Shown: positions 1 through 42,382 of the stretch, in pieces
How the letters are laid out: every line of letters starts with the position of its first letter
Position numbering within the stretch: position 1 is the first letter of the stretch
Origin: Chloroflexota bacterium
Lineage (GTDB): Bacteria > Chloroflexota > Chloroflexia > Chloroflexales > Roseiflexaceae
Assembly: GCA_013388755.1 (NCBI GenBank)
Contig: JACAEQ010000073.1
Coordinates: 1-42,382 of the forward strand
DNA: 42,382 nt
Direction of reading: 5' to 3'
Program-made: the position numbers and the translations under genes
Notes under the pieces: model-generated
What the model was told of the DNA's origin: nothing
Databases searched by the model: none
The model's input: the letters and a program-made list of their open reading frames with translations, nothing else

Positions 1-132
1 CCCTGTCATGCAATTGGTTCCAGAACCCTGGCCGAAAAGTCTTGACACGCCCACGGAATGTCAAACCGAATCGCGACCGCATCAGGACGCGGTCGTATAA
101 AAACTCTACCCTTGAGAGGCTGGGGGGGAGGA

Positions 133-198
133 GTCGGACTCCCGCCCCCGGCGGGGGCGGGCTGGGGTGGGGGCGAAGAGCTTATTTGAAAGGTATTG
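133..198 (+). repeat. Dispersed G/C-rich repeat, copy 1
   Basis: The segment starts GTCGGACTCCC, runs through C-rich and G-rich blocks that can pair with each other, and ends in a TATTTGAAAGGTATTG-like tail. A shorter, diverged copy with the same order of blocks lies at 42004-42064 in the same orientation. Both copies are intergenic. The C-block/G-block pair would form a hairpin in RNA or single-stranded DNA. Confidence 0.65.
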
Positions 199-415
199 GA
201 GCTAGTACAGCCCCCTGAATGTGCGCAAGGAACTCTGGCATGCGATTCGCGGAATCGAGCTTCCCCGAAGCCTGAGAAGGGCATGAACAGACCAGAGATG
301 GCATGCCGGCACCCGCATGGCAGGGGAGCCGGAAACGTGCGAACTTCCGGGAAGCCACGCCAGGCGGCGGTACATCGGCCGGGGATCGCCGCAGTGCGCT
401 ACGATCATCCATGAA

Positions 416-448
416 GAGGGTTGCTGCGGCGGTACCGCCGCAGCCCTC
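416..448. repeat. Perfect 20-bp palindrome with extended stem
   Basis: Positions 424-443 read CTGCGGCGGTACCGCCGCAG, a perfect palindrome centred on GGTACC. The arms continue as GAGGG (416-420) and CCCTC (444-448) around a 3-nt bulge. It lies 26 bp upstream of the first gene's start codon. It could be the terminator of a gene left of the window (no T-run follows) or an operator-like dyad. Confidence 0.6.
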
Positions 449-474
449 GCCACTCATCAACCCACGGAATCTGC

Positions 475-1275
475 ATGGTTCGCAACTTCCTCAGCGGCGC
501 ATCCTATCCCTTCCATGCGCTGGTCATGCTTCAGCGTTATCCGGCGCTCTGGAAATACATCGCGTTTCCAATTCTGCTGAATATACTGGTTGGCGCAACC
601 ATCTACGCCGGCCTGCTACTGGCTGGTTTTCGCGGCATTGATGCCCTGATTGCCACACTGCCGGAATGGGCCTCGATTGTGGGCTGGCTCCTTCGCGCCT
701 TGCTTCTCGTGACGCTGCTGATCGCGACAGGCTATCTGCTGGTACGCTTTGGCGTCGTGCTTGGCGCGCCGTTCTATGGCCGCCTGTCGGAACGGCTGGA
801 GGAACTGCGCGACGGGGTAGCGTTCGATGCACCGCCGCCCACCGTGAGCAATGTGGCGCACGATGTCGGCCGGGCGCTGCTCTTCGAGATTAAAAAACTG
901 CTCCTGGCGCTGACGATCGGGTTGCCTGTACTGCTGCTGAACCTGATCCCGTTTGCAGGATCGGTGCTTGCAACCGCGGGTGGCATCGCACTTGGCGCAA
1001 CCATTTCGTGTCTCGACTTTCTCGACCCGCCGCTCGAGCGCCGCCGGTTGCGGTTTCGCACCAAACTCGGCGCCATTCGTCGTGGCCTGCCGGCTACCGC
1101 CGGATTCGGCCTGATCTGCCTCGGCCTGGTCAGCATCCCCTTGATCAACCTGTTTGCCGTCCCGCTCTGTATTACGGCAGGGACACTCTTCTACTGCGAC
1201 CACAAGCACGAATTTCCTGGCAATCCCGCCATGGTTAGGAAATCTTCATCATTGGCGCAGGATCCCCCCTCTTGA
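475..1275 (+). CDS. EI24/CysZ-like integral membrane protein
   Basis: The 266-residue product starts MVRNFLSGASYPFHALVML and looks like an EI24-domain (CysZ-like) membrane protein. Hydrophobic segments lie near residues 28-50, 60-92, 142-185 and 212-245, with an Arg-rich soluble loop (FLDPPLERRRLRF) before the last one. The first half (aromatic-rich start, two membrane spans, then a GAPFYGRLSERLEE-type amphipathic stretch) is what I expect of the EI24 family. CysZ in enterobacteria takes part in sulfate uptake, but many EI24 proteins have unknown substrates and no sulfate genes are adjacent, so the substrate is left open. The ATG at 475 was chosen because the 18 upstream in-frame residues are basic and read through the palindrome. 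The gene is followed by a separate promoter-like region. Confidence 0.75.
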   Translation: MVRNFLSGASYPFHALVMLQRYPALWKYIAFPILLNILVGATIYAGLLLAGFRGIDALIATLPEWASIVGWLLRALLLVTLLIATGYLLVRFGVVLGAPFYGRLSERLEELRDGVAFDAPPPTVSNVAHDVGRALLFEIKKLLLALTIGLPVLLLNLIPFAGSVLATAGGIALGATISCLDFLDPPLERRRLRFRTKLGAIRRGLPATAGFGLICLGLVSIPLINLFAVPLCITAGTLFYCDHKHEFPGNPAMVRKSSSLAQDPPS

Positions 1276-1299
1276 CGGCATGCGGCACCATGATACACT
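1272..1299 (+). promoter_or_regulatory. Possible promoter of the TRAP transporter genes
   Basis: TTGACG (1272-1277) and TACACT (1294-1299) are separated by 16 bp, right after the stop codon of the membrane protein gene. If used, it would give an untranslated leader of about 260 nt before the solute-binding protein. The -10 box matches only four of six positions. Confidence 0.35.
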
Positions 1300-1568
1300 T
1301 GACGCCATCACTGTACCGATCGTCAATCTCCGTATCAATACCCTCCTCCGCTGAGAGGAGTATCTCGCTATAACAGCCAGCAGGCATCAGAGCACCGTCG
1401 TCATTGTGCGCGCATGAGCGCGCGCGGGCACTGCCGGCGAATCTGTGCGCGCATTCGGTCATCCGCAGCGGCTGCACCGCACCTGCGGAGCTGGTGGTGT
1501 GCCTTGCAGCGTGGTTATAGCGCCGGTCTGTCGTACATCGCATTTCGTAACGACGAAGGAGGGCACGG
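1300..1568 (+). other. Long leader upstream of the solute-binding protein
   Basis: No gene is visible. There is a small hairpin, CTCCTC (1343-1348) with GAGGAG (1355-1360) around a 6-nt loop. The GC-rich remainder (for example an alternating CGCG tract near 1410-1430) shows no riboswitch consensus I can recognise. A strong Shine-Dalgarno, AAGGAGG, lies just upstream of the ATG at 1569. Confidence 0.4.
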
Positions 1569-2624
1569 ATGCACAGACGAACGCTGGCGATCCTCTGGCT
1601 AGTAACAGCACTGATCCTGGCGGCATGCGGCCAGGCGGCGCCGACTGCACCGGTGGCTCCGCCGACCACCGCACCGGCAGCGGCACAACCCACCACCGCA
1701 CCGGCAGCGGCACAACCCACATCTCCACCCCGAACCGAGAAACTACGCCTGATTATCGGCACGGGAGGCACGGGAGGCGTGTTCTTCCCATACGGTGGTG
1801 GCCTGGCCCGGATTCTTACGGAGAAGATGCCGAATACCGAGGCGACTGCCCAGGAAACGGGCGGCTCGGTGGACAATATGAAGCTCATTCAAAATGGTGA
1901 AATCCAGATCGGAATGACCACGGTCGACTCGGCATATGACGGTGTGAATGGAATCGCAGCGTACGAAGCAACCGGCAAGGTGCCGGCCGTCACGCTTGCT
2001 GTCCTCTATCAGAGCTTCATCCATGTCGTCGCCCTCGCCGACTCAGGCATTACCAGCGTGGCCGACATGAAAGGGCATCCGGTATCGGTCGGTTCGGCAG
2101 GCAGCAGCACGGAGACCGCAGCATTGCGCCTGCTCGAAGCAGCCGGCCTGACGCCCTCCGATATCAGCCAGGAAAATCTGGGCGTCGCGGACTCCGTCGC
2201 GGCCATGAAAGATAAGAAGATTGACGCCTTCTTCTGGATTGGCGGACTACCGACAGCCGCGGTTACTGACCTGGTGACGACAGAATCGGTGGTATTCATT
2301 GATACCAGCGCGCTCTTGCAGCCGATGGTCGACAAATATGGCCCGATCTACACCGCCATGACATTACCGGGTGGAACGTATAAGGGAACCGATCAGGACG
2401 TGGCCGGGATTGGCGTTGGCAACATTCTTGTTGTGAACGAGGCCATGCCTGCCGACGAGGTGAAAGAGATTTTGACGACAATCTTCGATAATATCGAAGA
2501 GGTGCGTCAGATTCACCCGGCGGCGCGCTCGTTGAGCCTGGAGACTGCCGCCACCGGATCGTCCATCCCGTTCCACCCGGCGGCCATTGAGTTCTTTAAG
2601 GAAAAAGGAGTCTGGAAAGACTAA
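1569..2624 (+). CDS. TAXI-family TRAP transporter solute-binding lipoprotein
   Basis: This 351-residue product is the extracytoplasmic substrate-binding subunit of a TRAP-type transporter of the TAXI branch. A lipoprotein signal peptide ends in the lipobox LAAC (Cys at about residue 20). It is followed by a Thr/Pro/Ala linker with two identical 9-residue units (TTAPAAAQP), then the mature domain from about residue 55. Family marks include GTGGTGGVFFPYGGGLA near the start of the domain, the conserved ETGGSVDN stretch, and SVGSAGSSTET in the hinge region. TAXI proteins bind small acidic ligands such as glutamate or dicarboxylates; the actual ligand cannot be read from sequence. The start is supported by AAGGAGG seven bases upstream. 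The fused membrane component follows after 185 bp. The lipid anchor is as expected for a monoderm-like Chloroflexota cell surface. Confidence 0.93.
   Translation: MHRRTLAILWLVTALILAACGQAAPTAPVAPPTTAPAAAQPTTAPAAAQPTSPPRTEKLRLIIGTGGTGGVFFPYGGGLARILTEKMPNTEATAQETGGSVDNMKLIQNGEIQIGMTTVDSAYDGVNGIAAYEATGKVPAVTLAVLYQSFIHVVALADSGITSVADMKGHPVSVGSAGSSTETAALRLLEAAGLTPSDISQENLGVADSVAAMKDKKIDAFFWIGGLPTAAVTDLVTTESVVFIDTSALLQPMVDKYGPIYTAMTLPGGTYKGTDQDVAGIGVGNILVVNEAMPADEVKEILTTIFDNIEEVRQIHPAARSLSLETAATGSSIPFHPAAIEFFKEKGVWKD
1665..1718 (+). repeat. Two tandem 27-bp units in the lipoprotein linker
   Basis: Two identical in-frame 27-bp units (1665-1691 and 1692-1718) encode TTAPAAAQP twice, in the flexible linker between lipid anchor and binding domain. 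Their identity at DNA level suggests a recent slip duplication and a linker free to vary in length. Confidence 0.85.
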
Positions 2625-2635
2625 ATGAGACGAGT

Positions 2636-2780
2636 GACGCGGTGACGTGCTTCCGCGTCTGCCAGGCCTGCGGTAGCGTGGTACTCCCCGTCAGGGCGGC
2701 TCACGAGCCGGCTCGACCAGTACCACTCTGCCGCGGTCCAGCAAGCCAGTTACGCGCCGTGATGCTAGCGACCGCGTAAC
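2636..2780 (+). promoter_or_regulatory. Three consecutive stem-loops between binding protein and permease
   Basis: The gap between the two transporter genes holds three inverted repeats. First, GACGCGG (2636-2642) with CCGCGTC (2653-2659). Second, a 15-bp stem (2671-2685 with 2719-2733, one mismatch and one G-U pair) enclosing CGGCTC-AC-GAGCCG (2697-2710). Third, GTTACGCG (2749-2756) with CGCGTAAC (2773-2780). No T-run follows. Such structures between a binding protein and its membrane component often stabilise the upstream message or partly stop transcription; that role is inferred here. Confidence 0.65.
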
Positions 2781-2809
2781 GTCCGTGAATAAGCGGGAGG
2801 AAATCAGCG

Positions 2810-5092
2810 ATGAGCACTGCCGCCGGCGCCGGGGCTCACGACAGCGGCGCTACCGATGACGAAGTCTTCAACCAGGAAAAAGTAGAGCAACTGATCGAAG
2901 AGTATGAAAACGAGGCGCAGGCGCGCAAACTCGGCGGCGCCTGGGCGTGGATCGCCGGAATCATCGCGGCACTGCTCTCGATCTATGCCCTGTACTGGAC
3001 CCAGGCGACCATCACGACCCAGGTCTACCGCGCGACGTTCTTGATGTTCGTGCTGGCGTTGACCTTCTTCTACTTTCCACTGCGAAAGGTCGCACGCCCG
3101 ACCGTCCCCTGGTACGATGTGGTGCTGGCGGTCCTCGGAGCCGCCAGCATGATTTACCTGGCGCTCAATTTCCGTGAGGCATTGCAGCGCGTGACCCAGC
3201 CAACACCCGTTGAACTGGTGATGGGTACGATCATGTTGCTGCTGGTGCTTGAAGCCACACGCCGTACAACAGGTATGGCGCTGACACTGGTCGCGGTCTT
3301 CTCGATCCTCTACGCGCTGTTTGGCTCAGTCTTTCCAGAGCCATTCGACCACCGCGGCATCAGCCTGCAACGGCTGATCGGCACCAATTACCTGACGCTC
3401 CAGGGGGTCTTCGGTGTGCCGCTGGACGTCGCGGCAACGTTCATCGTGCTCTTTACCATTTACGGGGCCGTCCTCGAATATAGTGGTGCCGGCAAGTTTT
3501 TTATTGACTGGTCGTTTGCAGCGCTGGGCAAATCGAAGAGCGGCGCCGGGCCAGGACGCACCGTTGCGGCCGCCGGATTCCTGCTCGGCACCGTTTCCGG
3601 CAGTGGCGTTGCGACCACCGTTACCCTCGGCTCACTCTCCTGGCCGATGCTGCGGAAGGCCGGTTATGACAAAACGGTAGCCGCCGGTATGCTGGCCGCT
3701 TCGGGGATTGGCGCAACCCTCTCGCCGCCGACACTCGGTGCTGCGGCGTTCCTCATCGCCGAGTACCTTGACATCTCGTACCTCGATGTGCTGATTATGG
3801 CGATCGTCCCCACAATACTCTACTACCTGTCGATTGTGCTCATGATCGAAGCCGACTCGCGCCGCATGGCGACACAGGCGGTCGAGTTCAAGACTGAAGC
3901 ATTGTGGGATCTGACGCGCAAGTTTGGCTATCACTTCTCGTCGCTGTTTGCCGTCGCCATCCTGATGGCCTTCGGTATGACGCCATTTATGGCGGTCTAC
4001 TGGTCGATCGTGATCGCCTTCTGTCTGAGTTTCCTCCGTCCCGAGACGCGTCTGACATCGTTCAGGGCGCTCGCGGCAGGTGTGGCACTGACGCTGGTGT
4101 TGCTGGCGCTCGAGGTTACCGGCGTACTGCCGCGGATGCGACCATCGGTGGCAATCTTCTGGGGCCTGATGCTCACGATCGTCATCGCAGCCGGGCTGGC
4201 ATTGCGTAACCGTATGCGGGCCATCAGCGGCGAAGACGAAAATCAGCGCATTCTGAAAGCGATGGAGTATGGCGGGCGAAGCGTCGTGGCGATTGCCGCC
4301 ACAACCGCCTGCGCCGGCATTATCGTGTCGGCGGTAACGCTGACGGGGCTGGGGCTGAAGATCTCGGGTCTGATCGTCGGGCTGGGCGCCGGTAGCATTC
4401 TGCTGACGGTCTTTTTCGCTGCCATCGCTGTCTGGGTGCTGGGGCTGGCGGTGCCGGTGACGGCATCGTATATTCTGGCTGCCGTGATGATTGTGCCAGC
4501 GTTACGCCAGGTGGGGGTACCCGAACCGGCCGCGCACATGTTCATCTTCTACTACGCCGTGCTGGCCGACGTGTCACCGCCGACGGCGCTTGCGCCGATG
4601 GCAGCGGCAGCGATCACCGGCGGTCGCCCCTGGCCGACCATGTTTATGGCCTGGAAGTATTGCCTGCCAGGGTTCCTGGTACCATTCATGTTTACCATGA
4701 CGATTGATGGAACGAGCCTGCTGTTGCTGCTGGAACGCATCGGCAGTACGACAGGCGAGGTGGCGCTGGCATTCCAGCCAGCGTGGAACGAGGCGCTGGC
4801 GGCTGGTGGCTGGTGGACGATTGCCGTCACATTTTTTACGAGCTGTATCGCCGTCGCCGCACTGGCGGTCACCTTCGGCGGCTGGCTGTTGCGCCAGGCA
4901 AACCTGTTCGAGCGGGCCGTCATGGGCATTGGCGGCCTGGCATTGTTGTACGCCGATCTCGGCGCCGATGCAATCGGGTTCGGGCTCGTGCTGCTTGGCC
5001 TGGCGGTACACTGGCTGCGTGTGCGCCGCGCTTTGCAGGCGCCGGTGAACACGGCGGATCAGGAGCCCTTGAACGAACGAGTGGTCGGGTGA
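2810..5092 (+). CDS. TRAP transporter permease, fused 4TM-12TM (TAXI type)
   Basis: This 760-residue membrane protein joins the small (DctQ-like) and large (DctM-like) TRAP membrane components in one chain, the usual arrangement for TAXI transporters. After an acidic, soluble N-terminus of about 45 residues come hydrophobic segments through nearly the whole length. The DctM part shows GTVSGSGVATTVTLG and ASGIGATLSPPTLGAAAFLIAEYL near residues 265-320, and a second related segment, YAVLADVSPPTALAPMAAAA, near 580-605, as expected for the two inverted halves. The start at 2810 follows GGGAGGAAATCAGCG. It works with the lipoprotein encoded upstream, using an ion gradient to bring the bound substrate across the membrane. 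It ends 22 bp from the stop codon of uvrA, which converges on it. Confidence 0.93.
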   Translation: MSTAAGAGAHDSGATDDEVFNQEKVEQLIEEYENEAQARKLGGAWAWIAGIIAALLSIYALYWTQATITTQVYRATFLMFVLALTFFYFPLRKVARPTVPWYDVVLAVLGAASMIYLALNFREALQRVTQPTPVELVMGTIMLLLVLEATRRTTGMALTLVAVFSILYALFGSVFPEPFDHRGISLQRLIGTNYLTLQGVFGVPLDVAATFIVLFTIYGAVLEYSGAGKFFIDWSFAALGKSKSGAGPGRTVAAAGFLLGTVSGSGVATTVTLGSLSWPMLRKAGYDKTVAAGMLAASGIGATLSPPTLGAAAFLIAEYLDISYLDVLIMAIVPTILYYLSIVLMIEADSRRMATQAVEFKTEALWDLTRKFGYHFSSLFAVAILMAFGMTPFMAVYWSIVIAFCLSFLRPETRLTSFRALAAGVALTLVLLALEVTGVLPRMRPSVAIFWGLMLTIVIAAGLALRNRMRAISGEDENQRILKAMEYGGRSVVAIAATTACAGIIVSAVTLTGLGLKISGLIVGLGAGSILLTVFFAAIAVWVLGLAVPVTASYILAAVMIVPALRQVGVPEPAAHMFIFYYAVLADVSPPTALAPMAAAAITGGRPWPTMFMAWKYCLPGFLVPFMFTMTIDGTSLLLLLERIGSTTGEVALAFQPAWNEALAAGGWWTIAVTFFTSCIAVAALAVTFGGWLLRQANLFERAVMGIGGLALLYADLGADAIGFGLVLLGLAVHWLRVRRALQAPVNTADQEPLNERVVG

Positions 5093-5103
5093 CGGCATCT
5101 CTT

Positions 5104-5128
5104 CGGGGGCGCGGTTATCGCGCCCCCG
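5104..5128. terminator. Shared hairpin between TRAP permease and uvrA
   Basis: A 10-bp perfect stem (CGGGGGCGCG at 5104-5113 pairing with 5119-5128) encloses the loop GTTAT. The loop contains the uvrA stop codon (TAA on the minus strand, 5115-5117). It can fold in transcripts from either side, so it may end both. No T-run follows on either strand, so classical intrinsic termination is uncertain. Confidence 0.6.
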
Positions 5129-8100
5129 GAGCAACCCCCTGCAAGAGTTCGCGCAAGAACCGCCCCGTGTGCGATGCCTCATTCTGCGCCACATCTTCTG
5201 GCGTACCCTGCGCCACCACCACCCCGCCACCGTCACCACCCTCCGGGCCCATATCAATCACCCAGTCGGCGGTTTTGATGACGTCCAGGTTGTGCTCAAT
5301 AACCAGCACGGTGTTGCCGGCGTCCACCAGGCGATGCAAGACGGCCAGCAGGCGCTGCACATCAGCAAAGTGCAGGCCGGTCGTTGGTTCATCGAGGATG
5401 TAGATCGTCCGGCCAGTGGCCGCGCGCGCCAGTTCCCTGGCCAGCTTCACACGCTGCGCCTCGCCGCCGGAAAGGGTCGTCGCCGACTGGCCAAGCGCAA
5501 TATAGTCGAGACCGACATCGTGCAATGTTTGCAGAATGCGCTTGATCCGCGGTACATTGTCAAAGAACTCGAGCGCCGTCTGCACATCCATCTCAAGCAC
5601 ATCAGCGATCGACTTCCCTTTGTACCTGACCTGCAGCGTTTCACGGTTGTACCGTTTCCCCTTGCAGACATCACAGCGCACCCAGACATCGGCCAGGAAC
5701 TGCATGTCGATCCGCTTCTCGCCGTTCCCCTCACACGCTTCGCAACGACCACCTTTGAGGTTGAATGAGAACCGGCCGGCATCATAGCCGCGCAGTTTCG
5801 CCTCGTTGGTTGCGGCGAACAGCTCGCGGATCAGGTCGAACAGCTTGACGTAGGTAGCCGGATTCGACCGCGGCGTACGCCCGATAGGTTGCTGATCAAT
5901 ATCAATCACCTTGTCAAGATGTTCCAGGCCACGCAGGCCGCGAAACGGGCCAGGTTTGAGTTGCGCCTTGTTCAGGCGATTGGCCAGCGCCGGGTAGAGC
6001 GTTTCAGTAACCAGTGACGACTTACCGGAGCCGGAAACGCCAGTAATGCAGACGAACAGGCCAAGCGGAAAGCGCACCGTCACATCACGCAGATTATTCA
6101 TTGTTGCGCCTTCGATCTCCAGCCACGGCGCATCGGTTGATCGTGGAACGGCATCCTCCACGCGCACCGGGCGAGCGCGGCGACGCGACAGGCGCACGGC
6201 ATCACCGGCGAGAGGCCGCGCGGTCGCAATCCGGCGTTGCGCCGGCACCGCGATTTCGAGGCGCCCGGCGAGGTACGCTCCCGTCTGCGACTCGGGCACC
6301 GTGGCGATCAGGTCGGGCGGGCCGGCAGCGACGACGTGACCACCCTTCACGCCTGCTCCCGGGCCGAAGTCAACGAGCCAGTCAGCGGCCTGCATCGTCT
6401 CAAGGTCGTGCTCGACCACAATCACCGTATTACCGAGATCGCGCAGCTTCAGCAACGTGTCGAGCAACTTGCGATTATCGCGCTGATGCAGGCCGATACT
6501 CGGCTCATCAAGAATGTACATAACGCCAACCAGGCCAGAACCAATCTGCGACGCCAGCCGGATGCGTTGCGCCTCACCGCCGGAAAGAGTCGGCGCGGGC
6601 CGTTCAAGCGTCAGATAATGCAGGCCAACATTGAGCAGAAAGCCGAGCCGCTCACGAATCTCTTTTAGCACATCGCTGACGATGGCAAGCTGATAGTCGC
6701 TGAGACGCGCAGGTGGTTGCCTGTGCTCAACGCCATTGCCATGCGGTATCGCCTGCCCGTTTGTAGCGTGCACCCGCTGGCCACCGGGTACATCGTCGCC
6801 GGTGAGTGACATCACCCAGCGCAACGCATCGGCAATATGCATGCGCGTTACCTCGCGCAAGGAATGGCCGCCGACGGTAACGGCCAGGCTCTCGGGGCGC
6901 AGGCGCGCGCCATGGCACGCCGGGCACGGTTGCTCACTCATGAAACTCTGGTAGAACTCGCGGGTATAGTCGCTGCCGGTCTGATGAAAGCGGCGGCTGA
7001 TTTCTCGGGCCAGGCCTTCCCACGGGCGCATAAACTCGCCGTGACTGCCGGTGCTCTCATCGTGCCAGCTATACCGGATACGTTCCTTCCCGCTGCCATA
7101 GATAATGACCTCGCGCGCACGCTCGCCCAGTTGATCCCATGGCGTGTCGAGGTCAAAGCCATAGTGCAACGCGATCGCCGACAGGACGCGATACCCCCAC
7201 GAATCACGTTTCTTGCGCAACTCGCCCCAGTAGGGAACAGCACCGTCGTGCAAGGTCAGCGACGGGTTCGGCACCAGCAGGTTCGGATCGACCTCCAGGC
7301 GAGTGCCGAGGCCGGTGCATTCGGGGCAGGCGCCCTGCGGATTGTTGAATGAAAACATCTGCGGCGAAAGCTCAGGGAAGGAGATGTTGCAGGATGTGCA
7401 GGTATTTGCCTCGCTCATGAGCCATTCTTCAGCAGCAGGCGGCTCTGCCATGGCGATCGCCTGATCCTCATCCCCGGCAGTGCCTGCCGCGCGCATGGCC
7501 GGCTTGCGGCCCGCCTGGCGTTTCCCCCCGTGCACACTGATAATCAGTTGCCCCTCACCAACCCGCAGCGCCTGCTCAACACTGTCCGTCAGGCGAGTTA
7601 CAAAAGCGTCCCATTCGCTCTGCGCCCCTTCCTGCGCCCGGCCCATCACGGGCGTTGCCATGCCCGCATCCTCGGATGAGCCGCCAACGGCCGCCGTACG
7701 TGCCGGCATGACGAGCCGATCGACCACGATCTCAATCGTGTGCTTGACCTTCTTGTTGAGCTTGATGTCACTGGCCAGGTCATACACCTCGCCATCAACC
7801 CGCACCCTGGCAAACCCCTCGGCGCGCGCTTCGGCGAAGACATCCTTATACTCCCCTTTGCGCTGCAAGACGAGCGGCGCGAGCACCATGAACCGCGCAC
7901 CTGCCGGCAAGCCGAGGACACGGTTGACCATCTGCTCGGCGCTCTGTGAACTGACCGGCCGGCCACAACGGTGGCAATGCTGCGTCCCGACCCGGGCATA
8001 GAGCAGGCGTAGATAGTCATAGATCTCGGTCACCGTGCCGACGGTTGAGCGCGGGTTCTTTGAGGCGCTCTTCTGTTCAATCGCAATCGCCGGCGACAAC

Positions 8101-8339
8101 CCGCCGATGAAGTCAACCTTCGGCTTTTCCATCTGGCCGAGGAACTGCCGCGCATAGGCCGAGAGCGACTCGACGTAGCGGCGTTGCCCTTCGGCGTACA
8201 GCGTGTCGAACGCCAGCGACGACTTCCCCGATCCTGATACACCGGTCAGCACCACCAGCTTATCGCGCGGAATCTCGAGATCGACACCCTTGAGGTTATG
8301 CTCACGCGCTCCCTTGATGACAATTGCGTCCTTTGCCAT
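5115..8339 (-). CDS. uvrA: Excinuclease ABC subunit A
   Basis: UvrA is the damage-recognition ATPase of nucleotide excision repair; as a dimer it loads UvrB at lesions. The 1074-residue product has both ABC modules: Walker [17 protein letters not shown] near the N-terminus and [16 protein letters not shown] in the second half, and two signature/Walker B regions ([14 protein letters not shown] with [11 protein letters not shown], and [14 protein letters not shown] with [11 protein letters not shown]). Zinc sites are seen as CTSC...CPEC and CEAC...CDVC. It is about 130 residues longer than the usual 940, because of Ala/Gly/Arg-rich insertions around residues 235-265, 300-335, 560-590 and 720-755. 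The ATG at 8339 ([10 protein letters not shown]) was chosen by family alignment; the upstream in-frame extension is not family-like. A good sigma-70 promoter lies at 8481-8509. Confidence 0.98.
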
Positions 8340-8656
8340 ACGATGGCGACCTTTCGCGCGACACAGGAAGGGCGGCCCGTGGGCACATGCCGCTGAGCCA
8401 CCCTCCGAAGAGAGCATAAAGGCGCTGCTGAAGCGCCATTGTCTTCAGCCGCGCCGCAGAAACCTGAACAGACGTGCGGTAGTATAGCACCAGAGCCATA
8501 GTGAGTCAATCGGCCATGGGACCGAGAGGTGCCACAAACAGAACGTTTCGTGACACGCCGGTACTGAGCCAGACCCTACGATCTACGTGAAAGCGTGCGG
8601 GCCGGATGGCATATGCAACGCGCCGACACGTACCGCAGCGTCGCATACCGGCGCGA
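8340..8656. other. Leader of uvrA and gap to the MFS gene
   Basis: No gene is visible. On the minus strand it holds the uvrA promoter and a leader of about 135 nt. In the leader, CTTCAGC (8443-8449) can pair with GCTGAAG (8427-8433), or GGCGC (8421-8425) with GCGCC (8433-8437). The two pairings share a base and crowd each other, so they may be alternatives. The part from 8510 to 8656 shows no structure I can name. Confidence 0.45.
8481..8509 (-). promoter_or_regulatory. Sigma-70-type promoter of uvrA
   Basis: Read on the minus strand, TTGACT (8504-8509) and TATACT (8481-8486) are separated by exactly 17 bp, each matching five of six consensus bases. It lies about 140 bp upstream of the uvrA start codon. 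Confidence 0.7.
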
Positions 8657-9994
8657 CTACGGTGCGCGAGATGCCGCACCGCGCACAAAGAACCACCAGG
8701 TGAGCAGCACCGCCACGGCATACAACATCGTCGTTGCGGCAAAGAGCGGCCCGAAGCCATAGCGCTCCTGCACCGCCGTGCTCATCAGCGGCGCGATCAG
8801 GAACCCGGCGCTGTAGGCGCCGCCCAGCAAGCCGATCACGAATGGCCGTGCTTGCTCGCTGGTACGCTCCATGGCATATGCATCGTACAGTGGTGCGGCC
8901 ATATTGAACAGCACGACGCGTATCAATGCCGCCGCTACCGCCAGCCACAACTCCCCCGCCATGCCCAGCAGCAGCAACATTGGCACTCCCAGTGCACGGG
9001 TCAGAACCACGGTGCGCATTTTGCCCCATCGCGCCGCCAGCGCCGGCCCCGCCAGCGCAGCCACACCGGTCGCAACATCGAACGCAGCGAAGAGCGCGCC
9101 GAGTGTACGATTGTCTACACCAAACCGCTCGCGGAAATACAGGTTGAGGTATGGGATGAGCAGCGCCGCTCCCCAGGAGATGAGAAATGGCGGGATCAAC
9201 AATGTGATCAGGAATGCCCGGTTACGCAACACAAGTTGCAACGGTTCAGGAACCAGCCGGTGCCGGTAGGACCACACCGTGACAAGATGCAGCGACGCTG
9301 CATCAGGAGGATCCGCACGTCCCGGTTCTGTTTCTCGCACATCGTCCCGCCCTGCCGCATTCTCCCTGGCTGGCTGCCGGATCAGCAGCAATGGCGCGAT
9401 CGAGAGCAGCGCCCCACACCCGGCGATGGCAAAAGCCGCGCGATAGACGAGGCCACTATCAGGAGCAGCCGCAAGCACATCGCCGAGGGCATCGGACAGG
9501 AACCCGGCGCCCAGATTGCCAATACCGTTCAGCCCGATCGCAACCGCAGCGCTGGCACTGAACAGGAAATCACGCGTCGTTTCGCTGCTGATGCGCATCA
9601 TAAACGGTGCCGCAGCAACCTGGGCGATCACTGCGGCAACCCCCATCAGCGCGGCAGATGCCAGTAATGGCGCAGCATCGGGCCAGACGGCGAACAACAA
9701 GACACTTGCGGCGTGCAGAACGGCAGAAGCCAGCAGTGCAGTACGCAACCCGATTCGTTGCACACTGAACCAGAGCGGCAGGCTCAATAGCGCCGCTGCT
9801 GCCTGCGTCACCGTGTTCAGCATGCCAAGAAAGTGGCGCTGGTAGCCGAGCGCGAGTACCGCAAGATTGTAATAGAGCACAACGATCGAGAGACTCAGGG
9901 TGAGGAGGGCCAGGTGCAGTAAATAACGGCGCGCCGCTGGCGACAGCTCGCGCCAGCGGCCCGGTGAGCGATGAGTCGCCGGCACGCCTTGCAT
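8657..9994 (-). CDS. Major facilitator superfamily transporter
   Basis: This 445-residue membrane protein has the length and about twelve hydrophobic segments of an MFS carrier, with a basic central loop (around residues 200-235, RQPARENAAGRDDVRETEPG) between the two six-helix halves. The second half opens with LVLRNRAFLITLLIPPFLISWG. The substrate is not evident; it resembles uncharacterised MFS proteins and drug-efflux-type carriers. Its start codon overlaps the stop of the upstream aldo/keto reductase gene by one base (TGATG), which argues for translational coupling and a common function, perhaps export or uptake of the sugar-like compound handled by the reductase (inference). It is the last gene of the minus-strand run that begins with the di-heme peroxidase. 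Confidence 0.85.
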   Translation of the reverse strand: MQGVPATHRSPGRWRELSPAARRYLLHLALLTLSLSIVVLYYNLAVLALGYQRHFLGMLNTVTQAAAALLSLPLWFSVQRIGLRTALLASAVLHAASVLLFAVWPDAAPLLASAALMGVAAVIAQVAAAPFMMRISSETTRDFLFSASAAVAIGLNGIGNLGAGFLSDALGDVLAAAPDSGLVYRAAFAIAGCGALLSIAPLLLIRQPARENAAGRDDVRETEPGRADPPDAASLHLVTVWSYRHRLVPEPLQLVLRNRAFLITLLIPPFLISWGAALLIPYLNLYFRERFGVDNRTLGALFAAFDVATGVAALAGPALAARWGKMRTVVLTRALGVPMLLLLGMAGELWLAVAAALIRVVLFNMAAPLYDAYAMERTSEQARPFVIGLLGGAYSAGFLIAPLMSTAVQERYGFGPLFAATTMLYAVAVLLTWWFFVRGAASRAP

Positions 9995-10962
9995 CAGGCG
10001 AACCGGAACTCTTCCGGATCGTTCATGTCGAACCCGAGCGCGTCAAGTTGCCGCCAGAGTTCATCGGGAACGGCGACACGCGCCAGTTCAAGCGTCGCGG
10101 CGATTCGTTCGGGGCGGCTCACACCGACAACCGTGGACGTGATTCGCGGGTCGCGCAGCGAAAACTGCAATGCCGCAGCCGCCAGCGGCACGCCATACTC
10201 CCGGCATACTGCAGCCATCGCACGGACACGCTCAACCAGCGCTGGCGGCGCATCCTGATACGCATAGCGCGCATAGGAATCCGGCCCCTTCACGAGAATG
10301 CCACTGCCGTAGGGCGCGGCATTTACCACTGCAACGCCCCGGCTCACGGCGACGTCGAGCAGCGGTTCAGCCGAGCGATTCAGCAACGTGTAACGATTGT
10401 GGGTTTCAACGGCAGTAAACGCACCGGTTTCGACATAGCGCACAAGCATGTCGATCGGACCACCCGAAATGCCAAGATGCGCGATGACCCCTTCGTCCTG
10501 GAAGCGCTGGAGCACTTCAAGCGGGCCGCCCCGGCCCATCACATTTTCGAAGGTCGTGTGTTCCGGATCATGGATGTACACGAACTGCAGGTGATCGAGC
10601 CCGAGCAGGCGCAGGCTGCGCTCAATCGAGCGTTTGATCTGGTCACCGCTAAAATCGCCGGTCGTCAGGTCACGATCGGCTTTGGTCGCCAGCACATATC
10701 CCGCTGGCAGACCACCCAGCTGTCGAAGCACAATCCCGATCCGGCGCTCACTCTCGCCATCGCCATAGGCGGCGGCGGTATCAAGGAAATTGATCGGGCT
10801 GCGAAACGCTTCGGCAAGCGTGGCCACCGCATGTTCCTCAGCAACGCTGTAGGCAAAGGTCTCGGGCATGTCACCCAGTGGCGCACATCCGATACACAGC
10901 GGCGTCACATGGAAGCCCGTCCGGCCGAATGGCCGTCGCGGCAAATCTACGGGCGTCGTCAT
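9994..10962 (-). CDS. Aldo/keto reductase, aldose 1-dehydrogenase-like
   Basis: This 322-residue (beta/alpha)8 NAD(P)-dependent oxidoreductase has the whole AKR tetrad: Asp and Tyr in FLDTAAAYGDGESERRIG, Lys in YVLATKAD and His in FVYIHDPEH. The pattern (RPFGRTGFHVTPLCIG at the start, GISGGPIDML, and PYGSGILVKGPD late) is closest to the D-threo-aldose 1-dehydrogenase / L-fucose dehydrogenase / pyridoxal dehydrogenase group, which oxidises aldoses to lactones. The exact substrate is not certain. The ATG at 10962 is preceded by AAGGAC at good spacing; the longer reading frame upstream is not family-like. It overlaps the MFS gene downstream and lies 93 bp after the Sdr-domain gene. Confidence 0.9.
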   Translation of the reverse strand: MTTPVDLPRRPFGRTGFHVTPLCIGCAPLGDMPETFAYSVAEEHAVATLAEAFRSPINFLDTAAAYGDGESERRIGIVLRQLGGLPAGYVLATKADRDLTTGDFSGDQIKRSIERSLRLLGLDHLQFVYIHDPEHTTFENVMGRGGPLEVLQRFQDEGVIAHLGISGGPIDMLVRYVETGAFTAVETHNRYTLLNRSAEPLLDVAVSRGVAVVNAAPYGSGILVKGPDSYARYAYQDAPPALVERVRAMAAVCREYGVPLAAAALQFSLRDPRITSTVVGVSRPERIAATLELARVAVPDELWRQLDALGFDMNDPEEFRFA

Positions 10963-11055
10963 CAGATGTCCTTCATGGCTGAAGAAAATGGCAGTATATG
11001 GCGCTGGATCGGGAGCACCACACCGCAGCAGACGAACAAACGACGACACTGGACC

Positions 11056-13785
11056 TTAACGGCCAATGATCGGCAGCGTCACGCGATAGACCTGGCCTGA
11101 TGGCCGTATGCTGGTAGCCGGGCCATAACGATTGACACGGCCGGTTGTTTCGAGCTCTTCCAGCCAGTAGGTATAGACACCTCCGGGCTGTGCCGTCATA
11201 TCGCGCCATTCATAGACCGCGCCACTATCGGGCCGTCCTAGCGCGCGAATCAGTGCCGGCGTCACCACGGTTGCGTCATTCAGGCTGCCGGTTGTGCTGC
11301 GCAACAGCCGGAACCCTGCGGTATTCACCTCCAGCGCGGTTGCCCAGCGCACCATCAGCGCCTCACCTTCCCAGCCCGCCATGAAACGTTCCAGTACGAC
11401 GGCTGACGGAACCGCCTGGAAGAAGCCAAAGTCGTAGGTATGATTGTTTGACCCTGCGGTAGCCAGGTTATCGTACGGGATCACATACACGGCATGATTG
11501 CCAACCGCCGTACCGTCCGAGTCGCGGCTATCACCGTTGGGGCTGCCATCGCCATTGCTGACGGTCAGGATCAGGTTGGCCAGGCCAGGCTGTTGCTGGT
11601 CACCGGTAATATTGGGGATGCGCACCTCATACTCGGAAGCGCCGCCTGCAACGCCCGTACCCGTCCGGATGCCAATACCGCCGTCATTGATAATATTGTC
11701 ATTCGGATCACTATCCGTGAGCGCCGTACCACTGCGGAAATAATACTCGCCATTTGCATCGGTGATTGCCACACCGATGCGCACACCGTTGCGGTAGAGT
11801 TCAACGATGATACCTGGGATTGGTGGTTCACCCGGATCTTGCACGCCATTATTGTTTGCATCAATCCAGACCCGGTTGCCAATTTCGATCGGGGCCTGGT
11901 CGCAGAGCAACTCAAGATCGCCGAGGCCATTGGCCTTACCGAAGCTGCCGGCAGTGACCTGGTAGCCACGCACACGAGTTCCACTGGCATTGCTCATCTG
12001 GATCGTACCCGACGTAAACAGCGTGCCGGTGGGATCGAATGCCGTCGCGGTCACCTCGGCAAAACGTTGCGCGTGCGCAAGGCCACCGAGCGTCAGTTCA
12101 TCGTGAAAGCCCGGCAGATTGTCGCCAACGTAGAACTCGCCGCCGCCGGGACCCTGGTTATTGTTGGCGCCTGCCGTGGGGCCGAAAATGCCGGCGGGAA
12201 CCGACTGCGAATTGCTCTCGATCGTCCAGCCGCCGGTACCATTGGGGCCGGCGCGCAACACATCGCCGGCAGGCATGGCATTCAGATTGGCGCCACCCGG
12301 CGGCGTTTCCGTCGGGCCGGGATCGTCACCGCCGATCTGATCGGCGAACCGATCGCGGAAACTGAGGATCATGGCGTTTCCATCGAAGACGATATCCGTC
12401 AGCATGGGCTGCGGAAACGCGCCAAAACCATCGGCATACGGCCCGGCAGGAAGCGTGTCGGTCCAGGGACGCCACTCAGCCGGCAGGCAGCCACCGGGAG
12501 GCGGGAAGGGTGGCGATGGATAGCCGGGCGCGAAAATATCGGCACAGCCACGGTCGTAGTTCAGCGGGAACTGCAGCACTGGCACCGCGCTGAACGCCGC
12601 CGTCGCTGGATTATAGCCATACACATACGCCTGCAGATCGCTCGCCGTCCCGCCATTCTCAGCCGTACACACACCACCAACATACACCAGGCCATTGTTC
12701 ACACCGAGACCGAACGGCCGGCCCACGCCGTTAACACAGCCAGGATCGGGCACGACGCCACGCGAAACAGCCGTTTGCGTTGCGATCGTAATCTCATACA
12801 GTGAACGGTTGGCCAGATTCACCACCCACAGGGTGCGATCATCCTCAGAAACATCGAGGTCGCCAAGGCTGACCCGGCCGACCGCCGGGTAGGCGCCAGC
12901 ATCAAAATCGCCATCACCGTTAGAAAACGATAAATCAGTGTGCGGATTCACGCCGGTGGTCGTAGGGCCAAAAATATCGTCCAGGTCAATAAACGGCGTG
13001 CCATCAGGTACACCGTTGACGGTGACACGGTAAATCGTTCCCGTGCCATCGGATGTCGGCAGGCCACTGCCGGGCCCAAAACTGGCCGCGCGCTTGGTAA
13101 AGGCAGCAGCAAACAGCGAGTTTGTCGATCGCTGGTACGCCAGCCCCCAGATAGCGCCGGTCTGTGAGGCGAGCGCCTCCTGCTGCGGAGGCGGAGTTGT
13201 GCCGCTATCGGTATAGTTAAACGTGTACATCGTCGGCAGGCTCGACGTAGCGGCTGGCCCCGGCTGGAGACAGGTAAGCGACAGTTGCGGGTTCGCCTGG
13301 CAATACTCCGCCGGATTATGCAGCGCAAAGTCGACGTTCGCTGAATTGCCGTCGGGAACGAACTGGACGCTTGTATTATTGCCGGGACCCTGGACGCCGG
13401 GGCGCAGGTATGCCGGCCAGCCCGTAAACTCGACACGGTACGGTCCGGTGCCGCCGGCATTGAGCGTGTAGGCGCCAGGCGCGGGCGTATTCACCGCAGT
13501 GCAGGCCGCAATCGGATTTCCCGGGCCAAGGCAGAGCGTATCGAAACTGGTCGCCGTGCCTGCGGCAGCGCCATTCGCATCGTATGCGGTGACGGTTACG
13601 CCGCCGACGCCGGTCTCATTTGCATCACGCTGGCCATTGTTGTTGTTGTCCCGATAGACAACGCCACTGATGATCCCGGCGGCCCGAACGGACGGCATAG
13701 GCTGGGTCATGACGACCAGAACGCCAAATATCGTTCCAATCATCAGCGCCAGCGAGAGCCGGTAGGTCAGAGGCAAACGTATCAT
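11056..13785 (-). CDS. Large secreted protein with SdrD-B-like domains
   Basis: This 909-residue protein has a signal peptide (membrane segment about residues 8-27, cleavage near VRA-AG). An SdrD-B/Cna-B-type repeat follows at once (VVYRDNNNNGQRDANETGVG), with a second such repeat near residues 640-720 (NRVWIDANNNGVQDPGEPP). Asp/Asn-rich DxNxNGxxDxxE loops of this kind bind calcium. The middle part (about 180-630) has propeller-like segments with many Gly/Pro/Asn and several cysteines, and no domain I can name. The end carries an FN3-like module (VRWATALEVNTAGFRLLRS) and closes with RVTLPIIGR, an end often seen on secreted Chloroflexota proteins. It probably sits on the cell surface. It follows the di-heme peroxidase gene by 59 bp, likely as part of one transcript. 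Confidence 0.85.
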   Translation of the reverse strand: MIRLPLTYRLSLALMIGTIFGVLVVMTQPMPSVRAAGIISGVVYRDNNNNGQRDANETGVGGVTVTAYDANGAAAGTATSFDTLCLGPGNPIAACTAVNTPAPGAYTLNAGGTGPYRVEFTGWPAYLRPGVQGPGNNTSVQFVPDGNSANVDFALHNPAEYCQANPQLSLTCLQPGPAATSSLPTMYTFNYTDSGTTPPPQQEALASQTGAIWGLAYQRSTNSLFAAAFTKRAASFGPGSGLPTSDGTGTIYRVTVNGVPDGTPFIDLDDIFGPTTTGVNPHTDLSFSNGDGDFDAGAYPAVGRVSLGDLDVSEDDRTLWVVNLANRSLYEITIATQTAVSRGVVPDPGCVNGVGRPFGLGVNNGLVYVGGVCTAENGGTASDLQAYVYGYNPATAAFSAVPVLQFPLNYDRGCADIFAPGYPSPPFPPPGGCLPAEWRPWTDTLPAGPYADGFGAFPQPMLTDIVFDGNAMILSFRDRFADQIGGDDPGPTETPPGGANLNAMPAGDVLRAGPNGTGGWTIESNSQSVPAGIFGPTAGANNNQGPGGGEFYVGDNLPGFHDELTLGGLAHAQRFAEVTATAFDPTGTLFTSGTIQMSNASGTRVRGYQVTAGSFGKANGLGDLELLCDQAPIEIGNRVWIDANNNGVQDPGEPPIPGIIVELYRNGVRIGVAITDANGEYYFRSGTALTDSDPNDNIINDGGIGIRTGTGVAGGASEYEVRIPNITGDQQQPGLANLILTVSNGDGSPNGDSRDSDGTAVGNHAVYVIPYDNLATAGSNNHTYDFGFFQAVPSAVVLERFMAGWEGEALMVRWATALEVNTAGFRLLRSTTGSLNDATVVTPALIRALGRPDSGAVYEWRDMTAQPGGVYTYWLEELETTGRVNRYGPATSIRPSGQVYRVTLPIIGR

Positions 13786-13844
13786 GGTTTGTCCTGTTCT
13801 TGGTTCACTATCGGCCAGTCAAGCAACGAGCGAGCAGACAGCGT

Positions 13845-14936
13845 CTACTCCGGCGCTGCAAATGGATCGGCAAACTCGGGCGCGCGCAGGGCGCGTTCAT
13901 CCGTCAGAGCGTGAAGAAACGCGATCAGATCACGGCGTTCGTCATCGCTCAGAACAAAACCGGCGACGAGCGGGTGGCGCGCCGCCAGTCGCTCCGGCTC
14001 TGCTCCTGCGCCCGCCCGCCCACCGGACTCGTAAAATCGCACAACCGCGTCGAGCGTCGGCAGGCTGCCATCGTGCATATAGGGCGCGGTAACCGCAACA
14101 TTGCGCAACGGCGGGACACGGAAGCGGTAAGCGTCCGACGGATCGCCGGTTATCTGCGCCAGGCCACGATCGGCGCTGCGACCGGCCCCCGTTGCCAGAT
14201 ATGCCAGATCCGACCAGCGTGGTGGCGTCGCACGATCCGGCGGTACAATATCCACATGGCAACGCCCACAAGCGAGGCCAGGCGAAAAGAAGAGTGCCAT
14301 ACCACGTCTGGCTTCCGGCGTCATCGCATCGTCGTCCCCCTGATAGACAGCGCGATCGTAGGGAGTATCGCGCGCCGAAAGCGAACCGGCAAACGCGGCA
14401 AGCGCCTCAATGACGCGCGGCCAGGCGACAGGGTCAGCGTCGGCGGGAAACGCGGCAGCGAAGCGCGGCGGGTAGGCCGGGTCGGCGCGGAGCCGCTCAA
14501 GGATGGCACGTTCATTGCCGGCAGCGCCCATCTCAGGCGGCTGTGTTGCGAACAGGGCGTGCGCCACCTGCTGCGCCAGGCGGGTGCGCGCCGGATCGGC
14601 CCAGGTCAGCGCCGGCAGTTCAGCACTGTTGAACAACCCCGGAGCATTACGCGGCAACGGCATGCCCGTAACTCCAACGGGCGTCGCATGGCCGTCACTG
14701 AACCCGAGCTCCTGACGATGACACGATGCACACGCGATGTGTTCATTTGCCGAAAGCCGCGGATCATAGAATAACCAGCGTCCCAGGTCGATCATGGCAT
14801 GTGTCGCATCATCGGACCCGGGCACATCGTGGCTGGCGGGAGTGTGCCGTTGCGAATGCATGATCACGCTCGAAGCCACAGTGATGATAACCGCGCCAAG
14901 TACTGGCATCAAGCCCCATCTGGGTATAATACGCAT
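13845..14936 (-). CDS. Di-heme cytochrome c peroxidase / MauG-family protein
   Basis: This 363-residue membrane-anchored protein carries two c-type heme sites, CASCH (about residues 69-73) and CGRCH (about 223-227), plus the APYMHDGSL segment (about 285-293) that supplies a distal ligand in this family. The bacterial di-heme peroxidase domain order is intact (LGRWLFYDPRLSANEHIACASCH, then PLPRNAPGLFN). Members reduce hydrogen peroxide or, like MauG, carry out oxidative modification of partner proteins outside the membrane. One N-terminal membrane segment (residues 10-26) points to anchorage at the outer face. The ATG at 14936 is a choice of length and hydrophobicity; no clear ribosome site is visible, so the longer start at 15008 is not excluded. 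It opens the run leading to the Sdr protein, reductase and MFS genes. Confidence 0.9.
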   Translation of the reverse strand: MRIIPRWGLMPVLGAVIITVASSVIMHSQRHTPASHDVPGSDDATHAMIDLGRWLFYDPRLSANEHIACASCHRQELGFSDGHATPVGVTGMPLPRNAPGLFNSAELPALTWADPARTRLAQQVAHALFATQPPEMGAAGNERAILERLRADPAYPPRFAAAFPADADPVAWPRVIEALAAFAGSLSARDTPYDRAVYQGDDDAMTPEARRGMALFFSPGLACGRCHVDIVPPDRATPPRWSDLAYLATGAGRSADRGLAQITGDPSDAYRFRVPPLRNVAVTAPYMHDGSLPTLDAVVRFYESGGRAGAGAEPERLAARHPLVAGFVLSDDERRDLIAFLHALTDERALRAPEFADPFAAPE

Positions 14937-15032
14937 GCGTCGGTATGCACCACGAACACTATCGTCACGGACAGGTCTGGCCACCCCGCTGGCGGCACAG
15001 TACAACACAGATGGACGGATGCTGGTCGTACT

Positions 15033-15061
15033 ATACTATCACGCATTCGTTCTGGCATCAA
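15033..15061 (-). promoter_or_regulatory. Possible promoter of the peroxidase run
   Basis: On the minus strand TTGATG (15056-15061) and TAGTAT (15033-15038) are 17 bp apart. An overlapping TATAGT (15030-15035) would have a 20-bp spacer. Either would give a leader of roughly 90 nt. Confidence 0.4.
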
Positions 15062-15202
15062 TCAGCAAAACTGTCAGAATGGCAGCCGGCTCTATGACAG
15101 GATAGGCATCTATGACATTTGAGGCAGCCACAGGCCTGCAACCTCTCGCCTGGAGCCTGTGATCTCACCTGGCAGTGTAGTCGTAGCGAGAAAGGATCAC
15201 TC

Positions 15203-15589
15203 ATGCAACTCGAGCATGTCGCACTGAACGTTCCCGAACCGGACGCAATGGCGCAATGGTATGTCACACACCTGGAGATGCAGATCGTGCGCCACATTCC
15301 GGCGCCAAACCCGACGTACTTCCTCGCGGACTCGGCAAGGCGCAGTGTGCTTGAGATCTACCGCAACCCGGCCGCCCCCATCCCCGACTATGCCGCGATC
15401 CCATCGCTGGCGTTACACCTGGCGTTCAACACGAACGACATCGAAGCCGACATAGCGCGACTCGTCGCGGCAGGCGCCACGCACGCCGGCCCGGTTGAAA
15501 CCACCCCTGCTGGCGATCGATTGACCTTCCTGCGTGATCCCTGGCAGGTGACCATCCAGCTGGCACAACGACGCACACCGCTCGTATGA
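15203..15589 (+). CDS. VOC-family (glyoxalase/bleomycin-resistance fold) protein
   Basis: This 128-residue protein has the vicinal-oxygen-chelate fold: it starts MQLEHVALNVPEPDAMAQWY, the classic first strand-helix with a metal-site His at residue 4, and ends with DPWQVTIQLAQR, where such proteins place a Glu or Gln metal ligand. The middle shows LALHLAFNTNDIEADIARL, the start of the second beta-alpha-beta-beta-beta unit with another His. Family members are lyases, dioxygenases, isomerases or binding proteins; substrate unknown. Start chosen at 15203 because of AAAGGA upstream and family alignment. A dispersed repeat begins only a few bases after the stop, and the hydroxyacid dehydrogenase gene follows in the same direction after 196 bp. 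Confidence 0.87.
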   Translation: MQLEHVALNVPEPDAMAQWYVTHLEMQIVRHIPAPNPTYFLADSARRSVLEIYRNPAAPIPDYAAIPSLALHLAFNTNDIEADIARLVAAGATHAGPVETTPAGDRLTFLRDPWQVTIQLAQRRTPLV

Positions 15590-15596
15590 TACGAGT

Positions 15597-15676
15597 GATA
15601 CCAGGTAGCCGTCGATCGTCCACGATGACAGCACTCTGAAAAGCCATGCCGTGGCGTAGCGAAGGGGGCATGCCGT
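15597..15676 (+). repeat. Dispersed gene-end repeat, copy 1
   Basis: About 80 bp beginning GATACCAGG and ending in a GTAGCGAAGGGGGCA block. A second copy at 31813-31891 keeps GATACCAGG, TCGATCGTCC, a GATGAC/AATGAC core, CTGA and GTAGCGAAGGG in the same order. Both copies start at or within a few bases of the stop codon of a plus-strand oxidoreductase-type gene and run in the same direction. Confidence 0.75.
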
Positions 15677-15785
15677 TGCTACTGCCAGGTGTGTGTCCGC
15701 ATGCAACCGGGTATGACGCGGTGGCGCAAGTCGTTCCCAGGACGACCGCGCATCATCTGTTCAGCAAGAGAAAGGCCTGCACGCA

Positions 15786-16802
15786 ATGAAACCGAAGGTG
15801 CTGCTCGACCCGCATGGCCGGCAGATGGCGACTATCTTCGCCGACGAGGATATGCAGCGGCTCCACCAGGTCGCCGAGGTGCTCTGGGCGCGCGATGAGC
15901 CGATGCCGGCGGCAGAGATCGAACGAATTCGTAACGATATCTCGTACATTGTCACGGGGTACTGGCGCCACGGAGATATCGCCACTTTTCCCGGATTGCG
16001 CGCCGTGCTGGAAGTCAGCGGTGGCTTCCCATCGCCGCACGACCTCGATTACGCCACCTGCTTCGCACGCGGGATTCGCGTCCTTAGCTGCGCACCCGCA
16101 TTCGGGCCGGCCGTCGCCGAGATGGGGCTGGGGCTGGCCATCGCATGTGCGCGCCAGATCGCCTGGACCGACGCGGCGTTTCGGAGTGGCGAACCGAACT
16201 GGAGTCACACCGCTTTTACAACCGAGATTGGCGATACGTTCACCCTGTATGGCAAACAGGTCGGCTTCATCGGTTTCGGCGGGCTGGCGCGCGCGCTCAG
16301 GCCGTTGCTCGCACCCTTCCATTGCCCGATCCAGGTGTACGATCCCTGGTTGACGGACACCTACCTGCGCCGGCAGGGAGTGTCCCCGGTCGATCTGGAG
16401 ACACTGCTCGCAACTTCACGCATTACATTCGTCCTTGCCGTGCCCAGCGCCTCAAACCGGGCATTGTTGACCCGTGAAAAGCTGGCATTGATCCCTTCCG
16501 ACGCGGTATTCGTGCTGTTGAGCCGCTCCCATGTGGTTGACTTTGATGTGCTAACAGAGGTACTGGCGCGGGGAGCGTTTCGCGCCGGCATTGATGTGTT
16601 CCCTGAGGAGCCGCTGCCACGGCATCACCCGATCCGGCGCGTCAGACATGCCGTGCTTTCATCACACCGCGCTGGCGCCATCAGTGAAGCGTTGCTGGCC
16701 ATCGGGCGGCTGGTCGTCGATGATCTCGAGGCGCTCTGCAATGGCCTTCCGCCACAGCAGATGCAGGTCGCACAGCCAGAATACATCCGGTTGCGCGGCT
16801 GA
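15786..16802 (+). CDS. D-isomer-specific 2-hydroxyacid dehydrogenase family protein
   Basis: This 338-residue protein belongs to the NAD-binding D-2-hydroxyacid dehydrogenases, which interconvert 2-oxo acids and D-2-hydroxy acids. The nucleotide-binding segment is GKQVGFIGFGGLARALRPLL, followed at the end of the next strand by an Asp (VYDPW), as expected for NAD. The catalytic Arg can be placed in LLSRSHVVDFDVL, the Glu in DVFPEEPLP and the His in LSSHRAGAI. Two details deviate from the usual pattern: the third Gly of the dinucleotide loop is Ala, and the usual ARG motif is SRS. It is a phosphoglycerate-dehydrogenase-like member of unknown substrate. The start is supported by GAGAAAGG. The product might act with the VOC protein upstream; this is only an inference from position. 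Confidence 0.88.
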   Translation: MKPKVLLDPHGRQMATIFADEDMQRLHQVAEVLWARDEPMPAAEIERIRNDISYIVTGYWRHGDIATFPGLRAVLEVSGGFPSPHDLDYATCFARGIRVLSCAPAFGPAVAEMGLGLAIACARQIAWTDAAFRSGEPNWSHTAFTTEIGDTFTLYGKQVGFIGFGGLARALRPLLAPFHCPIQVYDPWLTDTYLRRQGVSPVDLETLLATSRITFVLAVPSASNRALLTREKLALIPSDAVFVLLSRSHVVDFDVLTEVLARGAFRAGIDVFPEEPLPRHHPIRRVRHAVLSSHRAGAISEALLAIGRLVVDDLEALCNGLPPQQMQVAQPEYIRLRG

Positions 16803-17066
16803 TGCCGCCTCTTCTACGGCGGCGAGCAGCAACCGTGATCCGCGGACGTGCCTCCGTTCCTGCTCGCTGCGCGCCCCCTCGGGGTGCAAGATTGTTGCAC
16901 GTTGCTCGACGTGCCTATCCGGAAACTGCTACGCCGCCTGTCATTGCGCGGAGCGTCAGCGACCGCCTGCAGCGAGCGACGCATGGCTGAAGCAATCTCC
17001 GTCACGCCGCTCGATTGCGTCGCTGCGCGCGCAATGACATGCAACCATTCGTTATGCCAATCGGCA
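16803..17066. other. Repeat-bearing gap
   Basis: Just past the dehydrogenase stop codon, GCCGCC (16804-16809) and GGCGGC (16818-16823) form a small hairpin without a T-run. The rest is mostly one copy of the ITR-type palindromic repeat. No gene is visible. Confidence 0.6.
16914..17048. repeat. MITE-like palindromic repeat, copy 1
   Basis: It opens with CCTATCCGGAA and continues with TGTCATTGCGCGG, CGACCGCCTGCAGCGAGCGA and GAAGCAATCTCC, ending in GCGCGCAATGACA. The two ends (TGTCATTGCGCG and CGCGCAATGACA) are inverted repeats, so the whole can fold on itself. About 70 bp are nearly identical to the copy at 36816-36949. A copy in the opposite orientation lies at 42074-42299. Confidence 0.8.
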
Positions 17067-18119
17067 CTACGGCGCACCACCGGGGAACGGAACCCACGAA
17101 TCGCGCTCAGCATCATAGCCATAGCGTAGCGTCACCTGTTGCTGTTCGGAGACGGCGCGCAGGTTAAACGCAAACGGCACCACAAATAGAGTCATATTGG
17201 TCTGGTCGAAGCCGATCCGCCGCACCCGCGGCTCGCCGAAATTGATCGCCGCTTCGTTGAGCGTCAGGTCGCTGCGAAATGACCCGACGGCATGTCCTGC
17301 AGCATCGAGCGCCACCGAGCCAACCTCGGCACTGCGCGCCATGCCGATATAGAGCCGCTTTTCGGCGCGGCCGCGGAAGATCGCCAGACCGATTGCATCA
17401 ATTCCCAGCACTTCGTCACTTATCTCTTTACTCGCCAGGTCGATTCGCAGCACGCGTCCCTGTTCGGAGAGGCGGGTCGAACCGGCGACCGTACTGACAT
17501 ACAGGGCGTGCGTGTCACAATCATAGGTCATTCCCAGAATGCCGAAAGGATTCTCGCTGGAACCCGCCGGCACGCCCGGCAAGGTCACAAACGGCTGCAA
17601 CTCGGCCGTATCGCTATCGATCCGATACACCACATTCAGGCTGCCCGGCGGGTTGTCGCTCACGGCAGTGCGCGGTACCGCCGCCGTGTAAATGTTCCCA
17701 TCCCGATCGAGCACGAATGGCCCGAGTGTGCCGGCATCGTCCCACGACGGCTCCTGATGAATGTCACGCATCGCCGGGTCGGCCGTTACCGGAACGCGCC
17801 CGTCGAAGATCACCAGCCCGCTGTACTGGCGTTCACCAGTGCCGATGCCCAGCCGATTCGCATATCCCAGTTGCCGGGCAAACCGCGGTATACCGCGACA
17901 TCCGGTCACACTGCCCATGGCTCCCGCAACTGGCGTGGGAACAGGCAAATTGGCCGGCGCACCTGACGTGCCATTGGCCAGCCACCAGCCCAGGCCGAGG
18001 GCGCCGACCAGCAGGACGGCACCCAGCGCCAGCAGGGCAGCGCGCCACGCTGGCGGTGCCGGCGGAACAGGCGCCGGCGGGCGTGCACCGCGGGGCGCAT
18101 GCTTGCGACGCTTGCTCAC
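17067..18119 (-). CDS. Membrane-anchored beta-propeller-like protein of unknown function
   Basis: I do not recognise a named family. The 350-residue product starts (GTG) MSKRRKHAPRGARPP, a basic cytoplasmic tail, followed by a Pro-rich stretch and one membrane span (about residues 27-49, ending in GLGWWLA). The external part has repeated strand patterns typical of six- or seven-bladed propellers such as SMP-30/NHL proteins: GPFVLDRDGNIYTAAVPR, VVYRIDSDTAELQPFV, GILGMTYDCDTHALYVSTV, GRVLRIDLASKEI. The GTG start at 18119 is well supported: it overlaps the TGA of the upstream lipoprotein gene as GTGA, with AGGGGCGGG just upstream. The longer ATG frame would overlap by 46 bases. Coupling to the amine-oxidase-like lipoprotein suggests that the two work together at the outer face of the membrane. 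Confidence 0.7.
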   Translation of the reverse strand: MSKRRKHAPRGARPPAPVPPAPPAWRAALLALGAVLLVGALGLGWWLANGTSGAPANLPVPTPVAGAMGSVTGCRGIPRFARQLGYANRLGIGTGERQYSGLVIFDGRVPVTADPAMRDIHQEPSWDDAGTLGPFVLDRDGNIYTAAVPRTAVSDNPPGSLNVVYRIDSDTAELQPFVTLPGVPAGSSENPFGILGMTYDCDTHALYVSTVAGSTRLSEQGRVLRIDLASKEISDEVLGIDAIGLAIFRGRAEKRLYIGMARSAEVGSVALDAAGHAVGSFRSDLTLNEAAINFGEPRVRRIGFDQTNMTLFVVPFAFNLRAVSEQQQVTLRYGYDAERDSWVPFPGGAP

Positions 18120-19909
18120 TGGCCCGCCCCTGACGGCACGAACAACGGCCCGGCGGCGCATGGCCAGACCCGCGGTTCAAAGACGCCATCTTGCAGAATC
18201 GAATCGGCCCAACAATATTCGGCTCCCGGTACATCCGAGTTCTGTAACTGTGGCACGTACCAGATCACAAGTGGCCCTTCACCAAGCGATTCAGGCGGGG
18301 TGAGGAAACGTTCCGGCCCTTGCCGCTCGTCGGCGTTGCAACAGTCGCCGAGGGTCGGCAGATCACTCTCGCCCTCATCGCGATCCGCCCCACCGCGTAC
18401 CGCGTAAAGATACGCATGATCGCCGCGCCCGCCATCACCGAACTGTCCGCGCCCGGGCGCGATGTACCAGCCACGCCCATCACGATTGGTCAGACGATAC
18501 TGATATCCTTCCGGTGTGTATGCGGTCGTCTCGCGCTGCACCTGCCAGCCTTCGACATCCCAGGAACGCCACGCCGTTCCGTCCCACTCGGCGAAGCGCT
18601 GTTGTTCGCCGGCCATTGCGATGCGCATGACCGGGCGATACGTGCCATTGTTACCGCAACCTCGCCCTTCGCTGATGAATACGACGCGGAAACTACCATC
18701 CTGGTAGAACTCGTAGCGCTGGCGATATGCATAGTTGCACGGCGTCGGCCAGAACTCGCTGCGGAACCGCTGCACCAGAGCAAACCCCTCGACGTCGCGT
18801 GTCGAACGAACCGGTTCAATCTGCGGGCCATCCCAGGCAACCACCGCCGCCGCTGAGAAAGCCGGGCAACCAAGCGCATCACTATAGCCAAAACCTTCCT
18901 GCTGCGAATAGTTGATGTGGACATCAACCAGTTTGGCACTACGCACGACGGGGACAGCAGAGAACTGCACATCTTCGATACGCAGGCCATCAGTGCTGGT
19001 CAGGATGTAGCGCAGCGACCACCCGTCACGGCTCAACTCCGTCGCCTGGTTGCAGTAGCGCGCCGTCACCACATCGTCCTGCAGGCGCTGTTCCGTCACT
19101 GGCCGGCGGCTTGACGCGCCCAGATCGGTCCAGCGCAGGCCAATGATTGTGTACTCAACAAGATCGACAATCACCCACAGCGCACGCTCGCCCCAGACGA
19201 AGATTGGCGCGACGCACAGGTGGCGTGAACGTTCGCAGGCTGTCGCCTGGAACTGCACCTTCATCTGCGGCTGCTGGATCATCGTCTGATCGGGCGTGAG
19301 GCCGAGTTCAGCGCGGACCTCAGGCGCCGCCAGGGCGATCTGTGCCGCCAGATCCATCAAGTGCCGTGGCACAATCGTTGGCTGGGTATCATCGAGCACC
19401 GTAACATCATAGACACGCTTCGCCTGTGGATCGGCAATCGCCAGCACGCTGCGATTCTCAGCGTAATTGTAGATCTCGACCCGGTAACATGCACGGCCAC
19501 GGCACGCCTCACCCACCCCGGCAGCATCCGCAGGACCGAGAGGATACACGCCGAACACCTCAGCGCGCAATGGTCGCCCATCACTGGCGGCGAGCGCCTG
19601 GCGCACGCGGGCATCTTCGACGGCCAGTTGTTGTGCCACCTGCCGTTCCTCGGCCAGCCCATCGAGCAGGAGCACTGGAACGGTACCCGCAAGGGCTCGT
19701 TCGACCTGTGCCCGGCGCTCGGCCAGCAACGGCGCAAGCTCCGGCGCCGGGGTACTACGCGCGGCAAGTCGCCCTGGATCAGCCGGCGGCGTAATCGGAC
19801 GAACTACCGGCGTACGACCGGCCAGAGTTGCTGTCGGCGGGGGGGGAGCCGGCTGCCCGCACGCAACAACAAGCAAGATCACCAGGAACGACAGTACGCC
19901 AGTTCGCAT
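18116..19909 (-). CDS. Lipoprotein related to copper amine oxidases, copper ligands missing
   Basis: A 597-residue lipoprotein (MRTGVLSFLVILLVVACG; lipobox Cys at about residue 17). From about residue 290 it follows the catalytic domain of copper amine oxidases: GWSLRYILTSTDGLRIEDV matches their reading WxFRxxxDxREGLxLxDV, YSDALGCPAFSA matches LGCDCLG, and TPCNYAYRQRYEFYQDGS (about 389-406) matches the TxxNY(D/E)Y...FYQDG segment that carries the topaquinone tyrosine. LVIWYVPQ near 547 matches the terminal VVWYxxGxxHxPRPEDWP segment. The paired HxH and the late His that bind copper are not seen, and the position of the catalytic Asp appears to be Gln. It may thus be a non-enzymatic relative. 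The assignment is from remembered family motifs, without alignment. It is coupled (GTGA) to the propeller-like gene downstream. Confidence 0.6.
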   Translation of the reverse strand: MRTGVLSFLVILLVVACGQPAPPPPTATLAGRTPVVRPITPPADPGRLAARSTPAPELAPLLAERRAQVERALAGTVPVLLLDGLAEERQVAQQLAVEDARVRQALAASDGRPLRAEVFGVYPLGPADAAGVGEACRGRACYRVEIYNYAENRSVLAIADPQAKRVYDVTVLDDTQPTIVPRHLMDLAAQIALAAPEVRAELGLTPDQTMIQQPQMKVQFQATACERSRHLCVAPIFVWGERALWVIVDLVEYTIIGLRWTDLGASSRRPVTEQRLQDDVVTARYCNQATELSRDGWSLRYILTSTDGLRIEDVQFSAVPVVRSAKLVDVHINYSQQEGFGYSDALGCPAFSAAAVVAWDGPQIEPVRSTRDVEGFALVQRFRSEFWPTPCNYAYRQRYEFYQDGSFRVVFISEGRGCGNNGTYRPVMRIAMAGEQQRFAEWDGTAWRSWDVEGWQVQRETTAYTPEGYQYRLTNRDGRGWYIAPGRGQFGDGGRGDHAYLYAVRGGADRDEGESDLPTLGDCCNADERQGPERFLTPPESLGEGPLVIWYVPQLQNSDVPGAEYCWADSILQDGVFEPRVWPCAAGPLFVPSGAGQ

Positions 19910-20139
19910 CTTCACGGCCTGCAACCATCATCATAACTTCAGAAGAGTCGCTCCGGCTCCTCTACCACACGCTTTATCTTATCACGAGACGCGCCCTGCG
20001 ACGGCAACCCGCCGGGTATCACGAACCATACGTCATACCAGCACACCGGACTGGCTTGAACATGGCCATCGTGTTGGACAAAATCTGGAAAGCGGGGTAC
20101 GCTTCAGCGAACCGTTCCGCCGTTGCTTTCCGTGGGCAC

Positions 20140-20152
20140 AGGAGGAAGCGTG
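20140..20152 (+). promoter_or_regulatory. Ribosome site that sets a GTG start
   Basis: AGGAGG (20140-20145) is followed after four bases by GTG (20150). The next residues MRVFITGITG are the family N-terminus, so GTG is preferred to the earlier in-frame codon at 20123. Confidence 0.8.
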
Positions 20153-21106
20153 CGCGTCTTCATCACTGGAATCACCGGACCGGTCGGCAGCGCGCTGGCC
20201 GACTATCTGGTAACACTGCCTGGCGTGGAAGTCCATGCCTTCAAACGCTGGCGTAGTGACACCCGGCCGATCAATCACCTGGCCGGGCATATCACGTTAC
20301 ACGAGGGGGATATTGAAGACCCGTATTCGATTGCGCGGGCCGTTGAGCGCGCAGCGCCGGATCGCGTCTACCACCTGGCGGCGCAGAGCTATCCGAGCGA
20401 GTCGTGGGATGCGCCGATTGTCACCATACGTACCAACGTTGAGGGGACGATCAATCTACTCGAAGCGGTGCGGCGGCATGCACCACACGCGCGGGTTCAT
20501 ATCGCAGGAACCAGTGCCGAGTATGGCCAGGTGCGCCCGGAGGAGACACCCATTCCGGAGACACACCCCACGCGCCCGCTCAGTCCCTACGGGGTCAGCA
20601 AAGTGGCAGCCGGGCTGAGTGGCCTGCAATACGCCGCCAGTTTCGGTATGCACATCGTCGTCACACGTTCTTTCAACCATGTCGGGCCGCACCAGGGCGA
20701 TCGTTGCTCCATCCAGACCTTCTGCCGGCAGATGGTGCTGATCGAATATGCGCGCCAGGAACCGATCCTGTATGTCGGCAATCTGGAAGCATGGCGCGAT
20801 TTCACACACACGCGCGACGTGGCTCGCGCGCTCTGGTTGCTCCTGGAACGAGGCGAATCAGGCACGATCTACAACCTCTGTTCCGGCACGGCAACGCGTA
20901 TTGGTGACATTGTGGCGATGGTCCAGCGGCTCGGGCGTGTACCGTCCAGTGTGCGCATTGATCCTGCCCGGTTGCGCCCATCGGACGAACCGCTCCTTGT
21001 CGGAGACAACACCCGGCTGCGACAGGCTACCGGCTGGGAACCGCAGATCACCGTGCCGATGATCGTGGAAGAACTGATGGAGTACTGGCGCGCACGGCTG
21101 GCATAA
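20150..21106 (+). CDS. NAD-dependent epimerase/dehydratase, GDP-6-deoxy-hexose reductase-like
   Basis: This 318-residue short-chain dehydrogenase of the extended type starts with the NAD loop FITGITGPVGSALADYL. It has the catalytic Ser/Thr in HIAGTSAEYGQV and the Tyr-Lys pair in SPYGVSK. The segments RSFNHVGPHQ, FCRQMVLIEY and LEAWRDFTHTRDVARA resemble GDP-4-dehydro-6-deoxy-D-mannose reductase (RMD) and GDP-mannose 4,6-dehydratase. RMD makes GDP-D-rhamnose for glycans; the dehydratase makes its substrate. RMD-like is my first choice given the length of about 320; no partner gene is in the window. The gene stands alone, divergent from the amine-oxidase-like unit and convergent (12 bp) with the next. 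Confidence 0.85.
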   Translation: MRVFITGITGPVGSALADYLVTLPGVEVHAFKRWRSDTRPINHLAGHITLHEGDIEDPYSIARAVERAAPDRVYHLAAQSYPSESWDAPIVTIRTNVEGTINLLEAVRRHAPHARVHIAGTSAEYGQVRPEETPIPETHPTRPLSPYGVSKVAAGLSGLQYAASFGMHIVVTRSFNHVGPHQGDRCSIQTFCRQMVLIEYARQEPILYVGNLEAWRDFTHTRDVARALWLLLERGESGTIYNLCSGTATRIGDIVAMVQRLGRVPSSVRIDPARLRPSDEPLLVGDNTRLRQATGWEPQITVPMIVEELMEYWRARLA

Positions 21107-21118
21107 CGCGTGCCGGCA

Positions 21119-21679
21119 TTATCCGTTTTGCGCAACGGCAGCCGGTGCAGCAGGCGCATCGTGCAGCGCAGCCTCAGCGACCTGGTAGAGCGCCACAATC
21201 CTGGCGCGCGACAATGCGGCAAAGTCGCGCATGATCGATGCGCCGCCGGCTATTGGAAAGATCTGCACGCCGCGCAGCGGAAGAAAATCCTCAGTGACGC
21301 GCTCAAGCGCTTCGGTCAACGGTAGATTCGGGCGCAGGTAGCACGTTCCGCGCACCACAAACGCCGTTGTGAAAAACATGACCGTCACTGGAGCAACACC
21401 GCGGCGTTGCTCTTCGCGGGGGTAGTCGGGCGGCGGGGCAGCCTCAGCGATTGTAGCGACCAGCACGGCCTCTGAGCGGTCACAGAGCAACTGCGGCAGG
21501 CGCTGTGACTTTTGCGCATGGCCAGGCGGCACAATTGTCGCGTCACGCAACACGAGGTAGCGGTGCTGTTCATCATTGATCGCGTCACTGGCACGACGAT
21601 AGAACGAAAGATCATACGCCCCGGCGATCACCAGGCTCGTTGTATAGATCTCGATCTGATGGGTATAGAGTTCTGGCAG
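21119..21679 (-). CDS. Internally duplicated protein of unknown function
   Basis: I do not recognise a named function. The 186-residue product consists of two similar halves: QIEIYTTSLVIAGAYDLSFY... LRDATIVP...RLPQLLCDRSEAVLV, and VTVMFFTTAFVVRGTCYLRP...LRGVQIFPI...DFAALSRARIVAL, each of about 70 residues with the same run of beta strands. No membrane segment or catalytic motif is evident. The start is uncertain: no ATG, GTG or TTG fits behind the clear AGAGGAG site; a CTG at 21679, seven bases beyond AGGAG, gives a product beginning PELYTHQIEIY. The longer ATG frame (21808) would overlap aroA by about 107 bases. It lies last in the FHA-regulator/aroA unit. Confidence 0.65.
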   Translation of the reverse strand: MPELYTHQIEIYTTSLVIAGAYDLSFYRRASDAINDEQHRYLVLRDATIVPPGHAQKSQRLPQLLCDRSEAVLVATIAEAAPPPDYPREEQRRGVAPVTVMFFTTAFVVRGTCYLRPNLPLTEALERVTEDFLPLRGVQIFPIAGGASIMRDFAALSRARIVALYQVAEAALHDAPAAPAAVAQNG

Positions 21680-21701
21680 TGTATCGCTCCTCTCGATTGC
21701 C

Positions 21702-23000
21702 CTACCCTTCCGCGATCTGCGCCAGCGCGGTCCAGAACTCCGGATACGATACGTCAACCGCTCCCGCGCCGTCCAGCATGGTCTCACCCGCTGCCACCAG
21801 CCCCGCAATCGCCCAGGTCATTGCCAGGCGGTGGTCACCATGACTGTCGAGCATGGCACCGCGCAACCCGCGCCCACCCACGATACCCATGCCGTCGGCG
21901 GTCGGTTCGATCGCGGCACCCAGCGCTTTCAGGCCAGCCACAACGGTCATAATACGGTCGGTCTCTTTCGCGCGCAACTCCTGCGCATCGCGGATGAGCG
22001 TCTCGCCGCTGGCGCAGGCCGCCGCGAGTGCCAGCACCGGAATCTCATCAATCAGGCGCGGGATCAGCTCCCCACCGATGGTTGTGCCGCGCAACGACGA
22101 TGATCGCACCGTCACGTCGCCCACCAGTTCATTGCCTTCAACCCGCTGGTCGTGCACTTCGATCCGCGCGCCCATGGCCCGTAACGCATCGAGCGCCCCG
22201 GTGCGCGTCGCGTTCAGGCAAACGCCGGTGGTCGTCACCTCGGCATCAGGATGGATCGCGGCGGCAACCCACCAGAACGCTGCCGAGGAGGGATCGCCCG
22301 GCACGCGTAACGAGAGCGGCTGTAACGCATCGGCCCGGCCTGGCGGATCAATCTGCACGATACCATTGGTGACCGTGAGATCAACCCCCATGACCGCCAG
22401 CATACGCTCGGTGTGATCGCGCCCATCGGTACGCCCGGAGAGAACAAGCCGCCCATCACCAGACAGTGCCGCCAGCAGCAGGGCGCTCTTGACCTGCGCC
22501 GACGCGATCGGCAATGCGTAAGCGCCACCGTGGAGCGTCGCGCCACGAACCGCCAGCGGCGCACGATCGCCGCCGTCGCGCCCATCGAGGCTGGCGCCAA
22601 GCATGCGAAGCGGCGCAACAATACGCTTCTGCGGGCGCGAGCGCAACGATGCGTCACCGGTCAGTACCGCAAACAGGCCTTCCTGGCCGGCGAGCATGCC
22701 TGCCAGCAATCGTAGCGTCGTACCGGAATTACCGCAGTCAAGAACATCCGCTGGTTCCCGGAGGCCACGCAACCCGACGCCCTGCACCTGCACCGTCGTC
22801 GCCCGGCGCTCGATACTCACGCCGAGTGCCTGCATACACGCGATCGTTGCCAGACAATCGGCGCCGGCAAGGAAGTTGGTGATCACGGCGTTCCCTGCAG
22901 CAACTGCATTGAACAGCACCGCACGGTGTGATATGGATTTATCACCCGGAAGCGTGATCGTGCCACGCAAACGTCGCGGAGCAGCCACAGCGCGGATCAT
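21702..23000 (-). CDS. aroA: 3-phosphoshikimate 1-carboxyvinyltransferase (EPSP synthase)
   Basis: AroA transfers the enolpyruvyl group of phosphoenolpyruvate to shikimate 3-phosphate, the sixth step of chorismate synthesis. The 432-residue product shows the family motifs: LPGDKSISHRAVLF near residue 18 (active-site Lys-Ser-Ser region), GNSGTTLRLLAGML near 90, and the late DSHGDHRLAMTWAIAGL (about 384-400). RAKETDRI near 345 also fits. The length is normal. The G after DCGNSGTT and the PGDKSIS pattern are compatible with a normal enzyme; I draw no conclusion on inhibitor class. The start codon overlaps the stop of the FHA-regulator gene as ATGA (22997-23000), so expression should be coupled to it, an unusual partner for a shikimate enzyme. 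Confidence 0.97.
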   Translation of the reverse strand: MIRAVAAPRRLRGTITLPGDKSISHRAVLFNAVAAGNAVITNFLAGADCLATIACMQALGVSIERRATTVQVQGVGLRGLREPADVLDCGNSGTTLRLLAGMLAGQEGLFAVLTGDASLRSRPQKRIVAPLRMLGASLDGRDGGDRAPLAVRGATLHGGAYALPIASAQVKSALLLAALSGDGRLVLSGRTDGRDHTERMLAVMGVDLTVTNGIVQIDPPGRADALQPLSLRVPGDPSSAAFWWVAAAIHPDAEVTTTGVCLNATRTGALDALRAMGARIEVHDQRVEGNELVGDVTVRSSSLRGTTIGGELIPRLIDEIPVLALAAACASGETLIRDAQELRAKETDRIMTVVAGLKALGAAIEPTADGMGIVGGRGLRGAMLDSHGDHRLAMTWAIAGLVAAGETMLDGAGAVDVSYPEFWTALAQIAEG

Positions 23001-23659
23001 GTCTCACCCTGCGTGACCAGTTTGTACCCGAAGCCGCGCACCGTCACCAGGTAACGCGGGTTACCCGGATCGGCCTCGATCCGCTGGCGCAAACGATAGA
23101 CCAGCGCATCAATTGCGTTATAGTCGTAGACCTCATAATCCCACACGTTCCTGGCGATCTCGTCCTTACTGATCACCTGGCCCTTGTGGGTATAGAGCAA
23201 TTCGAGCAACTGGAACTCTTTGACCGTCAGGGGCGGCTCAAGCAGCTTGCCCTGAACATACACTTCCTTCGCGCGGCTATCGAGACGCAACAACTCCTCC
23301 GTGCCACGCACGCGCTTCAGGATCTCCAGCGGCAACGGGCCTTTCTGAGTGGCTTCAGGGTCATTGAAGACAATCTCCGCATCGGCCACCCAGATGCGAT
23401 CCTGATTGTGCAGTGCATGCACCCCTTCGATGCGCTCACCATTGACGTACGTCCCGTTGGTACTGTCAAGATCGCGCACGGAATAGCCGCCGTCGTCACG
23501 TTCGAGGCGCGCATGGCGCCGTGAGGCGAGCGGGTGGTCAATCACAATATCGTTGGACGTATCGCGCCCGATCGTCAATGACGGCTGCGTCCATTCAATC
23601 TGGATCGCCGCTGCATCCTGACGCCGGACGACCAGGAGTGGCGCGGGGCCCGACTGCAT
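22997..23659 (-). CDS. FHA-domain plus OmpR-type winged-helix regulator
   Basis: This 220-residue protein joins two modules. Residues about 20-95 form a forkhead-associated domain, which binds phosphothreonine: the key segments are GRDTSNDIVI, ASRRHARL (Ser-Arg-x-His) and DSTNGTYVNG. Residues about 115-218 are a winged helix of the response-regulator C-terminal type (LTVKEFQLLELLYTHKGQVI, DALVYRLRQRI, TVRGFGYKL), which binds DNA. No receiver domain is present, so phosphothreonine binding may replace aspartate phosphorylation as input. The PknB-type kinase gene begins 174 bp away in the opposite direction and is the obvious candidate partner (inference). The start at 23659 follows GGAGG with six bases spacing. 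The downstream overlap with aroA is described there. Confidence 0.92.
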   Translation of the reverse strand: MQSGPAPLLVVRRQDAAAIQIEWTQPSLTIGRDTSNDIVIDHPLASRRHARLERDDGGYSVRDLDSTNGTYVNGERIEGVHALHNQDRIWVADAEIVFNDPEATQKGPLPLEILKRVRGTEELLRLDSRAKEVYVQGKLLEPPLTVKEFQLLELLYTHKGQVISKDEIARNVWDYEVYDYNAIDALVYRLRQRIEADPGNPRYLVTVRGFGYKLVTQGET

Positions 23660-23743
23660 GCATGTCCTCCGGGAACATCTGTACCTGCACGCCGGCTGTT
23701 GCACCAGCGCACGATATGATACAATCGTCGGGTACTGTCAAGG

Positions 23744-23773
23744 ATTATACCATCTGCCGGCACACGGTGACAA
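23744..23773 (-). promoter_or_regulatory. Extended -10 promoter of the FHA regulator
   Basis: Minus strand: TTGTCA (23768-23773), 18 bp, TATAAT (23744-23749), preceded by TGG to give an extended -10 (TGGTATAAT). It lies about 85 bp upstream of the regulator's start. Confidence 0.65.
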
Positions 23774-23833
23774 GGCGATCGGATACGGGGTGGCAGTCAG
23801 CAGCTACAGTGCAGGTGGCGTGCGGGGGAAGCG

Positions 23834-25525
23834 GTGACTCAGCTCATCGGCCAGCAACTTGGCCGCTACCTGGTGCAGGAAGAGATCGGGCGCGGCGGCA
23901 TGGCGCGCGTCTATCGCGCGTTTGATACGTCGTTGCAGCGAACCGTCGCCCTCAAGGTGCTGGCGCCACACCTCGCGCTTGATCCCGAGTTTTCGCGCCG
24001 CTTCGAACGCGAAGCGGTCACGGTTGCCAATCTTCGCCACCCCAACATCGTCACAGTGTATGACGTCGGCGAGTCGAACGGCCTGCGCTACATTGCGATG
24101 GAGTATGTGCGTGGCCGCACACTGCACGCCATCATTCACGAACGTGGCGCACTTGGCCTGGCCATTGCCATCAGTATCGTGACACCGGTTGCCGCTGCTC
24201 TCGACCATGCGCATGCCCAGGGCGCCGTCCATCGCGACATCAAACCGCACAATATTCTGATCGACATCGAAGGGCGTGTCTTGCTGACCGACTTCGGCAT
24301 CGCCCAGGCGCCCGAAGGGAGCGGCGAACGCCTCACCCGCACCGGCATGTTCATGGGCACCCCTGAGTATATCTCTCCCGAACAGGCGTCGGCGCAACGT
24401 GTTGATGGGCGCAGCGATCTCTACTCGCTTGCAGTCGCCACCTATGAAATGATCACCGGCATGGTGCCCTTCTCCGGCGCCACACCGCAACTGATCATTG
24501 CACACGTACAATCGCTGCCACCGCCGCCGTCGTCGATCGACCCGCAGCAACCCCGCGAACTGGATCTGGTACTGGCGCGCGCGCTCGCCAAGCGCCCTGA
24601 ACAGCGCTTCGGCAGTGGTGCCGCCTTCGTCGAAGCATTGCGCATCGTCGCCCGGCGCAACGGCGTAACGCCGGCATCGCAACAGGAAATCGCCGACCTG
24701 GCATTACCGCGCGCCATGCCGCCATGGACGCCGCCGCGCCCATCGGTGACAGAAACACAGGCTTCGCACTCGCCCGGGAATGGCCAGGGTCATGCGACGA
24801 CCACACCCGACGCCGATCGGATCCACAACGCTGTTCGGCCACATGAAGCGCGGTTGAGTCAGCCACCAGCAACCGCTGCGCCGCCGGCGCCGTCTCGCCG
24901 TGCCCCTGAACAACCCGGCATGCGCTGGAGAGTCGTCGGCCCGCTGGGGGCGGGGGTCGTGATCATCGCCTTGCTCGCTGCACTCTTCGCAGCAGGCACA
25001 TTCAGTGGTTCAGGGCAGGCGCAACCCGCCCTGCCGCAGGCAACCCTGTTGCCGACGTCATCACCGCCGCCGGCAGCGACATGGACACCCGTGCCATCGC
25101 CAACGTTCACGGCCACGCCGCTGCCCACCGATACACCGACGCCAGAACCGCCGACACCGGAACCGCCGACACCGGAACCGCCCACGCAGGTTCCGATCTT
25201 CATCCCACCACCACCACCGCCACCACCTGTGATCACGCCGGAACCACCATCCGTCACACCGGAGCCGCCATCCGTCACACCGGAACCGCCATCCCTCACG
25301 CCGGAGCCGCCGACCGCCATACCAACCGACGCTACTCCATCGGCAACCAGCACGCCGGAGATATCGCCCGGCGCGACGCCAACCGGCGAAAGCCTGACGC
25401 CGACCAGCACACCGGAGCCCGCCAGCATCGAGCCACCATCGGCAACACCGGACGCAACGCCCGCGATGCCATCAGAAACACCGGCTCCCACAGCGGAGCC
25501 TCCATCCGCAACGCCGAACCCGTGA
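23834..25525 (+). CDS. PknB-type serine/threonine protein kinase
   Basis: A 563-residue Hanks-type kinase. The kinase domain (about residues 12-275) holds all the expected elements: IGRGGMARVYRAF (nucleotide loop), VALKVL with Lys41, AVHRDIKPHNILI (catalytic Asp135), LTDFGIA, and GTPEYISPEQ before helix F. After a Pro-rich linker, a membrane span lies around residues 367-388 (GAGVVIIALLAALFAAG). The outer part is a Pro/Thr/Glu tail with tandem repeats and no PASTA or other sensor domain that I recognise. It starts with GTG, behind GGGGGAA. It sits divergent from the FHA regulator gene, a likely phosphothreonine reader, and convergent with the response regulator (six bases apart). Confidence 0.93.
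   Translation: MTQLIGQQLGRYLVQEEIGRGGMARVYRAFDTSLQRTVALKVLAPHLALDPEFSRRFEREAVTVANLRHPNIVTVYDVGESNGLRYIAMEYVRGRTLHAIIHERGALGLAIAISIVTPVAAALDHAHAQGAVHRDIKPHNILIDIEGRVLLTDFGIAQAPEGSGERLTRTGMFMGTPEYISPEQASAQRVDGRSDLYSLAVATYEMITGMVPFSGATPQLIIAHVQSLPPPPSSIDPQQPRELDLVLARALAKRPEQRFGSGAAFVEALRIVARRNGVTPASQQEIADLALPRAMPPWTPPRPSVTETQASHSPGNGQGHATTTPDADRIHNAVRPHEARLSQPPATAAPPAPSRRAPEQPGMRWRVVGPLGAGVVIIALLAALFAAGTFSGSGQAQPALPQATLLPTSSPPPAATWTPVPSPTFTATPLPTDTPTPEPPTPEPPTPEPPTQVPIFIPPPPPPPPVITPEPPSVTPEPPSVTPEPPSLTPEPPTAIPTDATPSATSTPEISPGATPTGESLTPTSTPEPASIEPPSATPDATPAMPSETPAPTAEPPSATPNP
25139..25183 (+). repeat. 15-bp tandem repeat in the kinase tail
   Basis: Three in-frame units encode TPEPP three times (25139-25153, 25154-25168, 25169-25183). 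They form part of the extracellular Pro-rich stalk of the kinase. Confidence 0.85.
25240..25311 (+). repeat. 21-bp tandem repeat in the kinase tail
   Basis: Three units of 21 bp (25240-25260, 25261-25281, 25282-25302) and part of a fourth encode EPPSVTP-type heptads. They follow a run of CCACCA/CCACCG triplets that encodes a polyproline block. Repeat number is likely to vary between strains. Confidence 0.85.
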
Positions 25526-25531
25526 CCCTGT

Positions 25532-26197
25532 TCAGCCATCCAGCAGGTGCAACTGCTGCGCCTTCAACACCGCCTGCGTCCGATCGCGCACGTCGAGCTT
25601 TGCCAGGATATTCGAGATATGCGTCTTCACCGTGCCCTCGGTGACGATCAGCGCGGCTGCGATTTCCTTATTCGACAAACCACGGGCAAGCGCCTTCAAC
25701 ACGTCCAGTTCACGCTCCGTCAACGCATTTGGCGATTTCGGCAACATCTGTCCCGCTGCGCCCGCCGACCGTGAAGCCAGTCGCGAAAACTCGGCCACCA
25801 CCTTCCGCGCGATACTTGGCTGAATCAGCGCCTCGCCATGCGCCACGGTACGCACCGCCTCGGCCATCTCGTCGCTACTGATATCCTTGAGTAAATACCC
25901 GCGCGCCCCTGCCTTCAATCCCTCGAACACATACTCGTCATCATCAAACGTGGTGAGAATGATCACGCCAACGTCCGGGAAACGCCGGCTTAACTCACGC
26001 GTCGCAGCGACACCATCCATCTCGGGCATCCGAATGTCCATCAGAACAACATCCGGTCGCAGCCGTTCAACCGCCTCGATCGCGGCGCGCCCGTTCCCCA
26101 CAGCACCGACGACTTCCAGGTCCGGCTCAAGCTCAAGCAACGTTGCAATCCCCTGACGAATCAGGGTCTGATCATCAACCAGCAAGATGCGAATCAT
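25532..26197 (-). CDS. NarL/FixJ-family response regulator
   Basis: This 221-residue regulator has a receiver domain (MIRILLVDDQ; phosphoacceptor Asp54 in VVLMDIRMPEMDG; the switch Thr in IILTTFDDD; Lys in GYLLKDIS) and a LuxR-type helix-turn-helix (LTERELDVLKALARGLSNKE ... EGTVKTHISNIL). It is the output partner of the histidine kinase whose gene overlaps it upstream by 23 bases. The start is chosen at 26197 by family alignment; GGAGG lies 12 bases upstream, and another in-frame ATG at 26206 would be three bases from that site, so both are possible. Targets may include the adjacent FtsX-type permease operon (inference from position). Confidence 0.95.
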   Translation of the reverse strand: MIRILLVDDQTLIRQGIATLLELEPDLEVVGAVGNGRAAIEAVERLRPDVVLMDIRMPEMDGVAATRELSRRFPDVGVIILTTFDDDEYVFEGLKAGARGYLLKDISSDEMAEAVRTVAHGEALIQPSIARKVVAEFSRLASRSAGAAGQMLPKSPNALTERELDVLKALARGLSNKEIAAALIVTEGTVKTHISNILAKLDVRDRTQAVLKAQQLHLLDG

Positions 26198-27449
26198 GAT
26201 GCACATCACCCTCCGGCCCTGCTGGAACGACCAGCTCCAGCAGAAACCCTCCTTCAGGGCGTGGGCCAGCCGCCAGCCAACCACCCAGTCGCTCGACCCG
26301 CTCGCGCAACCCCGCCAGACCGAAGCCACTGGCCGGCAGCGAATCACTGATGCCGGTGCCATCGTCACAGACGGCCAGCCGCACCGCATGTGGTAAACGC
26401 GCCAGGCTGACCACAACATGCACGGCGTCGCTATGCTTGCGTGCATTGGTCAGACCTTCCTGCACGGCGCGGTACAATGTCATCGCCAGCGTCGGCGACA
26501 ATGCTGGTAGATCGCCTTCCTGCTCAAAATGCGCTTCAATGGCCGTCGCGCGGCCGAAGTCGGCAACAAGTTGCTCAATCGCGACATCGAGCGAGCGGCC
26601 ATCGAGCGGTGATGGTTGCATCGCCGCCACGCTCCGCCGTACCTCATCAAGCGCCGCCTGCGCGACCTCGCGGCATGCGGCGATTGCCGCAGCAGCACGT
26701 TGCGGGTCACGTAGTTGCAGGCGCTCGGCGGCCTGTAACTGCACATTCAGCGCCGTCAGGTAATGGCCCAGGCCATCGTGAATATCGCGCGCCAGCCGCA
26801 CTCGCTCCTCGACCGCCGCCATGGTCAACTCGCGCTCGCGCGCCGCGCGCAACTCGGCATGGCTGGCCTGCAATTGCGCGAGCAACGCCTCGGCGCGCGC
26901 GCGTTCTTCCTCGGCGCGCGCGGTTTGCTGTTCATAGCGTTTTGCCGACAGCACAAACGCCACCACAAAGACTATGCCAAAACTAAAGTTCAGCGCCGCC
27001 TGCAGCGCCAGTGTGATGCCGGCCGCTGCCCCAATGATCACACCAAGGGTGGTCGTCATCACAACGGCATAGACCAGTGTCACCGGCAACGGCAGCGACC
27101 ACGCCGCCTGCCCCACAAGCAGGAACAGCAGCATGGCGATCACGCCGCTGGCAAGACCATCGCTCAACCAGAACGCCAGCAGATACAACACGCTGCCGGC
27201 AGCCAGGTATGCAGCCACCTGCCAGGAACGTGCAGCCGTTCCGCGCGGCTTTACTTCGATGACGATGTTCAACCCCAGCAGCACACTCAACGCAACGACG
27301 ACCGCCGCCATGCGCCAGGCCGGCAGCTCCGGTTGTGCCACAATCGCCGCAATCAGCGCACCAGTGATCATCACAATCGCAACGATCATGGTGCGATCTT
27401 CCGCCCCTGCGCGCCACCAGGCACGCAGCGAAGTCCGTGCCTGTTTCAT
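26175..27449 (-). CDS. NarL-type sensor histidine kinase
   Basis: This 424-residue kinase begins with about six membrane segments (residues 20-168), without a sizeable outer sensor domain, followed by a coiled coil (about 170-215). The phosphoacceptor box is RLARDIHDGLGHYLTALNVQ (His224), of the HisKA_3 type found in DesK/NarX-like kinases. The ATP-binding part shows QEGLTNARKHSDA (N box), CDDGTGI and GFGLAGLRERVERLGG (G boxes). It probably senses a membrane or intramembrane signal. The start at 27449 (MKQARTSLRAWW) gives a basic tail ahead of the first span; the GAGG upstream is close to the ATG, so the start is tentative. It follows the ABC permease gene by 89 bp, as in many bacitracin/cell-envelope stress modules, although this kinase type differs. 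Confidence 0.93.
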   Translation of the reverse strand: MKQARTSLRAWWRAGAEDRTMIVAIVMITGALIAAIVAQPELPAWRMAAVVVALSVLLGLNIVIEVKPRGTAARSWQVAAYLAAGSVLYLLAFWLSDGLASGVIAMLLFLLVGQAAWSLPLPVTLVYAVVMTTTLGVIIGAAAGITLALQAALNFSFGIVFVVAFVLSAKRYEQQTARAEEERARAEALLAQLQASHAELRAARERELTMAAVEERVRLARDIHDGLGHYLTALNVQLQAAERLQLRDPQRAAAAIAACREVAQAALDEVRRSVAAMQPSPLDGRSLDVAIEQLVADFGRATAIEAHFEQEGDLPALSPTLAMTLYRAVQEGLTNARKHSDAVHVVVSLARLPHAVRLAVCDDGTGISDSLPASGFGLAGLRERVERLGGWLAAGPRPEGGFLLELVVPAGPEGDVHHDSHLAG

Positions 27450-27538
27450 CACCTCACGACTCCGGTATTTGTATTTTTGCACGGCGCTACACAGGTATGG
27501 ACGCGCTACCCATGCCGGTATAGTGTACCACGCCTGGT

Positions 27539-30019
27539 TCATCCGTCATATGTGAGTGTATCGCGTACTGTGAGGGCAGCGGCGGCACGCGCCGGTGCCA
27601 GACTTGCCAGCGCACCGATCCCCACCGCCGCCGCCAGCCAGAGCGCCACACCATCGAACGCAAAATGATAACTGAGCGGCACCTGGAAGAATGCAATCCC
27701 AACGCCACGACTCAGCATATACCCCAGCGGCGTAGCCAGTGCCGCTCCAACCACGGCGCTGAACAGGCCAATCGTTATCCCCTCGCCGATAACAATCCGG
27801 TAGAGTGCCGCGTTCGATGCCCCGATCGCGCGCATGACCCCGATCTCTCGCGTGCGCTCAATAACGTTCAGGCTCATCGTCCCCATCAACCCCAATCCGC
27901 CGACCACAGCCAGCAACACCGCCATAGTCAGCAGAAACGAGATGATAATATTGAACAACGTGGCGCTCTGCTCCCGCTGTTCAGCGCGAGTCTGAACCAC
28001 GGCCACGCGCAGGCCGGCATCTTCCAGCGCATCCTGGAGGGCCGCTGCCACCTGTTGCTGAAGCGCGGGATCGTGCGTTGCAGTAACGATCCGCACCTCG
28101 CGCGTTCGCCCCACGTCACCCGTTGCCCGCGCAAGCGACTGCTGGTCGGCATACAACACCGGAATACCGAGCATCCCGCGCACGACGCCGACAATGCGCC
28201 ACGCCGTTTCACGATTGCCAATCTTCAATATCAGGTTCTGGCCAACCCGGAGATCCGGCTCAACACTCCGTACATCGGCGCTGATCACCAGCGCATTATC
28301 ATCATCTGGCAGCAGCCAGCGCCCTTCGACCACCTCCGGTAGAAAGAGCCGCGTCATTGCCGGTGGCGCCATAAGCCCGATCGCCGGCCCTTCACTTCCA
28401 TCGGGACGCATCCGGTAGACCATCGCGTCACCCCAGCTTTCTACGTGGGTGACGTCCGGTAGTTGTCGCGCGATACGTTCAGCCTGTGCCGTGCGATATG
28501 GCCGAATGAAACTGGCCTGCACATCATGGTTCGATGCTGCCATGAGTTGTTCGAAGGTTGCAAACATCGAATTCCGAACGCTCAGTACTGCAATCACAAT
28601 CGCCCCGGCCAGCGTGAGGGTTGTCAGCGTGAGCACCAGCCGCACACGCCGCCGGAAGGTGTTGCGCAGCGATAGTAACACCGGGCGCGGAACGACCGCC
28701 GCGACCCGCCGCGTGACCAGTGACCAGAAACCAGCACGCTGCTCCTGTTCCCAGGTGCTTCGGGTCGCACGCATGCCCTGTTTCCTGCGTTCCTCGCGCT
28801 GCCCGGCGATCGCCTCGCGTACCGTGAGCTGCGCGCCGTTCAGCACCGGCGCAAGCGCAGCCAGCAACGGTACAACCAGCCCGAGGGCGACTTGCAGGGC
28901 GACGATACCGGCAGGCAGCGTCACTTCCCCAAGTTTGAAATTCAGAAAGTAGGCCAGAAATGCCACAAACCTGACAGTTGCCACTCGTGCCAGTGGCAAC
29001 GCCAGCGGTAGCGCCAGCGTACCGAATGCAAGCGCATACGCGGCGTAGAGACCGGCGATCTGATCGGTACGCGCACCAATGGCTTTCATCACACCAATCT
29101 GACGCATCTGCTGCGCCAGCAACGCCGACACGGTATTGGTCACCAGTAAGACGCTGAGGAGCAATGCGAGCGCACCAAGCGCCCCGAGGATCAGCGTGAT
29201 GGCCTGAAAGTAGTTATCGAGCGGTAATTTGCCTGGCGTCGCGATATCGAGCCGCGTAACAGCGACACCGGCCCGTTCAACATGGTCACGAACCCGCTCC
29301 GCAACCTGCCGCACAAAGGCCGGATTCCGTTCATCGCCAATCGCAAGATAGAGCTCGTTGTAGCCGGTTTCACCACCAAGCCATTCCAGCGTTTCATGAT
29401 CAACATAGCCGTATGCTCGCCCGGCAAATGTGGCCGGGATGCGCGCGAAATCATAGGCCAGACCCGCCAGCCGCACGTCGCGCAACCGCCCGTCAACCGT
29501 TTCGATCGTGATGCGATCATTCAGGCGTGCCCGGGTCAGGCCGAGATACCCGACCAGCAACGACGTGCGCTCCAGCACGATCGCACGGCGCGGTGGCGGC
29601 CATGTGCCGCCCATCCAGAGAGCCGGGTCAGGATCGAACACCGACTCGGGCCGCACCTTGCTGACCCGCGTCTCACCATCGTCGGGTAACACAAACAGTT
29701 CAATCAACTGCCACTCACGCTCCGGGCCAGTCTTGAAGCGCAGCAACACACTCCGGCGGCCTTCGGCATCGGCGATGCCAGGCAGACGGCGTACAGAACG
29801 CACCAGCTCATCGTCAAATGCATCGTCGGTATAGAGGATCGCGCTGGCAGGCCGGACCTCGGCATAACTCAACGCCAGGTCGCGCGAGACGATCGCGTGC
29901 ATATGCGCCACGGCGCCAACGCTGCCGACGCCGGCGGCAATTGACAGAACAACCAGGAAGGTACGCACTGGTTGGCGCCACAGATCACGCAGTACTTTAC
30001 GCCAGCGTGGATTGATCAT
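27539..30019 (-). CDS. FtsX/MacB-type ABC transporter permease, duplicated
   Basis: This 826-residue membrane protein contains two FtsX-type permease units. The first TM lies at about residues 20-40 (TFLVVLSIAAGVGSVG), followed by a large outer domain (to about 255) and three TMs with the signature IGVMKAIGAR. A central basic loop and a second TM (LVLTLTTLTLAGAIVIAVLS) lead to another outer domain, and the last three TMs carry IGVMRAIGAS. This is the LolC/E- or AttFG-like arrangement of transporters that move lipids, lipoproteins or peptides from the outer leaflet, or act mechanically on outer factors. The partner ATPase is not adjacent. The start is supported by GGAGG five bases upstream. 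A two-component pair follows in the same direction. Confidence 0.92.
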   Translation of the reverse strand: MINPRWRKVLRDLWRQPVRTFLVVLSIAAGVGSVGAVAHMHAIVSRDLALSYAEVRPASAILYTDDAFDDELVRSVRRLPGIADAEGRRSVLLRFKTGPEREWQLIELFVLPDDGETRVSKVRPESVFDPDPALWMGGTWPPPRRAIVLERTSLLVGYLGLTRARLNDRITIETVDGRLRDVRLAGLAYDFARIPATFAGRAYGYVDHETLEWLGGETGYNELYLAIGDERNPAFVRQVAERVRDHVERAGVAVTRLDIATPGKLPLDNYFQAITLILGALGALALLLSVLLVTNTVSALLAQQMRQIGVMKAIGARTDQIAGLYAAYALAFGTLALPLALPLARVATVRFVAFLAYFLNFKLGEVTLPAGIVALQVALGLVVPLLAALAPVLNGAQLTVREAIAGQREERRKQGMRATRSTWEQEQRAGFWSLVTRRVAAVVPRPVLLSLRNTFRRRVRLVLTLTTLTLAGAIVIAVLSVRNSMFATFEQLMAASNHDVQASFIRPYRTAQAERIARQLPDVTHVESWGDAMVYRMRPDGSEGPAIGLMAPPAMTRLFLPEVVEGRWLLPDDDNALVISADVRSVEPDLRVGQNLILKIGNRETAWRIVGVVRGMLGIPVLYADQQSLARATGDVGRTREVRIVTATHDPALQQQVAAALQDALEDAGLRVAVVQTRAEQREQSATLFNIIISFLLTMAVLLAVVGGLGLMGTMSLNVIERTREIGVMRAIGASNAALYRIVIGEGITIGLFSAVVGAALATPLGYMLSRGVGIAFFQVPLSYHFAFDGVALWLAAAVGIGALASLAPARAAAALTVRDTLTYDG

Positions 30020-30171
30020 GAAAACCTCCGGTAGAGCCGATAATAAACCGGCAAAACCCGGCACCGGGATGACCTGGCCGTGCGCAACCTCAGACAGTTC
30101 CAGACGATCCGTTCAGGCATCGGCGCGACGCCGACCACGTCTTGATACGCCGCGCCCGATCGGCAATCGCA

Positions 30172-30618
30172 CTACTGCGCCACTCGTTCCGCCAGCCTGG
30201 CTCCCAGAAAGCCGAATGCGACAATCACAACAGCGTCCACCGCAACCGATATCGCCAGTTCAACATCGAGCATCGCGCCGAAGAGCGTCAAGCCGAGTGC
30301 CAGGTCCAGCGCCAGCGCGAGCAGCGCCACACCACCAACCAGATGCATGACGGGAACACCGCTGCGCGCCAGACGCGCGCCGCGCCATAACGCCACCAGC
30401 GCACGTATGACCTTTGGCAGCGCGCGATACCAGCTCTGGCTGGCAAGGGCGACAACGGCTGCATTGATCGCCACAGGATCACCGCGCGTCTCGAAACCAA
30501 CAATCACGCCGTGGCCAACGCCAACTGCGATGCTGAGTGCAACCGGTATTACAACCAGCAGAAGCGCGGACCAGAGTACCGCGCCCCAGGGAAATGTCTG
30601 CTGCTGTTGCGCCATCAT
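30172..30618 (-). CDS. Small membrane protein of unknown function
   Basis: I do not recognise a family. The 148-residue product (MMAQQQQTFPWGAVLWSALL) has about four hydrophobic segments: near residues 10-32, 42-58 (weak), 88-110 and 115-138. A basic stretch (VIRALVALWRGARLARSG) lies in the middle. Start: GGAGG six bases before the first of two adjacent ATGs. The gene precedes the FtsX-type permease by 152 bp in the same direction and could belong to the same transcript, although the gap has room for a promoter. Confidence 0.7.
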   Translation of the reverse strand: MMAQQQQTFPWGAVLWSALLLVVIPVALSIAVGVGHGVIVGFETRGDPVAINAAVVALASQSWYRALPKVIRALVALWRGARLARSGVPVMHLVGGVALLALALDLALGLTLFGAMLDVELAISVAVDAVVIVAFGFLGARLAERVAQ

Positions 30619-30842
30619 TGTGCGCCTCCCCCTCTTCTTTCCTCCCACATGCACAGGGCATGCTTCGGCAGAACGGTCATATCTCTGGCCAACCATAGCG
30701 CACATGCCGAAGACACAATACCCCTGAACGGTGGAAGGTGAGGATGATTGTTCGCCAGACGGAGCATCGAGGGTTCTATGACCTTCGATAGAGGTGGTAT
30801 GCTACCAGTCATACATCCAGGAGCAACGTTTGAGGAGGAATG

Positions 30843-31814
30843 ATGAGAGCCATCCTGTTCGATGCGCCGGGCGGGCCCGAAGTGCTGTACTACGGCAACG
30901 CTCCCGATCCGGTCGCTGGACCCGACGAACTGCTCGTTCGCGTGCGCGCCACCGCCGCCAACCGCGCCGACTTACTGCAACGGCGCGGCGCGTACGCCCC
31001 GCCGTCGGGCGCCTCGCCCATCCTCGGCCTGGAACTGGCCGGCGAAGTGGTCGCGCCAGCAGGGCCGTGGCGCGCCGGCGACCGGGTGATGGCGGTCGTG
31101 ACCGGCGGTGGGTATGCGGAACTGGCTGCCGTTCCCGTTGGGATGGCCATGCCAATCCCGGAAAACCTCTCGTTTGAACAGGCCGCCGCGATCCCCGAGG
31201 CATTTCTGACCGCATATCTCAACCTGTTCACACTGGGACGGCTACAAACGGGCGAGACGGTACTGATCCACGCCGGCGCAAGCGGTGTCGGTTCAGCGGC
31301 GATTCAACTGGCGCACGCCGCCGGCGCACGCGTCTTCGCGACTGCCGGCTCGGCGGAAAAGCTGGCCCTGTGCCGTGAACTCGGCGCAGACGCGGCGATC
31401 AATTACCGCGAGGAGTCGTTTGCCGAGCGCGTGCTGGAAATCACCGGCGGGCAGGGGGCCAATCTCGTGCTCGACTTTGTCGGCGCGCCCTACTGGCAAC
31501 AGAATATGGCGGCCCTGGCGCTCGACGGCCGGCTGCAACTGATCGGCTTCCTTGGCGGTTCAGCAGGGCAACTCGACCTTGGCCCGATCATGGCAAAGCG
31601 GCTGACGGTGACGGGTGCAACGCTACGACGCACACCACTCGCCCGCAAGACCGCCCTGACCGCCGAGTTCATCGCCTTCGCGCTCGACCGGCTGGCGCGT
31701 GGTGAATTGCGTCCAGTAATTGACACGATTTACCCGCTGGATGCAGCCGCCGAGGCACACCGCGCCATGGAGGCGAACCGCAACGCAGGAAAGCTGGTGT
31801 TCCGCATTGACTGA
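30843..31814 (+). CDS. NAD(P)H:quinone oxidoreductase, zinc-independent MDR family
   Basis: This 323-residue protein is a medium-chain reductase of the quinone oxidoreductase (QOR, PIG3-like) branch. Family marks are the N-terminal MRAILFDAPGGPEVL, ANRADLLQRRGAY, GLELAGEVV and the cofactor segment VLIHAGASGVGSAAIQLAHAAGARVFATAGS, in which AGASGVG binds NADPH. The structural and catalytic zinc cysteines of alcohol dehydrogenases are absent, as usual in this branch. The likely role is one- or two-electron reduction of quinones or enones in the cytoplasm. Two ATGs are adjacent; the second (30843) has the better spacing (four bases) from GAGGAGG. The stop codon merges with the start of the second gene-end repeat. 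Confidence 0.92.
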   Translation: MRAILFDAPGGPEVLYYGNAPDPVAGPDELLVRVRATAANRADLLQRRGAYAPPSGASPILGLELAGEVVAPAGPWRAGDRVMAVVTGGGYAELAAVPVGMAMPIPENLSFEQAAAIPEAFLTAYLNLFTLGRLQTGETVLIHAGASGVGSAAIQLAHAAGARVFATAGSAEKLALCRELGADAAINYREESFAERVLEITGGQGANLVLDFVGAPYWQQNMAALALDGRLQLIGFLGGSAGQLDLGPIMAKRLTVTGATLRRTPLARKTALTAEFIAFALDRLARGELRPVIDTIYPLDAAAEAHRAMEANRNAGKLVFRID

Positions 31815-31891
31815 TACCAGGCAGCATTCGATCGTCCGGAATGACCGTACCCTGAGGAACCGTGCAGCGGTGTAGCGAAGGGTGCACACCC
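31813..31891 (+). repeat. Dispersed gene-end repeat, copy 2
   Basis: Second copy of the element at 15597-15676, with the same blocks (GATACCAGG, TCGATCGTCC, CCCTGA, GTGTAGCGAAGGGTGCA) and about two thirds of bases in common. It begins within the stop codon of the quinone oxidoreductase gene. Confidence 0.75.
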
Positions 31892-31973
31892 CGGGCACAG
31901 CGTGGCGGTGGGGCGCACAATAACACCGAACCATCCGGCATTCGCATCGGCTCCAGTTCCCGGGTGTTCTGGC

Positions 31974-33380
31974 TCAGCGGAGCAAGCCCGTCAGATCGTC
32001 GCACAACCTGAGCAGATGGCTACGGTGCGGTTCGGCAAGCACCTCGAGTTCGGGGCGCACCTCGCGCTGCAGAAAGGTGTGCGCTTCGCGTTTCTTCCCA
32101 CCTTCGATGAGTGCACCGGTCTCCGCCACACGATCAGCGAGCGCAACCGGTGCAACCTCCCGCCTTGCCAGGTGACGCAACGAATCAACGAGCACCTGCT
32201 GCAACTCCCACGGTCGCGACAATGCCAGCGTCCGTTCGTTGAACCCGAAACCCGTCACCGGTCTGCCACCCATGGTTCCTTCAAGCCGCGTCGGCCCTGA
32301 GAGATAATCCACCGGCATGCGATGGGCCGGCGCATGCGCCAGTGGCGTGGACGTGATTTCCAGATCCAGCGCAGGGACGCGCAACCGGTAGGCATCGAAA
32401 AAATACCGCACATCATGACGCGCGCCAAACGCGTGTTGCACCGGCGCATACAACGGTATCACGTACCCTTCATCGCGGCAATAGCTCAGTACATCAATGT
32501 GGTATTCATCGGTGAACGATGTGCGCCCGTCAGGATCGGTGATGGTCAGGCCACTGAACGGTACGATGCGGTTGCGCTCATGGCGCGCGAAATGGCGCCA
32601 TAAACTGAACTCCCAGCCGTTATCGAGCGACAATTGCGACCAGTGATGACCATAGCGGTCAGCAAGCGCACCGGCACGCGAGCCGACATAGTGTGGGAAC
32701 CACTGCCGGTCGAGCCAGCCGATGGCGCCGGAAACTGGCTCGTCCGCGCCACGCCAGCGGAGCGACCCGCGATAGCGCAGACTCTGGAAATATGAATATG
32801 TGTCAGGCTGGCCCATCACCGTGATGGTGCCATCGTACGCCGCGCCTCCGACCGGTTGCGGCGGTTTGACGGCATCCACGACCAGATTGAGTGCCACCGG
32901 CCTGCCATAACTATCGTGGCCATGCAGATCGAGCGTATAGCCGAACGGCACGAGCGCGCCTGCCTGGTCACGACGCGCCATCAGGCGACTCATCCAGCCC
33001 GGCGAGTCCCACCCGACCCCGAGGGCACCGCGGGTTATCGTGAGCCGCCGGCCCAGCCAGCGCCAGGGCGGCAGGTCATATGAGGCGCGCGTCATATAAC
33101 CGCCGCTTGCCAGGTCGAAGAGCGCTGCAATATGCATATCCATGCCGAGCGCGCGCACCGGGCCCGACAATTGTGCGAAGATGATCAGAAAGGCAAATTG
33201 CCGCCCGCTCCGTTCGCCCCGAACAATACCTGAAGCATAGTAGGTATCGCTTGTCACGTCCTGATGGCCTTCCGCCTCTGGAAAGCGCATCGCAGGATTG
33301 CCGGGAGCCGGCGTGTAGGGATACACGCGCCATGCGTCGTCACCTTCAACCACGAGAGGATGCAATTCACGCTCAGCCAT
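31974..33380 (-). CDS. CrtC/AttH-type lipocalin-like hydratase (carotenoid 1,2-hydratase-like)
   Basis: This 468-residue product resembles the two-domain lipocalin-like family that includes carotenoid 1,2-hydratase CrtC and AttH. Signals are YYASGIVRGERSGRQFAFLI near residue 47, the segment SGAIGWLDRQWFPHYVGSR (about 215-233, compare G-x-AWLDRxWG in the family), the domain-two strand DEYHIDVLSYC and many aromatic residues. CrtC adds water to the 1,2 double bond of acyclic carotenoids or gamma-carotene ends; Chloroflexus-type phototrophs hydroxylate their carotenoids this way. Here no other carotenoid gene is near, so the substrate is open. The ATG at 33380 (MAERELH) is preceded by GAGG with good spacing. 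It is the last gene after the SulP and GlpX-like genes (15-bp gap). Confidence 0.7.
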   Translation of the reverse strand: MAERELHPLVVEGDDAWRVYPYTPAPGNPAMRFPEAEGHQDVTSDTYYASGIVRGERSGRQFAFLIIFAQLSGPVRALGMDMHIAALFDLASGGYMTRASYDLPPWRWLGRRLTITRGALGVGWDSPGWMSRLMARRDQAGALVPFGYTLDLHGHDSYGRPVALNLVVDAVKPPQPVGGAAYDGTITVMGQPDTYSYFQSLRYRGSLRWRGADEPVSGAIGWLDRQWFPHYVGSRAGALADRYGHHWSQLSLDNGWEFSLWRHFARHERNRIVPFSGLTITDPDGRTSFTDEYHIDVLSYCRDEGYVIPLYAPVQHAFGARHDVRYFFDAYRLRVPALDLEITSTPLAHAPAHRMPVDYLSGPTRLEGTMGGRPVTGFGFNERTLALSRPWELQQVLVDSLRHLARREVAPVALADRVAETGALIEGGKKREAHTFLQREVRPELEVLAEPHRSHLLRLCDDLTGLLR

Positions 33381-33395
33381 GATCACCTCAATCGT

Positions 33396-34412
33396 TCAAC
33401 CTTCAACGTTCCCCCGTTCCACCTGCTCACGTTCGACACCATGGACATCCGGCAGCAGGTGCTCTGCATAGATCAAGCGGCGTGTACGCGTTTCGCAGCG
33501 CAGAATAAGTGAATTGGTCTCGGCGCGATCGCGCTGGTAGCGGACCCCGTGGAGCAGGAGCCCATCGGTAATGCCGGTGGCAACGAAGAAGACCTCATCG
33601 CTGGCCACCATATCGGCGCATGTCAGTACCCGCCGCACATCGAGATCACTGCTGGCAACGGCCTGTCGTTCCGCCTCGCTCTGTGGCGCCAGCCGGGCCA
33701 GCATCGCTCCGCCAAGTGATCGTACCGCACAGGCCGCAATAATCCCTTCAGCGGCACCGCCAATGCCCATCATCACATCCACCGGCCCGCCAGGCATTGC
33801 CGCAAGCACCGCACCTGCAATATCACCGTCATCGGCCAGCATCACCCGCGCGCCCGCCGTACGAATCTCGGCAACCAGGTCAGCATGGCGCGGTCGATCG
33901 AGTACAAACACCACCAGGTCACGGATTTCCTTGCCGAGGACACGGGCAATCAGCGCTAGCGTCCACCCGGCGGGTGCACCAAGACACTCCGGCACCAGTG
34001 CGCCGGCTGTCTCACGGCTGACGACCAGCTTTTCCATATATGCCGCCGGCGTCGGCGACCAGAGTGCTCCCCGTGGTGCAATCGCAGCGACTGCGATCGC
34101 CCCGGAGCGACCCTGTGCCAGCAGCCGCAACCCATCAACCGGGTCAACCACCACATCAACCGGCGGCCCACCACGACCGACCAGGCGCCCGCTCACCAGC
34201 CCGGATTGAACGGTCAGGCGGGTTTCTTCGCCCACGACGATCCGCCCGTCGAGATCGAGCAGATCAAGTGCGGCGGCCATCGCCTGTTCCGCCGCGCCAT
34301 TGGCCGCATCACGCCGGCCAAGGCCCATCCAGCGACCGGCGCTTATCGCCGCAGCCTCGGTTGCACGCACCAGATCGAGACCCATGTTCCGGTTGAGCCG
34401 TGAACTTCCCAT
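33396..34412 (-). CDS. glpX: GlpX-family (class II fructose-1,6-bisphosphatase-like) protein, divergent
   Basis: The 338-residue product aligns throughout with GlpX: it starts RNMGLDLVRATEAAAISAGR, has the Tyr in AAYMEKLVVS, the GIGGAAEGIIAACAVRSL segment and VFFVATGITDGLLLHGV. GlpX removes the 1-phosphate from fructose 1,6-bisphosphate in gluconeogenesis with Mg or Mn. Against E. coli GlpX (from memory), active-site positions differ: Lys29 is Arg34, Asp33 is Asn38, the GEGExDEAP stretch is GEETRLTVQ, and DPIEGT is DPVDGL (Glu88 to Asp, Thr90 to Leu). Glu57, Asp85, Tyr119 and Glu213 equivalents are kept. Activity or substrate may thus have changed. The start at 34412 follows AGGGGG; the gene lies eight bases after the SulP stop. 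Confidence 0.85.
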   Translation of the reverse strand: MGSSRLNRNMGLDLVRATEAAAISAGRWMGLGRRDAANGAAEQAMAAALDLLDLDGRIVVGEETRLTVQSGLVSGRLVGRGGPPVDVVVDPVDGLRLLAQGRSGAIAVAAIAPRGALWSPTPAAYMEKLVVSRETAGALVPECLGAPAGWTLALIARVLGKEIRDLVVFVLDRPRHADLVAEIRTAGARVMLADDGDIAGAVLAAMPGGPVDVMMGIGGAAEGIIAACAVRSLGGAMLARLAPQSEAERQAVASSDLDVRRVLTCADMVASDEVFFVATGITDGLLLHGVRYQRDRAETNSLILRCETRTRRLIYAEHLLPDVHGVEREQVERGNVEG

Positions 34413-34420
34413 GACGCCCC

Positions 34421-36541
34421 CTACTCGATCGCTACCAGGAGATCGCTTGCTTCCCAGGCCAGCATGCCACCACGTACCACCACGATCCCCGTGTATCCAC
34501 GCCTGACAAGCCACGCGGCAGCCCGTGCGCTGCGCCTGCCACTCCGGCAGACCAGCACCAGCGGACGTTCAGCGGGCAACTGCTCAGGACGGGTCAGCAG
34601 TTCGGGTAGCGGTAGCAACCTGGCCCGTGGGATATGGCCCTGGTGATATTCGCGCGGTTCGCGCACATCTACGATGTGCAGGGGCACACCGGTATGGATT
34701 TGCCGCCACAACTCGCGCGGTTCAATTGTCGGCGCCGGGCGCGCCTCGATATCTGCCGGCATCAGCGGGATCATCTCCCCGGTGAGGGTGCGTTTTGGCA
34801 GGTTCTGGCATTCGCGGAACGCGCGCACTTCACATTCATAGATACAGACGGCTGGATCGAGTACCCGGTGGAACAGGTGATCGATCGCATGATCCTCGTC
34901 GAGGAACCGATCCGCACCAAGATACTCCGTGAAGCCGGTAACATCCATCATCCGCCGTACCGGCTCACGCACGCGCACAAGATACAACTCACCGCCGCGA
35001 TCGCGGCACTGGCGGGCGATCATTTGCAGTGCCTTCACGCCGCTGATATCACAGTGCTGTACGCTATGCATGCGTAATAACACGAAACGCTGCGCCGGGT
35101 TCCGTGCCAGTAACGTGTTGATCTGCTCCTCGACGTGGTTCACCGCGCCGAAATAGAGGTCTCCGAGCAAATCAACCACCGCCAGTTGCGGGCAGGCCGG
35201 CTTCTGCGGCTGGTGCTCCCAGTGGCGAAAGTCGTCGTCGGGTAGAACACTCTGTACCCGTGGCGCGCTGGTGCGCAACAGGTAGGCGCCAAGCGACATG
35301 AGTACGCCGCTAATGATGGCAAACTGGAGCGGGACAAACAGCGTGGCCGCCAGGGTAATCAATGCAATTGTGCCGTCGCCGCGATCGGCGCGCCAGATGC
35401 GGCCAATCGCCCGGTAATCAACCATGCTCCACGCCGTGACCGCCAGCGCGCCGGCCAGCACCGGGCGCGGCAGGTGCGCCATCAATGGCGCGAGTGGGAA
35501 CATCGCCGCCAGAACAAAGACGCCGGAGAACGCATTCCCCATGCCCGTACGGGCGCCTGCCTGAAAACTCAGCGCCGACCGGTTGAACGAGCCCGAGCAG
35601 GGGTAACCCGAGAAAAACCCGGTACAGATATTCGCCAGCCCCTGACCGATGAACTCCTGGTTACTGTCAAGCCGCTGCTGCGAGTGCGTCGCAACGGCGC
35701 GCGCAATCGCCGATGCCTCGACCAGCCCGATGATCGCGACCGCCAGCGCGCCGTTGGCGAGCGCGCCGACCAGTTGCAGGTCGAACAGCGGCAACGCGGC
35801 AATCGGCGGCAATGACCGTGGTAACATGCCAAGAACGCGCACGCCGGTCGCTTCAAGTTGCAGGAACCATGCCAGCAGCGAGATGACCACCAGCACAATC
35901 AGGAGCGTCGGTAACCGGCGCCGCAGCCGCCCAAGTGCCGGAATGAGCACGATCGTTGCGAGACCAAGCAACAGGCTTTGCACGTGCGTGCTTCCCACCC
36001 GTTGAGCGCTCAGAATCACCGTCTCAACCAGACCGGCGCCAGCAGGGAGATCAAGCCGCAGAATGGGTGCAACCTGATTGGAGATAATCAGAATCCCTGC
36101 GCCCGCCGTAAATCCGACCGCCACCGAATCAGAGACGAAATTCACCAGCACACCCAGGCGTGCCAGGCCAAAGGCGAGGCGCATTGCCCCGGCAAGCACC
36201 GCCAGCAACCCGGCAGCCGCCATGAATGCTGGCGTCCCGGGCGATGCAATCGGTAACAGGACCGACAGTGTCAGCAGCGAGGCAGTATTGGTCGGCCCAC
36301 TATGCAGATGGCTTGACGATCCCCACAGCGCGCCGACAATCGCCGCCACGATCGCCGAGTATAGCCCCATCTCCGGCGGCAAACCGGCAAGCAGGGCAAA
36401 CGCCAGCGATTGTGGCAGCAACACCAGGCCGACTGTAACGCCGGCTACCACGTCGGCACGCAGTGTATCGAGCGTATAGCCGCGCAGCAGAAGCGCCGGG
36501 CGCGCCATGGTAACTGGAACCTTCTGCAGCGCGGCAAACAT
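34421..36541 (-). CDS. SulP-family anion transporter fused to STAS and rhodanese domains
   Basis: This 706-residue protein has three parts. Residues about 20-415 are the SulP/SLC26 membrane domain (AGVTVGLVLLPQSLAFALLA, GLYSAIVAAIVGALWGSS, GLANICTGFFSGYPCSGSFN). Residues about 450-565 are a STAS domain (LLGDLYFGAVNHVEEQINTL, HCDISGVKALQMI). After a Cys-containing linker (CIYECEVRAFRECQNLPK), residues about 605-700 form a rhodanese domain with its active-site Cys in VCRSGRRSARAA. SulP proteins carry sulfate, bicarbonate or other anions; a joined sulfurtransferase hints at sulfate or another sulfur compound, but this is inference. ATG 36541 is preceded by GAGG; the in-frame TTG 15 bases upstream is less likely. 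The GlpX-like and CrtC-like genes follow closely. Confidence 0.93.
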   Translation of the reverse strand: MFAALQKVPVTMARPALLLRGYTLDTLRADVVAGVTVGLVLLPQSLAFALLAGLPPEMGLYSAIVAAIVGALWGSSSHLHSGPTNTASLLTLSVLLPIASPGTPAFMAAAGLLAVLAGAMRLAFGLARLGVLVNFVSDSVAVGFTAGAGILIISNQVAPILRLDLPAGAGLVETVILSAQRVGSTHVQSLLLGLATIVLIPALGRLRRRLPTLLIVLVVISLLAWFLQLEATGVRVLGMLPRSLPPIAALPLFDLQLVGALANGALAVAIIGLVEASAIARAVATHSQQRLDSNQEFIGQGLANICTGFFSGYPCSGSFNRSALSFQAGARTGMGNAFSGVFVLAAMFPLAPLMAHLPRPVLAGALAVTAWSMVDYRAIGRIWRADRGDGTIALITLAATLFVPLQFAIISGVLMSLGAYLLRTSAPRVQSVLPDDDFRHWEHQPQKPACPQLAVVDLLGDLYFGAVNHVEEQINTLLARNPAQRFVLLRMHSVQHCDISGVKALQMIARQCRDRGGELYLVRVREPVRRMMDVTGFTEYLGADRFLDEDHAIDHLFHRVLDPAVCIYECEVRAFRECQNLPKRTLTGEMIPLMPADIEARPAPTIEPRELWRQIHTGVPLHIVDVREPREYHQGHIPRARLLPLPELLTRPEQLPAERPLVLVCRSGRRSARAAAWLVRRGYTGIVVVRGGMLAWEASDLLVAIE

Positions 36542-36681
36542 GGCGATCCTCGACAATCGCTCCGTCCGGAACAGTCAGCCACATGATACACATCCGCAAT
36601 CCGGCTGTCGAACGATCATTACACAGTCAGGATCGGGCTGGTGTGAACAAGCGAGAGCCGGGAGCCAATAGCGCACGATGC

Positions 36682-36948
36682 GAGCCTCTCCGAACAAGTA
36701 ACTGTTCACACCCGGGGTAATACACGCGCCTGGGAGCGAGGACGTCCCACCCTCGTCGCGTCTACGCGGGCAAGATGCCCGCGCTCCCGGGAGAAATGTG
36801 AACACGTACCCGAACAGCGCTACGCCGCCTGTCATTGCGCGGAGCGTCAGCGACCGCCTGCAGCGAGCGACGCGTGGCTGAAGCAATCTCTTCTCACGCC
36901 ACTCGATCGCTTCGCTGCGCTCGCCATGATAACTATTCGGACAGGCTC
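36682..36948. mobile_element. ITR-bounded, gene-free element
   Basis: GAGCCTCTCCGAACAA (36682-36697) and CTATTCGGACAGGCTC (36933-36948) are inverted repeats matching at 13 of 16 positions. They agree with the GAGCCTATCCGAATAA ends of the elements at the right edge of the window. There is no room for a transposase; the structure fits a non-autonomous (MITE-like) element mobilised by a transposase not in the window. I see no clear target duplication. Confidence 0.55.
36704..36803. repeat. 100-bp multi-hairpin repeat
   Basis: GTTCACA (36704-36710) pairs with TGTGAAC (36797-36803); inside, GGGAGCG (36732-36738) pairs with CGCTCCC (36782-36788). Within this are two hairpins, CGAGG/CCTCG (36737-36741 with 36751-36755) and GCGGGC-AAGAT-GCCCGC (36766-36782). 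The result is a branched fold. Repeats containing GGGCAAGATGCCCGCGCTCCC are familiar to me from many bacterial genomes. Confidence 0.65.
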
Positions 36949-36949
36949 T
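36816..36949. repeat. MITE-like palindromic repeat, copy 2
   Basis: Same orientation and nearly the same sequence as copy 1 (16914-17048): the block from TACGCCGCCTGTCATTGCG to GAAGCAATCTC has one mismatch in about 70 bp. It ends in TATTCGGACAGGCTCT, an end better preserved than in copy 1. Confidence 0.8.
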
Positions 36950-36951
36950 GC

Positions 36952-37764
36952 TCATGATCCAGTATGCATCCATGTGCGCCGGCCATCACTGATCCACTCG
37001 ATATCGCCATCCAGATCCTCATGGTAGAGCCTGGCGCCGCCAATCGCTCGCTCATGGTAGGTTTGCAGCACCGGCTGCGCAACGCGTTCGCCATCGCTGA
37101 ACACAATCACTGCAGGACGCAGCGATTCGACCAGCGGTACATGCGCATCACGCTGCCAGGGATACACCAGCAATGTTGCGCGGCGACCCACCGGGCGTTG
37201 TAGCATGGCAGGCGCAGCTGCGTGAGCAAAGACCACGCTGGTGCGCCCGTAGTCGAGGCACAGCAGGACGCCGCCAGCGCTCACATCAAGCACCCGCAGG
37301 ATCGCCCCATCCAGTTCGACACGTTGCCCGGGGTGCAGGCGTTGCAGCGACGAGCGCGCCATGACCAGCCGTTGCCGCCACGCATCAACGACCGCTCCTG
37401 AATCGGCATCCGGCGGCACGAGCGCGTGGTGGGGGGTGTAACGCTCCAGCGCCGCAACCTGCCCTGGCAGGCGCTGTGCATCGGCGACCGTGACGATCAC
37501 AAGATCAAGATCGCGCTGCCAGAATGGCATGCGCCGGCCCAGCGCCGCCACCAGCGCATCCGGATCGGAGCCACCGTCAATCAGGACAAAGCTGCCCCGC
37601 GGGGTCTGAATCAGCGCAGCATCGCCGGCCAGCGCCGGAAAAAAGACATGCAGGCGGCCATCAGGGCGCTGCACCAGGACAAGCCCCAGCAATGCCACAA
37701 GCATCAGCGCGAGCCGCGGCGCAACACGGTGCAGAAGCGGGGGAGGGGTAGAAGAATCGGCCAC
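36952..37764 (-). CDS. ComEC-like metallo-beta-lactamase-fold protein lacking metal ligands
   Basis: This 270-residue product has one N-terminal membrane span (residues 15-33, LALMLVALLGLVLV) and then resembles the C-terminal MBL domain of the DNA-uptake protein ComEC: LHVFFPALAGDAALIQTPRG followed by SFVLIDGGSDPDALVAAL corresponds to the family's FLDVGQGDAxLI...LIDGG. The next expected motif, LTHxDxDHxGGL, is here VTVADAQRLPGQV, so the metal-binding histidines are gone. AILRVLDVSAGGVLLCLDYG and SVVFAHAAAPAML match later strands without metal residues. The GTG start at 37764 is set by AGGAGG four bases upstream. The frame remains open further upstream with hydrophobic and basic residues, a possible trace of a larger ComEC. 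Function unknown, probably not catalytic as an MBL enzyme. Confidence 0.65.
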   Translation of the reverse strand: MADSSTPPPLLHRVAPRLALMLVALLGLVLVQRPDGRLHVFFPALAGDAALIQTPRGSFVLIDGGSDPDALVAALGRRMPFWQRDLDLVIVTVADAQRLPGQVAALERYTPHHALVPPDADSGAVVDAWRQRLVMARSSLQRLHPGQRVELDGAILRVLDVSAGGVLLCLDYGRTSVVFAHAAAPAMLQRPVGRRATLLVYPWQRDAHVPLVESLRPAVIVFSDGERVAQPVLQTYHERAIGGARLYHEDLDGDIEWISDGRRTWMHTGS

Positions 37765-37768
37765 GCGA

Positions 37769-37774
37769 CCTCCT
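37769..37774 (-). promoter_or_regulatory. Ribosome site that sets a GTG start
   Basis: AGGAGG on the minus strand lies four bases before GTG (37762-37764), and so favours a short protein with an N-terminal membrane span over the longer open frame starting at 37896. Confidence 0.7.
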
Positions 37775-37924
37775 GGACAACGCAGGTCGCGCAACCGCCT
37801 GCAGCGCCATGGTAACCGCAGCGCATTACCGGCATAGAACAGGAGCGCGTGAAAGCCTGGTGCGATTACAGATCGAGTGCGCCGCACCCCGTGCAACCTG
37901 TACGGCGCAACTGCGTAATATCAG

Positions 37925-37954
37925 TTGTACGCCGCTGCCTGTCCGTGCTAGAAT
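37925..37954 (+). promoter_or_regulatory. Likely promoter of pspA
   Basis: TTGTAC (37925-37930), 18 bp, TAGAAT (37949-37954). It lies about 70 bp upstream of the pspA start codon. It is a sigma-70-type promoter; I see no sigma-54 (GG-N10-GC) site as in enterobacterial psp operons. Confidence 0.6.
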
Positions 37955-38025
37955 GAACTCGCCGTGCGGCAAGCAGGCCGGCAAGGCTCGCCATGTCAGT
38001 GTTCGACAATAAGGAGGCACGGGAG

Positions 38026-38688
38026 ATGTCGATCTTCACCCGCATCCGCGACATTCTGAGCGCCAATGTCAACGCCATGCTCGACAACGCCGAAGATCCG
38101 GAGAAAATGGCCAACGAGTATCTGCGCCAGTTGAACAACGAGGAATACGAGGTCAAAACCAGCGTTGCAGCGGCGATGGCCGATGCCACCAAGCTGAATC
38201 GGATGGAAGCCCAGTACATGGCCGAGGCCGAGAGCTGGGATCGCAAGGCCGAGGCAGCGCTGCGCGCAGGCGACGAGGCGCTGGCGAAAGCGGCGCTGGC
38301 GCGCAAGGTTCAGGCCAACAAGCTCTACCACCAGTACGAGGAGCAATCGAACGCGCAGGAGGCGCAGGTTGAGCAATTGCAGCAGGCGCTGGTTCAGCTG
38401 CAAACACGCATTGCCGAGGTGCAGGCCAAGCGCGACCTGATCGTGGCCAAGAAGAACCGTGCTCAGACGCAGGAAGCTATTCAGCGCACGGTGCGTGGCG
38501 TCAGCCAGATCAGTGCGCTGGACAAGCTCGACCAGCTTGAGGATCGGGTTGATGACCGCCTGGATAAAGCCGAGGCCATGGCGAAACTGGAAGGCGACAC
38601 ACTGGAGAATAAGTTCCGTGATCTGGAACGCGATGCCGACGTCAATTCTGAACTTGAGGAACTGAAGAAGCGGCTCGGCCAGGGATAA
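38026..38688 (+). CDS. pspA: PspA/IM30 family membrane-remodelling protein
   Basis: This 220-residue protein is of the PspA/Vipp1 (bacterial ESCRT-III-like) family, which binds stressed membranes from the inner side and forms rods or rings. It begins with the amphipathic helix MSIFTRIRDILSANVNAML, followed by the family's DNAEDPEKMANEYLRQL, then long heptad-rich coiled coils (about residues 30-150). It ends with a helical region (EDRVDDRLDKAEAMAKLEGD, ELEELKKRLGQG). Gln- and Ala-rich helices and the absence of Cys fit the family. The ATG at 38026 is preceded by AAGGAGG at eight bases; the ATG at 37993 is less likely. The gene stands alone, with its own promoter and a strong hairpin downstream. 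Confidence 0.95.
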   Translation: MSIFTRIRDILSANVNAMLDNAEDPEKMANEYLRQLNNEEYEVKTSVAAAMADATKLNRMEAQYMAEAESWDRKAEAALRAGDEALAKAALARKVQANKLYHQYEEQSNAQEAQVEQLQQALVQLQTRIAEVQAKRDLIVAKKNRAQTQEAIQRTVRGVSQISALDKLDQLEDRVDDRLDKAEAMAKLEGDTLENKFRDLERDADVNSELEELKKRLGQG

Positions 38689-38747
38689 GACGGAGTGGAC
38701 CCTTTCGCCACGTGCGGTGCAGGGTTCTAGCAACGTGCCACAACCTT

Positions 38748-38764
38748 GCGCCCCGATGGGGGCA
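38748..38764 (+). terminator. Small hairpin after pspA
   Basis: GCCCC (38750-38754) pairs with GGGGC around a short GAT-containing loop, and ATTCATT follows. It could help end the pspA transcript ahead of the larger hairpin. Confidence 0.4.
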
Positions 38765-38771
38765 TTCATTG

Positions 38772-38804
38772 CCGGGCCACGGCGGCTGTGCTGCCGTGGC
38801 CCGG
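38772..38804. terminator. Bidirectional hairpin between pspA and glgP
   Basis: CCGGGCCACGGC (38772-38783) and GCCGTGGCCCGG (38793-38804) form a perfect 12-bp stem with a 9-nt loop between two convergent genes. It is a good factor for ending both transcripts; the T-runs of classical terminators are missing. Confidence 0.65.
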
Positions 38805-38837
38805 ACGTTCATCGCCGCACCGCCAGCGGCGCAGACG

Positions 38838-40970
38838 TTACCTCTCCGCCTCAACTGGTGGCAGGTAGAGGCGCGTGACATACTCCTTCACCATGCGACG
38901 CGTACTGAACACAGGCGACACACTGGCAATCGCCTCTTTGCAAATCTTCATCCAGCGATGCGGTATGCCATCGGCGCCGCGTTCGTAGTATATCGGCAAG
39001 ACTTCCTGCTCGAGGATGCGGTACAGGTGCTGTGCATCGTTCCAGTCCTGCTCGTCCTGGTTGCTATACTCGCGCTCCTCGCCGACCGCCCAGCCATTGT
39101 TGCCATTGTACGCCTCTGGCCACCAGCCATCGAGAATACTGATATTGACCGCGCCATTCAGGCTAGCTTTCTGGCCGCTGGTGCCACTGGCCTCGTGTGG
39201 CCGACGCGGCGTGTTGAGCCAGATGTCAACCCCCTGCACCAGCGCGCGTGCCAGCGCCATGTCGTACTCTTCGATGAACAGGATGCGCCCGAGGAAACCG
39301 GGTTGCTGCGACAACTGGTAGACCTGCTGAATGAACAGCTTCCCCGGGTCGTCCGCGGGGTGCGCCTTGCCGGCGAAAATAATCTGTACCGGACGATCGC
39401 TGCGATTGAGCAAATGCTTCAGCCGTTCAGGCTGGCGAAACAGCAACGTTGCGCGCTTATAGGTCGCAAACCGACGCGCAAAGCCGATCGTGAGGATGTG
39501 CTCATCAAGCACGGGCCACACCTGGGGCGGCGATCCCAGGCGCAGGTGGCGCTGGCGAGTACGCTCGCGCGCCAGCGCCACAAGCTCGCGCTTCAGTGCT
39601 TGCCGCGTCTCCCACAACTGCTGGTCAGGAATGTCGTGCACCTTCTGCCAGCGCGCGACATTATCAAGATCATCTTCCCAGTCCGGGCCAAGCGCCGCAT
39701 CATAGAGGCGGCGCATGGCAGGTGCCAGCCAGGTGCTGCTATGCACACCGTTCGTGATTGACGTGATCGGCACATCCTCCTGGGGCGCGCCTGGATAGAG
39801 CCAGTGCCACATGCCGCGCGCCACGTGACCATGCAGTTTACTCACGCCATTGTGCGCGTGGGAGCCCTTGAGCGCCAGCACCGTCATGGCGAAGGTCGGC
39901 CCCCAGTTCTGCTGTTGCAGCGCCAGATCGTTGAACTGCTCGCGCGTCAGGCCAAGGTGCGGCCAGAACTGGTTGAAATACTTCTCAATCAGCTGAAGCG
40001 GAAAGGCGTCGTTCCCGGCAGGGACCGGCGTGTGAGTCGTGAATACCGCCTGACTGCGCACCTCGCGCCAGGCTTCACTGAACGGGACGCCCTGCGCCAC
40101 CTTCTCACGCATCAATTCAAGTACCAGAAATGCCGAATGGCCCTCGTTCATGTGCCAGACCGTCGGCGCGAGCCCCAGCTGGCGCAGCGCGCGCACGCCG
40201 CCGATGCCCAGCACAATCTCCTGCGCGACACGCATCTCCTGGTCACCGCCATACAACCGCGCTGAAAGCTCTCGATCCTGCGGGCTATTCGGATGGATGT
40301 CGGTATCCATCAACAACAGCGGCACCCGGCCAACCTGGATGCGATAGACCTTGGCATAAATGGCGCGTCCAGGCAGATCGACTTCAACAACCACCTCGCG
40401 CCCATCGGCCGTCAGCGCCGGCATTGCTGCAATATCGGCAAAGTTCAGCTTCGCGTAGATCGCTTCCTGCCAGCCGCTCTGATCGAGACGCTGGCGAAAA
40501 TATCCCTGCGGATAGATGAAGCCGACGGCAACGAACGGCAATCCCAGATCGCTGGCTTCCTTCACATGATCACCAGCCAGCACGCCCAGGCCGCCTGAAT
40601 AGATCGGTAACGATTCATGCAGGCCAAACTCGGCCGAGAAATAGGCGATCATCTCATTGGCACCGGGATACGCGCGCCGATACCATGTATCCTCAGCACT
40701 CATATAGCGATCAAATGCGGCCATTACCTGGTCGTATGCCGCCAGATACTCCGGGTCGGCAGCAGCAGCCTCGAGTTTGCGCTGGCGCACATCGCGCAGA
40801 AAATCCACCGGATTGTGGTAATCCTGCTCCCAGAGCTCGGCATCAATGTGACGATAGAGATCCTGCGCCTCCGGGTGCCAGCTCCACCACAGGTTGTACG
40901 CCAGATCACGGAGCCGCGCAATACGTTCCGGAATCGGGGTAAAAAGCAGATCGGCGCTTCTGATACTCAA
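38838..40970 (-). CDS. glgP: Alpha-glucan (glycogen) phosphorylase, GT35
   Basis: GlgP releases glucose 1-phosphate from alpha-1,4-glucans with a pyridoxal phosphate cofactor. The 710-residue product is of the shorter bacterial/archaeal phosphorylase type. Its N-terminus carries LRDLAYNLWWSWHPEAQDLY and AYFSAEFGLHESLPIYSGGLGVLAGDH in separate segments. WHMNEGHSAFLVLEL and FTTHTPVPAGND lie in the middle. The cofactor-binding Lys lies in the late ASGTSGQKASLNGAVNISIL, followed by DGWWPE. RRFATYKRA is also typical. The start is unusual: TTG at 40970, six bases after AAGGAGG; an ATG 36 bases further upstream is out of frame. A promoter lies at 41062-41090. Storage glucan use is the expected role; no other glycogen gene is in the window. 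Confidence 0.95.
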   Translation of the reverse strand: MSIRSADLLFTPIPERIARLRDLAYNLWWSWHPEAQDLYRHIDAELWEQDYHNPVDFLRDVRQRKLEAAAADPEYLAAYDQVMAAFDRYMSAEDTWYRRAYPGANEMIAYFSAEFGLHESLPIYSGGLGVLAGDHVKEASDLGLPFVAVGFIYPQGYFRQRLDQSGWQEAIYAKLNFADIAAMPALTADGREVVVEVDLPGRAIYAKVYRIQVGRVPLLLMDTDIHPNSPQDRELSARLYGGDQEMRVAQEIVLGIGGVRALRQLGLAPTVWHMNEGHSAFLVLELMREKVAQGVPFSEAWREVRSQAVFTTHTPVPAGNDAFPLQLIEKYFNQFWPHLGLTREQFNDLALQQQNWGPTFAMTVLALKGSHAHNGVSKLHGHVARGMWHWLYPGAPQEDVPITSITNGVHSSTWLAPAMRRLYDAALGPDWEDDLDNVARWQKVHDIPDQQLWETRQALKRELVALARERTRQRHLRLGSPPQVWPVLDEHILTIGFARRFATYKRATLLFRQPERLKHLLNRSDRPVQIIFAGKAHPADDPGKLFIQQVYQLSQQPGFLGRILFIEEYDMALARALVQGVDIWLNTPRRPHEASGTSGQKASLNGAVNISILDGWWPEAYNGNNGWAVGEEREYSNQDEQDWNDAQHLYRILEQEVLPIYYERGADGIPHRWMKICKEAIASVSPVFSTRRMVKEYVTRLYLPPVEAER

Positions 40971-40976
40971 GGACGC

Positions 40977-40983
40977 CCTCCTT
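40977..40983 (-). promoter_or_regulatory. Ribosome site that sets the TTG start of glgP
   Basis: AAGGAGG on the minus strand lies six bases before TTG (40968-40970), the only start codon in frame with suitable spacing. Confidence 0.8.
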
Positions 40984-41061
40984 GATGTCAGCCATCGCCG
41001 GTGACGATCATCGTCATAGGGATGGATACGAGTGGAAGTGGCGCAGCGGCGCGCCGTGCGT

Positions 41062-41090
41062 ACTATACACGCAGCAACGCACTGTTGCAA
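41062..41090 (-). promoter_or_regulatory. Promoter of glgP
   Basis: Minus strand: TTGCAA (41085-41090), exactly 17 bp, TATAGT (41062-41067). It gives a leader of about 85 nt and lies after the stop codon of the hydratase gene, so glgP can be expressed independently. Confidence 0.65.
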
Positions 41091-41120
41091 GTGGACCTGG
41101 CGCGCCTGTTACGCACACTG

Positions 41121-41969
41121 TTACCCGAGCTCGGCAGTTGCGCTCAGCGCCGTCTTCCCATCAGGGGCCTGTGCCTCCAGTTCAATGCGCTCCGCAACAG
41201 GAAGGGCAACCAGGCGAAACGGCGCAAGGTCGAACAGCGGCGCCTGGCCACGAAAACTGAAGCCAATGATTGGCCGGATAACATTCCTGCGCGCCAGCTC
41301 CAGCAGCAATACCGCCGTAAGCGGCCCATGAACCACCAGGCCAGGGTATCCTTCCTCATGCTCCGCGTAGGGTCGATCGTAGTGGATGCGGTGCGCATTG
41401 AATGTCAGCGCCGAGAAACGAAACAGGAGCCGTGTGTCTGGCATCACGACACGCACCCAGGCACCTTCCGGCGCGGGCGGAAACGCAACCGGCACCGGTG
41501 CCGGCAGGGGCGCACCTGGCTCACGGTAGACAATGTCCTGCTCCTCCTCGATACAGAGCTGGTCTTCCTGGTAATACCTGTACCCGACCACCACAAATGC
41601 CAGCGATCCGCTGCGACCAGATTTTCGGGTGATAGTGCGGATGACGCCTTCGCGGTGAGCAGGCTTGCCAAGTATCAGCGGCCGGTGAAAACGCAACCGC
41701 GCGCCGGCAAACATGCGGCGCGGAAGTGGGATTGGCGGCATGAAGCCGCCGCGCTGCGGATGACCATCGTCGCCTAGCTGCGATTGTGGCGCTCGCGGCA
41801 GAAAATAGAACCAGTGCCACAACGGCGGCAACGGCGCCCCCTGTGTGAACGGTGCATCCGGTGCCTCGAACGTTGCCGCCGCCGCCTGTGCCTGCGCCGG
41901 GCTGAGATCATCGTCGAGCAGGTCCGTCCGCCCGATCCACGCGTCGTACTCCTCTGGCGTATCGGTCAT
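41121..41969 (-). CDS. MaoC/FAS1-like hydratase, mesaconyl-C4-CoA hydratase-like
   Basis: This 282-residue protein has the double hot-dog form of the FAS1-like dehydratase/HTD2 group: an N-terminal half (MTDTPEEYDAWIGRTDLL, then LWHWFYFLPRAPQSQLGDDG) and a MaoC-like second half with FRFSALTFNAHRIHYDRPYA and YPGLVVHGPLTAVLLLELA. In that half, N-x-H-x-x-H(Y) supplies the hydratase site. Chloroflexus uses such a protein (Meh) in the 3-hydroxypropionate bicycle to hydrate mesaconyl-C4-CoA to citramalyl-CoA; similar proteins act on itaconyl-CoA or other enoyl thioesters. Without bicycle genes nearby, the substrate is not certain. The start ATG at 41969 has only a weak ribosome site. glgP follows after 150 bp and has its own promoter. 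Confidence 0.8.
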   Translation of the reverse strand: MTDTPEEYDAWIGRTDLLDDDLSPAQAQAAAATFEAPDAPFTQGAPLPPLWHWFYFLPRAPQSQLGDDGHPQRGGFMPPIPLPRRMFAGARLRFHRPLILGKPAHREGVIRTITRKSGRSGSLAFVVVGYRYYQEDQLCIEEEQDIVYREPGAPLPAPVPVAFPPAPEGAWVRVVMPDTRLLFRFSALTFNAHRIHYDRPYAEHEEGYPGLVVHGPLTAVLLLELARRNVIRPIIGFSFRGQAPLFDLAPFRLVALPVAERIELEAQAPDGKTALSATAELG

Positions 41970-42003
41970 GGCTGGTCACTTTCATTCCGTCGCTCGGCTC
42001 ATG

Positions 42004-42064
42004 GTCGGACTCCCACCCCCAGCGGGGCCGGGGTAGGGGCGACGGGCGTATGTGAAAAGTATTG
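42004..42064 (+). repeat. Dispersed G/C-rich repeat, copy 2
   Basis: GTCGGACTCCC, CCCCCAGCGGGG, GGGGTAGGGGCGA, then TATGTGAAAAGTATTG, the same order as the copy at 133-198. It directly adjoins the ITR-bounded element. Confidence 0.65.
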
Positions 42065-42073
42065 CTCTTAGAG

Positions 42074-42299
42074 CCTATCCGAATAACGGACTGGTGTCAT
42101 TGCGCGCGCAGCGACGCAATCTCCCATCTTCCGGGTCATTGCGCGCGCAGCGACGCAATCTCCCATCTTCCGGGTCATTGCGCGCGCAGCGAAGCAATCT
42201 CCGCTCGCGCCGCTCGATTGCGTCAGCCACGCTGCGCTCGCTGCAGGCGGTCGCTCGCGCTCCTCGCAATGACAGCATGCCCATGGGTTTTCGGATAGG
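42074..42299. mobile_element. ITR-bounded MITE-like element, inverse copy of the palindromic repeat
   Basis: CCTATCCGAA (42074-42083) and TTCGGATAGG (42290-42299) are perfect inverted ends; the left end extends to GAGCCTATCCGAATAA. The inside from about 42174 is the reverse complement of the repeats at 16914 and 36816. Its left part carries extra 39-bp units. No coding capacity. It fits a non-autonomous mobile element. Confidence 0.65.
42096..42212 (+). repeat. 39-bp tandem units inside the element
   Basis: Units starting GTCATTGCGCGCGCAGCGA at 42096, 42135 and 42174 have a 39-bp period. The first two are identical; the third differs after GCAATCTCC. Each unit has ATTGCG and CGCAAT as inverted arms and can fold by itself. 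Confidence 0.85.
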
Positions 42300-42301
42300 T
42301 A

Positions 42302-42382
42302 CTTAGAGCCTATCCGAATAACGGACTGGTGTCATTGCGCGCGCAGCGACGCAATCTCCCATCTTCCGGGTCATTGCGCGCG
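42302..42382. mobile_element. Second tandem copy of the element, cut by the window edge
   Basis: From CTTAGAGCCTATCCGAATAA onward, about 80 bp are identical to 42067-42147, giving a tandem period of 235 bp. The copy continues outside the window. Confidence 0.8.

Follow-up and report, generated by a model that had tools for sequence, protein, structure and literature searches.

A conserved gene locus around a lipoprotein with a copper amine oxidase fold and a replaced copper site in Chloroflexota and Bacteroidota

Introduction

Copper amine oxidases (CAOs) are the textbook example of a self-made cofactor that depends on copper. In the CAOs studied, the formation of topaquinone requires a copper site of three histidines, which we take to be H431, H433 and H592 in the Arthrobacter numbering, and the catalytic aspartate lies about 14 residues past the active-site tyrosine. 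In the diheme enzymes of the MauG/MbnH family a tyrosine axial ligand replaces the methionine of the peroxidases, and the usual partner of MbnH is MbnP. MauG oxidises two tryptophans of methylamine dehydrogenase, making TTQ (PMC6405878). Other diheme genes are co-transcribed with those of CorA and MopE, whose tryptophan becomes kynurenine, a conversion for which the diheme proteins have been suggested as catalysts (PMC3912023).

The stretch of DNA analysed here, called the window (42,382 nucleotides), encodes a lipoprotein that an earlier note, made from the sequence alone, had related to the amine oxidases. Compared with the CAOs (PF01179; AGAO 1avk, ECAO, PPLO and VAP-1), this protein is predicted to share the fold of the N2, N3 and catalytic domains, the tyrosine at the topaquinone position, the active-site tyrosine and, probably, the catalytic aspartate. 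In contrast to them, it has all three copper histidines replaced, with an identity of about 13%, and it is a lipoprotein with conserved cysteine pairs whose gene is linked to propeller, SdrD_B and diheme genes. As in the MauG/methylamine dehydrogenase system, a diheme CCP_MauG enzyme is encoded near a would-be quinone carrier and a propeller protein is found nearby; the candidate target here would be a tyrosine in a CAO fold, whereas there it is tryptophan in MauA. The MbnH/MbnP, SACCP-MopE and CorB-CorA pairs are similar in that a diheme enzyme adjoins a secreted protein, the diheme gene of the window being nearest to the MbnH family. They differ from the locus described here, where the partner has a CAO fold, MbnP is absent from most of the genomes and no copper-acquisition genes were recognised.

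Another secreted CAO relative of Chloroflexota is the two-gene small CAO of Herpetosiphon and a relative (L061-L065), in which one gene encodes an N2/N3-like protein (about 265-317 aa) and its neighbour a catalytic protein (398-404 aa) reading AYNY at the topaquinone motif. Unlike the window protein, its catalytic protein retains the HxH and the third histidine, being copper-type by sequence.

Our search of the open-access literature (subscription journals lay outside its scope) found no description of this CAO-fold family devoid of the copper site. This branch is widespread, and its gene context was likewise not found described; what is new here is the conserved gene locus in which the CAO-fold gene occurs with those of a propeller, an SdrD_B protein and a diheme enzyme.

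Results

The CAO-fold gene lies on the minus strand, from an ATG at 19909 to a stop codon at 18118-18116, and encodes 597 aa. The lipoprotein signal reported in the earlier note was confirmed as the lipobox LVVAC, which ends at Cys17. The dN/dS between Roseiflexus-type orthologues was 0.10-0.13; the gene is therefore under purifying selection and not decaying. The Roseiflexus orthologue of genome G330 (L002:1492-3273; also L069) bears a single in-frame TAA, which reflects either recent pseudogenisation or an error in the assembly. The features of the locus are shown in Table 1.

Table 1. Features of the CAO-fold gene and its linked genes in the window
Feature	Positions	Strand	Basis or conservation
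CAO-fold lipoprotein (P0001), 597 aa	18116..19909	-	sequence, Pfam, AlphaFold2 model, Foldseek
Lipobox VVAC (Cys17)	19859..19870	-	sequence; relatives have a lipobox or a Sec-type signal
Tyr334, position of the active-site Tyr in the CAO VPYGD segment	18908..18910	-	93/93; profile alignments
Asp344, candidate catalytic base	18878..18880	-	93/93; register against the CAO Asp not fixed
TPCNYAY, residues 389-395, topaquinone-motif position	18725..18745	-	alignment with the CAO motif NY[DE]Y
Tyr393, position of the topaquinone-forming Tyr of CAOs	18731..18733	-	93/93
Gly422-x-Tyr424, where CAOs have the copper-binding HxH	18638..18646	-	register from conserved R429
Cys523-Cys524 pair	18338..18343	-	91/91 where present; missing with C348 in cytochrome c fused relatives
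Asn557, where CAOs have the third copper His	18239..18241	-	seven residues past W550, as in CAOs
Membrane-anchored (N-terminal) beta-propeller; probable GTG start overlapping the CAO-fold stop (GTGA)	17067..18119	-	sequence, alignment, AlphaFold2
Diheme cytochrome c enzyme of the MauG/MbnH type (387 aa; two CxxCH motifs; Tyr326 as candidate axial ligand)	13845..15008	-	PF03150, TIGR04039, 6e1c
F4, large secreted SdrD_B-domain protein whose central region is family-specific	11056..13785	-	PF17210 4e-23

The Pfam model PF01179 matched the window protein with an E-value of 2e-4 and 20.8 bits, below the 27-bit cut-off, which some sister Roseiflexus-type proteins exceeded once neighbouring stretches were added; the NCBIfam primary-amine oxidase model matched residues 142-238 (E 0.017). 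When solved structures were searched by sequence, with either P0001 or a 75-sequence profile, just weak or chance matches were obtained (diamine oxidase, E about 1) and a fold comparison was therefore required. The AlphaFold2 model, built with 75 sequences, had a pLDDT of 82.6 and a pTM of 0.76. Among the matches listed, the best one in Foldseek was the Arthrobacter CAO 2cwt (E 3.4e-19) and the best one in the structure comparison was 1avk (Z 22.5, rmsd 5.1 Å over 428 residues), where the superposition spanned residues 86-597 of the model and 17-618 of the Arthrobacter CAO. Since the matches listed by both fold searches (50 each) were all CAOs and scored highly, the likeness to amine oxidases exceeds chance, and the model indicates a CAO fold across the N2, N3 and catalytic domains (residues 85-597). 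The amine oxidase relationship proposed in the earlier note was thus corroborated by the PF01179 match and both structural scores; a structure prediction devoid of the CAO fold had been named there as its refutation, and the fold was present. Its restriction to the C-terminal half did not hold, because the model matches N2 and N3 as well as the catalytic domain.

Conservation was counted in an alignment of 93 family members, in which 34 of the 597 columns were fully identical. For the register against the CAOs, we used an HHalign alignment (probability 36% at best), which served for this purpose alone and was cross-checked by HMMER. Both profile methods aligned Tyr334 with the tyrosine of the VPYGD segment, N392-Y393 with the topaquinone motif and W550 with the DVVVW segment of the CAOs. 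Y334, D344, C391, Y393, Y395 and Y424 were invariant, so the tyrosine at the topaquinone position is kept, as had been claimed. The motif described as TPCNYAY was found at residues 389-395, although its threonine is not shared by the family as a whole (T389 in 16/93); the family motif reads W-P-x-[PA]-C-N-Y-x-Y, where the position corresponding to D/E of the NY[DE]Y of the CAOs is occupied by A, S, N or R and the tyrosine is invariant.

With the profile alignments and R429 as anchors, H431, H433 and H592 correspond to G422 (kept in 86/93), Y424 and N557 (Asn in about 95% of the sequences). Neither an HxH nor a late histidine was seen in the window protein, and the same replacement was found across the 93 sequences, bearing out the loss of the three copper histidines. 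Histidines at shifted positions, which were to speak against this loss, were looked for in the same alignment: His230 and His331 were about 97% conserved and neither one aligned to a copper-ligand position. By its defining metal site, the window protein is not a copper amine oxidase, though it has a CAO fold.

The conservation of Tyr424 and Asn557 exactly at metal-ligand positions, together with the retention of Tyr393 and of a candidate aspartate, would be consistent with an amine oxidase having a different metal site (Tyr424, Asn557, Asp or Cys) and a self-made topaquinone. Nevertheless, we consider this very unlikely, given the three-histidine copper site required by the CAOs studied and the lack of a Cys/His cluster there; disulfides best account for the conserved cysteines.

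The catalytic aspartate had been said to read Gln; this was not sustained, because the invariant D344 is available. The claimed residue was probably Q336, set against the aspartate of PYGD. D344 lies 10 residues past Tyr334, and judging by the alignment the catalytic aspartate is probably present as D344, which is a better candidate than the position of Q336.

The window protein has twelve conserved cysteines. C136 and C141 were jointly lost in 34/93 members; C348, C523 and C524 were jointly lost in the cytochrome c fused relatives described below, which have a new cysteine near C286. This pattern of joint loss suggests disulfides 136-141, 225-232 and 566-584, plus two formed via C523/C524, and by inference C391 and C418 would remain, paired close to the tyrosine.

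Of 400 Chloroflexota genomes searched by profile, 33 gave a match at E 0.01, substantial in 29. At least 215 family loci were confirmed by a contig scan, and 80 of these 215 were kept. The kept loci belong to Chloroflexota, including Herpetosiphon isolates, to Bacteroidota and to a small number of bins with the labels Acidobacteria, Burkholderiales and Thiotrichaceae, where the members from the last two lie on short contigs. The Bacteroidota members, about 42-48% identical to the window protein, are Chitinophagales and include the isolates Sediminibacterium salmoneum and Sediminibacterium sp. C3. Two divergent relatives with 24-25% identity, L028:1264-3507 (+) and L029:826-3042 (-), carry a C-terminal cytochrome c domain; an alignment that included these fusions was too divergent for the contig scan. 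The fusions have neither propeller nor diheme neighbours and some of the cysteines are missing. Both are flanked by a CoaBC-like and an SmpB-like gene, with corrinoid and methyltransferase-like genes nearby (names by sequence inspection).

Neighbouring genes were counted in the 64 loci with enough flank. The propeller gene was the commonest neighbour (55/64), localised directly downstream of the CAO-fold gene or, for the Sediminibacterium group, immediately upstream of the diheme gene. Its product gave an AlphaFold2 model with a pLDDT of 85, and its best matches among those listed were YncE, lactonases and related propellers. The identity of the propeller as the heavy subunit of methylamine dehydrogenase was considered and not supported: in this the locus differs from that of methylamine dehydrogenase, no such chain appearing among the 50 matches listed. 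Between the propeller and diheme genes, the window holds VOC-type and 2-hydroxyacid dehydrogenase-type genes on the plus strand (15119-16802; names by sequence inspection).

The gene for F4 is close to the CAO-fold gene in Roseiflexus, Herpetosiphon, Bacteroidota and an Acidobacteria bin, and the central region of the protein (aa 151-620) has homologues in the last three of these groups. In Herpetosiphon aurantiacus (L205) the F4 family protein reaches about 3,000 aa, with conservation beyond the SdrD_B domains. F4 could be the substrate of the module or its surface anchor. The conserved locus consists of the CAO-fold gene and the genes of the membrane-anchored propeller and the secreted SdrD_B protein, plus that of the diheme enzyme in Chloroflexales and Bacteroidota.

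The diheme protein of the window has a CCP_MauG domain with two CxxCH motifs. It matched PF03150 (8e-39) and the MbnH model TIGR04039 (1.9e-94, 316 bits, under the cut-off of 363, which one Bacteroidota copy exceeded with 377 bits), and its closest PDB entry was the diheme enzyme 6e1c (4e-67). By alignment to MbnH, the candidate axial ligand at position 326 is at the expected place and was Tyr in 38 of 42 sequences and Phe in four. The diheme gene was found directly upstream of the CAO-fold gene in 35 Bacteroidota loci (within 75 bases in 32 of them). In Roseiflexus-type loci it lies downstream, at a distance of about 2-3 kb and in the same orientation; in several Chloroflexaceae it adjoins the CAO-fold gene, as it does in genome G309, there on the downstream side. 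The 5.08 Mb window genome has a single TIGR04039 match, and the CAO-fold gene is about 3.1 kb away from it. TIGR04039 was present in 22/29 genomes positive for the CAO-fold gene and in 3/16 negative ones, counts that are not independent because the genomes are related.

The linked diheme proteins fell into at least three clades, with Chloroflexaceae, Roseiflexus and Bacteroidota apart and G309 alone on a long branch (the deep branches being weak). This suggests repeated pairing of the CAO-fold gene with different diheme clades; mapped on the CAO-fold tree, the linkage takes four changes.

A diheme partner in all members of the family was considered and rejected. Six Herpetosiphon genomes with the CAO-fold gene had no PF03150 gene at all, and most Anaerolineae lacked a linked diheme gene (64 loci with flank), the large Anaerolineae diheme proteins examined being unlinked and fused to a repeat region that resembles a parallel beta-helix. 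The only residue specific to diheme-linked lineages was L517, which is uninformative. Because no residue tracks the linkage, and in view of the Herpetosiphon and Anaerolineae loci, the diheme partner is not obligatory. Chloroflexota proteins of this kind (L198-L203; diheme CCP_MauG, about 740-775 aa, unlinked to the CAO-fold gene) have a C-terminal half with the look of a parallel beta-helix.

MbnP (TIGR04052) had no match in the window genome or in the Roseiflexus genomes, and none over the cut-off in the seven Bacteroidota genomes tested; it was present in 3/5 genomes with a high-scoring separate MbnH. The affinity of the linked diheme enzymes to the MbnH family, and the pairing of diheme genes with copper-binding kynurenine proteins (PMC3912023), would agree with a metal-binding surface protein like MopE, CorA or MbnP, in which the diheme enzyme makes kynurenine or a similar ligand and metal is sequestered with no catalysis. 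We regard this as improbable, since the family has just two nearly invariant histidines, neither at a CAO metal position, and no linked-specific residue.

Discussion

The structure prediction, the alignments and the gene neighbourhoods may be read in terms of an active protein. By analogy with MauG and with the diheme genes of CorA and MopE, we tentatively propose, as a possibility that falls well short of probable, that the CAO-fold lipoprotein without copper keeps its tyrosine for modification by the diheme enzyme into a copper-independent cofactor, forming a surface redox module. An extracytoplasmic, lipid-anchored branch of the CAO fold would have exchanged the copper site for Gly, Tyr and Asn while keeping the reactive tyrosine and its neighbours. 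The diheme enzyme and H2O2 would oxidise a residue of this protein; Tyr393 would be the first choice, and the invariant Trp297, Trp550 or Tyr424 would be alternative targets. A protein-derived cofactor would thus be made without copper, and the mature protein might oxidise an amine, perhaps lysine side chains of the secreted partner or a small amine, passing the electrons to a c-type cytochrome instead of O2. Cytochrome c as acceptor is hinted at by the sequences of the two distant fusions. The more specific form of this proposal, a copper-free CAO-fold quinoprotein with a tyrosine cofactor installed by the MauG/MbnH-type enzyme and electrons going to cytochrome c, seems to us rather unlikely.

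The absence of linked-specific residues, some of which might be expected in a modification target, speaks against such modification, and the diheme enzyme might act on the propeller or F4 instead. Since Herpetosiphon has the family and no diheme enzyme, a pseudoenzyme or scaffold, itself short of probable, is nearly as likely as the proposed cofactor: the CAO fold would serve as an external binding module in an assembly with the propeller and the SdrD_B protein, the tyrosine and the cysteines would be structural, and the diheme enzyme would act elsewhere or detoxify peroxide. The loss of the copper ligands agrees with this, and so do the missing linked-specific residues, the conserved cysteine pairs, which suggest a stable extracellular protein, and the persistence of the propeller and F4 where the diheme gene is missing, as in the Herpetosiphon loci seen. 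However, Y334, Y393, Y395 and D344 are invariant at about 45% overall identity, seemingly beyond structural need, and the repeated pairing with different diheme clades and the existence of cytochrome c fusions also argue against a mere scaffold.

The earlier note had left a pseudoenzyme, a protein using another metal or a structural protein as options; the amine-oxidase kinship, the absent ligands and the kept tyrosine behind them were upheld, and the loss of the catalytic aspartate was not. Because of the strict conservation of the tyrosine site, a dN/dS of about 0.1 and the repeated diheme linkage, an active, copper-independent redox protein is no less likely than a dead one.

The family makes the copper-free formation of topaquinone-like cofactors testable in cultured bacteria, and the likely targets of the MauG/MbnH family would be extended to a new fold. 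If the proposed modification of the tyrosine is true, it would represent another route to a protein quinone, on a fold where copper-dependent self-processing was thought to be essential.
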